NCBI RefSeq assembly: GCF_024710845.1
Contig: NZ_JANJTZ010000050.1
Span: 62,001 to 126,000, forward strand
Direction of reading: 5' to 3'
DNA: 64,000 nt
Origin: Mesorhizobium sp.
GTDB taxonomy: Bacteria; Pseudomonadota; Alphaproteobacteria; Rhizobiales; Rhizobiaceae
The notes under the pieces were generated by a model, which was not told where the DNA came from, did no database searches, and saw only the letters and a list, made by a program, of their open reading frames with translations. Position numbers and translations under genes: made by a program. Shown here in pieces: positions 1 through 64,000 of this stretch (its first letter is position 1; every line of letters starts with the position of its first letter).

Positions 1-251
1 ATCACCTTGGCGAATTCGGGATACGACGACGGTTCGACGGCCACCCATCCGAGCGCCTTGGCGTGACCGACCGTGCCTTCGTAGCTCAGCCGCTCTGGCA
101 CGCAGGCCTCCCTGAATGTCTCGACGAACGCAGCCGAAAACGGGTTCGCGGCCGCTTCACAAACGTTGACGCTTGCAAGCAGAACGAGCCCCAACAGCCC
201 GGCAGGAATCCTGGTCCGATTTCGATCGTGTATGCTTGCGAGTGACTGCAT
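1..251 (-). CDS. Exported protein of unknown function (partial)
   Basis: Only the first 83 codons lie in the window; the gene runs off the left edge. The N-terminus has basic residues, then a hydrophobic stretch (GLLGLVLLASVNV) and a plausible signal peptidase I site, so the product is probably periplasmic or secreted. The mature part contains FVETFREAC. The ATG shares its A with the TGA stop of the preceding small membrane protein gene (TGATG), which argues for translational coupling. Base composition is less GC-rich than in sucC upstream. I do not recognise the family. Confidence 0.6.
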   Translation of the reverse strand, partial: MQSLASIHDRNRTRIPAGLLGLVLLASVNVCEAAANPFSAAFVETFREACVPERLSYEGTVGHAKALGWVAVEPSSYPEFAKV

Positions 252-571
252 CACGGATATTGCTTCATCCGACGAATTCGAAAGGCCAACGAGGCAAGTC
301 CAAGGAGAACCGAGAGAGGGTAGGCAAGATTGGAAAGTTCACCTATCAACGCCGCACCGACATCATTTCCGGATTTCCAAAGCCAGTTGACGAAGAACAT
401 CGGCAAATACCCCGAAACGAGCGCGCCGATCGCCAACCCGGAAATGGCGGCCGAAGGGCGTGCCGGAGTCAGGAACACGCCAAGAAGCATCGGAATGGCG
501 ACCACCAGTCCGACGCCCAGCAATGCCGGTAGCAGTTCGACGAGAACTGAAACCTGACCCCCAGCCTCCAT
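251..571 (-). CDS. Small integral membrane protein of unknown function
   Basis: A 106-residue protein with three probable membrane segments (about residues 8-34, 42-63 and 79-96) and a basic C-terminal tail (RIRRMKQYP). The chosen ATG lies 4 bp downstream of the sucC stop. A longer reading extends into sucC but adds only a low-complexity Ser/Arg/Thr stretch typical of a shadow frame. The gene overlaps its downstream partner as TGATG. Together the two look like an insertion between sucC and the expected sucD, but sucD would lie outside the window. Function is not known. Confidence 0.65.
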
Positions 572-575
572 ATCC

Positions 576-1769
576 TCAGCCCTTGACCGCCGCGACGATC
601 TTCTTCGCCGCGTCGTCGAGGTCGTCGGCCGAGATGACGTTGAGGCCGCTCTCGTTGATGATCTTCTTGCCGAGCTCGACATTGGTGCCTTCGAGGCGCA
701 CCACCAGCGGCACCTGCAGACCGACTTCCTTCACCGCGGCGATCACGCCCTCGGCGATGACGTCGCACTTCATGATACCGCCGAAGATGTTGACCAGGAT
801 GCCCTTCACGTTCGGGTCGGCGGTGATGATCTTGAACGCCGCCGTGACCTTTTCCTTGGAGGCGCCGCCGCCGACGTCGAGGAAGTTGGCGGGTTCCGCG
901 CCGTAGAGCTTGATGATGTCCATCGTCGCCATAGCCAAGCCGGCGCCGTTGACCATGCAGCCGATATTGCCGTCGAGCGCGACATAGGCGAGGTCGTATT
1001 TGGAGGCCTGGATCTCCTTCTCGTCCTCTTCCGTCGTGTCGCGCAGTTCCATGATCTCGGGATGGCGGAACAGCGCGTTGTTGTCGAACGACACCTTGGC
1101 GTCGAGCACGCGCAGCCGGCCGTTCTTCATCACGATCAGCGGGTTGACCTCGAGCAGGCTCATGTCCTTCTCGACGAAGGCCTTGTAGAGGATCGGGAAC
1201 AGGCTCTCGCCGTCCTTCGCCGCGTCGCCCGAGAGCCCGTAGGCCGCGTTGATCTTCTTCACGTCGTCGGCCGTCACGCCCTTCAGCGGGTCGATGGCGA
1301 TGGTGACGATCTTCTCCGGCGTGTCGTGGGCAACAGCTTCGATGTCCATGCCGCCTTCGGTCGAGACGACGAAGGCGACCTGGCCGACCGAGCGGTCCAC
1401 CAGAAGCGAGAGATAGAGCTCGCGGTCGATGTCTGCGCCGTCTTCGATGTAGAGCCGGTTCACCTGCTTGCCCGCATCGCCCGTCTGCTTGGTGACGAGG
1501 GTGTTGCCCAGCATCTCCTTGACGTTGTGCACGACCTCGTCGATCGACTTCGACAGCCGCACGCCGCCCTTGGCGGTCGCCGGCAGTTCCTTGAACTTGC
1601 CCTTGCCGCGGCCGCCGGCGTGGATCTGGCTCTTCACCACATAGAGCGGGCCGGGCAGCGAGCGCGCCGCGTTCTGCGCCTCGTCGGCCTTGAGGATCGC
1701 CACGCCGTCAGCGACCGGCGCGCCGTAGCTCTTGAGGATCTGCTTTGCCTGGTATTCGTGGATGTTCAT
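576..1769 (-). CDS. sucC: Succinate-CoA ligase (ADP-forming) subunit beta
   Basis: Beta subunit of cytosolic succinyl-CoA synthetase, which couples succinyl-CoA cleavage to nucleoside triphosphate synthesis in the TCA cycle. The 397 residues match the family (about 388-398). The N-terminal ATP-grasp domain opens [12 protein letters not shown] and carries the glycine-rich nucleotide loop [10 protein letters not shown] near residue 51. The C-terminal CoA-ligase domain has LDVGGGA and [11 protein letters not shown]. It lies 12 bp downstream of mdh on the same strand, the common alphaproteobacterial TCA operon order. The alpha subunit gene does not follow directly: two small genes intervene before the window edge. 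Confidence 0.97.
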
Positions 1770-1781
1770 GGAGCGCTGATC

Positions 1782-2804
<1,023 letters not shown>

Positions 2805-2910
2805 TTAGGGCCTATTCGCACAGCCTGAAAACTGTGTGACATATGCCCGCGCCGCCGGCGCTGTGCCGGCGAAACCGGCGCAGGCATTAGGCCCGGACGC
2901 AAAAAAATTC

Positions 2911-2975
2911 AACCGATTCTTTCGGATTGAATAGTTTCAATCGGTTAATACTGTTTTGATTTACGTAAACGTCAA
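2911..2975 (-). promoter_or_regulatory. mdh upstream region: promoter with LiuR-like palindrome and a second inverted repeat
   Basis: Read on the minus strand towards mdh, TTGACGTTTACGTAAA (2975-2960) contains the perfect palindrome TTTACGTAAA. Its TTGACG could serve as a -35, with AGTATT 17 bp further as -10. The motif resembles operators described for MerR-family LiuR regulators of branched-chain amino acid and fatty acid catabolism. Next to it lie AACCGATT (2911-2918) with its exact inverted copy (2939-2946), and GATTGAA (2925-2931) with TTCAATC (2936-2942). This AT-rich block is surrounded by GC-rich DNA. The regulator assignment is inference. Confidence 0.45.
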
Positions 2976-2985
2976 AGTTTCAAGG

Positions 2986-3465
2986 TTAGGATTGCTTTCC
3001 ATCGACAAGCAGCCTGCCGATCAGCAGGAGGACCGGAACTGAAATCGCCAGGCCGGCGAAACCCGCGACGGCGCCGGAGAGGAAATCCGGGTCGCTCAGG
3101 CGCGCCGCGCCGCCGCTTGACGCAAGCATGAACAGACCGGCTGGCACGACCGCCAGCCAGGCCGTCGCCGTTCCGGGATGGTATCGCCGCAGCCATGCGG
3201 TCAGCGCAAGATGCGGCACGACGGCGTTGACCATCATCGCCGCAGCGAACCCCGCCATGATCGCCTCGGCCCGCGGCACATAGGGTACGGCGATGGCGAC
3301 CACCCAGAATACCACGGCGATGGCTGACGCGGCGAAGCGGAAGGCCCTCGCCGACACCATCGGCGCCAACCCCGGCTTGAATCCGGGCAGCCAGATCATT
3401 TCCTCGAGATTGTGCACTGTTACCGCCAGCGCCAGGAGAAGGGCAGCGCCGGCGGCGTAACTCAC
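2986..3465 (-). CDS. HXXEE domain integral membrane protein
   Basis: A 159-residue, almost wholly hydrophobic protein with about five predicted membrane segments. It carries HNLEE in its first helix region and NAVVPH further on, the signature motifs of the HXXEE family (PF13787), whose function is unknown. I chose the GTG at 3465 because it overlaps the zapE stop as GTGA, a typical coupled arrangement. A further upstream ATG at 3501 would add 12 residues inside zapE. The stop precedes a 238-bp gap before mdh. Confidence 0.7.
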   Translation of the reverse strand: MSYAAGAALLLALAVTVHNLEEMIWLPGFKPGLAPMVSARAFRFAASAIAVVFWVVAIAVPYVPRAEAIMAGFAAAMMVNAVVPHLALTAWLRRYHPGTATAWLAVVPAGLFMLASSGGAARLSDPDFLSGAVAGFAGLAISVPVLLLIGRLLVDGKQS

Positions 3466-4631
3466 GCCCTCGTCTCCCGGGCAGCCCGTCCCTCCACCCA
3501 CTCCCGGCTCTGCATCTCGTTTAGGCGCGACGCCGTGCGCGCGAATTCGAAGGCTTCGGTCACGTTCTCGCGCCCGGCATAGAGCCTGTCCGGCGGCGCC
3601 TCGGCGCTCGCCACAAGGCGGATGTGCCGGTCGTAGAGCGTATCGATCAGCAGGATGAAGCGCTTGGTCGCGTTGCGCCGCGTCTGGTCCATCACCGGGA
3701 TGTGGTCGATGAAGAGCGTGTCAAAACGCTCCGCGATCGCCAGGAAATCGCGCGCGCCCAGCGGCTCGTCGCACAGTTGCGCAAAGGTGAACCGCGCCGA
3801 TGGGCCAGAGGCGCGTGCGACCTTCACCTCGCGACCCATCACCGTCAGCGCCGTATGAGCCTCGCTGTGGCCCTCGGTCGCCGCCGCCCAGGCCTCGTCC
3901 ATCTGGCGGTCCGCCGCCGGGCCGAGCGGGGTGACGTAGACCGGCAGATGGCTGAGCTTCAGCATCCGGTAGTCGGTCGGGATATCCACCGCCACCACCT
4001 CGACATTGGCCTTCAGCGTCTGGATGAAGGGCATGAACAGGGCGCGGTTCAGCCCGTCCCGGTAGAGGTCGTCCGGCGCGACGTTCGACGTCGCGACGAG
4101 CGTCACGCCATTGGCGAACAAGGCCGTGAACAGCCGCGACAGGATCATCGCGTCGGCGATGTCGGTGACGGTGAACTCGTCGAAACACAGGAGCCGCGAT
4201 TCCTTGGCGATCGAAGCCGCCACCGGCGGGATCGGGTCGTCGCCCTTCGCCGTGCCCGCCTTCAGCGCCGCGCGGTGCAGGCCGATCCGGTCGTGCACGT
4301 CGGCCATGAACTCGTTGAAATGGGCGCGCCGCTTGCGCTTCAGCGGCGCCAGCTTGAAGAACATGTCCATCAGCATGGTCTTGCCGCGCCCGACGCCGCC
4401 ATGGACATAGAGACCGCGCGGCGCCGGCGGCGCCTTCTTGCGCGCGAAGAACCAGCCCAGCGCATTGGACTTGGTGGCGGCGTTCGTGGCGCCGAGTTCG
4501 ACGATCAGGCGGTCGAAGCGGGCGATGAGCGCTTCCTGCACAGGATCGCGCGTGATCTCGCCCTTCTCGACCAGCCGTCCGTATTCGTGCCGCAGCGAGG
4601 AATAGGCCGCCAGCCCTGCATGAGAGGTCAT
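3462..4631 (-). CDS. zapE: Cell division protein ZapE (AFG1-like ATPase)
   Basis: A 389-residue AAA-type P-loop ATPase of the AFG1/ZapE family, which in E. coli acts at the constricting Z-ring and whose mitochondrial relatives support proteolysis of membrane proteins. Walker A GGVGRGKT lies at residues 78-85 and Walker B LLCFDEF at about 147-153. The ATG at 4631 was preferred over 4706 because the longer form would overlap the upstream lipoprotein gene. The stop overlaps the GTG of the HXXEE gene, so the two are probably co-transcribed. In many rhizobia zapE lies next to mdh-sucC, as here. Confidence 0.93.
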   Translation of the reverse strand: MTSHAGLAAYSSLRHEYGRLVEKGEITRDPVQEALIARFDRLIVELGATNAATKSNALGWFFARKKAPPAPRGLYVHGGVGRGKTMLMDMFFKLAPLKRKRRAHFNEFMADVHDRIGLHRAALKAGTAKGDDPIPPVAASIAKESRLLCFDEFTVTDIADAMILSRLFTALFANGVTLVATSNVAPDDLYRDGLNRALFMPFIQTLKANVEVVAVDIPTDYRMLKLSHLPVYVTPLGPAADRQMDEAWAAATEGHSEAHTALTVMGREVKVARASGPSARFTFAQLCDEPLGARDFLAIAERFDTLFIDHIPVMDQTRRNATKRFILLIDTLYDRHIRLVASAEAPPDRLYAGRENVTEAFEFARTASRLNEMQSREWVEGRAARETRA

Positions 4632-4659
4632 GGAGACCGCACCCGAATGAATTGGCGAC

Positions 4660-5232
4660 TTATCTGGAGAAGCTGATCGGCTGACCGGTCGCCGTCTGGC
4701 CGTCATATTTCTCGGGACCCGAGGAATAGAGCCGCGCGACCACGTTGCCGGTATTGTCCTTCAGCACCACCTGCTTGCCGCCGACATTCCAGGCCGCGAC
4801 ATTGGCCGCGTCGCCCGGGCAGCGCAACGAGGCGGCACGGAAATCGGCCGCCTGCTTGGTCAGGCTCAGCATCATCTGGCAGCCGCCACCTCCGGTATTC
4901 ACCTTCCATGCGCCGACCATCGCCTCCTTGGTGACGTCGGGCGCACCGGCCGGCGGCGCAGGCGGCACGGCGGGGCCGGCGGCGAGCTGCGGATCGGTCG
5001 GGCTCGTTCCCGGCGCGGGCGGGAAGGCCGACGGATCGGTCGGGCCGGCCGCCGACGGCGGAGGAAGCTGGTTGGAGGTAACGGTTCCCGACGGTGCCGG
5101 GGTGAGGGGCTCGGGCCGTGTGTCGACGCGGTCGAAGCGCGAGGTGCTGCACCCGGCGATTGCAAGCGCCGCGCAGGCGATCAGCAGGCCGCGCGTTGCG
5201 TTGGGATGGAATCGGGCCATTTCACTCGCCAT
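4660..5232 (-). CDS. Omp19-like outer-membrane lipoprotein with AprI/Inh domain
   Basis: A 190-residue lipoprotein with lipobox LAIAGC (lipidated Cys at about residue 27), then a long Pro/Ala-rich spacer and a C-terminal AprI/Inh metalloprotease-inhibitor-like barrel from about residue 97. The domain keeps a Cys pair (GGGGCQMM and SLRCPGDAAN) and the ending LYSSG...DGQT...SR. The layout and this ending match Brucella Omp19, a surface-exposed lipoprotein reported to inhibit host proteases. The ATG at 5232 is preceded by GGAGAAG. The gene lies 28 bp upstream of zapE on the same strand. Confidence 0.85.
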   Translation of the reverse strand: MASEMARFHPNATRGLLIACAALAIAGCSTSRFDRVDTRPEPLTPAPSGTVTSNQLPPPSAAGPTDPSAFPPAPGTSPTDPQLAAGPAVPPAPPAGAPDVTKEAMVGAWKVNTGGGGCQMMLSLTKQAADFRAASLRCPGDAANVAAWNVGGKQVVLKDNTGNVVARLYSSGPEKYDGQTATGQPISFSR

Positions 5233-5407
5233 GTCGTCTTCTCCGCGGGGTGCGGACGCTGTGGGGCGCCCCGTCTGTCAGTCCAATCACTACAAACGTG
5301 GCGATGTTGCGAACGATTCGAGGCCAATAGGGTTAATATTTGGTTTTGGCGAGCCGAATCCGCCGGTCGGGACCGTATTTTGTGCCCGCGGCGACGGTGC
5401 GCCGCCC

Positions 5408-5845
5408 TCAGATCGCCTTGCCGGGGACGAAGACATAGCCCGAAGGTCCGACGACATGGCACTCGCGCAGCCCGTGCGCCTTGTCGATCGATCCGGACAG
5501 GACGACATGGCCCGCCGAGCGCGCCCGCGCCTCGATATCGTCCGGATCGACGCCGTAGACACGGATCTCCGCCCCGATGCCGCGCGCCTCGACGCCGTCG
5601 AACACGCCGAACATCTCATGGTCGCGATAGGTGTGGTCGGCGTGCAGCAGCAGGATCGAGCCGGCGAGGTCGACGACGCAGAAATCCGCGTCGGCATAGA
5701 CGATCCGCCCGCCGAGCACCTCGGCGCAGAACTGCCGCATCGGTTCGATCTCCGGCACCAGCAGGTTGAGGCCGAGACCGCGCGGCAAAGCCCGCCCGAA
5801 CTCGTCCGCCGGCATCCAGGCATCGCCGATGCGCTTCTTGACCAT
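5408..5845 (-). CDS. VOC family (glyoxalase/dioxygenase fold) protein
   Basis: A 145-residue protein of the vicinal oxygen chelate superfamily. It shows a single set of paired beta-alpha-beta-beta-beta units: NLLVPEIEPMRQFCAEVLGG at the start, ILLLHADHTY in the middle and ECHVVGPSGYVFVPG at the end. The acidic and His residues in these strands could bind a metal. The reaction cannot be told from the sequence. It is divergent from the metallo-beta-lactamase-fold gene, with 83 bp between the starts, and separated from the Omp19-like gene by about 175 bp. Confidence 0.75.
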   Translation of the reverse strand: MVKKRIGDAWMPADEFGRALPRGLGLNLLVPEIEPMRQFCAEVLGGRIVYADADFCVVDLAGSILLLHADHTYRDHEMFGVFDGVEARGIGAEIRVYGVDPDDIEARARSAGHVVLSGSIDKAHGLRECHVVGPSGYVFVPGKAI

Positions 5846-5928
5846 GGCTCACGACCTTTTCATCCTGCCCGCAATTCATTTCACTGCCTAGCGGTTGCGC
5901 GCAAGCGCGTTGCGCCTATGTCCTGACG

Positions 5929-7014
5929 ATGAAGAGACCCACTTTGCTTTCGAAACTGGCCTTCGGCGGCCGCAGCGACGCCTCCGCAACGCGCCGTGCG
6001 AAAGCAGACAACGCCTACTACGGCGGCCCGCCGTCAGATCATTTCGATGGCCGCCTGTTCTTCAATCCGCAAGGAAAAGAGCCGGCCTCTTTCGCCGACC
6101 TGCTGCGCTGGCAGTTCGGCGGCGGCAAGGCGAAGTGGCCCGCCGAATGGCCGAGCCCGCATCCCCCGGCAAGGCCGGAACCCCGGATCGCGCCCGAAGC
6201 GCTGCGGGTGACGATGGTCGGCCACGCCTCGCTGCTGATCCAGGCGGGCGGGCTGAACTTCCTCACCGATCCCGTCTGGTCGCAGCGCGTGTCGCCCTTC
6301 TCCTTCGCCGGCCCGAAGCGGATAAACGATCCCGGCATCGCCTTCGACGACCTCCCGCCCATCGACTATGTCCTGCTCACCCACAACCATTACGACCATA
6401 TGGATGCCGCGACGCTGGCGCGGCTGAAGGCCGCCCGCGACCCGCATGTGATCACGCCGCTCGGCAACGATGCCATCGTGGGCAGGGCCGCACCCGGCAT
6501 CCGTATCTCGACGCATGACTGGCACGAGCGGATCGATCTTGGTGGCGGCGTCGCCGTCCATGTCGAGCCGGCGCATCACTGGTCGGCGCGCGGCGCCGGC
6601 GACCGGCGCATGGCGCTATGGTCGGCCTTCACCATCGAGACGCCGGCCGGCCATGTCTATTTCGGCGGCGACACCGGCTTTCACGAGGGCCGCAACTACG
6701 GACTCGCCCGGGAGAAGCATGGCGGCTTCCGCCTCGCGGTCCTGCCGATTGGCGCCTACGAGCCGCGCTGGTTCATGGAACCGCACCACCAGAATCCGGA
6801 AGAAGCAGTTGAAGGATTCCGTCTTCTTGGCGCCGAACACGCCGCCGGCATCCACTGGGGCACGTTCCGCCTCACCGACGAGGCCGTCGACGAGCCACGC
6901 CAACGCCTCCATTCGGCGCTCGATGCTGGGGGCATCGCCCGCCATCGCTTCCGTGCCATGCAGCCGGGCGAGGTCTGGGATGTGCCGGCACTGGCACTGG
7001 ATGCGTCAGTCTGA
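5929..7014 (+). CDS. MBL-fold metal-dependent hydrolase (NAPE-PLD/UlaG-like)
   Basis: A 361-residue metallo-beta-lactamase-fold enzyme. The metal site THNHYDHMD (His152, His154, Asp156, His157) is complete, and later ligands are seen in PAHHWSAR, FGGDTGFH and IHWGTF. The N-terminal region with the Asn-Pro-Gln-Gly motif after GRLFF and the VGHASLLIQ strand match N-acylphosphatidylethanolamine phospholipase D-like bacterial hydrolases, commonly annotated as L-ascorbate-lactonase-like. No signal peptide is evident, so it is probably cytoplasmic. The substrate is unknown. Confidence 0.85.
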   Translation: MKRPTLLSKLAFGGRSDASATRRAKADNAYYGGPPSDHFDGRLFFNPQGKEPASFADLLRWQFGGGKAKWPAEWPSPHPPARPEPRIAPEALRVTMVGHASLLIQAGGLNFLTDPVWSQRVSPFSFAGPKRINDPGIAFDDLPPIDYVLLTHNHYDHMDAATLARLKAARDPHVITPLGNDAIVGRAAPGIRISTHDWHERIDLGGGVAVHVEPAHHWSARGAGDRRMALWSAFTIETPAGHVYFGGDTGFHEGRNYGLAREKHGGFRLAVLPIGAYEPRWFMEPHHQNPEEAVEGFRLLGAEHAAGIHWGTFRLTDEAVDEPRQRLHSALDAGGIARHRFRAMQPGEVWDVPALALDASV

Positions 7015-7056
7015 TTATCTCTAGCCATGGTCGCGCTTGGCGATCCTGGGGCGAAG

Positions 7057-7626
7057 ATGATGCGCATCAATTCGGTTGTTTTTGCCATGGCTTTTCTAGC
7101 CGTTAGCAACGCTCATGCGGGTTTCGTGGCCGACAAGGGAGCGGAAGCCGAAAAACTGGTGGAGAATGGCGATCCGCTGGCCGCCGTCGATGCACTGAAT
7201 GCGGCTATCGAAGCGGTTTGGCGGGACATGCCGTTGACTGTCCGTAATCTTCGCCACGTCAAATCCGCGATGGGCTACGGCGTCTACGCAGAGCGCGCCG
7301 ACAATGTCTACAAGTCCAATGAGACCGTTCTGCTCTATGCGGAACTTCTCGGCCAGATGCTTGGTGAGTCAGATCTCGGCGACAAGGAAGTGGGTATCGA
7401 CATCGATCTCGTGCTTATGAACGGCTCGGGAAAGCGCGTGTTTTCTGGCAAAGGCATTGTGAAGCTGCGCCAGCCGGTTCGGTATCTCAACAAGGAATTC
7501 ATGCTGAAGATCGACCTCACATTCAATGGCGCCCCCGCCGACAAGTATGTCGCTGCGCTGACGGCCCGAGATGTGCACTCGGACAAGACCACCAGTTTCG
7601 ACGTTGCCTTCGAGATCGTGGAGTGA
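7057..7626 (+). CDS. Exported protein of unknown function
   Basis: A 189-residue protein with a signal peptide (MMRINSVVFAMAFLAVSNAHA) and a mature domain of alternating short strands, including VYKSNETVLLYAELLG, IDIDLVLMNGSG, VAALTARDVHSDKTTSFDVAF. The last segment resembles the beta-sandwich ending seen in other rhizobial secreted proteins of unknown function. The start at 7057 puts the signal peptide at the N-terminus; an ATG at 7027 would add ten residues. GC content is visibly lower than in dapF or ftsY downstream. Function is not recognised. Confidence 0.7.
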   Translation: MMRINSVVFAMAFLAVSNAHAGFVADKGAEAEKLVENGDPLAAVDALNAAIEAVWRDMPLTVRNLRHVKSAMGYGVYAERADNVYKSNETVLLYAELLGQMLGESDLGDKEVGIDIDLVLMNGSGKRVFSGKGIVKLRQPVRYLNKEFMLKIDLTFNGAPADKYVAALTARDVHSDKTTSFDVAFEIVE

Positions 7627-7695
7627 GGGACGGACGGAACAACCGCTCCCCTTCTGCGTTGACCGGCAATGCCGGATCGGCTGAGGGAGCCTGCT

Positions 7696-7857
7696 ATGGT
7701 CAAGTGGATCGTCATTCTTCTCATCGTCGCCGCGGTCGCCAGCCTGCTCGGCTTCAACGCCATTTCCGGCGCGGCGATGACCGGCGCGAAAATTCTGATC
7801 GGCATCCTGCTGATCCTGTTCCTGCTGGTGATCCTCGGAATCGTCGTCATCGCCTGA
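7696..7857 (+). CDS. DUF1328 small membrane protein
   Basis: A 53-residue, very hydrophobic peptide with two membrane segments flanking the sequence [15 protein letters not shown]. Length and layout match the DUF1328 (YtjA) family of small membrane proteins. The ATG at 7696 is preceded by GAGGGAG. Members are often stress-associated, but no biochemical role is known. It stands alone between an exported protein gene and dapF. Confidence 0.8.
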
Positions 7858-7936
7858 CGCAGCCGGCCTTGCGAGACTGGTAATTTCGGGCCGCTTCCGC
7901 CATATAGCGGCGAGTTCGCAGGGAAATTCGGCCGCG

Positions 7937-8818
7937 ATGGCTTCCGACGTGCAATTCGCCAAGATGAACGGGCTGGGCAACGAGATCATCGTCGCCGACA
8001 TGCGCGGCACGTCGGCGCGCGTCTCGCCCGCCGCCGCGGTTGCGCTCAATGCGGATCCGGCGACGAAGTTCGACCAGATCATGGCCATCCACGACCCGAA
8101 GACGCCGGGCACCGACAACTATGTCGAGATCCTCAATTCCGATGGTTCGCGCGCTCAGGCCTGCGGCAACGGCATGCGCTGCGTCGTCCAGGCGCTCGCC
8201 GCCGAAACAGGCCAGAAGCTGTTCACCTTCGAGACCGTCGCCGGCATCCTCTCCGCGCAGGAGCATGCCGACGGCACGATCTCCGTCGACATGGGCGTGC
8301 CGCGCTTCGAATGGGACCAGATCCCGCTCGCCGAGGAATTCGCCGACACCCGCGCCATCGAATTGCAGGTCGGACCGATCGATGCGCCGGTGCTGCATTC
8401 GCCCTCCGTTGCCTCTATGGGAAATCCGCACGCCATTTTCTGGGTCGACAGGGACGTGTGGTCCTACGATCTCGGCCGCTTCGGGCCGCTGCTCGAGAAC
8501 CACCCGATCTTCCCCGAGCGGGCCAACATCTCCATCGCGCAGGTGATCTCGCGCGACGCGCTGATCATGCGCACCTGGGAACGCGGCGCCGGGCTGACGC
8601 GGGCATGCGGTTCCGCTGCCTGCGCAGTGGCGGTCTCGGCCGCTCGCACCGGCCGCACGGAGCGCATCGTCAAGGTGACGCAGCCCGGCGGCACGCTCAA
8701 CGTCGAGTGGCGCGGCAACGACCACGTCGTCATGACCGGTCCGGCCGAGTGGGAGTTCTCCGGCACGTTCGACCCGGTCACCGGCGCCTGGGCGCGCGAC
8801 AAGGCGGCGGTCGCCTGA
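7937..8818 (+). CDS. dapF: Diaminopimelate epimerase
   Basis: Converts LL- to meso-diaminopimelate for lysine and peptidoglycan synthesis by a two-base, PLP-independent mechanism. Both catalytic cysteines are present: Cys76 in QACGNGMRC and Cys224 in [10 protein letters not shown]. The N-terminus [10 protein letters not shown] is diagnostic. Length is 293 residues, slightly longer than the E. coli enzyme (274), as usual in rhizobia. The stop overlaps the start of mtaB (TGATG), beginning a coupled series dapF-mtaB-ftsY-yciB. Confidence 0.97.
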
Positions 8819-10101
8819 TGTCAGGCATCGACATCGTTACCTTCGGCTGCCGGCTGAACACCTACGAATCCGAGGTGATGCGCCGCGAGGCCAGCGCCGC
8901 CGGCCTCGGCGAGCTGGACGGTGGCGCGGTCGTGTTCAACACCTGCGCGGTGACGGCCGAGGCCGTGCGCCAGGCGCGCCAGGCGATCCGCAAGGCCCGC
9001 CGCGAAAACCCGCAGGCCCGCATCATCGTCACTGGCTGCGCCGCGCAGACCGAGCCCGGCACCTTCGAGGCGATGGACGAGGTCGATCTCGTGCTTGGCA
9101 ACGAGGAGAAGCTGAAGGCCAGTTCCTACCGCGCGCTGCCGGATTTCGGCGTCAACCTGTTCGAGAAGGTCCGCGTCAACGACATCATGTCGGTCAAGGA
9201 GACCGCGTCCCACATGGTCGACGCGATCGAGGGCCGGGCGCGCGCCTTCGTGCAGGTCCAGAACGGCTGCGACCACCGCTGCACCTTCTGCATCATCCCC
9301 TATGGCCGCGGCAATTCGCGCTCGGTACCGATGGGCGCGGTGGTCGAGCAGGTGAAGCGCCTCGTCGGCAACGGCTATGCCGAGATCGTGCTCTCCGGGG
9401 TCGACATGACGAGCTACGGCGCCGACCTGCCCGGCAGCCCGCGCCTCGGCAAGCTGGTGAAGGCGATCCTGCGCCAGGTGCCCGACGTGAAGCGTCTGCG
9501 CCTCTCCTCGATCGATTCCATCGAGGCGGACGCCGACCTGATGGAGGCGATCGCCACCGAGACTCGGCTGATGCCTCACCTGCATCTTTCGCTCCAGTCG
9601 GGCGACGACATGATCCTCAAGCGCATGAAGCGGCGCCATCTGCGCGACGATTCGATCCGCTTCTGTGCCGAGGTCAGGGCTCTGCGTCCCGACATCGTCT
9701 TTGGCGCCGACATCATCGCCGGCTTCCCGACCGAGAGCGAGGCGATGTTCGAGAATTCGCTCCGCATCGTCGAGGAGTGCGGGCTGACCCACCTGCACGT
9801 GTTTCCTTTCTCGCCGCGCGAAGGCACGCCTGCCGCGCGCATGCCCCCGGTGCGCCGCGACGTCGTCAAGGCGCGCGCCGCCCGCCTGCGCGCCGCCGGC
9901 GACGCGGCCCACGCACGCCATCTCTCCGCGCTGGTCGGCTCCACGCAGTCGGTTCTGGTCGAGCGCGACGGCATCGGCCGCACCGAGGGCTTCACGCTGG
10001 TGGCGATCGGCGCAGGCGCGCCGGGCGAGATCCTGCCGGCCCGCGTGACCGGCCAGGACGGCGCACGGCTGCTAGCCGAACCCCTGAGACAGGCGGCCTG
10101 A
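8818..10101 (+). CDS. mtaB: tRNA t6A37 methylthiotransferase MtaB
   Basis: A radical SAM enzyme that adds a methylthio group to N6-threonylcarbamoyladenosine at position 37 of tRNAs reading ANN codons. The N-terminal UPF0004 domain has Cys11 in FGCRLNTYES and further cysteines in NTCAVT and VTGCAAQ. The radical SAM cluster is C151, C155 and C158 (NGCDHRCTFC). A TRAM-like C-terminal part follows. The FGCRLN opening separates it from MiaB. Length is 427 residues. One-base overlaps with dapF upstream and ftsY downstream indicate coupling. Confidence 0.93.
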   Translation: MSGIDIVTFGCRLNTYESEVMRREASAAGLGELDGGAVVFNTCAVTAEAVRQARQAIRKARRENPQARIIVTGCAAQTEPGTFEAMDEVDLVLGNEEKLKASSYRALPDFGVNLFEKVRVNDIMSVKETASHMVDAIEGRARAFVQVQNGCDHRCTFCIIPYGRGNSRSVPMGAVVEQVKRLVGNGYAEIVLSGVDMTSYGADLPGSPRLGKLVKAILRQVPDVKRLRLSSIDSIEADADLMEAIATETRLMPHLHLSLQSGDDMILKRMKRRHLRDDSIRFCAEVRALRPDIVFGADIIAGFPTESEAMFENSLRIVEECGLTHLHVFPFSPREGTPAARMPPVRRDVVKARAARLRAAGDAAHARHLSALVGSTQSVLVERDGIGRTEGFTLVAIGAGAPGEILPARVTGQDGARLLAEPLRQAA

Positions 10102-11705
10102 TGGCGTTCGATTTCATCAAGAAGGTGTTCACCTTCGGCCGCAAGGCCGAGGAGGAGCAGGCGCCGCCCGCGTCCCCCGCGCCGTCGGATCAGCCGGCCC
10201 TTGCGCCCTATATCGGAATCTCCGAGCAGCCGGCCGTCGAGGCGCCGGCTGTCGAGGCGGTAGAGCCCGCTCCCGTCCCCGAGACACCGCTCCAGAGCCT
10301 GCCCGAGGTCGAGGTCCTGCCGCCGATCCGCGAGCCGGAGCCGGTATCCGCCGACGCCTTGAGGGCCGAGGTCGCACCGGAACCCTCGGCGCTTCCGACG
10401 CCCGAAGCCCGCGCCGCCGAGCCGCCTGTCCGGACCGCCCAGACCGAAGAGCCGGCTCCGGCACCGCCCGCCGTGAAAGAGGCTGCTCCCGAGCCTGCGG
10501 CGGCTCTCCCGGTCGAGGAAATCCTGCCGCCGATCCGCGTTCCGGACCCGGTGCACGGCGACCCCCTCATCGAGGAACTCGCGCCCGAACCGGCGACGCC
10601 GCTGCCGGAGCCGAGCCAGCCGCCAGCGGCCGAGATCGCACCCGAACCGGTACAGCCTACCCCGCGCCCAGCCGCCGAACCCGTTCCCTCTCCGCCGCCT
10701 ACGCCGGCGCCGGCGCCCGCCGGCAAGGTGACCGTCACGAAGAAGGTGGAGGCCAAGGCCGAGCCGGTCGCTCCAGCCGCCCCCGCGCCGCGCGCAAGCT
10801 GGTTCCAGCGTATGCGCGAAGGTCTCGCGCGCTCGTCGCGCGAACTGTCCTCCAGCATTGCCGGCGTCTTCACCAAGAAGAAGCTCGACGAGGACACGCT
10901 GCAGGACCTGGAAGAGGTGCTGATCCGCGCCGACCTCGGCGTCGAGACGGCGCTGCGCATCACCGACACGCTGTCCGCGACCCGCCTTGGCCGCGACGTG
11001 TCGGACACCGAGGTCCGCACCGTGATGGCGCAGGAGATCGAGAAGGTGCTGAAGCCGGTGGCCCTGCCGCTCGAGCTCGACTTGAGCCACAAGCCGCATG
11101 TCATCCTCGTCGTCGGCGTCAACGGCACCGGCAAGACGACGACGATCGGCAAGCTCGCCGCCAAGCTCACCGCGGGCGGCCTCAAGGTCATGCTGGCGGC
11201 CGGCGACACGTTCCGTGCCGCGGCGATCGAGCAGTTGAAGATCTGGGGCGAGCGGACGAATTCGCCGGTGATCGCCACCAAGCTCGGCGCCGACGCCGCC
11301 GGCCTCGCCTACGACGCCTTCGCCCGCGCCAAGGAGGCGGGCTCCGACGTGCTGATCATCGACACGGCCGGACGGCTGCAGAACAGCGCCGAGCTGATGG
11401 CCGAGTTGGAGAAGATCGTCCGCGTGCTGGGCAGGCTCGATCCGGAGGCGCCGCACACGGTGCTGCAGACGGTCGATGCGACGACCGGCCAGAACGCCCT
11501 CAATCAGGTCGAGATCTTCCGCAATGTTGCCGGTGTGAATGGCCTTGTCATGACCAAGCTCGACGGCACGGCGCGGGGCGGCATTCTCGTCGCCATCGCC
11601 GCCAAGCACAAGCTGCCGGTCTATTTCATCGGCGTCGGCGAGCAGGTTGACGACCTCGAACCCTTCTCGGCCAATGAATTCGCGCGCGCGATCGCGGGAG
11701 TGTGA
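10101..11705 (+). CDS. ftsY: Signal recognition particle receptor FtsY
   Basis: SRP receptor GTPase that docks ribosome-nascent-chain complexes at the inner membrane. After an amphipathic N-terminus ([10 protein letters not shown]) comes an unusually long acidic Pro/Glu/Ala-rich A domain (about residues 15-225), then the NG domain: Walker A GVNGTGKT at about 339-346, [16 protein letters not shown] at 421 and [10 protein letters not shown]. The A domain contains an internal duplication: two segments of the form LPPIR-P-PV-D-L-E-APEP, about 75 residues apart. Length is 534 residues. It partners with Ffh, encoded at 39.7 kb. Confidence 0.96.
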
Positions 11706-12355
11706 TGATGAACGAACCCATCCTCGAACGCGACCCTGCCGATCCGCAGCGCAAGGAAATCAACCCTTTCCTCAAGTTCGCGCTCGAACTCGGGCCGCTG
11801 CTGGTCTTCTTCTTCGCCAATGCGCGCGGCGAATGGCTGACTCAGCGCTTTCCGGCACTCGCCGATCTCGGCGGCCCGATCTTCGTCGCCACCGGCCTGT
11901 TCATGGCCGCGACGGCCATCGCGCTCGTCGTCTCCTGGACGCTCACCCGCACCCTGCCGATCATGCCGCTGGTCTCGGGTGTGGTCGTCTTCGTCTTCGG
12001 CGGGCTGACGCTCTGGCTGCAGGACGCGACCTTCATCAAGATGAAGCCGACCATCGTCAACACGCTGTTCGGCGGCGTCCTGCTCGGCGGCCTGGTCTTC
12101 GGCCGCTCGCTGCTGGGCTATGTCTTCGATTCGGCCTTTAAGCTCGACGCCGAGGGCTGGCGCAAGCTGACGCTGCGCTGGGGCCTGTTCTTCCTGTTCC
12201 TGGCGGTGGTGAACGAGGTGGTCTGGCGCAATTTCTCGGAAGAAACCTGGGTGGCGTTCAAGGTCTGGGGCATCATGCCCATCACCGTCGCCTTCACCCT
12301 GTTCCAGATGCCGCTGATCATCCGCCATTCGACCGAGGAACTCGGCAAGAAATAG
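11705..12355 (+). CDS. yciB: Septation protein A homologue (YciB/IspZ)
   Basis: A 216-residue inner-membrane protein with about five to six membrane helices; the opening [16 protein letters not shown] and [15 protein letters not shown] are typical of the YciB/IspZ family, implicated in cell envelope integrity and septation. I chose the ATG that overlaps the ftsY stop (TGATG); a GTG at 11702 and a second ATG at 11708 are alternatives. The stop lies 3 bp before a palindromic repeat element. Confidence 0.9.
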
Positions 12356-12358
12356 GCG

Positions 12359-12507
12359 TCAGAGACTGTTTCGAAACTCGCTCTGGCGAGTCAGATGGTG
12401 GTGGTTTCGAGAACCGGCGCGCAGCGGACGTTTGGGTCCGTGAGCACCGGAAGCGCAGAAAACGCCATCAGATGGCCGCCAGAGTAGAGTTTCCAGACAG
12501 TCTCTCA
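12359..12507. repeat. Palindromic intergenic repeat element filling a convergent junction
   Basis: A 149-bp segment whose two ends are imperfect inverted repeats of about 30 bp: the left end starts TCAGAGACTG followed by TTTCGAAACTC, and the right end read in reverse gives TGAGAGACTG followed by TCTGGAAACTC. Inner parts pair as well (CAGATGG with a reverse near-copy, CGGAC with GTCCG), so the whole element can fold into one long branched hairpin. It occupies nearly all of the space between yciB (+) and the dsbE-type gene (-), and its last triplet is the stop codon of the latter. It resembles rhizobial RIME or Brucella Bru-RS type short palindromic elements; the family is inferred. Confidence 0.75.
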
Positions 12508-13077
12508 GCCGGCCAGCGCTTTTTCGATCCGCGGCATCAGGTCGTTCTTCACCGATTCCGGCGTGAACGGCCCGACATGCTTGTAGAGGATACGCCCGTC
12601 CTTGCCGACGAGGAAGGTTTCGGGCACGCCGTAGACGCCCCAGTCGATCGTCGTCGAGCCCGTCGCGTCCACACCGATCGCGGCGAACGGATTGCCGAGG
12701 CTGCCGAGGAAGCGGCGCGCGTTCTCCGGCGTGTCCTTGTAGTTCAGGCCGGTGAGCACGATGCGCGTGTCGGCGGCGAGCTCCATCAGCAGCGGATGCT
12801 CCTGCCGGCACGGCGCGCACCACGACGCCCAGACATTGACCAGCGTCACCTTGCCGGCAAAGGCCGACGAGGACAGCCCGGGCAGTCCGATTCCGTCGAG
12901 CGGCGGCAACTCGGTCGCCGGAGCCTGCGCGCCGATCAGCGCCGACGGCACGATCGAATTGTCCTTGCCGGACATCAGCTGCGTCATGAACAGCGCCGCG
13001 AGCGCCAGGAAGAAGGCGAGCGGCAAAACCGCCAGCCAGGCGCGCGCCCTTGGTTTCGGCTCAGCTTGCGGCGTCAC
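12505..13077 (-). CDS. cycY: DsbE-family thiol:disulfide oxidoreductase (CcmG/CycY)
   Basis: A membrane-anchored periplasmic thioredoxin-like protein that reduces apocytochrome c cysteines for heme ligation. One N-terminal membrane segment (about residues 13-34) is followed by a thioredoxin fold with active site WCAPC in NVWASWCAPCRQEHPLL and the cis-Pro region YGVPETFLV. Length is 190 residues. Its start overlaps the end of ccmD by 17 bp, at the 3' end of the ccmA-B-C-D cluster. The TGA stop lies inside the terminal triplet of a palindromic repeat. Confidence 0.93.
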   Translation of the reverse strand: MTPQAEPKPRARAWLAVLPLAFFLALAALFMTQLMSGKDNSIVPSALIGAQAPATELPPLDGIGLPGLSSSAFAGKVTLVNVWASWCAPCRQEHPLLMELAADTRIVLTGLNYKDTPENARRFLGSLGNPFAAIGVDATGSTTIDWGVYGVPETFLVGKDGRILYKHVGPFTPESVKNDLMPRIEKALAG

Positions 13078-13237
13078 GGCGCGCCTTCCGCTCCGAACGG
13101 CGCTTCACGCCCGCGGCCTCGAGATCGGCCATTTCCTTCTGCCGCGCCCGCTGGTCGAGCAGAATCCAGGCGCCGAGCCCCAGAAGCGCCAGAGCCGATA
13201 CGACATAGGCGGCGGTGACGAACAGCGCGTGGTTCAT
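13061..13237 (-). CDS. ccmD: Heme exporter protein CcmD
   Basis: A 58-residue protein: one membrane helix (about residues 5-27: VTAAYVVSALALLGLGAW) followed by a strongly charged cytoplasmic tail rich in Arg, Lys and Glu. This is the CcmD pattern; CcmD helps release holo-CcmE from the CcmABC complex. The ATG overlaps the ccmC stop (ATGA) and the 3' end overlaps the dsbE-type gene. Its length and position between ccmC and ccmG make the assignment firm although the sequence is short. Confidence 0.9.
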   Translation of the reverse strand: MNHALFVTAAYVVSALALLGLGAWILLDQRARQKEMADLEAAGVKRRSERKARRDAAS

Positions 13238-14001
13238 GTGGCGGCGTCCCGGTCGGCGCGCTTGGCCATCATGCGCCGCATCACCGAGACGCGGCGGCGC
13301 CAGATCTCCGCCCGCATCGCCATGATGTGGAATGTGAAGAACAGCAGCGAGAAGCCGAGCGCCGAGATCAGCAGCGGCCACAAGAGGCTCGAATGGATGG
13401 TCGGCCCGTCGAGCCGCATCACCGAGGCCGGCTGGTGCAGCGTGTTCCACCATTCGACGGAGAACTTGATGATCGGGATGTTGATGACGCCGACCAGCGT
13501 CACGATCGCCGCCGCCCGGGCCGAGCGCGCGGGATCGTCCAGCGCCCGCGTCAGCGCGATCAGGCCGAGATACATCAGGAACAGCACGAAGACCGAGGTC
13601 AGCCGCCCGTCCCAGACCCACCAAGTGCCCCACATGGGCCGGCCCCAGATCGAGCCGGTGGCGAGCGCCAGCGCCGTGAACACGGCGCCGATGGGGGCCG
13701 CGGCCTTCAGCGAGACGTCGGCCAGCGGATGCTTCCACACCAGCGTGCCGAGCGCGGCAACCGCCATCACCATGTAGCACATCATCGAAATCCAGGCGAA
13801 CGGCACGTGGATATACATGATCCTGACCGTCGAGCCCTGCTGGTAGTCCTCGGGCGCCGCGAAGCCCATCGCCAGGCCGATGGCCGTGACGATCAGCGCA
13901 ATCGCGCCCAGCCACGGCAGCACCTTGCCCGACAGGTCGAGAAACCGCGTCGGGTTGGCGAGGTCGGCAAGTCGCGTCGTCTGTGTGGCGGCGTCGCTCA
14001 T
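13234..14001 (-). CDS. ccmC: Heme exporter/delivery protein CcmC
   Basis: A 255-residue inner-membrane protein with six membrane segments. The periplasmic tryptophan-rich WWD motif WGTWWVWDGRLTS and flanking histidines (for example in YIHVPFAW) bind heme and transfer it to CcmE during cytochrome c maturation. It is separated by 79 bp from ccmB upstream and overlaps ccmD downstream. Confidence 0.96.
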   Translation of the reverse strand: MSDAATQTTRLADLANPTRFLDLSGKVLPWLGAIALIVTAIGLAMGFAAPEDYQQGSTVRIMYIHVPFAWISMMCYMVMAVAALGTLVWKHPLADVSLKAAAPIGAVFTALALATGSIWGRPMWGTWWVWDGRLTSVFVLFLMYLGLIALTRALDDPARSARAAAIVTLVGVINIPIIKFSVEWWNTLHQPASVMRLDGPTIHSSLLWPLLISALGFSLLFFTFHIMAMRAEIWRRRVSVMRRMMAKRADRDAAT

Positions 14002-14080
14002 CGTTTCCCAATAGACCGGCCGAATGCGGCGCGCAATTGACGCCGATCAACCTCGCGTGAAGCAACTTGTCGCGCGCCGC

Positions 14081-14746
14081 CTAATCCGACGAGTGCTTCA
14101 GGGAAAATCCTGCAGCAAACGGCCCGATGACCGCGAAGAACAGCGTCAGCGCACAGAGCATCAGGAAGGGCGGCAGGAACGGGTCGGGCTCAGCCGTGAC
14201 CGCATAGGCGGCCGAGACGCCGAAGATCAGCACCGGGATCACCAGCGGCAGCACCAGAACCGTCACCAGCAGACCGCCGCGCGGCAGCGACACGGCCACC
14301 GCCGCGCCCGCGGCGCCGATGAAGGTGATCGCCGGCGTGCCGACCAGAAGCGTCAGCGCGGTTCCGAGCGCAGAGTCGAACGTCATGTTCATGAACAGGG
14401 CAAGCAGCGGCGCGGCGACCACCAGCGGCAGCACGCTCGTCGTCCAGTGCGCCAGGCATTTGACGAAGACGACGAGCGCCATCATGTGGCGGCTGGAGCC
14501 GATGACGAGCAGGTCGAGCGAGCCGTCCTCCCGATCGGCCTGGAACAGCCGGTCGAGGCCGAGCAGGCTGGCCAGAAGCGCGCCGATCCACAGCATCGCC
14601 GGCCCGATGCGTGAGAGCAGGTTCATGTCGGGCCCGATCGCGAACGGCGCGACGGTGATGACCACGAGGAAGAACAGCACGCCGACCAGCGCCCCGCCCC
14701 CGGCGCGCACGCCGAGCCTCAGATCGCGGATGTAAAGGGCTAGCAC
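14081..14746 (-). CDS. ccmB: Heme exporter protein CcmB
   Basis: A 221-residue integral membrane component of the CcmAB ABC transporter, needed to release holo-CcmE from CcmC. It has six membrane segments and the conserved early motif LFQADREDGSLDLL. It lies 3 bp downstream of ccmA on the same strand, so the two are certainly co-transcribed. Confidence 0.95.
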   Translation of the reverse strand: MLALYIRDLRLGVRAGGGALVGVLFFLVVITVAPFAIGPDMNLLSRIGPAMLWIGALLASLLGLDRLFQADREDGSLDLLVIGSSRHMMALVVFVKCLAHWTTSVLPLVVAAPLLALFMNMTFDSALGTALTLLVGTPAITFIGAAGAAVAVSLPRGGLLVTVLVLPLVIPVLIFGVSAAYAVTAEPDPFLPPFLMLCALTLFFAVIGPFAAGFSLKHSSD

Positions 14747-14749
14747 GGG

Positions 14750-15364
14750 CTACTCGACAGCGCCGCCTCCCATCACCAGGTCCTTCGCACCCTCGATGCC
14801 CAGCGGCACATGCGTCGCCGCGACGATGATGCCGCCGTCTTCCAGATGCGCCTGCATCAGCGCCGAAAACCGCCGCTCCGAGCCGAGGTCGAGGCCCGCG
14901 GTCGGCTCGTCCAGCAGCCAGACCGGGCGAAAACTCACCAGCAGTCCCGCGATTGCCACGCGCCGGCGCTGACCGGTCGACAGATAGCCGAAGGGCAGCG
15001 AAGCGACGCTCGGCAGCCCGACCTCGTCCAGGGCCTCGGAGGCGGTGAGAAATGGACGCCCGAGGAACTCCTGGCGGAAGGTGAGGTTTTCCGCCACCGT
15101 CAGCGCCGGCTTCATCGCGTTCCTGTCGCCGAGATAGTGGCAGGCCGACATCACGTCCGGCCACTCCTCGCCGCCGCCGTCGAGCTGCACCGATCCACCC
15201 GAAGCTGGCAGCAAGCCGGCGACGATTCTGAGCAGCGTCGACTTGCCGCTGCCGTTCTCGCCGGTGACGACCAGGCATTCGCCGTCGGACAATACGAAGG
15301 AGACGCCGTCGAAGACCGCCTCACCGCCCCGTTCGCCCGCCAGATTTTCAACGACAAGCCGCAT
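14750..15364 (-). CDS. ccmA: Heme exporter ATP-binding protein CcmA
   Basis: ATPase of the CcmAB complex. Walker A GENGSGKST, signature LSTGQRRRVAIA and Walker B LLDEPTAGLD are all present. The ATG at 15364 (MRLVVENL) gives a 204-residue product of normal length; the longer frame from 15433 adds 23 residues unlike the family. It is the first gene of the ccmABCD-dsbE cluster and is divergent from acnA, so 15365-15651 should hold both promoters. Confidence 0.94.
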   Translation of the reverse strand: MRLVVENLAGERGGEAVFDGVSFVLSDGECLVVTGENGSGKSTLLRIVAGLLPASGGSVQLDGGGEEWPDVMSACHYLGDRNAMKPALTVAENLTFRQEFLGRPFLTASEALDEVGLPSVASLPFGYLSTGQRRRVAIAGLLVSFRPVWLLDEPTAGLDLGSERRFSALMQAHLEDGGIIVAATHVPLGIEGAKDLVMGGGAVE

Positions 15365-15651
15365 TCTGCCCCGTTTCCCGGCCCGTTCGAGGCGCGGCTC
15401 AGCATATTCTTGCGACGCAGCAAATTTGCCCATCGTCGCACTGGCGCCCTGTTTAGAAAGCTTCTATGAAGCAGGCAACTGTGCCAGCGGTCGGCACGGG
15501 GAACCTCAGATTGCCGAGCCCGCGCAACCCGCTCTCCCAGCGGGGACACGCAGGGGACGGGCAGCGGAAATGACCGCACCCGCAACCTTTGCGCGTCATG
15601 CCTCAGGAGTCCGTTCCCGCTTCGGCGAAACAGACCAGGATGGGATCGCAC

Positions 15652-18342
<2,691 letters not shown>

Positions 18343-18367
18343 TCGAGACAGCCGATCAACGAATGGC

Positions 18368-18393
18368 GGCGCCGGACGAAACCGTCCGGCGCC
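18368..18393 (+). terminator. Hairpin terminator after acnA
   Basis: A perfect 11-bp stem (GGCGCCGGACG, loop AAAC, CGTCCGGCGCC) 25 bp after the acnA stop, with partial pairing continuing outwards (ACGAA with TTCGT). There is no long T-tract, so it may work with Rho or mainly protect the 3' end. Confidence 0.7.
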
Positions 18394-18558
18394 GTTCGTA
18401 TGCGTCCCCCCGCGATCGAGCCGCCCCTTCAGAATTCTGGCTTTGAAACTCGCGCGAGCGCTCACCCCAACGTGACTTCCCGTTGATTGCTTGTCTGCCT
18501 ATGCTTTGGGCAGATAAGAAGAAGTGGCCGTAACACGGCTGCGGGGCATGTGAGACCG

Positions 18559-19311
18559 ATGATACTGAAGAGCCTTGGCGCCGCCGCTCTGACGGCGCTG
18601 TCGCTGTTTGCAACCAATCCGATCTGCTGGGCGGGAGAGCGCCTGGCCGGGGTCGTCGAGCTGTTCACGAGCCAGGGCTGCAAATCCTCGCCCGCGGCCG
18701 ATGCCAATCTGACCGAACTGTCGAAGCGCGGCGACGTGCTCGCCCTCGGCTACCATGTCGGCTATTGGGACTACCTGGGCTGGCGCGATACGCTCGCCAA
18801 CCCCGACAGCTCAGCCCGCCAGGACGACTATCGGAAGGCCTTCGAGACCCGCTCCGTCTATACGCCCCAGGCCGTGGTCAACGGCAGGGTGCACGTCAAT
18901 GGTTCCAGACGCGGCGAGATCGAGGGAACGCTGTCGTCCCTCGGCAATACGGGGCAGGGCCTCGTTGTCGACGTGGATGTGCGAAAGCGGGGCGACAGCA
19001 TCGTCATCGAGACCGGTGCGGGCAGCTTCGGGCAGAAGGCCCATGTCACCATCGTCTACTACGACTTTCCCCATTCCGTGAACATCACCGCCGGCGAGAA
19101 CAAAGGCCAGCACGTGCGCTACGTGAACCCGGTCACCGGCGTCCAGGCTGCCGGCATGTGGCACGGCAAGGCAACGGCATTCGAACTCCCAGCGAGTGAA
19201 ATGTCCAAGCGGGGGCCGGGCGGATTTGCCGTTCTGCTGCAATCCGTCCGTCCCGACGGCGCACCCGGACCTATTCTCGGCGCGGCCAATTTCCCGCAGG
19301 GCGGCGTCTGA
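18559..19311 (+). CDS. DUF1223 thioredoxin-like exported protein
   Basis: A 250-residue protein with an N-terminal signal (LGAAALTALSLFATNPICWA) and a thioredoxin-like DUF1223 domain: VVELFTSQGCKSSPAAD, LALGYHVGYWDYLGWRDTLA and QAVVNGRVHVNG. Family members usually show CSSCPPAD; here the second cysteine is replaced, leaving one Cys, so a dithiol redox role is unlikely. The domain is of unknown function. The ATG at 18559 was chosen because it places the signal peptide at the N-terminus. It stands alone, downstream of the acnA terminator. Confidence 0.85.
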   Translation: MILKSLGAAALTALSLFATNPICWAGERLAGVVELFTSQGCKSSPAADANLTELSKRGDVLALGYHVGYWDYLGWRDTLANPDSSARQDDYRKAFETRSVYTPQAVVNGRVHVNGSRRGEIEGTLSSLGNTGQGLVVDVDVRKRGDSIVIETGAGSFGQKAHVTIVYYDFPHSVNITAGENKGQHVRYVNPVTGVQAAGMWHGKATAFELPASEMSKRGPGGFAVLLQSVRPDGAPGPILGAANFPQGGV

Positions 19312-19322
19312 TCGGCAAAAGA

Positions 19323-19369
19323 AAAGACCGACATTCGATCCGAAGATCGAATGCCGGCCGCAGGTCTTT
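19323..19369 (+). terminator. Two-tier hairpin downstream of the DUF1223 gene
   Basis: CATTCGATC (19332-19340), loop CGAA, GATCGAATG (19345-19353), nested inside AAAGACC (19323-19329) and GGTCTTT (19363-19369). It lies 12 bp after the stop and is a likely transcription end. Confidence 0.6.
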
Positions 19370-19527
19370 CGGGATTGTCGCTCGAGACTCCCGTTATGCT
19401 CGGGAGCCCCGAAGGATCGGTCCAGCGCGAGCCCCATGGGCGGGGGGCTTGGGGTTTACAGGGCCGGCGCCGGACCGAACCGTCTCAGGCAACGAACGCA
19501 TCTTTCGGTCGAATGCTGGCCGCAGGT
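19345..19527. repeat. Structured non-coding segment with a 21-bp direct repeat
   Basis: GATCGAATGCCGGCCGCAGG plus T (19345-19365) recurs with two changes at 19507-19527. Between the copies lies an imperfect palindrome: about 21 bp at 19414-19434 pairs with 19461-19481 (GATCGGTCC against GGACCGAAC, GCGC and GCCC pairing inwards). Together with the upstream hairpin this makes most of the gap between the DUF1223 and DUF2794 genes structured. It could be a small repeat element or a non-coding RNA; neither can be decided by eye. No protein-coding frame here looks real. Confidence 0.4.
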
Positions 19528-19693
19528 GGATTATTTCGCGGCGAGAATGTGTCAAAGCGATCACCAATGTCACATTCGCATTCATGATGCGTGAACCGCG
19601 AAACCGCCCTGACAGCCCACTTTGAAGCATTAGGTGTTGATTTCGTTCGGCGAACGAGCGACCCTGTCACTCAACTGTCACGGAGTGGAGTGG

Positions 19694-20080
19694 ATGGTCG
19701 ATCGCAGCGCCGGCGGGGAGGGCGGTGACGATTCCGCAATACTTATTCCGCTGTCGGACGCGCGCCGCCAGCGGATGGATATTCCGGTCACTTTCGACAG
19801 GCGCGAACTCGATCAGATTCTCCGGCTTTACGGGCGCATGGTCGCCGCCAACGAATGGCGCGACTACGCCATCGACCACATGAGCGACCGCGCGATATTC
19901 TCGGTTTTCCGCCGCACCAGCGAGACGCCGCTCTACAGAATCATCAAGGATCCGTCGCTGGCGCGCCGCCAGGGCGCCTATTCGGTCGTCTCCGCCTCGG
20001 GGCTCATCCTCAAGCGTGGCCACGAGCTGGCCCGCGTGCTGACCGTCTTCGACAAGACGCTGAAACTGGTGGAAGCCTGA
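19694..20080 (+). CDS. DUF2794 family protein
   Basis: A 128-residue soluble protein with the DUF2794 core: PVTFDRRELDQILRLYGRMVA, EWRDYAIDHMSDRAIFSVFRR, PLYRIIKDP and GHELARVLTVFDKTLKL. The family is nearly confined to Alphaproteobacteria and has no known function. The ATG at 19694 is closely preceded by GGAGTGG; a GTG at 19634 would add 20 residues unlike the family. The TGA stop is immediately followed by a palindromic repeat. Confidence 0.8.
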   Translation: MVDRSAGGEGGDDSAILIPLSDARRQRMDIPVTFDRRELDQILRLYGRMVAANEWRDYAIDHMSDRAIFSVFRRTSETPLYRIIKDPSLARRQGAYSVVSASGLILKRGHELARVLTVFDKTLKLVEA

Positions 20081-20183
20081 TGCATGTCGCCCAAAAGTGC
20101 GTAGCTGTTTTGGGATAACGACATGCATGAAAACAAAGAGCTAAAGCGCGTTGCCTGACGCCGCTCTCCCGCAACGCGCTTTA
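20081..20183. repeat. Palindromic repeat element at a convergent junction
   Basis: Two consecutive palindromes. The first runs TGCATGTC (20081-20088) ... GACATGCA (20120-20127), with CCCAAAA and TTTTGGG inside it. The second is TAAAGCGCGTTGC (20142-20154) paired with GCAACGCGCTTTA (20171-20183). I recognise the first half as a sequence that recurs in Mesorhizobium-type genomes. The element starts directly after the DUF2794 stop codon, and its last three bases form the TAA stop of the convergent GNAT gene. Confidence 0.75.
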
Positions 20184-20735
20184 GACCATCCTGCCGGGAA
20201 GTGATTCGGGATCCGGCGGCAGGTCCTTTCCGCCGTTGATCGTCAGCTGCATGAACACCGTGTCGAGCCAGCGCCCGTGCTTGTAGCCGGATCCCTCCAG
20301 CGTGCCCGCATGGCGAAAGCCGGCCTTCTCGTGCAGCCGGACGGAGGCACGGTTGCGCTCTCCGTCGCCGATCACCGCCGCGATCTGGCGGAAGCCGAGC
20401 CGCGTGCAGTCCGCGACGAGCCGCGCGAGCAGCAGGCCGCCGATGCCCTTTCCCTGTGATTCGGGCGCCAGGTAGATCGAATCCTCGACCATGAAGCGAT
20501 AGGCGCGGCGCGGCCGGAACGGCCCGGCATAGGCGTAGCCGAGGATCGCGCCGCCGCTCGTGGCGACGAGATAGGGATAGCCGGCGGAAACGAGGCTCTG
20601 GTAGCGGTTCCGCATCTCGTCGAGGCCCGGCGCTGCGAGCTCGTAGCTCGCTGTTCCATGCGTCACCGCATGCGCGTAGATCGCGGCGATGGCCGGCAGG
20701 TCGTCGGGCGCGGCGGGTCGGATGTCGATGGTCAT
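20181..20735 (-). CDS. GNAT N-acetyltransferase, phosphinothricin-acetyltransferase-like
   Basis: A 184-residue GNAT protein. It opens with IRPAAPDDLPAIAAIYAHAV. The acetyl-CoA pyrophosphate loop is the ESQGKGIGGLLL segment, followed by ERNRASVRLHEKAGF and GYKHGRWLDTVFMQ, the layout of the PAT/Bar-like subfamily acting on small amino compounds (methionine sulfoximine or sulfone are known substrates of relatives). The substrate here is not known. Its stop codon is provided by the adjacent repeat element. Confidence 0.85.
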   Translation of the reverse strand: MTIDIRPAAPDDLPAIAAIYAHAVTHGTASYELAAPGLDEMRNRYQSLVSAGYPYLVATSGGAILGYAYAGPFRPRRAYRFMVEDSIYLAPESQGKGIGGLLLARLVADCTRLGFRQIAAVIGDGERNRASVRLHEKAGFRHAGTLEGSGYKHGRWLDTVFMQLTINGGKDLPPDPESLPGRMV

Positions 20736-20787
20736 GGCGTTTTCCGCGATTGATCGAATCGCGATACCGCATCAAAGCACCAAAAGA

Positions 20788-20811
20788 AAAGGGCGGCCGA
20801 AGCCGCCCTTT
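20788..20811 (-). terminator. Rho-independent terminator of the Bax-inhibitor-1 gene
   Basis: A perfect 10-bp stem AAAGGGCGGC / GCCGCCCTTT with loop CGAA. On the minus strand it is followed by TTCTTTTGG, a T-rich tail, 21 bp past the stop of the gene at 20833. The A/T ends may also let it act on the plus strand. Confidence 0.85.
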
Positions 20812-20832
20812 CCGATTTCGCTTCCGTTCCGC

Positions 20833-21609
20833 CTACTCGCGGTTGCCGAGGAAGGACAGAAGGAACGAGAACAGGTTGATGAAGTCGAGATAGAGCGTCA
20901 GCGCGCCCATGATGGCCTTGCGGCCGGCGACCAGAACCTCGTCGCCCTCGAAATACATCTCCTTGATCTTCTGCGTGTCGTAGGCGGTGAGGCCCGCGAA
21001 GATCAGCACGCCGATCGCCGAGATGGCGAACTGCATGGCCGGCGACTGCAGGAAGATGTTCACCACCATCGCGATGATCAGGCCGAACACGCCCATGATC
21101 AGGAACGAGCCCATGCCGGTCAGGTCACGCTTGGTCGTGTAGCCGTAGAGCGACAGCGCGCCGAACGAAGCGGCCGTGATGAAGAAGGTCTGCACGATCG
21201 AGGCCGAGGTGTAGACGAGGAAGATCGACGACATCGACAGGCCCATCAGGCCGGCGAATACCCAGAACATCGTCTGGGCGGCCGAAACGCTGAGCGTATG
21301 AATGCGGGCGCTCAGGAAGAAGACCATGCCGAGCGGGGCGAGCATGACGACCCACTTCAGCGGCGTGCCGTAGAGCGCGACACCGAGGGAGGTCAGCATC
21401 TTGCCATTGCCGAGCGTTGCCGCAGCGGCGGCCGGATCGTTGGTGGTCGCGAGCATCATCGTGCCGAGCGCGGCCAGGCCGGTGATTGCAAGGCCGAGCG
21501 CCATCAGGTTGTAAACCTTCAGCATATAGGCGCGCAGCCCTTCGTCGATGCCGGTGTCGACGCGGGTGCCCGCGCCTGCACGCATCTGGTAATTGCGAAG
21601 GTCAGCCAT
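20833..21609 (-). CDS. ybhL: Bax inhibitor-1/YccA family membrane protein (YbhL-like)
   Basis: A 258-residue protein with seven membrane helices of the BI-1/TMBIM family. Characteristic parts are the cytoplasmic N-terminus before LKVYNLMALGLAITGLAALG, ISAIGVLIFAGLTAYDTQKIKEMY, and the C-terminal helix with YLDFINLFSFLLSFLG. Members are pH-sensitive Ca2+ leak channels or modulators of membrane proteases; the role in this organism is not known. Upstream lie a good promoter and a structured leader of about 85 nt. AGAGGA precedes the ATG. Confidence 0.92.
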   Translation of the reverse strand: MADLRNYQMRAGAGTRVDTGIDEGLRAYMLKVYNLMALGLAITGLAALGTMMLATTNDPAAAAATLGNGKMLTSLGVALYGTPLKWVVMLAPLGMVFFLSARIHTLSVSAAQTMFWVFAGLMGLSMSSIFLVYTSASIVQTFFITAASFGALSLYGYTTKRDLTGMGSFLIMGVFGLIIAMVVNIFLQSPAMQFAISAIGVLIFAGLTAYDTQKIKEMYFEGDEVLVAGRKAIMGALTLYLDFINLFSFLLSFLGNRE

Positions 21610-21629
21610 AGGATTCCTCTTTGCTACTG

Positions 21630-21695
21630 CCCCGTCCGGTGTCGGCTCGCGGCGATCCGCGCTCCAGGCGCCGCTGGCGGGGCTCCAGCATGCCT
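21630..21695 (-). ncRNA. Candidate ybhL-type structured leader RNA
   Basis: The leader of the BI-1 gene, read on the minus strand, holds CTGGAGC twice (21688-21682 and 21667-21661) and a pairing between GCGGCG (21649-21654) and CGCCGC (21669-21674), all GC-rich, just before the ribosome binding site. A ybhL RNA motif upstream of exactly this gene type has been described in Rhizobiales (Corbino and colleagues, 2005). Position and organism fit, but I cannot run a covariance search, so the identity is a hypothesis. Confidence 0.4.
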
Positions 21696-21701
21696 GCGCA
21701 C

Positions 21702-21730
21702 AATATGATCATTCTTCGTGTCGGTAACAA
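21702..21730 (-). promoter_or_regulatory. Promoter of the Bax-inhibitor-1 gene
   Basis: On the minus strand TTGTTA (21730-21725) and CATATT (21707-21702) are separated by 17 bp, a good sigma-70 match, and would start a transcript near 21695. Two ATGATCA cores (near 21706 and 21765) flank the -35 side and could be operator half-sites. Confidence 0.55.
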
Positions 21731-21783
21731 GGCCCGTAACGCGGCGTCACGCACTGTGATCATACAATGTAGCAAAAATCCGA

Positions 21784-24342
21784 TCACAGATCGCGCAGCA
21801 CCGGCGCCGCCTTTTGCCCGAGGATGCGCCATGTTCCGGCAAGTCCGATACCGACCGTCAGCAACAAGGCTATGAGCACCGTGCCGATCGCCACATCGGG
21901 CAGGAAGCTCGACGGCAGCGTCATGATCCGCGCCACGACGAACCAGGCAGCCGCGCCACCGGCGGCGAGCGCGAAGATCGCGGTGGCGAGCCCGATCAGC
22001 ATGTATTCCAGCGAAAATGCGGTGATCAGCGTGCCGCGCGTGGCGCCGAGCATCTTCAGCACGACGGCATCATGCACCCGCGCGCGATTTCCCGCCGCCA
22101 GCGCACCGGCAAGCACCAGGACAGAGGCGACCAGCGCCACGGCCGCGGCAGCCCGGATCGCGACCCCGAGCTGGCCCACCAGCCGGTTGACGATGTCCAG
22201 CGCGTCCTTGACGCGCACGGACGTCACCGCGGGAAAGGCACGCGTCACTTCGTTCAGGATCTTCGACTCCTGCTCGGCTGTCGCCTTCCTGTCGAGAAGC
22301 GTGGCCAGCCAGGCATGTGGCGCGCCGGCGAAGGCGTTGGGCGAGAACACCATGACGAAATTGATGCCCATCGATTCCCACTCGACCTGCCTCATATTGG
22401 CGATGCGGGCCGTGACGTTGCGCCCGAGTACGTTGACGGTGACCGTATCACCGATCTTCAGCCCGATCTCCTGCGCCTCCTCGGCCGAAAACGACACCAG
22501 CGGCTCGCCGGCATAGTCCTTCGGCCACCATTTGCCGGCGCTCAGGGTCGCGTTCTCGGGCACCGTCTCGGCATAGGTGATGCCGCGGTCGCCGCGCAGC
22601 ACCCATTGGCCTTCGGGCGGCACCTGGATCTGCTGTACGTCGACGCCGTTGAGCGCGATGACGCGTCCGCGCAGCATCGGAACCTTGGTCAGCGTGCCGT
22701 TCGGCGATGCTGTCGCCACGACCTCGCTGAACCTGTCGACTTCGCTCGGCTGGATGTCGACGAAGAAGAAATTCGGCGCGCGCTCCGGCAGGTTACTCGC
22801 GATCTGGCGGCGCAGATTGCCGTCGATCAGGGCGAGCGTCACGAGCAGCGTCAGCCCGAGGCCGAGCGACAGAACGACCGATGGCGTCAAGGCGCCTGGC
22901 CGGTGGATGTTGCCGATGGCCAGCCGCAGCGGTGTCGACCGGACGACCGGCGCCTCGCGGGCGATCCATTGCACCAGCACCGCGACGCTGCGCAGGACGA
23001 TGAAGGCGAAGACCGCCGCGCCGACGAAGATCAGCGCTACGCGCCGGTCGGACGAGAACCAGACGGCGAGGCCGGCGAGCACGACCGCGATGCCCAGCGC
23101 CGCCGCCAGATAAGGCAGGCGCGGCAGGCCGCGGCTCTCGAGCCCCAGTTCGCGGAACAGCGCGGTGGCGGGGATGTCCCGCGCCCGGCCGAGCGGCAGG
23201 ATGGCGAAGGCGAGCGTGACGAGCACGCCGAACAGCACGGCCATCGCCAGAGCGTCGGGATAGACACCGCCTTCGGCCGGAACCGGAATGACCGACGACA
23301 GCGCCGCGCCCGCCGCGAAGGGCATGGCCACCGCGATCGCCAGACCGATGACGATGCCGATCGCAGCGACGATCATCACCTGGAACAGATAGACCGAGAA
23401 CACGAAGCCGCCGGATGCGCCGACGCTCTTCAGCGTGGCGATGACGCCGCGCTTGGCGTCGAGATGCGCCCGCACCGCGTTCGCCACGCCGACGCCGCCG
23501 ACGACCAGCGCGGTCAGCCCGACCAGCGTCAGGAACTGCGAGAATCGCTCGACATTGCTGGACAGCGAAGGCGCGGCATTGGAGCGCGAGCGGATGCTCC
23601 AGCCCGCTTCCGGGAAGTCCGCCTTGGCCCTGTCGGAGATCGCGGTGATGTCCGCATCGGTCGCGCCGGCGCCGAGCCTGATCTTGTAGGCATGCTCGAC
23701 GAGGCTGCCGGGCTGGATCAGCCCCGAGGCGCGCAAGCCGTCCATCGACACCATCAGCCGCGGCGCGAAGCCGAATCCGTCCGACACGGCGTCGGACTCG
23801 TTGAGAATGCGGGCGCGCAGTTCGAAGGTCGCGCCGCCGAGCCTGATCCGCGCTCCGTCCTTCAGCCCGAGCCGGTCGAACAGCAGGTCCGGTGCCGCCG
23901 CGCCCCACACGCCTTCGCGCTCGCCGAACAGGTCGTCATGCGACAGGGCCGGCTGCGTCTCCAGCGCACCGAAGAGTGGGTAGGCGGCATCGACGGCCTT
24001 GGCCTCCACGAGCGTCTGGTCCGAACCGTCCTCGAGCCGCGCCATCGAGCGCATGTTGGCGCTGACCGCCAGGTCGCCCTGTGCCTTCAGGAAGGCGAGT
24101 TCCTTCTCGGACGCCTCGCGCTGCACCAGCTCGAACCGCAGGTCGCCGCCGAGCAGCGTCTGTCCCTGGCTCGCCACCGACGCAGTGATCGCGCGGGCGA
24201 CGGAATTCACCCCGCCGATCGCGCCGACGCCCAGCGCAATGCAGGTGATGAAGATGAGAAAGCCCCTCAGGCCGCCGCGCATCTCGCGCAGCGCGAAGCG
24301 CAGGGCGAGGCCAGATCTCGCCGATCCGCCGACAGCCGCCAT
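21784..24342 (-). CDS. ybbP: ABC transporter permease, YbbP/FtsX-like
   Basis: An 852-residue permease with the two-FtsX-unit layout of the YbbP type: an N-terminal helix (RGFLIFITCIALGVGAIGGVNSVARAI), a large periplasmic MacB-like domain, a first three-helix FtsX core (about residues 250-400), a further helix and periplasmic domain, and a C-terminal FtsX core (VALVASVLVLAGALAAGNRARVHD followed by VVLKMLGATR). Such permeases act with a LolD/YbbA-type ATPase in mechanotransmission or envelope lipid/lipoprotein processes. The ATG overlaps the ybbA stop (TGATG). Confidence 0.9.
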   Translation of the reverse strand: MAAVGGSARSGLALRFALREMRGGLRGFLIFITCIALGVGAIGGVNSVARAITASVASQGQTLLGGDLRFELVQREASEKELAFLKAQGDLAVSANMRSMARLEDGSDQTLVEAKAVDAAYPLFGALETQPALSHDDLFGEREGVWGAAAPDLLFDRLGLKDGARIRLGGATFELRARILNESDAVSDGFGFAPRLMVSMDGLRASGLIQPGSLVEHAYKIRLGAGATDADITAISDRAKADFPEAGWSIRSRSNAAPSLSSNVERFSQFLTLVGLTALVVGGVGVANAVRAHLDAKRGVIATLKSVGASGGFVFSVYLFQVMIVAAIGIVIGLAIAVAMPFAAGAALSSVIPVPAEGGVYPDALAMAVLFGVLVTLAFAILPLGRARDIPATALFRELGLESRGLPRLPYLAAALGIAVVLAGLAVWFSSDRRVALIFVGAAVFAFIVLRSVAVLVQWIAREAPVVRSTPLRLAIGNIHRPGALTPSVVLSLGLGLTLLVTLALIDGNLRRQIASNLPERAPNFFFVDIQPSEVDRFSEVVATASPNGTLTKVPMLRGRVIALNGVDVQQIQVPPEGQWVLRGDRGITYAETVPENATLSAGKWWPKDYAGEPLVSFSAEEAQEIGLKIGDTVTVNVLGRNVTARIANMRQVEWESMGINFVMVFSPNAFAGAPHAWLATLLDRKATAEQESKILNEVTRAFPAVTSVRVKDALDIVNRLVGQLGVAIRAAAAVALVASVLVLAGALAAGNRARVHDAVVLKMLGATRGTLITAFSLEYMLIGLATAIFALAAGGAAAWFVVARIMTLPSSFLPDVAIGTVLIALLLTVGIGLAGTWRILGQKAAPVLRDL

Positions 24343-25034
24343 CACGCGCTCACCGCGATCGGCGGTGTCTCGATACGGCCGGAGCGGATGGCGATCTGGC
24401 GTTGGCAGCGGGCGGCGAGCGCCGTGTCGTGGGTGACGAGCACCAGCGTCGTGCCGCGCTCGCGCGCCTTGGCGAAGAGCAGGTCGGCGATATGCCGGCC
24501 CGTCGCCTGGTCGAGGTTTCCTGTCGGCTCGTCGGCGATGAGGATTCTCGGCGAAGGCGCCAGCGCCCGAGCGATCGCCACGCGCTGCTGTTCGCCGCCC
24601 GACAATTGCCCCGGATAGTGCGTTGTCCGCTCGCCGAGACCAACGGCCGCGAGCTCGCGTTCGGCGATCGCGAACGCGTCGGCGGCGCCGGCCAGTTCGA
24701 GCGGCACGGCGACGTTTTCGAGCGCCGTCATGTTGGGGATCAGGTGGAACGACTGGAAGACGATGCCGATATTGCGGCCGCGAAACCGGGCGATCTCGTC
24801 CTCGCTGCGGCCGTTGAGCAGTTCGCCGGCGATCCGCACCATGCCGCCGTCGACGCTTTCAAGCCCCGCCAGCACCATCAGCAGCGTCGACTTGCCGGAA
24901 CCGGACGGTCCGACGATGCCGACCGCCTCGCCGCGCGCGACCGAGAGGCTGATGCCGCGCAGCACATGCACGCGCGATGCGCCCTGGCCGAGCGTGAGCG
25001 TTACGTCGTCGAGTTCAATGACGGCTTCTGTCAC
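24342..25034 (-). CDS. ybbA: ABC transporter ATP-binding protein, YbbA/LolD-like
   Basis: A 230-residue ATPase with Walker A GPSGSGKST, signature QLSGGEQQRVAIARAL and Walker B RILIADEPTGNLD, the DEPTGNLD form typical of MacB/LolD/YbbA ATPases. It is coupled to the downstream permease. It is transcribed divergently from the tesA-like gene with only 61 bp between starts, the same arrangement as E. coli tesA and ybbA-ybbP, which supports both assignments. Confidence 0.93.
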   Translation of the reverse strand: MTEAVIELDDVTLTLGQGASRVHVLRGISLSVARGEAVGIVGPSGSGKSTLLMVLAGLESVDGGMVRIAGELLNGRSEDEIARFRGRNIGIVFQSFHLIPNMTALENVAVPLELAGAADAFAIAERELAAVGLGERTTHYPGQLSGGEQQRVAIARALAPSPRILIADEPTGNLDQATGRHIADLLFAKARERGTTLVLVTHDTALAARCQRQIAIRSGRIETPPIAVSA

Positions 25035-25095
25035 GGCGGATCGGTCCTATATGGAGCTTGGTCGGGCAGGTCGAAGGTCATATGGGATCCATGCG

Positions 25096-25722
25096 ATGGC
25101 ATTCAAACAGGTGAAACGCGCTTTTTGCACTGCACTAATTTGTGTTGTCGCATGGACAGGACAGGCGGCGGCCGACACGTTCCGGATCGTCGGCTTCGGC
25201 GACAGCCTGATGGCGGGCTACAATCTTGGCCCGAACGAGGGCTTTCCGCAGAAGCTGGAAGCAGCGCTGAAGGCGCGCGGCCATGACGTTTCCGTGGCCA
25301 ATGCCGGCGTGTCGGGCGACACGACCTCGGGTGGCCTGTCGAGGCTCGACTGGTCCGTTCCGGACGGGACCGATCTCGTCATCCTCGAACTCGGCGCCAA
25401 CGACATGCTGCGCGGCCTGGCGCCAGAGATAACCGAACAGAACCTGGACACGATGATGGCCTCGCTCAAGACGCGCGGCATCGGCATCGTTCTCGCCGGC
25501 ATGCTCGCCGCGCCCAATCTCGGGCCGGATTATGCCGCCGCCTTCAACGGAATCTTCCCGAAGCTCGCCGCGAAATACGAAGCGCCGCTCATCCCGTTCT
25601 TCCTCGATGGCGTCGCGGCAAATCCGTCGCTGCAGCTCGAGGACGGCCTTCACCCGACCGCCGCCGGCGTCGATCGGATGGTCGAGGGAGCGCTGCCGGT
25701 GATCGAACCGCTGGTCAGGTAG
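25096..25722 (+). CDS. tesA: GDSL-type esterase/lysophospholipase (TesA)
   Basis: A 208-residue periplasmic SGNH hydrolase. A signal peptide (RAFCTALICVVAWTGQAAA) precedes the four SGNH blocks: GFGDSLMAGYN (nucleophile Ser), the glycine in NAGVSGDTTSGG, the asparagine in ELGANDMLRG, and the catalytic Asp/His in DGLHPTAAG. E. coli TesA shows thioesterase, protease-like and lysophospholipase activities. The ATG at 25096 (MAFKQVKRAF) was chosen for the signal peptide. Confidence 0.93.
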   Translation: MAFKQVKRAFCTALICVVAWTGQAAADTFRIVGFGDSLMAGYNLGPNEGFPQKLEAALKARGHDVSVANAGVSGDTTSGGLSRLDWSVPDGTDLVILELGANDMLRGLAPEITEQNLDTMMASLKTRGIGIVLAGMLAAPNLGPDYAAAFNGIFPKLAAKYEAPLIPFFLDGVAANPSLQLEDGLHPTAAGVDRMVEGALPVIEPLVR

Positions 25723-25819
25723 TGCCCGACCAGGTCGGGGCGGGCCGGAAATAATCGCTTGCCCGGACCGCCATTCGATGATTCGCTGCAATGCGAGATC
25801 GAATCGAGGAGGTGCCCAC

Positions 25820-26416
25820 ATGCCCCGTCTATTCACCGCCCTCGAGATCCCGCGCGACGCCGCCCTGTCGCTTTCCCTCCTTCGCGGAGGAGTCCCCGGC
25901 GCCCGCTGGATCGATGTCGAGAACTATCATCTCACGCTGCGCTTCATCGGCGACGTCGAAGGCCATGTCGCCGACGAAGTCGCCAACGCGCTCGACCGCA
26001 TCCGGCGACCCGCCTTCGACCTGACGCTGTCCGGCGTCGGCGCCTTCGGTTCGAAGAAGCCGCACTCCATCTACGCGGGCGTGGTTCCGTCGCCGGCGCT
26101 CAACGCTCTGCAGGGCGAGATCGACCGCATCTGCACCCGGGTCGGCGCGCCATCGGACCAGCGCAAGTTCGTGCCTCACGTCACGCTTGCCAGGCTCCGC
26201 AACTCCAGCCCCGGCGAGGTCGCTTCCTATCTGTCGGCCCGCGGCAACTTCCTCACCCTGCCGTTCCGGGTCGGCCGCTTCGTCTTGATGTCGTCGCGTG
26301 ATTCGGTCGGCGGCGGCCCCTATATCGTCGAGGAAGCCTGGCCGCTCGGCGCGCCGCAGGCCGGACGACAGGAAGGCGTGCAGCACGGCCCCCAGGCCCT
26401 GCGCGCGATGCGCTGA
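25820..26416 (+). CDS. thpR: RNA 2',3'-cyclic phosphodiesterase
   Basis: A 198-residue 2H-phosphoesterase family member that opens 2',3'-cyclic phosphates in RNA (formerly 2'-5' RNA ligase). The two HxTx motifs are His37-Leu-Thr (YHLTLRFIGD) and His120-Val-Thr (PHVTLARL). The C-terminal tail beyond residue about 180 is Gln/Arg-rich and variable in the family. The ATG at 25820 (MPRLFTALEIP) follows GAGGAGGTG. It stands in a plus-strand run but with its own 100-bp upstream gap. Confidence 0.92.
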   Translation: MPRLFTALEIPRDAALSLSLLRGGVPGARWIDVENYHLTLRFIGDVEGHVADEVANALDRIRRPAFDLTLSGVGAFGSKKPHSIYAGVVPSPALNALQGEIDRICTRVGAPSDQRKFVPHVTLARLRNSSPGEVASYLSARGNFLTLPFRVGRFVLMSSRDSVGGGPYIVEEAWPLGAPQAGRQEGVQHGPQALRAMR

Positions 26417-26490
26417 CCTTTTGCTGGACTGTTCGCGCGTGGCGAGCGCACTATCTCCATCGGACCGCTACGGTCTGAACGGAGCATCGC

Positions 26491-26787
26491 ATGACGAGAG
26501 AGCTTCTGGACAAGGATGAACTCGCCCGCGCCCTCGCCGACCTGCCCGGCTGGTCGATCGCCGAAGACGGCCTTTCGATCGAGCGCACTTTCGAATTCCG
26601 CAATTTCAGCGAAGCCTTTGCCTTCATGACGCGCGCAGCACTTGCCGCCGAGAAGATGAACCACCACCCGAACTGGTCGAATGTCTACAAGACGGTCAGG
26701 GTCGCACTGTCCACCCACGACAGGGGCGGTGTCACCGAACTCGACATTGAACTCGCCCGCCGGATGAACCGCTACGCGGGCAACTGA
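26491..26787 (+). CDS. phhB: Pterin-4a-carbinolamine dehydratase
   Basis: A 98-residue enzyme that dehydrates 4a-hydroxytetrahydrobiopterin, regenerating the pterin cofactor of aromatic amino acid hydroxylases. The active-site segment [13 protein letters not shown] holds the paired histidines and Pro-Asn-Trp. The C-terminal [16 protein letters not shown] is typical. No hydroxylase gene is adjacent. Confidence 0.93.
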
Positions 26788-26848
26788 CCGGCGATCTTGC
26801 AAAGGCTGTGCCCCGGGGCCACATCCTTTCTGCACAGGAAGGACGAGG

Positions 26849-27220
26849 ATGGACGACGTTAAGATTGGCGAGATCTTGAAGCCGGTGGACGCCGACGAGG
26901 CTGGCCGTCGCGAGAAACGCGTCCGGCTGGAGTTCTGGCGCACCGCCAAGCGCGCCGCGCGCTACGTGCCGTTCATGGACGAACTCGTGGCGGCCTATTA
27001 CTGCGCGCTCGATCCGAAGACGCCGTTCCGTGTCCGCGGCACGCTGCTCGCAGCCCTTGCCTACTTCGTCCTGCCGCTGGATTTCATCCCCGATTTCCTC
27101 GTCGGCTTCGGCTTCACCGACGACGTGGCGGTGCTGACGGCGGCCATCACTGCCATCCGCGGGCACATCAAGCCTGTGCACCGGACCGCGGCCAGGAAGG
27201 CGCTTGAAGAAGCCGAATAG
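26849..27220 (+). CDS. YkvA family (DUF1232) membrane-associated protein
   Basis: A 123-residue protein with the DUF1232 hallmark YFVLPLDFIPDFLVGFGFTDD in a hydrophobic segment at about residues 70-92, preceded by a charged N-terminal half. Members are small proteins of unknown function. A good Shine-Dalgarno (AAGGACGAGG) precedes the ATG. The next gene starts 260 bp downstream. Confidence 0.85.
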   Translation: MDDVKIGEILKPVDADEAGRREKRVRLEFWRTAKRAARYVPFMDELVAAYYCALDPKTPFRVRGTLLAALAYFVLPLDFIPDFLVGFGFTDDVAVLTAAITAIRGHIKPVHRTAARKALEEAE

Positions 27221-27481
27221 GCTGCCGCCGCCGCAACGTCAGTGCCAAGGTCAAACTCTTGCCGCTTTCCTAGCCCTCTTTCGGCACCGGCAAAGGGCGC
27301 GGGGCTCACTGTCGCATTGAAATCGCGCCGATGGAGCGCTCCGCACCGGGTTGGATCCGGAAACGGTCGGGTAGTAACCCTTTCGTAACCTGGATTTAAT
27401 CAAATTGTATCAAATGCGTCGGTGACGGGACGTTTCCGGGGACGCGCTTCCGGCGTTCGGCACGAATTGCGGCAGGACAAC
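27221..27481 (+). promoter_or_regulatory. Upstream region of the IalB gene with a CtrA-like box
   Basis: Non-coding 261 bp. It contains the 10-bp palindrome GGAGCGCTCC (27333-27342) and, nearer the gene, GTAACC followed by CTTTC and a second GTAACC, so that TAAC recurs at 7-bp spacing. This approaches the alphaproteobacterial CtrA consensus TTAA-N7-TTAA but has G for the first T in both halves. The segment then turns AT-rich (TTTAATCAAATTG), likely the promoter. Confidence 0.3.
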
Positions 27482-27988
27482 ATGCACAAGACACTCCCCA
27501 TCCTGATTGCCGGCGCGATGCTCGCCGCGGGCGGAGCCGCCCAGGCGCAGAACATCGCCAAGATCGGCCAGAAGGGCGACTGGGCGCTCTATTCCTACAA
27601 CGACGACAAGGGCAAGGTCTGCTACACGCTGACCATCCCGACCGACAAGCAGCCGCCCTCGCTCGACCACGGCAAGTCGATGTATTTCGTGGTGTCGCAG
27701 AAGCCCGGCCAGAACGTCTCGTTCGAGCCGCAGTTCAACGCCTCCTACAACTTCCAGGAAAATTCGAAGGTCGAGGTGACGGTCGGGGACAGCAAGTTCG
27801 CCATGTTCACCAAGGGCAACCGCGCCTGGATGGAAAATGCCGCCGAGGAGCCGAAGCTCATCGCCGCCATGAAGTCCGGCGCCGACATGAAGGTCGCGGC
27901 GAAATCCGGTCGTGGCAATCCGACCAGCTACGTCTTCTCGCTCAAGGGCATCTCGGCGGCGCTGACCGACATTTCCAACTGCAAGTAA
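27482..27988 (+). CDS. Invasion-associated locus B (IalB) family protein
   Basis: A 168-residue secreted protein: signal peptide [22 protein letters not shown], then an IalB domain ([56 protein letters not shown]) with two cysteines probably forming a disulfide. IalB was named in Bartonella for a role in erythrocyte entry, but homologues are widespread in free-living and symbiotic rhizobia, so virulence is not implied. The ATG at 27482 places the signal peptide correctly. Confidence 0.88.
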
Positions 27989-28100
27989 GAGCGCCTTTTC
28001 GCGCATCGCGGGCCGCCATCGTGACGGATGGTGGCTCTTGTGCTATCTGGCGCCGGACGACGCGAAGACCTATCTCCGCGCAAACGGCATCTCGGCACCC

Positions 28101-29342
28101 ATGGCAGTTACAGTTCTGAACGATACGCGGACGGGCGTTGCCCCCGCGACAACCGGGTTTTCCGCGCAGAATGCGCGCGAAAAGCCGTCGCTCGTCGGCA
28201 TGTCGCGCGAAGAGATGGCGGCAGCACTCGTCGGCGCCGGCGTGCCGGAGCGCCAGGCGAAGATGCGCGTCAGCCAGCTCTGGCACTGGCTCTACGTCCG
28301 CGGCGTCTCCGACTTCGGCCAGATGTTCAACATCTCCAAGGAACTGCGCGCGACGCTCGCCGAGCATTTCACCATCGCGCGGCCCGAGATCGTCGAGGAA
28401 CAGATCTCGCAGGACGGCACGCGCAAATGGCTGTTCCGCTTTCCGCCGCGCGGCGCCGGGCGCCCGGTCGAGATCGAGACCGTCTACATTCCCGAGGAAG
28501 GCCGCGGCACGCTCTGCATCTCGTCCCAGGTCGGCTGCACGCTCAACTGCTCCTTCTGCCATACCGGCACGCAGAAGCTGGTGCGCAACCTGACTTCCGA
28601 GGAGATCCTCTCCCAGCTTCTCGTCGCGCGCGACCGTCTGGGCGACTTCCCCGACCGCGACACGCCTGCCGGCGCGATCGTCCCGGCGGAAGGCCGCAAG
28701 GTCTCCAACATCGTCATGATGGGCATGGGCGAGCCGCTCTACAATTTCGACAACGTCAAGAAGGCACTGCTGATCGCCTCCGACGGCGACGGGCTGGCGC
28801 TGTCCAAGCGCCGCATCACGCTGTCCACCTCCGGTGTCGTGCCCGAGATCGTCCGCGCCGGCGCCGAGCTCGGCGTCATGCTCGCCATCTCGCTGCACGC
28901 CCCGAACGACGACCTGCGCGACCTGCTGGTGCCGATCAACAAGAAATACCCGCTTGCCGAATTGATGGCCGCCTGCCGCGCCTATCCCGGCCTGTCCAAC
29001 GCCCGCCGCATCACCTTCGAATATGTCATGCTGCGCGACGTCAACGATTCCATTGACGACGCCAAGGCGCTGATCAAGCTGCTGAAGGGCATCCCCTCGA
29101 AGATCAACCTGATCCCGTTCAACCCGTGGCCCGGCACCAACTACCAGTGCTCGGAATGGGAAACGATCGAGAAGTTCGCCGACTACATCAACGACGCCGG
29201 CTACGCCTCGCCGATCCGCACGCCGCGCGGCCGCGACATCCTCGCCGCCTGCGGCCAGCTCAAGTCCGAATCGGAGCGCATGCGCCGCGTCGACCGCCTC
29301 GCGCTCGAGGCGATGATGATCGCGGGGCACGGCGAGGAGTGA
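28101..29342 (+). CDS. rlmN: Dual-specificity 23S rRNA A2503 / tRNA A37 methyltransferase
   Basis: A radical SAM enzyme installing C2-methyladenosine in 23S rRNA and some tRNAs. The cluster cysteines are C146, C150 and C153 ([10 protein letters not shown]). [17 protein letters not shown] and ISLHAPND are family signatures, and the methyl-carrying cysteine lies in ILAACGQLK near the C-terminus. Length is 413 residues. I chose the ATG at 28101 ([12 protein letters not shown]); the frame is open further upstream, to 28038. The stop overlaps the next gene as GTGA. Confidence 0.96.
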
Positions 29343-29839
29343 GCCTGTTCCTGCGCATCCTCGGCCAGCTCTTCCTGATCCTGCTCGGCTATGCCGCTGC
29401 CTCCGCCGTTGCCAGCACCTTTCTCCATCTTGTCTTCCTTACCTCCGCCGGCTTCGAGGCGGACGAGGCCCCGGCGATCGTGATGGGCTCGATCGTCTTC
29501 TCGATTCCCTTCGTCGCGCTCTTCGTGGCCTACTTCGCCTTCCTGCCGGCCGGTGTGGCGATCGGGATCGGCGAAATCCTCGGCGCGCGCGACTGGCTCT
29601 ACTACGCCATCGCCGGCGGCGTCGTCGGCGCCTGCGTCGTCGCGCTGTTCTGGTTCTATGTCCCGCCGTCGATCGATCTCGAGCCGGGCGCGGCGGCGCC
29701 CCGCGACCCGCTGGTCGAGAACCCCTACGTCCTCTTCACGCTGATCGGCGCCGGCCTCGTCGGCGGCATCGCCTACTGGGCCGTCGCCGGCCGGCTCGCC
29801 GGCGGCTGGAAGGCCGGCGCTACTTTGCCTGCGCGGTGA
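29339..29839 (+). CDS. Integral membrane protein of unknown function
   Basis: A 166-residue protein with four predicted membrane segments (about residues 3-28, 37-62, 69-95 and 123-149). It starts at a GTG that overlaps the rlmN stop (GTGA) with GGCGAGG just upstream, so translation is probably coupled to rlmN. Its 3' end overlaps the 3' end of the convergent LysE-type gene by 20 bp. rlmN is commonly followed by a small membrane protein in rhizobia; function unknown. Confidence 0.7.
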
Positions 29840-30467
29840 GGATCTTGAGCGCGAAGGCCGAAAACACGCCGGCGAAGAGATAGTCGATCGCCCGCGTGAC
29901 GCGCGGGCTCTTCCTGAGCAGGCCCGAGAACCCGTCCGCCGCGAGCACCATCGGCACGGTGACTGGCAGCGACACCGCGATGAACAGGAAACCGAGGAAG
30001 AACAGCTTTGCCGCTGCATGCGGGTCCGCCACGGACACGAACTGCGGCAGGAAGGTCATGAAGAACAGGATGATCTTGGGGTTGAGCAGGTTGATGCCGA
30101 TGCCCGTCGCCCAGTTCTGTACGAGCGAGTGCTGCGGTCCGGCCTTCTTTTCCGGCGAGAATGCCGAGCCCTTCCGGATCGCCTGCCAGGCCAGCCAGAC
30201 CAGATAGCCCGCGCCGAAGACCTTCAGCACCAGGAAGGCCTGCGGCGACGCGACGATCAGCGCCGACAGCCCGAAGGCGACCATCGTCGTGTGGATCAGG
30301 CAGCCGGTCAGTGCCCCCGCCATGCAGGCGAGCCCCGCCGCGCGCCCCTCCGACAGCGCCCGCCCGACAAACAGCGTCATGTCGGGGCCGGGCGTGATCG
30401 CGATGATCACGGTGGCCAGGGCGAACTGGGCGAGGATGGTGACGTCGGGAATGATGGGGGAGAGCAT
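29820..30467 (-). CDS. LysE/RhtB-family amino acid exporter
   Basis: A 215-residue inner-membrane protein with six membrane segments. The N-terminal ITPGPDMTLFVGRALSEGRAAG is the LysE/RhtB signature, and INLLNPKIILFFMTFLPQF is a second conserved block. These proteins export amino acids or derivatives such as homoserine, threonine or lysine; the substrate here is unknown. The ATG at 30467 gives the usual length; a frame from 30590 is too long. Confidence 0.9.
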   Translation of the reverse strand: MLSPIIPDVTILAQFALATVIIAITPGPDMTLFVGRALSEGRAAGLACMAGALTGCLIHTTMVAFGLSALIVASPQAFLVLKVFGAGYLVWLAWQAIRKGSAFSPEKKAGPQHSLVQNWATGIGINLLNPKIILFFMTFLPQFVSVADPHAAAKLFFLGFLFIAVSLPVTVPMVLAADGFSGLLRKSPRVTRAIDYLFAGVFSAFALKILTAQAK

Positions 30468-30560
30468 CTTCGGTCTCTGAGTTGAGTCAGCCCAAGGCCT
30501 AAACCATCGGCCGCGGCTGCGGAAGCGGTCGGCGGGAAAATTGGATAGGGCTGAAGTATT

Positions 30561-30650
30561 GCGTCGCACAATCGAAATTGTGCGATGCATAATTCACGCT
30601 CTGAATGCACTCTGTATGTCATTCGCATACAAACGCTTGCAACGTATGGT
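30561..30650 (+). promoter_or_regulatory. Operator candidates upstream of the TRAP operon
   Basis: A near-perfect 12-bp inverted repeat GCGTCGCACAAT / ATTGTGCGATGC with loop CGAA (30561-30588; one G-T pair). Downstream are GTATG (30614) and CATAC (30626) spaced by 7 bp, then GTATG again at 30644. Such symmetric GTATG/CATAC and TGCGA-type half-sites are typical of GntR- or IclR-family operators that control substrate-induced TRAP systems. No regulator gene lies nearby, so the factor is unknown. Confidence 0.5.
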
Positions 30651-30713
30651 AATTGCCATATTCTTCCCTTGCACAAAGCCGATCGAGCAAAAACAACAAA
30701 CGGGAGGAATGAC

Positions 30714-31826
30714 ATGGGAAAGGAATTCTCGCGCCGCCGGTTTCTTGCCGGCACGGGCGTCGCAACTGCCGCGGTCGGCACGCTCGCCGCTCCCGCGGTC
30801 CTGGCGCAAGCCCCCAAGACATTGAAGATGCAGTCGTCCTGGCCGGCGTCGGACGTCTTCCAGGAGATGGCCGGCCAGTACAAGGAGCGCGTCGAAGCCA
30901 TGTCGGGCGGACGCCTCAAGATCGACCTGCTCCCGGCGGGCGCCGTCGTCGGCGCATTCCAGGTGCAGGACGCCTGCCATGACGGCACGATCGACGCCGC
31001 CCACACCGTTCCGGTCTACTGGTACGGCAAGAACAAGGCGGCTTCCCTGTTCGGCACCGGCCCGGTGTTCGGCGGCGACGCCAACCAGATGCTCGCCTGG
31101 TTCTACAAGGGTGGCGGCGAGGCGCTCTACAACGAGCTGACCCAGCAGGTGCTCGGCCTCAACATCGTCGGCTTCCTGGGCACCGGGATGCCTGCCCAGC
31201 CGCTCGGCTGGTTCAAGAGCGAGATCACCGACGCCTCCCAGCTCCAGGGGCTGAAATACCGCACCGTGGGCCTCGCGGCGGACCTGTTCCAGGCGATGGG
31301 CGCGTCGGTCGCCCAGCTTCCCGGCGGCGAAATCGTGCCGGCGATGGAGCGCGGCGTCATCGACGGGTTCGAGTTCAACAACCCGACCTCAGACATGCGC
31401 TTCGGCGCGCAGGACGTGGCGAAGAACTACATGCTCGCGTCCTACCACCAGGCCTCGGAATCGTTCGAATACATCTTCAACAAGGACACGTTCGAGGATC
31501 TTGAGCCCGATCTCCAGGCGATCCTGAAGCACGGGGTCGAGGCGGCCCACCTCGCCAACTACTCTCTGGCGATGGACCAGTATTCGTCCGATCTGCAGAA
31601 GCTTGCCAAGGAGAACGGCGTCAACGTCAAGCGCACGCCGGACTCCGTTCTCGCCGCGCAGCTCGAAGCCTGGGACAAGATCATGCCGGCACTCGAGGGC
31701 GACCCCTACTTCAAGAAGGTCGTCGAGAGCCAGAAGGCCTTCTGCGAGCGGGTGGTCTACTTCACGCTCCTCGCTTCGCCCGACTACAAGCTGGCCTACC
31801 AGCACTACTTCCCGGGCAACCTCTGA
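30714..31826 (+). CDS. TRAP transporter substrate-binding protein (DctP family)
   Basis: A 370-residue periplasmic solute receptor. The N-terminus carries a twin-arginine signal (SRRRFLAGTG ... APAVLA), so it should be exported folded through Tat. The DctP fold follows: LKMQSSWPASDVFQEMAGQYKERVEAMSGG, LQGLKYRTVGLAADLFQAMGASV and MERGVIDGFEFNNPTSD. The last two blocks, including FEFNNP, match the FcbT1/TakP-like branch that binds organic or aromatic acids. The exact ligand is unknown. GGAGGAATGAC precedes the ATG. It is the first gene of the TRAP operon. Confidence 0.93.
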   Translation: MGKEFSRRRFLAGTGVATAAVGTLAAPAVLAQAPKTLKMQSSWPASDVFQEMAGQYKERVEAMSGGRLKIDLLPAGAVVGAFQVQDACHDGTIDAAHTVPVYWYGKNKAASLFGTGPVFGGDANQMLAWFYKGGGEALYNELTQQVLGLNIVGFLGTGMPAQPLGWFKSEITDASQLQGLKYRTVGLAADLFQAMGASVAQLPGGEIVPAMERGVIDGFEFNNPTSDMRFGAQDVAKNYMLASYHQASESFEYIFNKDTFEDLEPDLQAILKHGVEAAHLANYSLAMDQYSSDLQKLAKENGVNVKRTPDSVLAAQLEAWDKIMPALEGDPYFKKVVESQKAFCERVVYFTLLASPDYKLAYQHYFPGNL

Positions 31827-31835
31827 CCTCACTTC

Positions 31836-31859
31836 GGCGGGGCGCTTCGTCGCCCCGCC
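31836..31859 (+). terminator. Intercistronic hairpin between receptor and permease genes
   Basis: A perfect 9-bp stem GGCGGGGCG / CGCCCCGCC with loop CTTCGT, 10 bp after the receptor stop. In transporter operons such hairpins usually protect the receptor mRNA or partly terminate it, giving more receptor than permease. There is no T-tract, so full termination is unlikely. Confidence 0.65.
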
Positions 31860-31891
31860 GCCACGCGACCCGTCGAACCGGGATCTGGGGC

Positions 31892-32509
31892 ATGAAGGGC
31901 TACATTCGCTTCGCCGACGAGCTGTCGGCATGGTTCGGCAAGGTCTTCGCCTGGTCGATCATGGTGATGACGCTGGGCATCGGCTACGAAGTCGTCGTGC
32001 GCTACTTCTTTCGCGCGCCGACGCCGTGGGCGTTCGACTTGAGCTACATGCTCTACGGCACGCTGTTCATGATCGCCGGCGCCTACACGCTGTCGCGCGA
32101 CGGCCATGTCCGCGGCGACTTCGTCTACCGGCTCTGGCGGCCGCGCACCCAGGCGACCGTGGAGCTGGTGCTCTACTTCCTCTTCTTCTTCCCCGGAATC
32201 CTGGCGCTGATCTTCGCCGGCTGGAAATATGCCGCCCGCTCCTGGTCCTATCTCGAAGTGTCGTCCAACAGCCCGGCCGGCATCCCGATCTACCAGTTCA
32301 AGTCGGTCATCGTCGTGGCCGGCATCCTCCTCTTCCTGCAGGGCATCGCCCAGGTGTTCCGCTGCATCCTGTGCATGCGCACCGGCCAGTGGCCGCCACA
32401 CGCGCAGGACGTCGAGGAAACCGAGAAGGTCCTGCTGCAAACCGTGGGCGCCGGGCAGGCCGCGCCCGGCCTGCCCGGCCAGGGCATCCGCGATGGAGAG
32501 AGCACATGA
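31892..32509 (+). CDS. TRAP transporter small permease (DctQ family)
   Basis: A 205-residue membrane protein with four main helices. It opens FADELSAWFGKVFAWSIMVMTLGIGYEVVVRYFFRAPTPW-type DctQ sequence (helix 1 then the conserved RYFF-AP-W motif), and SRDGHVRGDFVYRLW marks the cytoplasmic loop. The C-terminal tail of about 40 residues is longer and more polar than usual. Its TGA overlaps the start of the large permease (ATGA). Confidence 0.92.
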   Translation: MKGYIRFADELSAWFGKVFAWSIMVMTLGIGYEVVVRYFFRAPTPWAFDLSYMLYGTLFMIAGAYTLSRDGHVRGDFVYRLWRPRTQATVELVLYFLFFFPGILALIFAGWKYAARSWSYLEVSSNSPAGIPIYQFKSVIVVAGILLFLQGIAQVFRCILCMRTGQWPPHAQDVEETEKVLLQTVGAGQAAPGLPGQGIRDGEST

Positions 32510-33927
32510 CCGAACCACAGGTCGCGGTCGGCATGCTGCTGATCCTCATCCTCGCCATCTTCCTCGGCTTTCCGGTCGCCTTCACGCTGATGGCGCTGGG
32601 CGTGGCCTTCGGCTACTACACCTACTTCGACGCCGACCGGATGTGGCGCACTTACGACCGCGCGGTCGAGAACGGTGCTGATTCCTGGACGCTGCTCGAG
32701 ACCTGGGTCGGCGGCTTCTTCAACAACCGCATCTTCGACCTGTTCGTGAACCAGACCTTCTCGGTCATGTCGAACGACGTGCTCACCTCGATCCCGCTGT
32801 TCCTGTTCATGGGCTACCTCGTCGAGCGCGCCAACATTGTCGACCGGCTGTTCACGACGCTTTACATCGCCACCCGCCGCCTGCCTGGCGCGATGGCGGT
32901 GGCCGCTCTCGTCACCTGCACCCTGTTCGCCACAGCGACCGGCATCGTCGGCGCCGTCGTCACGCTGATGGGCCTGCTCGCCCTGCCGGCCATGCTGAAG
33001 GCCCGCTACGACGTCAGCTACGCCACCGGCGTCATCTGCGCCGGCGGCACGCTTGGCATCCTTATTCCGCCCTCGATCATGCTGATCGTCTATGCCGCGA
33101 CGTCCGGAGTCTCGGTCGTGCGCATGTATGCCGCGGCGCTCTTGCCCGGCTTGCTGCTCGCCGGCCTCTATCTTCTCTACGTCGTCGCCCGCGCGATGCT
33201 GGACAAGAACCTCGCTCCCAAACCCCGCGACGAGGACATCGGCGACTACACCACCGGCCAGATCGCCTGGATGATGTTCACCTCCTTCGTGCCGCTTGCT
33301 TTCCTGATCTTCGCGGTGCTCGGCGCCATCCTGTTCGGCTTCGCCACTCCGACCGAGGCCGCCGCGATCGGCGCGCTGGGCGGGCTGGTCCTGGCGGTTG
33401 CCTACCGCGCGCTCACCTGGCAGCGGCTGAAGGAGTCGGTTTACCTGACCGCCCGCACCTCGGCGATGGTGTGCTGGCTCTTCGTCGGCTCGGCCACATT
33501 CGCCTCGGTCTTCGCCTATCTCGGCGGCCAGCAGATGATTTCCGATTTCGTCACCGGCCTCGATATGTCGCCGCTGATGTTCCTGATCGTCGCGCAGCTC
33601 ATCATCTTCCTGCTCGGATGGCCGCTGGAATGGACCGAGATCATCGTCATCTTCATCCCGATCTTCCTGCCGCTACTGCCGCATTTCGGCATCGATCCGC
33701 TGTTCTTCGGCATCCTCGTGGCGATCAACCTGCAGACGGCCTTCCTGTCGCCACCCATGGCGATGTCGGCCTACTATCTGAAGGGCGTCTCGCCGGCCCA
33801 TGTCCAGATCGCCGACATCTTCAGGGGCATGATGCCCTATATGGGCATCGTGATCCTCTGCATGGTCCTGATCTACGTCTTCCCGCAGATCGCCTATTTC
33901 CTGCCGAACCTTTTGTACGGAAACTGA
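32506..33927 (+). CDS. TRAP transporter large permease (DctM family)
   Basis: A 473-residue membrane protein with about twelve to fourteen helices. It has the DctM hallmarks: AIFLGFPVAFTLMALG near the start, LFLFMGYLVERANI, GGTLGILIPPSIMLIVYA and FGFATPTEAAAIGALG. It energises uptake by sodium or proton gradients together with DctQ and the receptor. It starts by ATGA overlap with the DctQ gene and is followed 3 bp later by a small membrane protein gene. Confidence 0.94.
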   Translation: MTEPQVAVGMLLILILAIFLGFPVAFTLMALGVAFGYYTYFDADRMWRTYDRAVENGADSWTLLETWVGGFFNNRIFDLFVNQTFSVMSNDVLTSIPLFLFMGYLVERANIVDRLFTTLYIATRRLPGAMAVAALVTCTLFATATGIVGAVVTLMGLLALPAMLKARYDVSYATGVICAGGTLGILIPPSIMLIVYAATSGVSVVRMYAAALLPGLLLAGLYLLYVVARAMLDKNLAPKPRDEDIGDYTTGQIAWMMFTSFVPLAFLIFAVLGAILFGFATPTEAAAIGALGGLVLAVAYRALTWQRLKESVYLTARTSAMVCWLFVGSATFASVFAYLGGQQMISDFVTGLDMSPLMFLIVAQLIIFLLGWPLEWTEIIVIFIPIFLPLLPHFGIDPLFFGILVAINLQTAFLSPPMAMSAYYLKGVSPAHVQIADIFRGMMPYMGIVILCMVLIYVFPQIAYFLPNLLYGN

Positions 33928-33930
33928 GCC

Positions 33931-34101
33931 ATGGCCACCTCCCGCGCACTGGCTCTCGTCGCCTTCGCCGCGTTTCTCATCTTCTTCGGCGTTGTGCTGG
34001 TGAAGGTGCCGCGCATCGACCTGAGCGTCGCCATCCTGACCGGCCTCGGCCTTGCCGGCTACGACCTGTGGACACAGCTCGGTCCAGGCAAGCGCGTGTG
34101 A
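33931..34101 (+). CDS. 56-residue membrane protein at the end of the TRAP operon
   Basis: An open frame of 57 codons starting 3 bp after the DctM stop. The product begins MATSRALALVAFAAFLIFFG, continues with a short basic turn (VKVPRIDL) and a second hydrophobic stretch (SVAILTGLGLAGYDLW), and ends GPGKRV, so it should span the membrane twice. Tight spacing and clean composition suggest a real gene and possible transporter accessory. I know no named family for it. Confidence 0.65.
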   Translation: MATSRALALVAFAAFLIFFGVVLVKVPRIDLSVAILTGLGLAGYDLWTQLGPGKRV

Positions 34102-34108
34102 CGCCGCG

Positions 34109-35053
34109 CTACTGCTCGTCCTGCGCCGAAGGCTCTTCAGGGCCAGTTGCCACGGCACCACCCTCGGAGACCGCGTAGCCGTCGCCGCTCCACGCCCAGA
34201 GCACCTCGTCGCCGCCGCCCTTCTTGGGCAGGGCGATGAGGTTCGGCCATCCGTCGACCAGCGTGCTGGTGTCCAGATAAAGGTCGGCGCCCTCGGTGTC
34301 GTAGACCTGCTTCCATTCGGCGGTCTCGGAGAGGCGGGCGAAGACCGCGACGTTGCAGCCCGACGCGCCGTAGTACCAGGACGAGCCGCACAGTTCGACG
34401 AACAGCAGGCTGCGCCCGTCCTGCATCACCGACTTGGCGGCCGAAACGACCGGTTCGGCCGTCGTCGCCTTGCGGAACAGCTTGATCTCGTCCTTGCGAA
34501 GCTCCCTGGCCTCCAGCAGATAGGAGCTGTAGGGCGTGAGCCCGATGCGTTCGTAGCCGGACATGTCCCGCTTCGAGCAGAATGGCTCCGCCGCCTCGAT
34601 CGCGACCTTCGACCCACGCAGCGGGAAGACGGCCTCGAGTGCCGGCTCCGCGCCCTCGATCGTGACCTTTGCGCGCGTTCCCGTCTTCATCGGCGCGAGC
34701 GCGAGACCCGCCACCGGAACGGAGAGCCCGCCGTTTTCGGCTTTCGTGACGGCCTCGAACACCTGCGCGCCAACGAAGAGCTTTGCCGCCATCTCGCCCG
34801 GCCGGGCGATCGCCTCCGGCGCGAGCGTCAGCGTGAGCGACCATTTCTGCTCGGCGCAGCGCAGCGAGGCGCCGGCGATGCCCTTGGCCTGAAGCGGATC
34901 GGGAAGGGTGATGGCGGCTTCGCCGGCGACCGGCTCCCAGCGGTCCGCGGCCAGTGCCAGAGACGGCCAGCCGCAAGCCAGCGCCAGCGCTGCCGCGCCG
35001 AGCCGTTTGCGCAGGATGAAGCCCGCGAACCCCGCGGCGGCGTGTCTTTGCAT
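34109..35053 (-). CDS. Exported protein of unknown function
   Basis: A 314-residue protein with a signal peptide (LRKRLGAAALALACGWPSLALA, cleavage before ADRW). The mature protein has no recognised domain. It has four Cys residues (SLRCAEQK, PFCSKRD, ELCGSSWYYGASGC) that could form two disulfides, and a C-terminal WSGDGYAV followed by an acidic Pro/Glu tail. The ATG at 35053 follows GGGGGTGGAG. The gene converges on the TRAP operon with 7 bp between stops and is divergent from argG. Confidence 0.75.
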   Translation of the reverse strand: MQRHAAAGFAGFILRKRLGAAALALACGWPSLALAADRWEPVAGEAAITLPDPLQAKGIAGASLRCAEQKWSLTLTLAPEAIARPGEMAAKLFVGAQVFEAVTKAENGGLSVPVAGLALAPMKTGTRAKVTIEGAEPALEAVFPLRGSKVAIEAAEPFCSKRDMSGYERIGLTPYSSYLLEARELRKDEIKLFRKATTAEPVVSAAKSVMQDGRSLLFVELCGSSWYYGASGCNVAVFARLSETAEWKQVYDTEGADLYLDTSTLVDGWPNLIALPKKGGGDEVLWAWSGDGYAVSEGGAVATGPEEPSAQDEQ

Positions 35054-35268
35054 CGAACTCCACCCCCTCTTCCGGCGGCTGCCTGCAATCGCGGATTGCA
35101 TCACGAATCAGAAACGAATGTATTCGAGAGCCGGCAGCCGGCAAAAGCAAATCACTCCAGCGAGAGACACTTGGCGGCGGCACGGCTTGCCGCCTTGGCC
35201 TTTCCTGCTAAAAGGGCGCGCGAAAGGCGGGTTTGCCCGCGTTGCCAGCACACCTGACAGGATCAGCA
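35054..35268 (+). promoter_or_regulatory. Divergent promoter region between an exported-protein gene and argG
   Basis: 215 bp without a gene. It contains TGCAATC-GCG-GATTGCA (35084-35100), a perfect 7-bp inverted repeat with 3-bp spacer, as an operator candidate, and GC-rich hairpins in the argG leader (GGCGGC...GCCGCC, GCGGG...CCCGC). No attenuator peptide was seen. Confidence 0.3.
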
Positions 35269-36495
35269 ATGTCGAAGTGGAAGAACGTCAAGAAGGTCGT
35301 CCTCGCCTATTCGGGAGGGCTCGACACCTCGATCATCCTGAAATGGCTGCAGACCGAGCTTGGGGCGGAGGTCGTGACCTTCACCGCCGACCTCGGCCAG
35401 GGCGACAGCGACCTCGAGCCGGCCCGCAGGAAGGCCGAGATGATGGGCGTCAGGGACATCTACATCCGCGATGTGCGCGAGGAGTTCGTCAAGGACTTCG
35501 TCTTCCCGATGTTCCGTGCCAACGCGGTCTATGAGGGCACCTATCTGCTCGGCACCTCGATTGCCCGTCCGCTGATCTCCAAGCATCTGGTCGAGATCGC
35601 CCGCGAAACCGGCGCCGACGCGGTCGCCCACGGCGCGACGGGCAAGGGCAACGACCAGGTTCGCTTCGAGCTCTCCGCCTATGCACTCAATCCCGACATC
35701 AAGGTCATCGCGCCCTGGCGCGACTGGGAGTTCAAGTCGCGCACCGACCTGATCGACTTCGCCGAGAAGTACCAGATCCCGATCGCCAAGGACAAGCGCA
35801 ACGAGGCGCCGTTCTCGGTCGACGCCAACCTGCTGCACTCGTCCTCCGAAGGCAAGGTGCTGGAGGATCCCTGGGTCGACCCGCCGGAATATGTCTACCA
35901 GCGCACCATCTCGCCGATGGCCGCGCCCGACACGGTCACCGAGATCGTCATCGGCTTCGACAAGGGCGACGCCGTCACACTGAACGGCAAGAAACTCTCG
36001 CCGGCCGCGATGCTCGCCGCGCTGAACGATCTCGGCCGCGACAACGGCATCGGCCGGCTCGACCTGGTCGAGAACCGTTTCGTCGGCATGAAATCGCGCG
36101 GCGTCTACGAGACGCCCGGCGGCACGATCCTGCTTGCCGCTCACCGCGCCATCGAGTCGATCACGCTCGACCGCGGCGCCGGCCATCTGAAGGACGACAT
36201 CATGCCCCGCTACGCGGAGCTGATCTACAATGGTTTCTGGTATTCGCCCGAGCGCGAGATGCTGCAGGCGCTGATTGACAAGAGCCAGGAGGACGTCGAA
36301 GGCGAGGTCCGGCTCAAGCTCTACAAGGGCAATGTCATCGTCTCCGGCCGGCGTTCGGTAAAGTCGCTCTACCGCAACGACCTCGTCACCTTCGAAGACG
36401 ATCGCGGCGCCTACGACCAGAAGGACGCCGAAGGCTTCATCCGCCTCAACGGCCTTCGCCTCAGGACGCTGGCGGCAAGAAACCGGTCTGCGTAG
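35269..36495 (+). CDS. argG: Argininosuccinate synthase
   Basis: Condenses citrulline and aspartate with ATP in arginine biosynthesis. The N-type ATP pyrophosphatase P-loop is [10 protein letters not shown] near residue 12, followed by [44 protein letters not shown] and [17 protein letters not shown] are family signatures. Length is 408 residues. The start at 35269 (MSKWKNVKK) matches relatives and follows a GGA; an upstream frame start at 35233 is less likely. A clear terminator follows. Confidence 0.97.
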
Positions 36496-36531
36496 CCCAG
36501 GCGCACGGCTAATTCACGTCGGAAAGAGAAA

Positions 36532-36551
36532 GGCCGGTCGTTGGACCGGCC
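36532..36551 (+). terminator. Rho-independent terminator of argG
   Basis: Perfect 8-bp stem GGCCGGTC / GACCGGCC with loop GTTG, followed by CTTCTTGCTT, 36 bp after the argG stop. Confidence 0.85.
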
Positions 36552-36601
36552 CTTCTTGCTTGAACTGACGCCCGCGCCTGGCCGGGGCGCGCTGCCTCCG
36601 G

Positions 36602-36649
36602 CAGCTCCCAGCTGTTCCACGCCATTCGTCATGCCACCGGCATGACGAA
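36602..36649. repeat. Inverted repeats in the argG/transglycosylase convergent gap
   Basis: CAGCT-CCC-AGCTG (36602-36614) and a perfect 11-bp palindrome with a 3-bp loop, TTCGTCATGCC / GGCATGACGAA (36625-36649). They lie between the argG terminator and the stop of the minus-strand transglycosylase gene and may end its transcript. A T-tract is absent. Confidence 0.55.
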
Positions 36650-36672
36650 CACGCCTTCGGCGCACCGGCGTC

Positions 36673-37467
36673 TCACTCCGCGTCGATGGCATCCGCCATG
36701 ATGATGATCGCCTGCTGATAGACCGAGGCCGAGTTCCAGCCCGCGATCGCGCCGCGATTGGCGCTCGCCGGACCGCCGCGATAGCCATGCCCGCGCAGGA
36801 AGTTGGCCGTCGACGCGAGCGCCGTCGACTTGTCCTTCAGGTTCATGTTTCCGACACCGAAGTTCAGAACGTTGCCGGGCAGGAACTGCGTGTGGCCGAA
36901 TTCGCCGTGCGCCGCGCCCACCGAACTGGCGCTCAGCACGCCGCGATCGACGAGCTTGAGCGCCGCGATAGCGTGCGGGTTGAAGAAGTCCGGCCGGCGG
37001 CAGTCATAGGCGAGCGTCAGGATCGCCGACACCGTATTCTGGTTGCCCATCGCCGCGCCGAAACCGGTTTCCATGCCCCAGATCGCCAGCAGCGGACCGG
37101 GCGGAACGCCATATCGACGCTCGATATCGGCAAACAGCGCCGCGTTCGCCTTCTTCAGCGACCGCCCCTTCGAGATGATGGTTGCGCCGCCGCGCCGCTT
37201 CATGAACGAGTTGACGTCGCCGCTGAACGCCTTCTTCACCGCGCGGTCGACCTTGATCGTCGCGGTGGCGTATTTGGCGCCGGCCAGGGCCTGGAGACCC
37301 TTGTTCTTGACCCCCGCGCCCTTGGCTTCCTGGGCAAACGCCTGCTTCCAGGCTTCGAACCCGCTGCCATCCTTGCCGCAGCTCGCGGCGTTCGCCGCTG
37401 CCACGCCCAGACCCCATGCAACCACTATACCCGAAACAAGCTTCGCGCCCCGCGCAAGAAACGCCAT
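36673..37467 (-). CDS. Lytic murein transglycosylase (MltB-like, SLT_2 domain)
   Basis: A 264-residue periplasmic enzyme that cleaves the MurNAc-GlcNAc bond of peptidoglycan with formation of 1,6-anhydroMurNAc. A signal peptide (KLVSGIVVAWGLGVAAANA) is followed by the SLT_2 domain: catalytic Glu133 in IWGMETGFG, then GNQNTVSAILTLAYDCRRPDF-type sequence and FGHTQFLPGNVLNFG. It lacks the lipobox of E. coli MltB, so it should be soluble. The ATG at 37467 follows GGAG; 37506 would add 13 residues. The ending is short compared with forms that carry a C-terminal peptidoglycan-binding domain. Confidence 0.9.
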   Translation of the reverse strand: MAFLARGAKLVSGIVVAWGLGVAAANAASCGKDGSGFEAWKQAFAQEAKGAGVKNKGLQALAGAKYATATIKVDRAVKKAFSGDVNSFMKRRGGATIISKGRSLKKANAALFADIERRYGVPPGPLLAIWGMETGFGAAMGNQNTVSAILTLAYDCRRPDFFNPHAIAALKLVDRGVLSASSVGAAHGEFGHTQFLPGNVLNFGVGNMNLKDKSTALASTANFLRGHGYRGGPASANRGAIAGWNSASVYQQAIIIMADAIDAE

Positions 37468-37682
37468 GTATCTCTCCAAACCCGTGATTCCGCTGTTTTC
37501 TGCCATTCTGAACCTGCTTTGTCACGGTTAAGATGAAGTTGCGGCCATTCAATGTCGCGTTATCCGGCTGATGTTTCCAGGATGTCACATGAGCCGGCAG
37601 CCGGCATCGCCCGGGCTTTTCCGGAACCATCTCCGCCTCTCCCCGTTTGCCGCTTCGAAGGGGAAATCCACTGGAGAGAAAA

Positions 37683-38351
37683 ATGATCAATCGATTCGCA
37701 CTTCCGTTGGCGGCGTTCGCATTCGCCGCTGCGACCAGCATCGCGTCGGCCCAGAGCGGCGTCACCGCCACGACGGACCTCAATGTTCGCGGTGGTCCCG
37801 GCCCGCAGTATCCGGTGATCGGCATGATCCCGGCCGGCGGCCCGGCCGATCTCAGCGGCTGTATCGACAATTCCAAGTGGTGCCAGGTCAGCACCTCGGG
37901 CGGCCCGGGCTGGGTCTACTCCGACTACCTGACGATCGACCGCAACGGAACGGCGGCAGTCGTCACCGAAAGCCGCACCTCCGTTCCGGTCGTGACCTAT
38001 GAGCAGCCCCAGGGCGGCGGCGGTGCCCTAGCCGGCGGCGCAACGGGCGCGGTGGCGGGTGCCCTTATCGGCGGCCCGATCGGCGCGGTTGTCGGCGGCG
38101 TCGCGGGTGCGGCGATCGGCGGCTCGGCCGAAGGCCTCGCCTCGCCGCCGCCGGACAAGGTCGTCACCTATGTCCGCACCAACCAGGTCGAGCCCGTCTA
38201 TCTCGACGGCGAAGTCGTGGTCGGCGCCAGCCTGCCGGAAACGGTCACCCTGGCCGAGGTGCCGGACTACGAGTATCGCTACGTCTACGTGAACGGCCAG
38301 CCGGTGCTGGTCGAGCCGCAGACCCGACGCATCGTCTACGTCGTCCGCTGA
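37683..38351 (+). CDS. Exported SH3-like domain protein with glycine-zipper and DUF1236-like tail
   Basis: A 222-residue exported protein. Signal peptide LPLAAFAFAAATSIASA; then a bacterial SH3 domain (TTDLNVRGGPGPQYPVIGMIP, WCQVSTSGGPGWVYSDYL); a glycine-zipper segment of about 40 residues alternating Gly, Ala and Val (AGGATGAVAGALIGG and onwards), likely membrane-associating; and a C-terminal DUF1236-like module (VVGASLPETVTLAEVPDYEYRY ... RIVYVV). The combination is common in rhizobia and suggests cell-envelope association. TGGAGAG precedes the ATG. Confidence 0.85.
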   Translation: MINRFALPLAAFAFAAATSIASAQSGVTATTDLNVRGGPGPQYPVIGMIPAGGPADLSGCIDNSKWCQVSTSGGPGWVYSDYLTIDRNGTAAVVTESRTSVPVVTYEQPQGGGGALAGGATGAVAGALIGGPIGAVVGGVAGAAIGGSAEGLASPPPDKVVTYVRTNQVEPVYLDGEVVVGASLPETVTLAEVPDYEYRYVYVNGQPVLVEPQTRRIVYVVR

Positions 38352-38365
38352 CGGCAACTAGAAGG

Positions 38366-38393
38366 AAACCGCCGGGCCTGGGCCCGGCGGTTT
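38366..38393 (+). terminator. Rho-independent terminator
   Basis: 13-bp perfect stem AAACCGCCGGGCC / GGCCCGGCGGTTT around TG, followed by TCATTTG, 15 bp after the stop of the SH3-domain gene. Confidence 0.85.
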
Positions 38394-38470
38394 TCATTTG
38401 CCCGGCGCAACGTTTCGCGATTGTCTGCGTTGAAGCGGCCGTCCTTCCCTCCATCCAGCGGATTCCCGCC

Positions 38471-39502
38471 GTGAAGCTCTTTTCCTGCCCGGCCTGCGGC
38501 CAGCGGCTCTATTTCGAGAATTCGCGCTGCCTCGCCTGCGGCGCGGAGGTTCTGTATGATCCCGACGCGGCCGACTTCGTGCTGCCCGGGGAAACGGCCT
38601 TCGCCTGTTCCAACGCCGACGAGGCGCTGTGCAACTGGCGCGCGCCCGGCCCTCAGGCATTCTGTCGCGCCTGCGCGCTCAACAAGACCATCCCCGACCT
38701 GTCCATCGAAGGCAATCAGGGGAGATGGATCCGCGTCGAGGCCGCCAAGCGGCGGCTGGTCTACGCGCTCCTGTCTTTCGGGCTGGAAGTGCGCCCCAAG
38801 CAGACGCCCGACGACGAAGCCGGCATCGCCTTCGACTTCCTCGCCGATCCGATCGGCGGCGGACCTGGCGGTGAGCACATCCTCACCGGCCACGACAACG
38901 GCGTCATCACGCTCAACGTCGCCGAGGCGGATTCCGTCGAGCGCGAACAGCGGCGCATCGCCATGGGCGAGACCTACCGCACCCTGCTCGGCCATTTCCG
39001 CCACGAGATCGGCCATTACTACTGGGACCGGCTGATCCGCGACGATCCCGACTGGCTGGCGCGCTTCCGCGACGTGTTCGGCGACGAGACCGCGGACTAC
39101 GAACAGGCGCTCAAGACCCACTACGCCAGCCCGCCGGCACCGGACTGGCAGGAGAACCACATCACCGCCTATGCGGCCAGCCATCCCTGGGAGGACTGGG
39201 CCGAGACCTGGGCGCACTATCTCCACATCGTCGACACGCTCGAAATGGCCGACGCGCTCGGCATGTCGATCTCGGCGATGGAGACGAAGGAGGAGGATCT
39301 GCACACGCCGAACGCGGACAGCACGGAAACGACGCCTGAATCGCCTTTCGACCGCACGCTCGAACGCTGGATCGTGCTTTCCAACGCCTCCAACTCGATC
39401 AACCGCTGCATGGGCCTGCCCGATCTCTATCCTTTCGTCATCTCGCCCAAGGTAGCGGCAAAGCTGACGTTCGTTGATGGGCTGCTACGCCGGCAGCGCT
39501 GA
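38471..39502 (+). CDS. Putative zinc-binding metallopeptidase (Peptidase_Mx family)
   Basis: A 343-residue cytoplasmic protein. The N-terminus has two CxxC knuckles forming a zinc ribbon (FSCPACGQRLYFE and SRCLACGAEV), and another CxxC pair lies near residue 60 (FCRACALN). A zincin motif HEIGHYYWDRLI is at about residue 178, followed by an acidic region with DWAETWAHYLHIVDTL, matching the Peptidase_Mx (PF15887) architecture. No substrate is known. The start is GTG. Confidence 0.85.
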   Translation: MKLFSCPACGQRLYFENSRCLACGAEVLYDPDAADFVLPGETAFACSNADEALCNWRAPGPQAFCRACALNKTIPDLSIEGNQGRWIRVEAAKRRLVYALLSFGLEVRPKQTPDDEAGIAFDFLADPIGGGPGGEHILTGHDNGVITLNVAEADSVEREQRRIAMGETYRTLLGHFRHEIGHYYWDRLIRDDPDWLARFRDVFGDETADYEQALKTHYASPPAPDWQENHITAYAASHPWEDWAETWAHYLHIVDTLEMADALGMSISAMETKEEDLHTPNADSTETTPESPFDRTLERWIVLSNASNSINRCMGLPDLYPFVISPKVAAKLTFVDGLLRRQR

Positions 39503-39517
39503 AACGACCCGTCCGCC

Positions 39518-39546
39518 TTGACTCTGCGCCCCTTTTCCTGTCTACA
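39518..39546 (+). promoter_or_regulatory. Strong sigma-70 promoter for a candidate small RNA
   Basis: TTGACT (39518-39523) and TCTACA (39541-39546) separated by exactly 17 bp, 15 bp after the stop of the preceding gene and 186 bp before the ffh start. One of the best promoter matches seen in the window. Confidence 0.65.
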
Positions 39547-39552
39547 CGCGGC

Positions 39553-39657
39553 GAATTCCGCGACGAGTTGACACTCCGAGCCGCTGACCGGGACGCCTGA
39601 ATAGGACCGATCCCGGAAGCCAACACCCGGCAGCGCTGTGCGCCCCCGGGTGCTTTT
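39553..39657 (+). ncRNA. Candidate small RNA (about 105 nt) upstream of ffh
   Basis: Starting about 7 nt after the -10 box, the segment contains hairpin 1, CCGGGA (39588-39593) with TCCCGG (39611-39616), and hairpin 2, CACCCGG (39624-39630) with CCGGGTG (39646-39652), immediately followed by CTTTT. The second is a convincing intrinsic terminator. There is no coding frame with a ribosome site inside. It lacks the GGAAGGAAGCA-type tetraloop region of 4.5S RNA, so it is not ffs. It may be a trans-acting sRNA or an attenuated leader of ffh. Confidence 0.5.
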
Positions 39658-39731
39658 CGGCTTTGGCGTTTCAAATCGCGCGGGCAGTCACTACCTCTCC
39701 GGCGAACTCAATCGCCAGGAATGGGAAGCGG

Positions 39732-41318
39732 ATGTTTGAATCTCTCCAGGAGCGCCTTGGCTCCATCCTCAACGGCCTGACCGGCCGCGGCGCGCTGTCG
39801 GAGGCCGATGTCGCCGCGGCGCTGCGCGAGGTGCGCCGTGCGCTGCTCGAAGCCGACGTCGCGCTCGAGGTCGTGCGCTCGTTCACCGACAAGGTGCGCG
39901 AGAAGTCGGTCGGCGCCGCTGTGCTCAAGTCGATCAAGCCCGGCCAGATGGTCGTCAAGATCGTCCATGACGAGTTGGTCGCCATGCTCGGCACCGACGG
40001 CCAGGGCATCGATCTCAACGCGCCCGCGCCCGTCGTCATCATGATGGTCGGCCTGCAGGGCTCCGGCAAGACCACGACCTCCGCCAAGATCGCCAAGCGC
40101 CTGACCGAGCGGCAGAACCGCAAGGTGCTGATGGCATCGCTCGACACGCGCCGCCCGGCCGCGCAGGAACAGCTGCGCCAGCTCGGCGAGCAGGTGAAGG
40201 TCGCGACGCTGCCGATCGTGCCGGGCCAGACGCCGGTCGAGATCGCCCGCCGCGCCGAGCAGGCCGGCCGCCTCGGCGGCTACGATGTCGTCATTCTCGA
40301 CACCGCCGGCCGCACCCATATCGACGAGCCGCTGATGCTCGAGATGGTGGACATCAAGACCGCCGCCAAGCCGCACGAGATCCTGCTCGTCGCCGACTCG
40401 CTGACCGGTCAGGACGCGGTCAATCTCGCCCGCTCCTTCGACACGCGCGTCGGCGTCACCGGTCTCGTTCTGACCCGCATGGACGGCGACGGACGCGGCG
40501 GTGCGGCGCTCTCCATGCGCGCCGTCACGGGCAAGCCGGTCAAGCTGATCGGCGTCGGCGAGAAGATGGACGCGCTGGAGGAATTCCATCCCAAGCGCAT
40601 CGCCGACCGCATCCTCGGCATGGGCGACATCGTCTCGCTCGTCGAGAAGGCTGCCGAGAACATCGACGCGGAACAGGCCGCGGCGATGGCGAAGAAGATG
40701 CAGGCCGGCAAGTTCGACCTGAACGACCTCGCCAGCCAGCTCGAGCAGATGAAGAAGATGGGCGGCATGGGCGGCATCATGGGCATGATGCCGGGCATGG
40801 GCGGCATGAAGGACAAGATGGCCGCCGCCGGCATGGACGACAAGTTGTTCGCCCGCCAGATCGCCATCATCCAGTCGATGACCAAGGCCGAGCGCGCCAA
40901 TCCCGATCTCCTCAAGCACTCGCGCAAGCAGCGCATCGCCAAGGGCTCCGGCACCGACGCCGCCGCCATCAACAAGCTCTTGAAGATGCACCGCCAGATG
41001 GCCGACATGATGAAGGCGATGGGCGGCAAGGGCAAAGGCGGCGGCCTCATGCGCGGCATGATGGGCGGCCTCGCCAACAAGATGGGGCTCGGCGGCCTCG
41101 CCGGCGGCATGCCGGGCGGAATGCCCGATCTCTCCAGCATGGATCCGAAGCAGCTCGAGGCGCTGAAGAAGCAGGCGGAAGCGGCCGGCCTCGGCGGCGG
41201 CCTGCCGAAAGGTCTCCCCGGCCTGCCCGGCGCGGGCGGACTTCCCGGTCTGCCGGGCGGCATGAAGCTGCCCGGTCTCGGCGGCTTCCCCGGTCTCCCC
41301 AAGGGGCCGAAGAAATGA
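39732..41318 (+). CDS. ffh: Signal recognition particle protein Ffh
   Basis: SRP54 GTPase that binds signal sequences and 4.5S RNA. NG domain: Walker A GLQGSGKT at residues 107-114, DTRRPAAQEQL, DTAGRTHID and TRMDGDGRGG. The M domain from about residue 325 is methionine-rich (MKKMGGMGGIMGMMPGMGG) with the RNA-binding block SMTKAERANPDLLKHSRKQRI. It has an extra Gly/Leu/Pro-rich C-terminal tail of about 50 residues, giving 528 residues in total versus 453 in E. coli. ATG at 39732 (MFESLQERLG). Overlaps the GNAT gene (ATGA). Confidence 0.97.
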   Translation: MFESLQERLGSILNGLTGRGALSEADVAAALREVRRALLEADVALEVVRSFTDKVREKSVGAAVLKSIKPGQMVVKIVHDELVAMLGTDGQGIDLNAPAPVVIMMVGLQGSGKTTTSAKIAKRLTERQNRKVLMASLDTRRPAAQEQLRQLGEQVKVATLPIVPGQTPVEIARRAEQAGRLGGYDVVILDTAGRTHIDEPLMLEMVDIKTAAKPHEILLVADSLTGQDAVNLARSFDTRVGVTGLVLTRMDGDGRGGAALSMRAVTGKPVKLIGVGEKMDALEEFHPKRIADRILGMGDIVSLVEKAAENIDAEQAAAMAKKMQAGKFDLNDLASQLEQMKKMGGMGGIMGMMPGMGGMKDKMAAAGMDDKLFARQIAIIQSMTKAERANPDLLKHSRKQRIAKGSGTDAAAINKLLKMHRQMADMMKAMGGKGKGGGLMRGMMGGLANKMGLGGLAGGMPGGMPDLSSMDPKQLEALKKQAEAAGLGGGLPKGLPGLPGAGGLPGLPGGMKLPGLGGFPGLPKGPKK

Positions 41319-41848
41319 TTCCGACGCTGGAAACCGAGCGATTGGTGCTGCGCGGCTTCCAGCCTGGCGACGTGGAAGCTTTTGCCGGCTTCTACGCATC
41401 CGACGCCTCGCGCTTCGTCGGCGGGCCGGAGGATCTCGTTTCCACCTGGAAGCGGATCGCCGCCTATGCAGGCTGCTGGGCTCTGCGCGGCTACGGCAAG
41501 TTCGTGGTCGAGGACAAGGCGACCGGCCGGGCCGTCGGCATCGTCGGCCCCACCTATCCCGAAGGCTGGCCCGAGCCCGAAATCGGCTGGACGGTGTTGC
41601 CCGAGTTCGAAGGCCGCGGCTATGCGCGGGAGGCGGCGGCGCGCGCGATCTCCTTCGCCTATGACGACCTTGGCTGGTCGACGGCCATGTCGGCGATTTT
41701 CCCCGGCAACGAGCGCTCCTTCCGGCTGGCGACGCGCCTCGGCGCGCATCATGAAGGCGCCGTCGAGGTCAGACCCTACGGCCTGCTGGAGATCTGGCGC
41801 CACCTGCCGCCCGAAGAGTTCCGCGCCCATGTTGGGAGGCTCAATTGA
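41315..41848 (+). CDS. GNAT N-acetyltransferase (RimJ/RimL-like)
   Basis: A 177-residue acetyltransferase of the Acetyltransf_3 type: IPTLETERLVLRGFQPGDVEAF at the start, PEIGWTVLPEFEGRGYAREAA as the acetyl-CoA binding block, and FPGNERSFRLATRLGAHHEGA near the end. Substrate unknown; relatives acetylate ribosomal protein or other N-termini. It is inserted between ffh and the chorismate mutase gene and overlaps both (ATGA and TTGA). Confidence 0.88.
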   Translation: MIPTLETERLVLRGFQPGDVEAFAGFYASDASRFVGGPEDLVSTWKRIAAYAGCWALRGYGKFVVEDKATGRAVGIVGPTYPEGWPEPEIGWTVLPEFEGRGYAREAAARAISFAYDDLGWSTAMSAIFPGNERSFRLATRLGAHHEGAVEVRPYGLLEIWRHLPPEEFRAHVGRLN

Positions 41849-42150
41849 ACGACACCGACCGCGCTCGCGAGATCCTGGCCGGCTACCGCGCCTCGATCGA
41901 CAATATCGACGCCGCCTTGATCCACATGCTGGCCGAGCGCTTTCGCTGTACCCAGGCGGTCGGCGTGCTCAAGGCGACGCACGGCCTGCCGCCGGCCGAC
42001 CCGGCGCGCGAGCAGGAGCAGATCGCCCGCCTGCGCCGGCTGGCGAAGGAGGCTCATCTCGACCCGGACTTCGCGGAAAAGTTCCTCAATTTCGTGGTGA
42101 AGGAAGTCATCCGGCACCACGAGCAGATCGCCGCGACCAACGGCGCATGA
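41845..42150 (+). CDS. Chorismate mutase (AroQ type)
   Basis: A 101-residue all-helical monofunctional mutase that converts chorismate to prephenate. Active-site residues fit the AroQ pattern: the Arg in LAGYRASIDNID, Arg-Phe-Arg in LAERFRCTQAVGVLKA, and Lys/Arg positions in the last helix. The start is TTG, overlapping the upstream stop (TTGA) and preceded by a strong GGGAGG ribosome site, so the rare start is credible. It lies between the GNAT and rpsP genes, as in other rhizobial ffh regions. Confidence 0.9.
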   Translation: MNDTDRAREILAGYRASIDNIDAALIHMLAERFRCTQAVGVLKATHGLPPADPAREQEQIARLRRLAKEAHLDPDFAEKFLNFVVKEVIRHHEQIAATNGA

Positions 42151-42198
42151 ACCGGCCGCACGGCCGCAACCCTCAGTGAGACATCAGGAGAAAACATC

Positions 42199-42573
42199 AT
42201 GGCACTGAAGATCAGACTGGCCCGCGCGGGCTCCAAGAAGCGTCCCTACTACCACGTCGTCATCGCCGACGTCCGCTCGCCCCGCGACGGCCGCTTCATC
42301 GAGACGGTCGGCTCGTGGAACCCGCTCATGCCGAAGGATTCGGCCGAGCGCGTCAAGCTCGACGCCGACCGCATCAATCACTGGATGAGCAATGGTGCGC
42401 TCCCGACCGATCGCGTGCTGCGCTTCCTCAACGAGGCCGGCATCGCCAAGCGCGAAGCCCGCTCGAACCCCGAGAAGGCCAAGCCCGGCAAGAAGGCGCA
42501 GGAACGCGCCGCCCTGCTGGCCAAGGCTCAGGAAGAAGCCGCCGCCAAGCTCGCCGCAGCGACGGCAGAGTAA
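42199..42573 (+). CDS. rpsP: 30S ribosomal protein S16
   Basis: 124 residues with the S16 core [41 protein letters not shown]-type sequence at the N-terminus ([15 protein letters not shown]) and an Ala/Lys-rich C-terminal extension usual in Alphaproteobacteria. Followed by a strong terminator; rimM, trmD and rplS, which normally follow rpsP, are not here. Confidence 0.97.
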
Positions 42574-42595
42574 CCAGGCGTCTTCGGACGGATCG

Positions 42596-42619
42596 AACGG
42601 CGGGCTTCGGCCCGCCGTT
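42596..42619 (+). terminator. Rho-independent terminator of the ffh-rpsP operon
   Basis: Perfect 10-bp stem AACGGCGGGC / GCCCGCCGTT with a TTCG tetraloop, followed by TTCGTTTGATTTT, 22 bp after the rpsP stop. Confidence 0.88.
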
Positions 42620-42626
42620 TTCGTTT

Positions 42627-42680
42627 GATTTTGGACCAGGATGAGGTCTTGACGACAGACGCTCCGATACCAAAATCCTG
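42627..42680. repeat. Short inverted-repeat segment after the rpsP terminator
   Basis: GATTTTGG (42627-42634) and CCAAAATC (42670-42677) face each other, with AGGAT just inside the left arm and ATCCT continuing the right arm. It looks like part of a rhizobial intergenic repeat. The rest of the gap up to the DUF982 gene holds its ribosome site. Confidence 0.4.
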
Positions 42681-42748
42681 TCCGGCGGCCCTCGAGGCCA
42701 GCCATATCAAAGCCGCTCCGTTGGATTGAATCGCGAAAGGAGGTTGCG

Positions 42749-43042
42749 ATGAATGGTGCCGCTTTCGAACGTCCCCTGATCATGTTCGTCGGTCTGGGAT
42801 TCCCTCGCCACATCGACAATGCCACCGATGCCCTGCAGGCGCTTGATGAACTCGCGCCGCTCGAACACGGTCCCGCGCACAATATGGCCGTGCGCGCCTG
42901 CCGTGCGGCGCTGCAGGGCGACGTCGAGCCGGAGACCGCGCGCGGTATCGTTGAGGCTTACGCACGAACGCGCGGCGTCCTTGTAGACGAGTTGCTCGCG
43001 CCCCACGCGATAGCGGCCAGAAACGACCTCCTCGGAGCCTGA
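42749..43042 (+). CDS. DUF982 family protein
   Basis: A 97-residue protein of the DUF982 family, which is expanded in Rhizobiales: an N-terminal strand (FERPLIMFVGLGFPRHIDN), then ATDALQALDELAPLEHGPAHNMAVRACRAALQGDVEPE. Function unknown. A near-perfect AGGAGG lies 5 nt before the ATG. Single gene behind the rpsP terminator. Confidence 0.85.
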   Translation: MNGAAFERPLIMFVGLGFPRHIDNATDALQALDELAPLEHGPAHNMAVRACRAALQGDVEPETARGIVEAYARTRGVLVDELLAPHAIAARNDLLGA

Positions 43043-43163
43043 TCCGGCAAAGCGGGTGCTTCCTTGAGAAGGCCGGCCAGTCGTGCCGGCGCGCGCCCGT
43101 TCCTTCGGGCCTGTGGCCGGATGGATATTGACGCAGGTCGGCCCCGGGTGAGACTAGATCGCC

Positions 43164-43862
43164 ATGTCCAGTCTCACCACCATCGGCTTCGATGCCGACG
43201 ACACGCTCTGGCAGAACGAACAGTTCTTCCGGCTGACCGAACGCCGCTTCGCCGAACTGCTGGCCGACTATGCGGAGCCGGACCATCTGGTCGAGCGCCT
43301 CCTGGCTGCCGAGAGGAAGAACCTCGCCGCCTACGGTTTCGGCATCAAGGGATTCACCCTGTCGATGATCGAGACGGCGATCGAGGTCACCGAGGGTCGC
43401 GCGCCGGCAAACGTCATCCAGGCAATCCTCGAGACCGGGCGCGAGATGCTGTCGCATCCGGTCGAGACCCTGCCGCATGTGCGCGAGACGCTGGAGGCGC
43501 TGGCCGGAGACTACCGGCTGGTGATGATCACCAAGGGCGATCTGTTCGACCAGGAGCGCAAGCTTGCCGCCTCCGGGCTCGGCGACTTCTTCGACGCCGT
43601 CGAGATCGTCTCGGACAAGAAGCCCGACACCTACCGCCGCATCTTCGCCCGCCATGGCGACGGCGCGGAGCGGGCGATGATGGTGGGCAACTCGCTGAAG
43701 TCCGACGTGCTCCCGGCCCTCGACGCCGGCGGCTGGGGCGTCTTCGTGCCGCACGAACTCACCTGGGTGCTGGAGCACGCCGAAGAGCCGGCCGATCACC
43801 CCCGCTTCCGCAAGATCGCGCATCTGGGAAAACTGGAGGAGGAGATCCGGCGGGCGCGATAG
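43164..43862 (+). CDS. HAD family hydrolase
   Basis: A 232-residue haloacid dehalogenase-superfamily phosphatase. Motif I is GFDADDTLW (nucleophile Asp and general acid Asp). Motif II is MITKGD, motif III the Lys in SDKKPDTYRRIF and motif IV MMVGNSLKSDVLPALDAGG. A helical C1 cap follows motif I. YjjG-like nucleotidases and phosphoglycolate phosphatase-like enzymes are nearest in layout. Substrate unknown. Confidence 0.88.
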   Translation: MSSLTTIGFDADDTLWQNEQFFRLTERRFAELLADYAEPDHLVERLLAAERKNLAAYGFGIKGFTLSMIETAIEVTEGRAPANVIQAILETGREMLSHPVETLPHVRETLEALAGDYRLVMITKGDLFDQERKLAASGLGDFFDAVEIVSDKKPDTYRRIFARHGDGAERAMMVGNSLKSDVLPALDAGGWGVFVPHELTWVLEHAEEPADHPRFRKIAHLGKLEEEIRRAR

Positions 43863-44077
43863 GGGACACACCAGGCGGCCGCGACCCGGCGGACCGAAAA
43901 AGCCTGCGAGTGCGCCCTGTCCTTCTCCCCTTGTGCGGGAAGACAGGAGGTGCATCGATTTCCGCGCCAGTTGCCGCCAACCCCTTGCCCCACTCGCCAT
44001 TCGCCACGCGCTACTCGCCTTTCGATCCACACCCCTTCGCCCCTCCGCGACACTGTCGGCGATGAAAGGAGGCACAG
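43863..44077. repeat. Repeat-derived intergenic DNA
   Basis: 215 bp with no gene. It includes CTTCTCCCCTTGTGCGGG and the motif ACTCGCCATTCGCCACGCG followed by CTACTCGCC, sequences of the kind that recur between genes in rhizobia. The last 15 bp carry the AGGAGG ribosome site of the next gene. Confidence 0.4.
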
Positions 44078-45067
44078 GTGGCCAACTGGGACGCAACGAG
44101 TGACTGGCAAAGCGGGATCGAGTGGGACCTTGTGATCGAACGCAATGTCCGGCTGCTCGGCCCCATCATCACCACGCTGTGCATCATGGCCGGGCTTTCC
44201 TCGCCCCTTGAGGCGAGGCGAGAAGTGGTGGCCGAAGGCCACGAAAAGCCCCGGAATGGGCTTTGCGAGCGACCGAGCGCCCGGAGCCATAGCGGAGGGC
44301 CGGGTCCGGCTCGGCTCGCCTCTTCCTCGCCCCTTGAGGGAGAGGATGGTCCGGCTCGCCGAGGCAAAGCCGAGGGGTTAGCCGGACCTGGTGAGGGGTG
44401 CCTTTCCCTAACCCTCCCCCGCCGCGTCCACCGCGCCGTCTACCGCCTGCTGCGCGCGGCGGAAGCTGCGGTCAGGCGGCTGATCGTCGTCGTCGGCCGC
44501 GACATGGTGGCGGCGGAACCGGCTCTGCCCCCGCTCAAGCCGAACAGCGGCCCGCTGGTCACGCACGTCCCCGTCCTCATCCCCGGCCTCGGCCTGGCGC
44601 TCGCGCCCGCCGCCGGAACGCAAGCACCGGCCGAAGCGACGGCCCAGCGCAAACTCTCCTTCCCGCTCCTCGACCCGCTGCCCGACCCGGACGCGCAACC
44701 GTTCCACATGCGCACCTCCGGCGTGCCGCGCATCTCCATCCCCGGCTGGACGCCGCTGTTTCCGGTCGCGGGCCACCACGACCCCGCGCCCAACGATCCG
44801 ATCGATGCCGGCCATCTGCGCCTGCGTCTGGAAGCCTTGAGCCGGGCGCTCGGCGACCTGCCCCGCCAGGCGATGCGCCTCGCCCGCTGGCGGGCCCGCT
44901 GCGAGGCCGCGCGAAAAGCCGGCCGCGTCGGCCCCCTCTCGCCGCTGCGCCCCGGCCGCGCCTACGGACTTCATCGACCGGGTTCGCCAAGGCACGAGCA
45001 CGCGGTCGACGACGTGCTGAGAGACCTGCATTACTTCGCCTGGGAGGCGAGGCGGGATACGTCGTGA
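44078..45067 (+). CDS. Unknown protein carrying an in-frame palindromic repeat insertion
   Basis: A 329-residue protein starting at GTG with AGGAGG 5 nt upstream. Residues 1-40 (for example WDLVIERNVRLLGPIITTL) and 113-329 (RRVHRAVYRLLRAAEAAVRRLIV; ... LRLRLEALSRALGDLPRQAMRLARWRAR ... HAVDDVLRDLHYFAWEA) look like one conserved alphaproteobacterial family of unknown function. Residues about 41-112 instead translate a palindromic DNA repeat: SSPLE appears twice (41 and 83), followed by GEDGPARRGKAEG. The reading frame survives the insertion. Confidence 0.7.
   Translation: MANWDATSDWQSGIEWDLVIERNVRLLGPIITTLCIMAGLSSPLEARREVVAEGHEKPRNGLCERPSARSHSGGPGPARLASSSPLEGEDGPARRGKAEGLAGPGEGCLSLTLPRRVHRAVYRLLRAAEAAVRRLIVVVGRDMVAAEPALPPLKPNSGPLVTHVPVLIPGLGLALAPAAGTQAPAEATAQRKLSFPLLDPLPDPDAQPFHMRTSGVPRISIPGWTPLFPVAGHHDPAPNDPIDAGHLRLRLEALSRALGDLPRQAMRLARWRARCEAARKAGRVGPLSPLRPGRAYGLHRPGSPRHEHAVDDVLRDLHYFAWEARRDTS
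44196..44400. repeat. Palindromic repeat inside a coding sequence
   Basis: TTCCTCGCCCCTTGAGG occurs at 44197-44213 and again at 44323-44339. After the second copy GGTCCGGCT (44348-44356) pairs with AGCCGGACC (44380-44388). I recognise CCCCTTGAGGGAGAGG with a following GGTCCGGCT hairpin as a repeat scattered through Rhizobiales genomes. It is translated in frame within the gene at 44078-45067. Confidence 0.7.
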
Positions 45068-45095
45068 AGAAGGCGACGGTCCATCCCACGCGCGA

Positions 45096-45274
45096 CGTCA
45101 TCCTCGGGCTTGACCCGAGGATCTACCTCCGCTCGTCCGTATCTAAACCGCCCATCGCTTCAACGCCGGCAGATCCTCGGGGTGAGATAGCGGTTCGCCC
45201 ATCGGGCGAATTGCAAGGTCCCGTGGACCTTGCAAAGCCAATCGAACGCCCGAAGGGCCGGCCCGAGGATGACG
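45096..45274. repeat. Palindromic repeat with 14-bp terminal inverted repeats
   Basis: CGTCATCCTCGGGC (45096-45109) is inverted exactly at 45261-45274. Inside are TTCGCCC-ATC-GGGCGAA (45194-45210) and, directly abutting, TTGCAAGGTCC-CGT-GGACCTTGCAA (45211-45235). The sequence around TCATCCTCGGGCTTGACCCG is a well-known rhizobial intergenic repeat. No gene lies between this and asd. Confidence 0.75.
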
Positions 45275-45357
45275 GCAACTGCTCTGCACGGGCAGCGCCT
45301 CCGTGCGGAAAGAGCAAACTGTCCCCGGCACTTAGCCTGTGCGGCGTTGGCCGCCGA

Positions 45358-46392
45358 TCAAGCCGCCTTGGCCCGCGGCTTCAGCAGGCCCCGCTCGATC
45401 ATCAGTTCTGCGATCTGCACCGCGTTGAGCGCGGCGCCCTTGCGAAGGTTGTCCGAGACGACCCAGATGTTGAGGCCGTTCTCGATCGTCGGGTCCTCGC
45501 GGATGCGCGAGATGAAGGTCGCGTCCTCGCCGGCGCTCTCGACCGGCGTGATGTAGCCGCCGTTCTCACGCTTGTCGATCACCTGGCAGCCCGGCGCCTC
45601 GCGCAGGATGTCCCGTGCCTCGTCCGCCGTGATCGGCTTCTCGAACTCGATGTTGATCGCTTCCGAATGGCCGATGAACACCGGCACGCGGACGCAGGTC
45701 GCCGTCACCTTGATCTTCGGGTCGAGCATCTTCTTGGTCTCGGCCACCATCTTCCACTCTTCCTTGGTCGAGCCGTCGTCGAGGAAGACGTCGATGTGCG
45801 GGATGACGTTGAAGGCGATGCGCTTGGTGAACTTCTTCACCTCGACGCCGTCGGCGACGAACACCGCGCGGGTCTGCGTGAACAGTTCGTCCATGCCTTC
45901 CTTGCCGGCGCCGGACACCGACTGGTAGGTCGCCACGACGATGCGCTTGATCGTCGCGAAATCATGCAGCGGCTTCAGCGCCACCAGCATCTGCGCGGTC
46001 GAGCAGTTCGGATTGGCGATGATGTTCTTGCGCGTGTAGAGCGAGATCGCATCCGGATTCACCTCCGGCACGATCAGCGGCACGTCCTGGTCGTAGCGCC
46101 AGGCCGAAGAGTTGTCGATGACGACGCAGCCCTGCTTGCCGATCTTCGGCGACCATTCCTTCGAGACGGCGCCGCCGGCCGACATCAGGCAGAGGTCGGT
46201 GTCGGAGAAGTCGTAACTGTCGAGCGACTTCACCTTCAGCGTCTTGTCGCCATAGGACACTTCCGTGCCCTGGCTGCGGCGCGAGGCGAGCGCCACCACC
46301 TCGTCGGCCGGAAAGCCGCGTTCTTCCAGAATGTTCAGCATTTCGCGGCCCACATTTCCCGTGGCGCCGACGATCGCAACCTTGAAACCCAT
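45358..46392 (-). CDS. asd: Aspartate-semialdehyde dehydrogenase
   Basis: NADPH-dependent reduction of aspartyl phosphate, the branch enzyme for lysine/diaminopimelate, threonine and methionine. Rossmann loop VGATGNVGREML at residues 8-19; active-site Cys in NPNCSTAQM; SVSGAGKEGMDEL and the catalytic His region in TCVRVPVFIGHSEAINIEF. Length is 344 residues. Together with dapF at 7.9 kb it belongs to the diaminopimelate pathway. Upstream are a GC-rich palindrome and a very small possible gene. Confidence 0.97.
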   Translation of the reverse strand: MGFKVAIVGATGNVGREMLNILEERGFPADEVVALASRRSQGTEVSYGDKTLKVKSLDSYDFSDTDLCLMSAGGAVSKEWSPKIGKQGCVVIDNSSAWRYDQDVPLIVPEVNPDAISLYTRKNIIANPNCSTAQMLVALKPLHDFATIKRIVVATYQSVSGAGKEGMDELFTQTRAVFVADGVEVKKFTKRIAFNVIPHIDVFLDDGSTKEEWKMVAETKKMLDPKIKVTATCVRVPVFIGHSEAINIEFEKPITADEARDILREAPGCQVIDKRENGGYITPVESAGEDATFISRIREDPTIENGLNIWVVSDNLRKGAALNAVQIAELMIERGLLKPRAKAA

Positions 46393-46443
46393 CGAAATCT
46401 CCTGTCCCCCTCCGCTCGTTTCGGAAAACCCGCCGGCTTCGCG

Positions 46444-46466
46444 GGGTCCGTCCCCGGGCCGGACCC
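46444..46466. repeat. GC-rich palindrome in the asd leader
   Basis: GGGTCCG (46444-46450) pairs with CGGACCC (46460-46466), with overlapping CCCCGGG/CCCGGGG symmetry. It is about 50 bp upstream of the asd start and resembles a rhizobial GGTCCGGCCCGGGG-type repeat. Confidence 0.4.
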
Positions 46467-46493
46467 GGGGAGGGGCGAGCAGGCCAAGGGGCG

Positions 46494-46616
46494 TCAGACC
46501 GTTTTGGCGGTCGCCGTTTTGGCCGTGGTTTTGGTGGAACGGGGCATGCGAGCGCCATCGCCGGCCGAAAGACCGGTGAAGCCGCTGGTCAGAAAGGCCA
46601 TAAGCAGGCCGCGCAT
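46494..46616 (-). CDS. Possible 40-residue small protein
   Basis: An ATG-initiated frame of 41 codons between the PAP2 gene and asd, with GGAG about 9 nt upstream. The product starts MRGLLMAFLTSGFTGLSAGD (hydrophobic) and ends in a Lys/Thr/Ala-rich tail. It could be a small membrane peptide or a chance frame; no homologue is known to me. Confidence 0.25.
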   Translation of the reverse strand: MRGLLMAFLTSGFTGLSAGDGARMPRSTKTTAKTATAKTV

Positions 46617-46663
46617 GGGAAACTCCGTTTCGCGGCGGCTCATGACTGAGTTCGGGGAAAGAG

Positions 46664-47593
46664 TCAATCTGTCCGCGCCTGCGTCGCGGCGCGTTCGCTC
46701 ACGATGCGGGAACGGCCGAGATATCGCGCCTGCAGCCCCGACCACTCCGCACGTATGCGGGCAGGAAGGATGTGGAACGTCCTTTTCTGCCTTGGCAACA
46801 TCCCCTCCGACGCGTCGAACAGTAGTCCGTATGCAGAGCATTCGATGGCCATTGCATACGCGAACCATGCTCCGATCATCAGTCCCGCAAAGACGTCACT
46901 CATGAAATGCGAACCGACGAAGACGCGCGTCGTCGCCAGCCAGAGCGCCAGGATCAGCATCGGCGCCCTCAGGCGCGGAAAGAGCAGGGCGATGCCCATC
47001 GCGGTGGCGCCGACCATGCTCGCATGGCCGGAGGGAAAGGACGCGAAGCGGAAGTGGAACGTCAGCGGATCGAAATGATAGGCGCCGAGTTCCAGGTAGA
47101 GGCTCGGCCTGGCCCGCCCGATCAGAGGCTTCAGCAGGTTCACCACCAGCCCGGCGAGCCCCACCGACAGGAACAGGTATGCGCTCATCGCGGCCTGGTT
47201 CAGCAACAGGAACTGTGTCCGGGGCCGCAGCCGCCGCCAGGACACGAACGAGGAAGCGACCAGGAGAAACGCTGTTGGAACGAGGACGGTCGCCGACTTT
47301 CCCAAGTCAGTCCAGGCCAGGGCCTGCTGGAAGAGAAGCGATTTCGCCGTGAGCCGGTTCGCCGCGAAATAGGTGTCCATGAAGATCAGAGCGAACAGGA
47401 CGACGCCAGCCGCGACCGCCAGGGGCCATTTCCAGGCGATCCGCCCCATGCACCGTCTGGACCTGCGCCGATGGAGGAAGACGAACGTGCTGACGATGTT
47501 GTCCGGCATGCGAAAGCGGCTGTAGCCGCAGACCCCGAGAGCAGGGGCGCGAGGCCGCGTCGCGGAAAGGTTTTCCGCGGTGGTCACGGACAT
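46664..47593 (-). CDS. PAP2-family membrane phosphatase
   Basis: A 309-residue protein with about six membrane helices and the three acid-phosphatase motifs: KPLIGRARP, FPSGHAS and the third motif with VGSHFMSDVFAG preceded by TTR. Substrates of the family include undecaprenyl pyrophosphate, phosphatidic acid and lipid A phosphates; which applies here is unknown. The N-terminal 48 residues are Arg-rich and may not be translated: Met29 or Met49 (MGRIAWKW) are alternative starts. Confidence 0.85.
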   Translation of the reverse strand: MSVTTAENLSATRPRAPALGVCGYSRFRMPDNIVSTFVFLHRRRSRRCMGRIAWKWPLAVAAGVVLFALIFMDTYFAANRLTAKSLLFQQALAWTDLGKSATVLVPTAFLLVASSFVSWRRLRPRTQFLLLNQAAMSAYLFLSVGLAGLVVNLLKPLIGRARPSLYLELGAYHFDPLTFHFRFASFPSGHASMVGATAMGIALLFPRLRAPMLILALWLATTRVFVGSHFMSDVFAGLMIGAWFAYAMAIECSAYGLLFDASEGMLPRQKRTFHILPARIRAEWSGLQARYLGRSRIVSERAATQARTD

Positions 47594-47600
47594 ATCGTCT

Positions 47601-47614
47601 TGAACGAACGTTCA
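47601..47614 (-). promoter_or_regulatory. Palindromic operator candidate before the PAP2 gene
   Basis: TGAACGTTCGTTCA on the minus strand has dyad arms TGAAC/GTTCA, only 8 bp upstream of the annotated start. Arms of this kind are frequent in TetR-family operators. No regulator gene is adjacent. Confidence 0.35.
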
Positions 47615-47764
47615 CCCACCACGTCGTCCCCCCTGTCTCGGCCGAACGATAGACGGCGGGCTCGCCGGCACGCAAGCCATACGTGCGGAAATGGTGGAGA
47701 AACGCCGACGCGACCGAGACCGGTCAGCCGGCCCGCACAGCGGTGCCGGCCGCGCGCGCCACTG

Positions 47765-48874
47765 TCAGGCCAGTGCGCGGAACGTCTCGACGATCGCGTC
47801 GCCCATCTGCGCCGTGTTCACCTGAGTCATGCCGGGGGACATGATGTCGCCGGTGCGCAGGCCGCTGTCGAGCACATCGGCGATCGCCTTCTCGAGCCGG
47901 TCGGCCTCGGCGACCATGTTGAACGAGTAGCGCAGGCACATTGCGAAAGACGCGATCATCGCGATCGGATTGGCGATGCCCTTGCCGGCGATGTCGGGCG
48001 CCGAGCCATGCACCGGCTCATAGAGCGCCTTGCGGCTGCCCGTCTTCGCGTCCGGCGCGCCGAGCGAGGCCGAGGGAAGCATGCCGAGCGAGCCGGTCAG
48101 CATCGCCGCGACGTCGGACAGCATGTCGCCGAACAGGTTGTCGGTGACGATGACGTCGAACTGCTTCGGCCAGCGCACCAGCTGCATTCCGCCGGCGTCC
48201 GCCAGCATGTGGCTGAGCTCGACGTCGGGATACTTCGCCTTGTGCGTCTGGGTCACGACCTCGTTCCACAGCACGCCGGACTTCATGACGTTGCGCTTTT
48301 CCATCGAACAGACCTTGTTCTTTCGCGTCCGCGCCAGTTCGAAGGCGACGCCGGCGATGCGCTCGATCTCGAACGTGTCGTAGACCTGCGTGTCGATGCC
48401 GCGCTTCTGGCCGTTGCCGAGGTCGATGATCTCTTTCGGCTCGCCGAAATAGACGCCGCCGGTCAGTTCGCGCACGATCAGGATGTCGAGCCCCTCGACC
48501 ACCTCAGGCTTGAGCGAGGACGAGGCGGCAAGCGCGGGATAGCAGATCGCCGGGCGCAGGTTGGCGAAGAGCTGCATGTCCTTCCTGAGTCGCAGCAGCC
48601 CGGCTTCCGGTCGGACCTCGTAGGGCACGCTGTCCCACTTCGGGCCGCCCACCGCGCCGAACAGCACGGCGTCGGAGGCCATTGCCTTCGCCATGTCCTC
48701 TTCGGAGATCGCCTTGCCACAAGCATCGTAGGCGCAGCCACCGACCAGGCCTTCCTCGGTCTCGAAGCCGGCGCCCATCTCGGCGTTCATCATGGCGATC
48801 AGCTTCTTCACTTCCGCCATCGCCTCGGGGCCGATGCCGTCGCCGGCGAGGAGGAGGAGCTTGCGGGATGCCAT
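47765..48874 (-). CDS. leuB: 3-isopropylmalate dehydrogenase
   Basis: NAD-dependent oxidative decarboxylation in leucine biosynthesis. The 369 residues show [16 protein letters not shown] at the start, [26 protein letters not shown]-type active site (GPKWDSV), the TGGVYFG loop, [17 protein letters not shown] and [18 protein letters not shown] with the NAD-binding region. ATG at 48874 (MASRKLLLL). It belongs to a minus-strand cluster with leuD, with a secreted protein and a DUF2798 gene between them. Confidence 0.97.
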
Positions 48875-48991
48875 GGGGACGCCTTTCGTGTCGGAAATCT
48901 CGGGCGTGTTGCTAGACGCAGCAGCATCGTCACGCAAGCCGGAATCACGCCCGGTCGCGTTGGAACCTGGAAGGGCGTGCAGCGCCGCCTT

Positions 48992-49813
48992 CTAACGCCG
49001 GAGCGCACCCGTCATCGCGTCGCGCACGTCCTTCGGCCACTTGGCCGCAGGCGGCCAGCTCTTTGGCGTATCGCCTTCGGTCTGCTGGGCGAAGTAGAGC
49101 TTGCGCCCCGTCTTGTCGATCGCCATGAAACTGTTGCCGCCGCCGCAGGCATGCGGGATGCAGCCATCCGACCAGATCACGCCGGACTTCAGCGTTTCGG
49201 GAGCGCCGCCAACGACGAGGCCGGTCGCGACCGATTCGAGATCGCCTCCGAGCAGCTTCTCCGCCACGGCATAGACCGCTTCGTTGCGGAACGTGTCGAG
49301 CATGTGCTCGACCGCCGACAGATCGAGGTCGGACCAGCCGGTGTCGGCCTGCGGTTTGTAGGTGAGGAGGCCGGCCAGCCCGTAACGCTCCGTGGGCGAC
49401 CAGGTGACGACGTCGGCGCTGGCGCCGGGCAGGAGATAGGGGACGAAGTAGATCTGGCTCGGCGTCACCGCCGGCGAGGGCGCGCCGCAATCCTCGCCCA
49501 CATAGTCGCTGTCGACTTCCTCGCCGTTCTTCCACACGATAAGCGTGCCCGGAGGGCAGGCATTGCCGCCGTCGCCGACCGAGATGAGCGCAACCTTCGA
49601 GCCGCCGACTTCGACCTCCCGGTCGAAGGAGACGAAGTAGTTCGAGGCGAGCAGCCGCCCATCGAAGGCGATCTCCTTTTCACCCGTATCCGTCTCGGTG
49701 ATCGTAATCGTGCCGCCCTCGAAAGGATGGTTCTCCGGTTCCGCCGTCTGCGCGAGCGCGGACATGCCGCTCAGGGCAAGTGCGAGCGCGGCGAGGATGA
49801 AGGGTCTTTGCAT
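48992..49813 (-). CDS. Exported protein of unknown function
   Basis: A 273-residue protein with signal peptide RPFILAALALALSGMSALAQ. The mature part has beta-rich segments (GGTITITETDTGEKEIAFDGRL region, VALISVGDGGNACPPGTLIVW) and four Cys (two in the N-terminal half: NACPPG and EDCGAP; two in DGCIPHACGGG), likely two disulfides. The ATG at 49813 follows GGAGACC. It sits between leuD and leuB, but nothing links it to leucine synthesis. Confidence 0.75.
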   Translation of the reverse strand: MQRPFILAALALALSGMSALAQTAEPENHPFEGGTITITETDTGEKEIAFDGRLLASNYFVSFDREVEVGGSKVALISVGDGGNACPPGTLIVWKNGEEVDSDYVGEDCGAPSPAVTPSQIYFVPYLLPGASADVVTWSPTERYGLAGLLTYKPQADTGWSDLDLSAVEHMLDTFRNEAVYAVAEKLLGGDLESVATGLVVGGAPETLKSGVIWSDGCIPHACGGGNSFMAIDKTGRKLYFAQQTEGDTPKSWPPAAKWPKDVRDAMTGALRR

Positions 49814-49870
49814 GATCTGGTCTCCGGACCGGACCAGACTGCCATGCGGCGAAAACAATGTCAGCCCGGC

Positions 49871-50107
49871 TCAGGCCGGCCTGACGATCCTTCCCAGGAT
49901 GCGCCGCACGAAGGGCGCCACGACAAGGACGCTCGGAAAGGCGATCGCCCAGGACGGCAGCCAGGCCGACAGCCAGAGGAGCGGAAAACCCGCATTAATG
50001 CCTGCCGCGAGCGCCGTCGAAACGCCGGAAACGAGGAATGACATCATGCCGGAGAGGAGCAGCCCGAACGCGTAGGGTTCGAGCCGCTTGGGCAGAAAAG
50101 GCGTCAT
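49871..50107 (-). CDS. DUF2798 small membrane protein
   Basis: A 78-residue protein with two membrane helices (about residues 12-37 and 43-66) and the DUF2798 pattern: LLSGMMSFLVSGVSTALAAG and WLSAWLPSWAIAFPSVLVVAPFVRRI. Function unknown. The ATG lies 8 bp after the leuD stop; I see no good ribosome site, so translation may depend on leuD. Confidence 0.8.
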   Translation of the reverse strand: MTPFLPKRLEPYAFGLLLSGMMSFLVSGVSTALAAGINAGFPLLWLSAWLPSWAIAFPSVLVVAPFVRRILGRIVRPA

Positions 50108-50115
50108 TGGAGGAT

Positions 50116-50721
50116 TCAGGCCCAGGGACGCGACGCGGTGTTCATCTTCTCGAAGCTGTCGATGGCCGCGGCCTTCTCGAGCGTCAGGCCGATATCGTCC
50201 AGGCCGTTCAGCAGGCAGTGGCGCTTGAACGCGTCGAGGTCGAATTTGATCATGCCGCCGTCCGGCCCGCGGATCTCCTTCGCCTCGAGATCGACCGTCA
50301 GCGTCGCGTTGGAGCCGCGCGAGGCGTCGTCCATCAGCTTCTCCAGATCTTCGTGGCTGACCGTGATCGGCAGGATGCCGTTCTTGAAGCAGTTGTTGTA
50401 GAAGATGTCGGCGAACGAGGTCGAGATCACGCAGCGGATGCCGAAATCGAGCAGCGCCCACGGCGCGTGCTCGCGCGACGAGCCGCAGCCGAAATTGTCG
50501 CCCGCGACCAGGATCTGCGCCTTGCGGTAGGCCGGCTTGTTCAGCACGAAGTCCGGATTTTCCGAACCATCCTCGTTGAACCGCATTTCGGCGAAAAGGC
50601 CCTTGCCGAGCCCGGTGCGCTTGATCGTCTTCAGATAGTCCTTCGGGATGATCATGTCGGTGTCGACATTGACGATCGGCAGCGGCGCGGCAACGCCGGT
50701 GAGCTTGGTGAACTTGTCCAT
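50116..50721 (-). CDS. leuD: 3-isopropylmalate dehydratase small subunit
   Basis: Swivel-domain subunit that forms isopropylmalate isomerase with LeuC (iron-sulfur subunit, not in the window). The 201 residues show [44 protein letters not shown] and [26 protein letters not shown]-type sequence. First gene of the leuD-DUF2798-exported protein-leuB run and divergent from the small coiled-coil protein gene. Confidence 0.96.
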
Positions 50722-50860
50722 CGGTCTTCCTGGCGCGTAGGGATGCGAGCCCCGCCTTTACATCAAGCGGCAAGGAATGCAAAGCGCTCGCGCTCGTGTC
50801 GTGCTTAAGGCGTCCCTAAGCCCGTCGGCCCATGGTGCAGTCATGAGTCGAGGGGCTTCC

Positions 50861-51184
50861 ATGGTTTCGTCGGTTTCGTCGTCATCCGCTTCCAACACCG
50901 TGCAGACACTGCAGACATCGCGTGCCTCGTCGGGCGACTCCGCTCAGATCAAGGCCCAGATCGCCGCCAAGGACGAGACCGAAGCGACCAAGCTGGAACA
51001 GGAGATCGCCGCGCTCAAGACCAAGCTGAAGGCTGCGGAGGCTGCCGAAGCCAAGGCGGCCACGGAAGCTGCGGAAGCCGCCAATGCGCAGGCCCCCGCG
51101 AAATCAGCGCCTCCGGCCGATCCGGCCCAGCAGGCCGGCTTCGACGAGACCGAAACCAACAGCAGCTTCACGCTCTGGATCTGA
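50861..51184 (+). CDS. Small Ser/Ala/Lys-rich coiled-coil protein of unknown function
   Basis: A 107-residue low-complexity protein: a Ser/Thr-rich start (MVSSVSSSSASNTVQTLQTS), a coiled-coil region (about residues 30-65) with heptads of KLEQEIAALKTKLKAAEAAE, an Ala/Pro linker and the end DETETNSSFTLWI. No signal peptide is seen. The ATG at 50861 follows GAGGGG; 50843 and 50777 are alternative starts. Function unknown. Confidence 0.55.
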   Translation: MVSSVSSSSASNTVQTLQTSRASSGDSAQIKAQIAAKDETEATKLEQEIAALKTKLKAAEAAEAKAATEAAEAANAQAPAKSAPPADPAQQAGFDETETNSSFTLWI

Positions 51185-51185
51185 T

Positions 51186-51253
51186 CTCCCGGGAAAGACC
51201 GGGAGCATCCCCGCAATATCACCCTGGACTTGCTGTACGGCCTGTCGGCCGTA
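51186..51253 (+). terminator. Hairpins after the coiled-coil protein gene
   Basis: CTCCCGG / CCGGGAG (51186-51192 with 51199-51205) and TACGGCC-TGTC-GGCCGTA (51236-51253), neither with a T-tract. They separate the GC-rich gene from the AT-rich gene that follows. Confidence 0.5.
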
Positions 51254-51370
51254 GGCGGCCGGTTCGGGATGGTCTTTGCGTTTCCTAGATAACAGGGCCT
51301 TGAGACAGCTGCCAAATTGCGATCATCTAGGCTGTATCGTCAGGTAAGAGTTGAAGCGCAAGGCTTAAGT

Positions 51371-51811
51371 ATGTCTATAGACAAAACCGGTCAGTGGTGG
51401 GTAGGCAATCAACCAGACGATATTTGCGAATTCCTGACCTCTTATGCATCCCAAGGCTACGAAATAGATGATTTTGTAGCGGCAAGATGCATATGTAGTA
51501 GCCTTTCTTTTAATTTAGATGCCGACGACGACGAAGGCGTGGCCAAGAGAACATGTGTGGCTTGCGGTTTAGAGCATTTTATTTGCGATAGTTCAGAGTA
51601 TTGGTCCGATGCGGACCCTACTCGACTGGTTTGCGTCGAGTGCCGATCCGAAACGACGAATGTCGGTGTCGGATTTTCTATCTATCCGAACCGAGAGGGA
51701 ATACGCTGGCTTTACGTTGGCACCCGATGTGTTCAATGCGGCACGCTCGGGTGCTTTGCTGGCTGGAAGATCGGTACGTACGACAGCATGTCACTGCTCG
51801 AGCAGGTCTAA
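51371..51811 (+). CDS. AT-rich, cysteine-rich zinc-ribbon-like protein of unknown function
   Basis: A 146-residue protein whose codon use and AT content differ sharply from every neighbour, suggesting recent transfer. It opens MSIDKTGQWWVGNQPDDICE and has ten Cys in CxC or CxxC groups (RCICSSL, TCVACGLEHFICDSS, VCVECRSE, RCVQCGTLGCFAGW), enough for two zinc ribbons. SSEYWSDADP and NVGVGFSIYPN look like conserved blocks, and I have an impression of similar proteins in Actinobacteria. No catalytic motif is evident. The ATG at 51371 has no strong ribosome site. Confidence 0.7.
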   Translation: MSIDKTGQWWVGNQPDDICEFLTSYASQGYEIDDFVAARCICSSLSFNLDADDDEGVAKRTCVACGLEHFICDSSEYWSDADPTRLVCVECRSETTNVGVGFSIYPNREGIRWLYVGTRCVQCGTLGCFAGWKIGTYDSMSLLEQV

Positions 51812-51817
51812 GGCGGC

Positions 51818-52984
51818 CTAGATCACGTTCAACTCCCGGTATGCCCGCCCTTCGGCGATCCGCTCGTAGCCGAACACCGAGCAGTTGATGGTGCGATAGC
51901 CGCCATGCACGATCAGCTCCGCCACCGCGCGCCCGACGGCCGGCGCCTGCTGCAGGCCGTGGCCCGAAAACCCGTTGGCGAAGATGAAGTTCGACACTTC
52001 CGGATGGCGGCCGATCACCGCGTTCTGGTCGAGCGTGTTGTAGTCGTAATGGCCGGCCCAGGCGCGCGTCGGCTTGATCGCCTCGAAGGCCGGGATACGG
52101 GTCGCCAGAACCGGCCAGATCGTCTCTTCGAACAGCGACCAGTCCGGCTCGAAATCCGCCGGATCGGCCGCGCGGTCGGTGTCGTAGGGCTCCGCTCCGC
52201 CGGTGATGTAGACCGTACCTTCCGGCCGCACATAGACGCCGCTCGGATCGACGATCAACGGCATGTCGGCGTAGCGTTCTCGCGCCTCGAAGACGAAGAC
52301 GGACCGCTTGCGCGGCTCGACCGGCAACGTGATCCCGGCCATGGCCGCCACCTTGCCGGCGTTCGGCCCCGCGGCATTGACGACCGTGCCGGCCAAGATT
52401 TCCGTCCCGTCGTCCAACCTCACCTTCGTCACCCTGTCGCCCTCGCGGGCGATGCCTGTGACTGCCGCTTTGACGAAGGTGACGTCGCGGCTCTTCAGCG
52501 CGCGCCGGAAGAGTTGGAGATAGGCATGCGCGTCGAACCAGCCTTCGCCCGTGCGGCCGAAGGCGCCGGCGGATATCCCGTCCGTTGACAGCCAGGGAAA
52601 GCGTGCCGCAAGCGCCGCGGCGTCCTCCAGCACGATGTCCGTGCCTTCGGCGGCCTGCACGGCGTGATTCTGCGCGAGGATGGGAACACCATCCGGCCCG
52701 GCGAGGATCAGATAGCCGTTCTCGCGGAATCCGATATCGGCGTCCGCGCCGAACTCTTCCTTCAGCCGGCGGAACAGGCCGAGTGTGAATTGCGACAGGC
52801 GTATGTTTTCGGGAATCGAAAACTGCTGGCGGATGGAGGCGCAGGACAGTGTCGTGGCCGACGTCGAAAACTGCGGGTCGCGTTCGATCAGCGCGATCGT
52901 GCCGGTGAAGCCTTCCTCGCGCAGGCCCCAGGCGACAGAGGAGCCGACAATGGCGCCGCCGATGATGACGATGTCGAATTGCAT
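51818..52984 (-). CDS. FAD-dependent amino-acid-oxidase-type oxidoreductase
   Basis: A 388-residue flavoprotein of the DAO superfamily. The dinucleotide-binding start is IVIIGGAIVGSSVAWGLREEG, followed by the acidic strand end IERDP. TVVNAAGPNAGKVAAMAG and the C-terminal NFIFANGFSGHGLQQAPAVGRAVAEL (FAD contact) are typical of sarcosine oxidase or FOXRED1-like enzymes. The substrate is probably an N-methylated or secondary amine but cannot be fixed. Monocistronic, converging on the AT-rich gene. Confidence 0.9.
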   Translation of the reverse strand: MQFDIVIIGGAIVGSSVAWGLREEGFTGTIALIERDPQFSTSATTLSCASIRQQFSIPENIRLSQFTLGLFRRLKEEFGADADIGFRENGYLILAGPDGVPILAQNHAVQAAEGTDIVLEDAAALAARFPWLSTDGISAGAFGRTGEGWFDAHAYLQLFRRALKSRDVTFVKAAVTGIAREGDRVTKVRLDDGTEILAGTVVNAAGPNAGKVAAMAGITLPVEPRKRSVFVFEARERYADMPLIVDPSGVYVRPEGTVYITGGAEPYDTDRAADPADFEPDWSLFEETIWPVLATRIPAFEAIKPTRAWAGHYDYNTLDQNAVIGRHPEVSNFIFANGFSGHGLQQAPAVGRAVAELIVHGGYRTINCSVFGYERIAEGRAYRELNVI

Positions 52985-53098
52985 TGTGGATCGATCTCGG
53001 TTTCGCTGCGAGGCAAATCAGGTTCCGCCGTCGCGTTCAAGCGCCTTGCCGCCGCACCCGCTTGCGCCAGACCGCGTGTCGAGGCATGAAGCGCCACC

Positions 53099-53989
53099 AT
53101 GACCACACGCCCCTTACGCCCCCGCCGCTCCGTCCTCTACGTCCCCGCGACCAACGCCAAGGCCCTGGCAAAACTGCCGGGCCTTGCCTGCGACGCGGCG
53201 ATCATCGATCTCGAGGACGCGGTCGCGCCCGACGCCAAGGTCGCGGCCCGCGAGGCGCTGAAGTCCTTCTTTGCCGAACGCGCGAAGAACCCGCAGACGG
53301 GTGGTCCTGGTGAGATCGTCATCCGGATCAACGGATTGTCGACCGAATGGGGGATGGACGATCTCCTCGCTGCCCGCGAATGCCGTCCCGACGCGATCCT
53401 GATCCCGAAGGTGGAGACGCCGCGCGACATTCTGGAGGCCAACGACACGCTCGACGGGGAAGACGCCCATCCGGCGATGTGGCTATGGGCGATGATCGAG
53501 ACACCGAAGGCGCTGCTCAACATCGGCGCGATCGCCGAGCTCGGCCGTGATCCGGGCGCACGGCTTGCCTGTTTCGTCGCCGGCACCAACGACCTCGTCA
53601 AGGAGACGGGCGTGCGCATGACGCCGGACCGGCGCTATCTCGTCCCGTGGCTGATGCAGATGGTGCTGGCGGCGCGCGCGGGCGGCATCGACGTGCTCGA
53701 CGGCGTCGCCAACAACTTCCGCGACCTCGACGCATTCCGCCGCGAATGCGACGATGGCGCGGCAATGGGCTTCGACGGCAAGACCTTGATCCACCCGGAC
53801 CAGATCGCCCCGGCTAACGCGGCGTTTTCGCCCTCGGCCGAGGAGATCGCCGCCGCCCGCGCGATCGTCGCGGCTTTCGCAGAGCCGCAGAACGCCGGCA
53901 AGGGCGTCGTCACCATCGACGGCCGCATGACCGAGCGGCTGCACCTGGCGCAGGCCGGGAAGCTTCTCGCCAAGGCCGGCAATCTCTGA
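53099..53989 (+). CDS. HpcH/HpaI aldolase / citrate lyase beta-like CoA ester lyase
   Basis: A 296-residue TIM-barrel enzyme of the CitE/malyl-CoA lyase family. It starts with RRSVLYVPATNAKALAKLPG and has IIDLEDAVAPDAK (metal-binding acidic residues), IRINGLSTEWGMDDLLA, LWAMIETPKALLN (Glu metal ligand) and DGKTLIHPDQI. Likely reactions are cleavage of malyl-CoA, citramalyl-CoA or similar esters. It lies 11 bp upstream of the DUF1737 gene, probably as an operon. Confidence 0.9.
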   Translation: MTTRPLRPRRSVLYVPATNAKALAKLPGLACDAAIIDLEDAVAPDAKVAAREALKSFFAERAKNPQTGGPGEIVIRINGLSTEWGMDDLLAARECRPDAILIPKVETPRDILEANDTLDGEDAHPAMWLWAMIETPKALLNIGAIAELGRDPGARLACFVAGTNDLVKETGVRMTPDRRYLVPWLMQMVLAARAGGIDVLDGVANNFRDLDAFRRECDDGAAMGFDGKTLIHPDQIAPANAAFSPSAEEIAAARAIVAAFAEPQNAGKGVVTIDGRMTERLHLAQAGKLLAKAGNL

Positions 53990-54000
53990 GGACCGCCCGC

Positions 54001-54207
54001 ATGAAACTCTACCGCTTTCTGACCGGACCCGACGATTCGAGCTTCTGCCACAAGGTGACGGCGGCGCTGAACAAAGGCTGGCTGCTGCATGGCTCGCCGA
54101 CATACGCCTTCGACGCGGAGACGAAGACGATGCGCTGCGGCCAGGCCGTGTTCAAGGAAGTCGACGGCTTCGACTACGATCCGGGAATGAAACTCGGCGA
54201 TTACTGA
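54001..54207 (+). CDS. DUF1737 family small protein
   Basis: A 68-residue protein: MKLYRFLTGPDDSSFCHKVTAALNKGWLLHGSPTYAFD-type DUF1737 sequence (YRFLTGPDDSSFCHKV, GWLLHGSPTYA). Function unknown. Directly follows the CoA ester lyase gene; GGACCGCCCGC precedes the ATG. Confidence 0.85.
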   Translation: MKLYRFLTGPDDSSFCHKVTAALNKGWLLHGSPTYAFDAETKTMRCGQAVFKEVDGFDYDPGMKLGDY

Positions 54208-54247
54208 TCGCGGGGATGAGGTGGCCGGGCCGAAGGGCGGCGGCGCG

Positions 54248-54685
54248 TCAGGCTCTGGATTCCTGATCCACGCCTTCCTCGATACGGGCCATGTCGTCGT
54301 CGGACAGGCCGAAATGGTGGCCGATCTCATGGATCAGAACATGGGTGACGATGTCGCCCAGTGTCTCCTCGTTCTCGGCCCAGTAATCGAGAATCGCCCG
54401 GCGGTAGAGCGTGATGCGGTTCGGCCCTTCGCCGGTGGCCGGATTCCAGCGCTCGGCGATGCCGCGGCCCTCGAACAGACCGAGCAGGTCGAACGGCGTC
54501 TCCAGCGACAGGTCGTCCATGATCTCCTCTTCCGGGAACTCGGCAACCTGGATCACGATCTCGCCGGTCAGCGTGCGAAAGTCCTCCGGCAGGTGCGCAT
54601 AGGTTTCGAGCGCAAGCACCTCCATCTCCTCCAGGGAGGGCGAGAGTTGGTCGCGCCAGAGGCGGGAATTGTCGATGCGGGCCAT
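54248..54685 (-). CDS. Minimal zincin-type metallopeptidase family protein
   Basis: A 145-residue protein of the Zincin_1 family (PF06262). The zinc motif is HEIGHHFGLSDDDM near the C-terminus; other conserved blocks are FDLLGLFEG and NRITLYRRAILDYW. Proteolysis has not been shown for most relatives. Convergent with the DUF1737 gene; its 5' end faces the imuA promoter region, 253 bp away. Confidence 0.88.
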   Translation of the reverse strand: MARIDNSRLWRDQLSPSLEEMEVLALETYAHLPEDFRTLTGEIVIQVAEFPEEEIMDDLSLETPFDLLGLFEGRGIAERWNPATGEGPNRITLYRRAILDYWAENEETLGDIVTHVLIHEIGHHFGLSDDDMARIEEGVDQESRA

Positions 54686-54904
54686 ATGCTGTCCTTCGAC
54701 GCGCCAGCCGCGAGCCGCGGAAAGGCTCGACGAGAGACTGCGCGCCAGTTGCGGCGGCGTTCGGATACGCGCCCGGGTGGACGCCTTAGCGGCCGCATAT
54801 AGGGGTTTTCGGTCTCGGATTGAAGCTTTTCCGTCGAAAGAGCCGAAAGGAATAAATTCTTCGCGACTCCGCTTGACTCTTCCGGGACACTCCGGAATCT
54901 ATAA
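54686..54904 (+). promoter_or_regulatory. Upstream region of the SOS mutagenesis operon
   Basis: About 250 bp separate the zincin gene and imuA. Near imuA, TTGACT (54873-54878) and TCTATA (54898-54903) or AATCTA (54896-54901, 17-bp spacing) form a sigma-70-like promoter that the LexA box directly abuts. Nothing else was recognised. Confidence 0.5.
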
Positions 54905-54919
54905 GAACAGAACATGAAC
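54905..54919 (+). promoter_or_regulatory. LexA (SOS) box
   Basis: GAAC-AGAACAT-GAAC, which on the other strand reads GTTC-N7-GTTC, an exact match to the alphaproteobacterial LexA direct-repeat box. It overlaps or abuts the -10 region and lies 19 bp before the imuA ATG, so LexA should repress imuA-imuB-dnaE2 until DNA damage. Confidence 0.9.
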
Positions 54920-54938
54920 AATTGATCGGAACAGTGCC

Positions 54939-55892
54939 ATGGCCGGGGTCGCCGCGGCGCGTGAGGCCGTTTGCGCCCTGCGCCGGGAAATCGCGAGGAT
55001 CGAGGGTCGCCTGGCGGAAACGCTGGATCGACCCGGCGCCGATGCGGTGCTGACGCGGCGCCGTGGCGTGGCGGTGATGCCGCATCTGGCGACGGGGGCG
55101 GACCGTTTCGACGCAGCGCTCGGCGGCGGCATTCCGGCGGCCGGCCTGTCGGAGATCCATGGCCGCCTGACACGCGACGCCGGTGCGGTCTCGGGCCTTG
55201 CCCTGGCCTTCGCCGCGCTCGCGGCCGGCAACGGGCCGGTGGTCTGGATCGCGACTGCCGAGATGCTGCGCGAGGCGGGCGACCCTTATTTGCCCGGCAT
55301 CGCCGCGCTCTACGGCATTCGCCCGGGCCAACTGCTGGTGGCACAGGCCGCCAAGATCGCCGACGTGCTGTGGATCGCGGAGGAGGCCGCCAGCCTCGAG
55401 GCCGTCGGCGCCATCCTGCTCGAACTGCGCGGCAATCCGCATGTGCTCGACCTGACGGCAACGCGGCGGCTGCACCGGCGCGCGCTGGCCTCGGGCAGGC
55501 CGCTCTTCCTCTTGCGCCACGGAGCCGAGGCGGAGGCCTCCGCGGCGCCGCTGCGCCTCGTCGTCTCGCCGGAGCCGGCAGTTCCCCGGTCGACGCTCGC
55601 CGGCCCGCTGCGGGGTTCGATCGGGCCGCCCACCTTCCATGTCCTCATCGACAAGAACCGCCTGTCGCCGCACGCCGCCTTCCTGCTGCAATGGAATGCC
55701 GGCCGGCGCATCTTCGAGGAGAAGGGCCATGAGCCTGCCGCAACGGATACTCGCCATCTGGCTGCCGTTCCTGTCGACGGATCGGATCTTCCGGCAGAGG
55801 CTGGGGAGGTCATGGCGTTTCGATGGCGCTCAGGCGACCCCCCTCCTCGTCAGCACGCGGCAGGGCAACGCCCAGCGCATCGGCGCGCTTGA
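54939..55892 (+). CDS. imuA: ImuA, RecA-like mutasome protein
   Basis: A 317-residue protein first in the SOS cassette with imuB and dnaE2. It resembles a RecA-fold protein: an N-terminal helical part, GADRFDAALGGGIPAAGLSEIHG, WIATAEMLREAG and VGAILLELRG. The place of the Walker A motif (GRLTRDAGA) lacks the Gly-Lys-Thr of active ATPases, as in other ImuA proteins. ImuA works with ImuB and DnaE2 in damage-induced translesion synthesis. Its last 54 codons overlap the start of imuB by 164 bp, an unusually large overlap. Confidence 0.9.
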   Translation: MAGVAAAREAVCALRREIARIEGRLAETLDRPGADAVLTRRRGVAVMPHLATGADRFDAALGGGIPAAGLSEIHGRLTRDAGAVSGLALAFAALAAGNGPVVWIATAEMLREAGDPYLPGIAALYGIRPGQLLVAQAAKIADVLWIAEEAASLEAVGAILLELRGNPHVLDLTATRRLHRRALASGRPLFLLRHGAEAEASAAPLRLVVSPEPAVPRSTLAGPLRGSIGPPTFHVLIDKNRLSPHAAFLLQWNAGRRIFEEKGHEPAATDTRHLAAVPVDGSDLPAEAGEVMAFRWRSGDPPPRQHAAGQRPAHRRA

Positions 55893-57258
55893 CGAGGAGG
55901 CCGGCCGTCTCGGCCTGCGCCAGGGTCTGGGCATTGCCGACGCGCGCGCCATGCACCCCTCGATCGAGATCGTCGAGGAGGACCTGCAGGCGGATCGCCG
56001 GCTGCTCGAAGGGCTGGCCGACTGGTGCGACCGCTACACGCCGCTGGTCTCCCTCGACGGCACGGACGGCCTGTTCCTCGACATCACCGGCTGCGCGCAT
56101 CTGTTCGGCGGCGAGCACGCCTTGATGAAGGACCTGCTCGCCCGCCTCTTCCATCAGGGGTTCGAGGCCCGCGCGGGCCTGGCCTCGACGCCCGGCGCCG
56201 CCTGGGCGGCCGCCCGTTTCCGCAGCCCAGCCGTCATCGCGCCGGGCGGCGAGGCGGAGTTTCTGTCGCCCCTGCCGCTCTCCGCGCTCCGGCTCGATCC
56301 CGAAACGGTCGCCGGCCTGAAGAGCGTCGGCCTGCGCACCGCCGCCATGGTGATGGACGCTCCCCGGGCGCCGATCGTGCGCCGTTTCGGCCGGCAGGTG
56401 ATCCTGCGCATCGACCAGGCGCTGGGCGCCGTCGACGAGGCGATCTCGCCGCGCCTGCCGGTCGCTCCCCTGTCGGTCGAACGGCGTCTCGCCGAACCGG
56501 TCTGCCTGGTCGAGGACATCGAGCGGCTCGTCCTCCTCCTGTCCGAGACCCTGAAGCAGCATCTGGAGGAGCGCGCAGAGGGCGCCGAACGGCTTGAGCT
56601 GATCCTCTTCCGCGTCGACGGCGCGGTCAGCCGCATCGCGGCCGGATCGGCCCGGCCGCTGCGCGAGCCGCGGCGCATCGCAAGACTGTTCCACGAGCGG
56701 CTCTCCTCGCTGGAGAACGCGCTCGATGCCGGCTACGGTTTCGATCTCGTACGGCTCGCCGTGCTGACGGTCGCGGCGCTCGACGACCGGCAGCAGGACC
56801 TTTCCGGCGATGCGGCGGTTGTCGAGGAGGACGCCGCCTTCTTCGCCGACCGGGTGCGGGCCCGCCTCGGCGGGCAGGCGCTTGCCGAGCCCGACCTGCG
56901 CCAGAGCCATCTTCCCGAGCGCGCCATGGGGTTCGGCGGCGGCGGCGCACCGCTCGCGGACGAGGTGTACGCCGCCGGGTCCGACCGGCCGCTGCGGCTC
57001 TTGCGGCGCCCCGATCCCGTCGAGATCGTCGACCCGGCGAGCCTCGCCTTCCGCTGGCGCCGCGTCGACCATGCCGTCGCGCGCAAGGAAGGACCCGAGC
57101 GGATCCTGCCGGAATGGTGGCGCGACGATGCAGAGACTGCTGCCCGCGACTACTACCGGGTCGAGGACGAGCACGGCCGCCGCTACTGGATGTATCGCGA
57201 GGCGGCAAGCGGCCCTGGCGGGCAGCCGAAATGGTTCATGCAGGGTGTCTTCGCATGA
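55729..57258 (+). CDS. imuB: ImuB, catalytically inactive Y-family polymerase homologue
   Basis: A 509-residue Y-family-like protein that bridges the beta clamp, ImuA and DnaE2. The N-terminus [17 protein letters not shown] is typical. The position of the catalytic acidic motif reads [21 protein letters not shown], without the paired catalytic acids of active polymerases, as expected for ImuB. A helix-hairpin-helix-like segment and little-finger domain follow. ATG at 55729 (MSLPQRIL). It overlaps imuA by 164 bp and dnaE2 by ATGA. Confidence 0.93.
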
Positions 57259-60200
57259 ACGCGACCGTTTCGCCCGCCTATGCCGAGTTTTCGGTCCAGT
57301 CGAATTTCTCCTTCCTGCGCGGCGCCTCGTCGGGGGAGGAACTGGGGCGGCGGGCGGCACAGCTGGGTCACGCCGCGATCGGGCTCGCCGACCGCAACAC
57401 GGTGGCGGGCGTGGTGCGCGCCTGGCAGCAGGCGAAGGAGATGAACATCGCCTATCATCCGGGCTGCCGTCTGGTCTTCGCCGACGGCACGCCGGACATG
57501 CTCGCCTATCCGCGCGACCGGGAAGGCTGGGGAAAGCTCTGCCGGCTGCTCTCCCAGGCCAACCTCCGCGCGGAAAGCGAGAAGGGGAACTCTCTCGTCT
57601 ACCTTCCGGACCTCCTGGAATGGGGCGACCGGATGTCGCTGGCGATGCTGGCGCCGCTCGTCGATGCCGAGGCGGAGCTTGCGCTGCTTCGCCGGCTGGT
57701 GGAGCGGTTCGGTTCCGCGATACGGCTGGCCGTCGCGCCTCGCTTTGCCGGCAGCGACGCCTGGCGGCTTGCCCAGGCCGACGCGATGGCGAAGGCGGCG
57801 GGCATGCCGCTGATGGCCGTCAACGACGTGCTCTATCACGAGCCGCAGCGTCGCCCCCTGCAGGACGTGATGAGCGCGATCCGTCTGAAGACGACCGTGG
57901 CCGAGGCCGGATTCCAGCTCGAAGCGAATGCCGAACGTCACCTCAAGGCGCCGATCGAGATGGCGCGGCTCTTCCGCGGCTATCAGCACGCATTGGCCGA
58001 GACGCTCCGCTTCGCGCGGGAGCTGGAATTCTCGCTCGGAGAACTCAGTCACAATTATCCCGACGAGCCGACCCGCGATGGCGCCACGCCGCAGCAGGAA
58101 CTCGAGCGCCTCACCTGGGAGGGAGCGGCATCGCGCTTTCCCGAAGGAGTAGATGAAAAGAGCCGCGCCACGCTGGTCAAGGAATTGCAGCTCGTCGGCG
58201 AGCTCAATTACGCCGGCTACTTCCTGACGGTCCACGATATCGTTCACGCGGCGCGCCGGATGAACATCCTGTGCCAGGGCCGCGGCTCAGCCGCCAATTC
58301 GCTGATCTGCTACTGCCTGCGCATCACCGATGTCGGTCCCGGCCGGATGGACACGCTGTTCGAGCGTTTCATCTCGAAGGAACGCGGCGAGCCGCCCGAC
58401 ATCGACGTCGATTTCGAGCATGACCGCCGCGACGATGTGATCGACTACATCTACAGGAAATACAGCGAGAAGCACACGTCGCTTGCGGCCGCGATCGTCA
58501 CCTACCGCTCGCGCTCGGCCATGCGCGAGACCGCCAAGGCGCTCGGCCTGTCGGACGACACGATCGCCGCGCTCTCCTCCTCGACCTGGCGGTGGACCTC
58601 GGCGGGCCTCGGCGAGACCGAGGCGAAGTCGGCCGGGCTCGACATGAGCGATGCGCTGACCAGGCATCTCTTCGACAACGCCAACGGGTTGATGGGTTTC
58701 CCGCGCCACCTGTCGCAGCATGTCGGCGGCTTCGTCATCACCCGCGACCGGCTCGACGAGATCGTTCCGATCATGAAGACGGCGATGCCGGAGCGGAAGA
58801 TGATCGAATGGGACAAGGACGACCTCGATTCCGTCGGCATCTTCAAGGTCGACATCCTCGCGCTCGGCATGCTGTCCTGCCTGCGCCGCTGTTTCGATCT
58901 GCTCAAGGCACATTACCCGGACCGGCCGGAGACCGAACTGGCCGCGATCCCCGAGGGCGAGGGTCCGGTCTACGACATGATCTGCCGGGCCGACACGCTC
59001 GGCGTCTTCCAGATCGAGAGCCGCGCTCAGATGACCATGTTGCCGCGGCTGCAGCCGCGCGAGTTCTACGATCTCGTCATCGAGGTGGCCATCGTGCGCC
59101 CCGGGCCGATCCAGGGCGACATGGTGCACCCCTATCTGAGGCGCCGCGAGGGCAAGGAGATACCGGACTACGTCAAGCCCGAGCTCGAGGCGATCCTCAA
59201 GCGGACGCTCGGCGTGCCGCTGTTCCAGGAACAGGCGATGAAGATCGCCATCGTCGCCGGCGGTTTTTCAGCGGACAAGGCCGACAAGCTGCGCCGCGCC
59301 ATGGCGACGTTCCGGCGCGTCGGCACGATCGGCAAGCTGCGCGACGAGATGATCGAAGGCATGGTCGGCAAGGGCTATCCGCGCGATTTCGCCGAACGCT
59401 GCTTCAAGCAGATCGAAGGCTTCGGCGAATACGGCTTCCCCGAAAGCCATGCGGCCTCCTTCGCCCTGCTGGTCTACGCCTCCTGCTGGTTCAAGACTTA
59501 TTATCCGGACGTGTTCGCGGCGGCGATCCTCAACTCGCAACCGATGGGTTTCTACGCGCCGTCGCAACTGGTCCGCGACGCGCGCGAGCACGGCGTCGAC
59601 GTCCGGCCTGTCGACGTCAACTGTTCCGATTGGGACTGCACGCTGGAGGGGGCGATGTTCGATCCTGCCCGGATCGCGCCGCGCCATGCCTCGATGACCG
59701 GCGTCATCCGCTCGTGCCATGCGGTGCGGCTCGGCCTGCGCCAGGTGACGGGCCTGGCGCAGGCCGACATGGAACTTCTCGTCGCGCGGCGCGGCAGGGG
59801 CTACGATTCGGTGCGCGATCTGTGGCTGCGCAGCGGCCTGCGCGCCGATATCATCGAGCGCCTCGCCCAGGCGGATGCCTTCCGCTCCCTCGGACTCGAC
59901 CGCCGCGAAGCCCTGTGGGCGGTCAAGGCGCTCGATCGAAAGGGGGCCGCCGAACGGCTGCCGCTCTTCGACCAGCCGGAGATCAGGCTGCCGGATCTCG
60001 AGCCCGAGACGAGGCTGCCGGCCATGTCGCTGGGCGAGCATGTGATCCACGACTATCGCTCGCTCACGCTCTCGCTGAAGGCGCATCCGATGTCGTTTCT
60101 GCGCGACCGCCTCTCCGCCGCCGGGATCGCCCCCTCGGCCGTGCTGGAGGAGACCGCGAACGGCCGGCGCGTCAGCGTCGCCGGCCTCGTCCTCGTGCGC

Positions 60201-60635
60201 CAGCGCCCCGGCTCGGCCAAGGGCGTCATCTTCATGACCATCGAGGACGAATGCGGCGTCGCCAATGTCATCGTCTGGCCGAAGACGTTCGAGACCTATC
60301 GCGCCATCGTGCTCGGGTCGCGCTTCGTCAGCGTGACCGGGCGCGTCCAGTCGGCGAAGAGCCCCAAATCCTCCACCGCCGTCATCCACGTCGTGGCCGA
60401 ACGCGTCGAGGATCTGACGCCGTGGCTCGCCGACCTGTCGGAGGAAGCGGACGGCATCGACAGCCTCGCCCATGCCGACGAGGTTCGCCGTCCCGTGGTG
60501 GAACAGCGCGACCGCATGTCGCCGCGCTCGGCCGTCGGCCGGCTGATCCGGGCGCATCCCGAGCTTCGGCAGGAGTTCGAGAAGCTCGCCGCCCAGGCCG
60601 GGAAGGTCATGCCCAGGGGCCGGAACTTCCAGTGA
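57255..60635 (+). CDS. dnaE2: Error-prone DNA polymerase DnaE2
   Basis: A 1126-residue C-family polymerase for SOS mutagenesis. The N-terminal PHP domain starts [22 protein letters not shown]-type sequence ([24 protein letters not shown]). The palm carries PDIDVDFE (Asp382, Asp384, Asp386). Also seen are [29 protein letters not shown] and an OB fold near the end ([23 protein letters not shown]). It lacks the long C-terminal tau-binding domain of DnaE1. Third gene of the LexA-controlled cassette, starting by ATGA overlap with imuB. Confidence 0.96.
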
Positions 60636-60644
60636 GAAAAGCCT

Positions 60645-60872
60645 TCAGCCGCGCGATTTCCTGCGCCGCGCGATCTCGTCCTCGTCGAGCGCCCGCGCCT
60701 CGGAAGGCAGCATGATCGGGATCCCCTCACGCACCGGATAGGCGAGCTTCGCCGAAAGCGAGATCAGTTCCTTGCGCGCGGCGTCATAGGAGAGAACCCC
60801 CTTGGTCAGCGGGCAGCAGATCAGTTCGAGCAGTTTCGGATCGATTACCGTCTCGCTCGGGGTCTCGCCCAT
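60645..60872 (-). CDS. Trm112 family zinc-ribbon-like protein
   Basis: A 75-residue protein of the Trm112/UPF0434 family: [45 protein letters not shown]. Eukaryotic and archaeal Trm112 activates methyltransferases; the bacterial role is unclear. Only part of the zinc-binding cysteines are kept (LICCPLTKG), as in many bacterial forms. A GTG at 60884 overlapping the upstream stop (GTGA) would add four residues. The stop is 9 bp from the dnaE2 stop, convergent. Confidence 0.88.
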
Positions 60873-60880
60873 GTCCGCGC

Positions 60881-61552
60881 TCACTGCAGGCTGGAGGAAA
60901 AGTCGTCCCCCTCGCGGGCGAGCGACATTTCCGTAATCGCGATCAACGTCTCGGCACGCGTCTTGAGATCGGGCGCTTCCAGCAGCGCCTGCTTCTCCGC
61001 CGCGCCATAGGGCGACATCATCGACAGCGCGTTGACGAGTGTGGCGTTCTCGGCGCGGCTGATCGAATCCCAGTCGGCTTCCAGCCCGTTCGCTTCCAGG
61101 TAGGAGCGGAAACACTTCAGCAGCGCAGCCCTGTCGATCCGTTCCGCACCCTTGTCCTCGTCGAGATCCGCCAGGAACGGCACCAGCCTGCAGCGTCGGT
61201 AAGGCGTCTTGACGTGAACTTCCTCGACGACGCGGAAGCGGCATACGCCCTGCAGCGAGATCAGATAGCGGCCGTCGCCGGTCTCCGCGAAAGAGGTGAT
61301 GCGGCCGAGGCATCCGGTTTCGCACAATTCCGGCTCGCCGTCGGCACGCAGCGCGCCGTCGAGACGGGGCTGGATCATGCCGACGAGCCTGGACGAACCA
61401 AGCGCGTCGTCGATCATCTCCAGATAGCGCGGCTCGAAGATATTGAGCGGCATCCGCCCGCCGGGAAGCAGGAGCGCCGCGGTCAGCGGAAACACCGCCG
61501 CTTCCTGCGGCAGATCCTTTGCCTTGCGATAGAATGCGTTGCCGGCCTGCAC
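60881..61552 (-). CDS. Lon N-terminal (substrate-binding) domain protein
   Basis: A 223-residue single-domain protein of the LON-N/PUA-like type: [57 protein letters not shown]. It has no ATPase or protease part. I chose the GTG at 61552 because AGGAAGG lies 6-7 nt upstream and the product then starts [15 protein letters not shown] as in relatives; the ATG at 61705 overlaps the next gene. Lies between the thioredoxin-TPR and Trm112 genes, a typical rhizobial order. Confidence 0.88.
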
Positions 61553-61638
61553 GCCGATACCTTCCTGGACACGAACGGGATCAGGACTATGTGGGGCGCC
61601 CCGCCTGTTTCGCAAGGCGCCCGGCAATGCGATCCGCG

Positions 61639-62601
61639 TCAGGAGAACAGCAGCGCCGACAGCTTGCGGCGCGCGACCAGCGTCGCTTCGTCGGTCATGC
61701 CCCACGCCTCGAAGAACTGGAGGAGCTGCTTGCGCGCCCCGTCATCGTTCCACGACCGGTCGGCTTTCATGATCGCCAGCAGGCAATCGGCCGCTTCCAT
61801 CCGCTCACCGCGCGCATTGTAGAGCATGGCAAGGTCGAATCGCGCCTGGTGGTCCTTGGGGTCGGCCTCGACACGGCGCAGCAGTTCGCCCGCATCGCCG
61901 AGCTTTGCGGCCTGCTCGGCCAGCGCGATCCGCGCCTTCACGCCGGCCACCGATGCGTCCGTCTGCTTGTCCGCCGGGACCGTGTCGAGCACGGAACGCG
62001 CGGCATCGAATTCGCCGGCATCGACCAGAAGTCCCGCCAGCCCCACGATCGCGGCGAGATTATCCGGCGCAACCGACAGGATCTCCTGGTAGATGTCGGC
62101 TGCCATCTGGGCGTCGCCTGCCTCGAGCGCCTGCTGCGCGGCGGCGAGCGCTGCCTCGATCTGGGCGCCGGGGCCGGCCGGTCCCGCGACCTTGTCGATG
62201 AACTCGCGCACCTTGCCTTCCGGCAGCGCGCCCATGAAACCGTCCACCGGCTGGCCGTCCTTGAAGGCGATGACCGCCGGGATCGACTGGATGCCGAGCT
62301 GTCCGGCGACCGCCGGATGGTCGTCGATGTTCATCTTGACCAGCTTGACGCGGCCCGCGGCCGCCGTGACGACCTTTTCGAGGACCGGTGTGAGCTGCTT
62401 GCAGGGTCCGCACCACGGCGCCCAGAAATCGACCAGCACCACCTGGTTGCGCGATTCCTGGATCACGTCCGCCGAAAAGCGCTGGGTCGTGGTGTCCTTG
62501 ATCAGATCGCCCTTCGGCTGCTCCGGCGCCGGCCCGCCAAAGCTGACATTCGCCGAATACTGCGCGCCGGCTTGGGCGAAGGGATTGTTGTCGGTGCTCA
62601 T
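61639..62601 (-). CDS. Thioredoxin with TPR-like C-terminus (YbbN/CnoX-like)
   Basis: A 320-residue two-domain protein. The thioredoxin domain (about residues 33-140) has active site WCGPC (Cys64, Cys67) in VDFWAPWCGPCKQLTPVLEK and the cis-Pro in QSIPAVIAF. The C-terminal half contains TPR-like helical repeats (ALAAAQQALEAGDAQMAADIYQEI, DHQARFDLAMLYNARGERMEAADCLL). CnoX/YbbN holds oxidised proteins and passes them to chaperones. E. coli YbbN lacks the CxxC that is present here, so a redox role is also possible. Confidence 0.92.
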   Translation of the reverse strand: MSTDNNPFAQAGAQYSANVSFGGPAPEQPKGDLIKDTTTQRFSADVIQESRNQVVLVDFWAPWCGPCKQLTPVLEKVVTAAAGRVKLVKMNIDDHPAVAGQLGIQSIPAVIAFKDGQPVDGFMGALPEGKVREFIDKVAGPAGPGAQIEAALAAAQQALEAGDAQMAADIYQEILSVAPDNLAAIVGLAGLLVDAGEFDAARSVLDTVPADKQTDASVAGVKARIALAEQAAKLGDAGELLRRVEADPKDHQARFDLAMLYNARGERMEAADCLLAIMKADRSWNDDGARKQLLQFFEAWGMTDEATLVARRKLSALLFS

Positions 62602-62677
62602 TCTAAAGCTCCCTGGGAGGCGGCGAGGTCTAAGTCGAACGGTCTGGCGGACTCTGCGACCGCGCCAAATGTGGCGA

Positions 62678-63175
62678 TCACAGTCCCACTTTCAAGATGG
62701 CCGGATCGTGGCCGGTTTCTCGCATGAAGCGCACGAGGTCGGTTGACGCGATCGACGTGGTCGCCGTGTTGACGAGCGGGTGCGCGTTGACGATGTCGTG
62801 CCGCAGCAATTCCTCGTCGAGGATCGCCTTCACCTTGCCGCCCCCGTCGTTGACCACGCCGAACGCCGTCACCGCGCCGGGGGCGACCCCGAGATACTCC
62901 ATCAGTTTCTCCGGATTGCCGAAGGACACGCGGCTCGCGGCCCCGATGATCTGATGGATCGACTTGAGGTCGACCTGCGTGTCCTCCCCAAGTGTGACGA
63001 GAAAGAAGTTGTCCTTCTTGTCCTTGAGGAACAGATTCTTCGTGTGCCGGCCAGCGATCTCGCCGCGCAGCGCCTGCGACTCGGCGACGGTATGAAGCGG
63101 CGGGTGCTGCCTGGTCGTCACATCTATCCCAAGCGAGGAAAGCAAGGAGAACAGGTCGTCGGGTGTCTTCGGCAT
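62678..63175 (-). CDS. Prolyl-tRNA editing/YbaK-type deacylase
   Basis: A 165-residue trans-editing domain protein that hydrolyses misacylated tRNA (usually Ala-tRNA-Pro in the ProXp-ala/PrdX group). Seen: LFSLLSSLGIDVTTRQHPPLHTV, GRHTKNLFLKDKKDNFFLVTL (the conserved Lys-Asn-Leu-Phe-Leu), GVAPGAVTAFGVVND and NAHPLVNTATTSI. ATG at 63175 (MPKTPDDLF). A longer frame from 63313 overlaps the region before the tRNA gene. Confidence 0.9.
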   Translation of the reverse strand: MPKTPDDLFSLLSSLGIDVTTRQHPPLHTVAESQALRGEIAGRHTKNLFLKDKKDNFFLVTLGEDTQVDLKSIHQIIGAASRVSFGNPEKLMEYLGVAPGAVTAFGVVNDGGGKVKAILDEELLRHDIVNAHPLVNTATTSIASTDLVRFMRETGHDPAILKVGL

Positions 63176-63359
63176 GGCGTCGATACTCGTGTCTGTGCCT
63201 GCTCTAGGCCCAAACCGCGGCGCTGCCAACCCTGCGAGGGTTGCGGCTCCCGCGTCCGCGCGGCCTTCGCCCGTTGCGGCAAACGGGCGCGATTTCCCTG
63301 TTGCATTCGCCACGCGCTTCGGCCATATAGGCCCGGCTTTCGGCCTGCGGGCCGTGCGA

Positions 63360-63434
63360 GCGGGTGTAGCTCAGGGGTAGAGCACAACCTTGCCAAGGTT
63401 GGGGTCGAGGGTTCGAATCCCTTCGCCCGCTCCA
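63360..63434 (+). tRNA. tRNA-Gly (anticodon GCC)
   Basis: A complete cloverleaf: acceptor GCGGGTG with CGCCCGC, D-arm GCTC/GAGC, anticodon stem CAACC/GGTTG around loop TTGCCAA (anticodon GCC at 63392-63394), short variable loop, T-arm GAGGG-TTCGAAT-CCCTT and an encoded CCA (63432-63434). Confidence 0.97.
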
Positions 63435-63449
63435 GTTTTCCGAATCTCG

Positions 63450-63477
63450 AAAAACCGCGGATTTCCGCGGCTTTTTC
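63450..63477 (+). terminator. Rho-independent terminator of the tRNA-Gly gene
   Basis: AAAAA-CCGCGG-ATTT-CCGCGG-C-TTTTT, 16 bp past the tRNA end; both A-rich and T-rich sides are present so it may work in both directions. Confidence 0.88.
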
Positions 63478-64000
63478 GTTCTCCAGGCAGTTGGAATCGT
63501 AGGGCAGGCAGACGGCCCAAGGCACCGCGGTTACACGCGGGTCACCACCTTGCGAATTCGCTGCAGCGTGAAATCGCGGTGTTCGCAAAAATTCATAGAG
63601 CTGCCGTTTCGTACGGTTGGTTTGGGCAGAAATACGCCCGACGCGAAATAGTCGTCCCAGCGTCAGAGCAAGGAGCTGCCGAACGTCTCGAACGGGGCCG
63701 ATTGCGGACCGACCGGTCTTGGGAAACGCCCCTAGGATAACTGCCTTTCGATAACATTCATGGAAGATTGTGCAGGCCTTCACAGATACCTGGGGGAGCG
63801 TGGCTTGCGCACCGATAGGATGTTGCCGAACCGTCGGCTTCAGGTAACGAATTTTCTGCGAGCGGAGATTCAGGGGGACGTAGACGTTGTGGGCCACCGA
63901 CCGATAGCCGTTACAGGTGACCTGCAGAGGGGCCGGCCAGATCGAACTCGCTCGAATGCTGGGCGCCTAGAGATCCAACACCAGAGTATCGGATTTGGCG
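63478..64000. other. Non-coding or unrecognised DNA downstream of tRNA-Gly
   Basis: 523 bp with less GC-biased composition than the rest of the window. Open frames here are short or run antisense through the tRNA gene, and none has a ribosome site, conserved motif or the codon bias of neighbours. No copy of the tRNA 3' end was seen in this stretch. It could be the start of an integrated element or a decayed gene. Confidence 0.5.

Follow-up and report, generated by a model that had tools for sequence, protein, structure and literature searches.

Palindromic repeats read in frame as part of bacterial proteins have been described for Rickettsia, Wolbachia, Neisseria, enterobacteria, and Coxiella (PMC2229807, PMC3733652, PMC5896051; Wolbachia through the title of a cited work). 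Rickettsia palindromic elements (RPEs) are palindromic sequences of 105-146 bp that lie both between and within genes, where they are fused in frame to protein genes (PMC2229807, PMC3733652), and an RPE-bearing gmk has been shown to be translated (PMC2229807). Likewise, intragenic GTAG and CGTC REP elements are described as short palindromes within the ORFs of varied, unrelated proteins, many of them concerned with DNA synthesis or repair, and the authors of that work suggest that such insertions may be neutral since the tagged proteins may be modular (PMC3733652). Among rhizobial repeats, RIME and the A, B, and C elements of Sinorhizobium are described as intergenic, and intergenic mosaics are a known feature of rhizobial genomes (PMC2573895). 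Finally, ERIC, the 107-bp NEMIS, and QMITE2 are non-autonomous MITEs that are reported to extend or interrupt ORFs in frame on occasion (PMC2229807, PMC5896051). Most known cases of in-frame repeat insertion in bacterial proteins are dispersed among unrelated genes; among the papers listed by a literature search of titles and the beginnings of abstracts, with most subscription journals outside its range, none dealt with one protein hinge repeatedly capturing different repeats.

An unannotated gene and its in-frame insert

The window, that is, the whole stretch of 64,000 nucleotides analysed here, belongs to contig C34 of a genome of 5.36 Mb in 70 contigs, for which the closest named relative found was the metagenome assembly Mesorhizobium sp. 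ACE_PRO30, although near records may be left out. On the + strand it carries an ORF of 329 aa with a GTG start (44078..45067), assigned by sequence and a family profile to an unannotated multicopy family. The AGGAGG ribosome-binding site reported earlier for this gene is present ahead of the GTG (44067..44072, +), and GTG is likewise the start codon in 18 of 20 genus-set members, 17 of these 18 being preceded by GGAGG, with ATG in the remaining two. The window protein had zero matches in Pfam, NCBIfam, and PADLOC, and a PHROGs search with 20 family members also returned zero. A PDB sequence search gave a best E of 0.026, to designed proteins; a fold search against PDB and BFVD found nothing at E<=0.001, searched phage and plasmid records held no match to the host protein, and Rfam 15 covariance models gave no match at E<=1 across window positions 43000-46500.

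AlphaFold2, supplied with 58 window and relative sequences, predicted a mainly helical protein with five main helices. The helices flanking the hinge have block means of 84-94; specifically, an N-terminal helix precedes it at residues 16-37 (44123..44188, +; 84-94) and a second helix follows at residues 115-140 (44420..44497, +; 91 over residues 111-140). Confidence falls below a pLDDT of 50 at residues 61-105, within the hinge, and again in a second predicted-disordered loop at about residues 159-182 (44552..44623, +), around which some relatives carry in-frame repeats. The C-terminal helices, residues 245-280 and 309-328 (44810..45061, +), include invariant columns of a 20-member alignment.

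A sequence-only reading of this gene had proposed that residues 41-112 consist of two repeat units inserted in frame. Comparison with relatives upholds the two in-frame units and narrows the insert to residues 41-111, or 71 codons (44198..44410, +), which form the linker between MAGL and TLPRR. The first unit, U1 (44198..44322, +), contains short hairpins and is recognised by its non-family matches in its own genome and in other genomes of the genus; the second, U2 (44323..44398, +), contains stem-loops, is read as SSPLEGEDG..PGEG, and is recognised by folding and by matches elsewhere. The two-unit structure was confirmed by a 17-bp direct repeat, TTCCTCGCCCCTTGAGG, that brackets U1: its left copy (44197..44213, +; repeat family D2) and right copy (44323..44339, +; from a repeat search) start 126 bp, or 42 codons, apart. 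The disorder suggested for the insert holds as a prediction, the insert lying between two confidently predicted helices. By contrast, the description of the segment as Arg-rich fails for the linkers of the family, which have more Gly, Ser, Glu, and Gln than the core and less Arg (8.2% vs 15.4%).

As DNA, U2 folds far better than shuffled sequences (z -3.29; 1 of 200 as good), whereas U1 alone folds weakly (z -1.45; 21 of 200 as good); as RNA, the two units together reach a z of -3.95, with 0 of 200 shuffles as good. Both U2 and the whole insert are therefore palindromic or hairpin-forming, and U1 by itself is weakly so. Across nine family copies, both sides of the U2 stem changed in 3 of 24 pairs, with a covariation term of just -0.03, and the hairpin gains no covariation support.

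Directly 3' of the gene lies a further palindromic element, inverted repeat I3 (45096..45274, +), with a U1-like unit nested inside; it is common to paralogues and present in their flanks. Its counterpart in L015 (about 2508-2700) has matches at many sites across the genus.

Repeats at the hinge and elsewhere

A profile of the host family matched 42 of the 199 genomes sampled from the taxonomic family of the window (Rhizobiaceae, judging by the named relatives), spanning 26 of 109 genera; the window genome had six matches and each other positive genome between 1 and 13. These are profile matches, not curated gene counts, and 12 first-look candidates were scored per genome. Copy numbers from draft genomes may be underestimates, since in genome G003 some contigs of the assembly stop inside or next to family genes (L024 on C7, and the ends of C22 and C23). 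Among 199 family-match loci, some of them holding genes fetched more than once, 174 hold one full ORF. The remaining 25 comprise ten that reach a contig end, 11 whose ORF includes no recognised N part (distant members or unresolved cases), and four that appear split. The break lies at the hinge in L122, immediately after it in L253, and at a later point in L159 and L153; an out-of-frame change at the hinge would produce a locus like L122. The gene itself was also considered as a mobile unit, but the flanks of the same copy match no better than those of different copies (3.9 vs 4.0 bases). In G164, ten dispersed copies (L200, L201, L202, L204, L205, L206, L208, L214, L216, and L175) have about 1 kb in common, bounded fairly sharply (TTGTCAG... 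to ...GCTGTCGGCA), a pattern that a conserved promoter and 3' end explain as well as a gene-sized mobile unit does.

The full-length set comprises 143 distinct members, whose in-frame state is partly by construction because each was required to be one ORF. Their linkers range from 2 to 101 aa. Long linkers (>=15 aa) occur in 95 of the 143, and the alignment that had been proposed as a check on insertion shows homologues without a long insert to be common, 48 of 143 having linkers of <15 aa, typically 5-8 aa. Using blastn against references together with peptide patterns, 74 of the 143 linkers were assigned to a repeat class, and 22 long linkers fall in none. At least five dispersed classes are found in frame at the hinge, or six by our own count; the lower figure is used because the first hairpin of G/H, two classes counted as one for their shared motif, resembles that of U2. 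U1 has non-family places in its own genome and in genus genomes, and U2 a few in its own. Dispersed places were also found for the GGGGACAG class (the GGGGACAGTTTACTT palindrome, read RGQFTFF..AEKSKLSP) and, outside the family, for the class read TSPLMGEV or PLWGGAGG. The GIPGAG..DFGLRPIP class has 11 matches in the window genome, and the PHPEV class (PHPEVRAEGEPRR type) has any place in flanking DNA for 5 of 15 members. For the RQSAIASRQS (RQS) class, dispersal was sought in G091, where the gene itself was the sole place. One linker, L235, combines several classes. The window itself contains, at 36582-36647, a copy of the GIPGAG..DFGLRPIP repeat, which in other genera is found in frame at the hinge.

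The GGGGACAG class gave 74, 27, and 45 matches in three genomes and 0, 2, and 2 in three others, counting palindromes on both strands and including family copies. Sixteen of 20 copies are stop-free in the frame of the hinge, and a target-site duplication was seen in 0 of 20 at the assumed ends, beyond which the inverted repeats seem to run further. On a core tree of the quick kind, which counts changes and cannot tell gain from loss, the combined class label needs 46 changes and single classes 2 to 11.

BLASTN of 44196-44415 against its own genome, a search along the lines that the sequence-only reading had proposed, returned 18 matches, several outside the gene family, so that the insert DNA is not unique. 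The four strongest (95-100%) are the window gene and three paralogues; most others are outside the family and shorter or of lower identity. U1 was also matched in other genomes of the genus. Among nine U1-type non-family places examined, five lack overlap with a coding-like ORF, three start <=25 bases behind an ORF's stop codon, and one lies within an unverified ORF; the earlier label of an intergenic-type repeat therefore suits U1. It does not suit U2, which is low-copy in its own genome and mostly inside ORFs. Outside the family, U2 occupies only about four places in the window genome. Copies elsewhere keep its constant arms around a different inner hairpin, and a search with its peptide in the window genome gave eight matches at E<=10, all in open frames of >=135 aa.

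Two of these U2-bearing genes lie on contig C38 of G000. A phage-type C-5 DNA methylase (L042:525-2828) contains two inverted U2 copies in frame, and in an alignment it has 55-60 residues at the U2 spot that two phage homologues lack, in a surrounding stretch that varies otherwise too. In-frame presence where homologues lack the repeat is thus seen in more than one gene family. A DUF5131 protein (L006:177-1580) has its last residues and stop codon supplied by U2 in the same SSPLEGEDG frame. A further U2 copy lies just behind a stop codon on contig C12.

Dispersal was controlled for by masking family genes in the fetched DNA and excluding the 56 loci retrieved through U1 or U2, to avoid a bias towards these classes, with the result that the U2-only class is absent from the count; 839 kb remained. 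At E<=1e-5, matches to the masked DNA were found for 40 of 95 long linkers vs 25 of 749 equal-length core tiles, leaving 55 of the 95 without one, and at E<=1e-10 for 31 of 95 vs 10 of 749. With the 56 loci included, matches at E<=1e-3 were obtained for 53 of the 95 long linkers and for 19 of 95 adjacent controls. When whole ORFs were used as queries and at least three places not beside a mask were required, the hinge qualified in 31 members. Under the same rule, residues 150-189 (window numbering) qualified in 4, 2, 4, and 7 members per ten-residue bin, some members falling in more than one bin; elsewhere, only a single N-helix member and a single member near residue 220 qualified. The cluster at residues 150-189 surrounds the second loop that the structural model predicts to be disordered. 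N-helix DNA of 27 members matched one or two places, and some single core matches adjoin masks; both are probably unmasked family fragments.

Turnover, selection, and competing readings

Orthologues at one locus differ in the state of their insert. Where a HAD-type hydrolase lies upstream, the window gene (L009) has U1 and U2, and its syntenic orthologue in a related genome (L010) lacks U1 and has U2 only. A second locus, defined by a common downstream gene, shows three states: a stub of 10 aa in L029, U2 in L012, and a U1 tail in L013. The sequence of L020 fits a 45-bp deletion between two copies of GGTCCGGCTCG lying 45 bp apart.

Estimates of dN/dS were computed for 14 pairs, six of which share no sequence. 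In these six disjoint pairs, values were 0-0.34 for the N helix, 0.16-0.27 for the C core, and 0.34-1.27 for the linker. The linker exceeded the C core in 6 of 6 disjoint pairs and 13 of 14 overall, the one exception having only 10 codons; its value was <1 in four of the six. In the other eight pairs the N helix reached 1.47 once, on five changes. The helices are under purifying selection, and the linker is much less so. Synonymous divergence (dS) was lower in the linker than in the core in 6 of 6 disjoint pairs and 13 of 14 overall. Plain drift would not be expected to give this pattern, for which gene conversion, recent insertion, and stem constraint are possible causes.

That a palindromic repeat was taken into the protein in frame, the central proposal of the sequence-only reading, is supported by members free of the insert, by copies outside the family, and by predicted disorder between helices. 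The repeats share a common site, are in frame, and are restricted to predicted disordered loops. The most probable explanation, at roughly 0.8, is that mobile palindromic repeats land widely, that in-frame, stop-free landings in structure-free loops survive, and that these are later trimmed through direct repeats. Specifically, two non-autonomous palindromic elements would have inserted into the window gene and would now be read as protein. The landing site would be the hinge between the first two confident helices, which appears to tolerate very different lengths and sequences, and several repeat classes would land both in it and at other genomic sites. Insertions that shift the frame, bring a stop, or hit a helix would be lost, while those that are in frame and fall in the disordered hinge, or more rarely around the second disordered loop, may persist as near-neutral peptide. 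Short direct repeats within and between units could allow in-frame deletions, by which linkers would shrink and be replaced. Repeated, frame-preserving uptake at one hinge would thereby turn junk-like repeats into protein at one predictable place.

Other readings account for parts of this evidence. The linker could be native and vertically inherited, with the dispersed copies spawned from it. The best copies in the window genome are indeed paralogues, and the occurrence of the same residues in distant genera, named beforehand as evidence against insertion, was partly observed, U2-like residues standing at the same place in L090 (M. alhagi) and in L180 and L184. We read these as old or repeated insertion, because other members hold different repeats or almost nothing there (<15 residues in 48/143) and because U2 is present in the methylase at a spot where it is missing from two phage homologues. 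The 74, 27, and 45 matches of the GGGGACAG class given above also argue against a native linker, an origin that we consider improbable. Still less credible, and very improbable, is that the insert is untranslated, either through a true start further downstream or through decay of the gene. Although the four split-looking loci (L122, L153, L159, and L253) speak for it, the N helix ahead of the insert has the low dN/dS of 0-0.34 in the six disjoint pairs and is conserved in insert-free members behind a conserved GGAGG, and the full ORF is kept at 174 of 199 loci. The gene may thus be expressed, as the sequence-only reading supposed, the conserved ribosome-binding sites and the low dN/dS speaking for this indirectly.

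The inserts might instead be selected for, as a variable spacer tuning the protein or as an mRNA hairpin controlling translation. Recurrence at one site is unusual, three of 24 stem pairs changed on both sides, and the lower linker dS in all six disjoint pairs points the same way. However, lengths and sequences vary widely among members, many of which have almost no linker, linker dN/dS is raised, repeats also enter the second loop, and the covariation term is near zero; selection for the inserts seems unlikely. Finally, the DNA of the hinge could be a preferred integration target, so that recurrence would reflect targeting as well as tolerance, a proposal compatible with landing and survival in disordered loops. 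Several classes do occur at one codon position in a gene that sits among other repeats, but the second loop, with different DNA, also takes repeats, and no target-site duplication was found in 20 GGGGACAG copies, whose assumed ends may not be the true ones. Such targeting is doubtful, though it deserves a little more credence than selection for the inserts. There is a similarly slim chance that the hinge is a true landing pad, to which the coding sequence or the multicopy family draws palindromic repeats. If so, the family would be a repeat trap and a record of the mobile repeats once at work in each lineage, and its genes would survive through the in-frame position of the site.

Relation to described repeat systems

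Under the preferred explanation of landing and survival in disordered loops, the suggested dependence of survival on disorder and frame becomes countable, as loops vs helices in one protein, as orthologues per locus, and as broken members. The case also marks a multicopy protein family without a Pfam or NCBIfam name.

The likeness to RPEs that had been suggested at the outset holds in that the repeats are palindromic, have copies elsewhere, between and within genes, and are fused in frame in more than one gene family. It is a likeness of description, not a claim of kinship in sequence, and translation, shown for the RPE-bearing gmk, is a prediction for the present insert. Unlike the RPE cases, several classes enter a single hinge of a single multicopy family, in Mesorhizobium-like bacteria. 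The GTAG and CGTC REP elements, compared by description, resemble U1 and U2 as short palindromes inside ORFs; as described (PMC3733652), they occur in unrelated proteins, whereas here capture recurs at one hinge. Likewise by description, U2 is mosaic-like in the manner of RIME and the A, B, and C elements, with constant arms and a variable inner hairpin, but those elements are described as intergenic (PMC2573895). MITEs as described share the non-autonomous character and the in-frame fusions, and the GGGGACAG class shows no target duplication in 20 copies at the assumed ends.

In-frame palindromic insertion was already known; the novelty is that a single hinge captures several repeat classes. 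One structural position took different repeats repeatedly across genera, a possible source of new, largely disordered protein sequence in bacteria other than Rickettsia.
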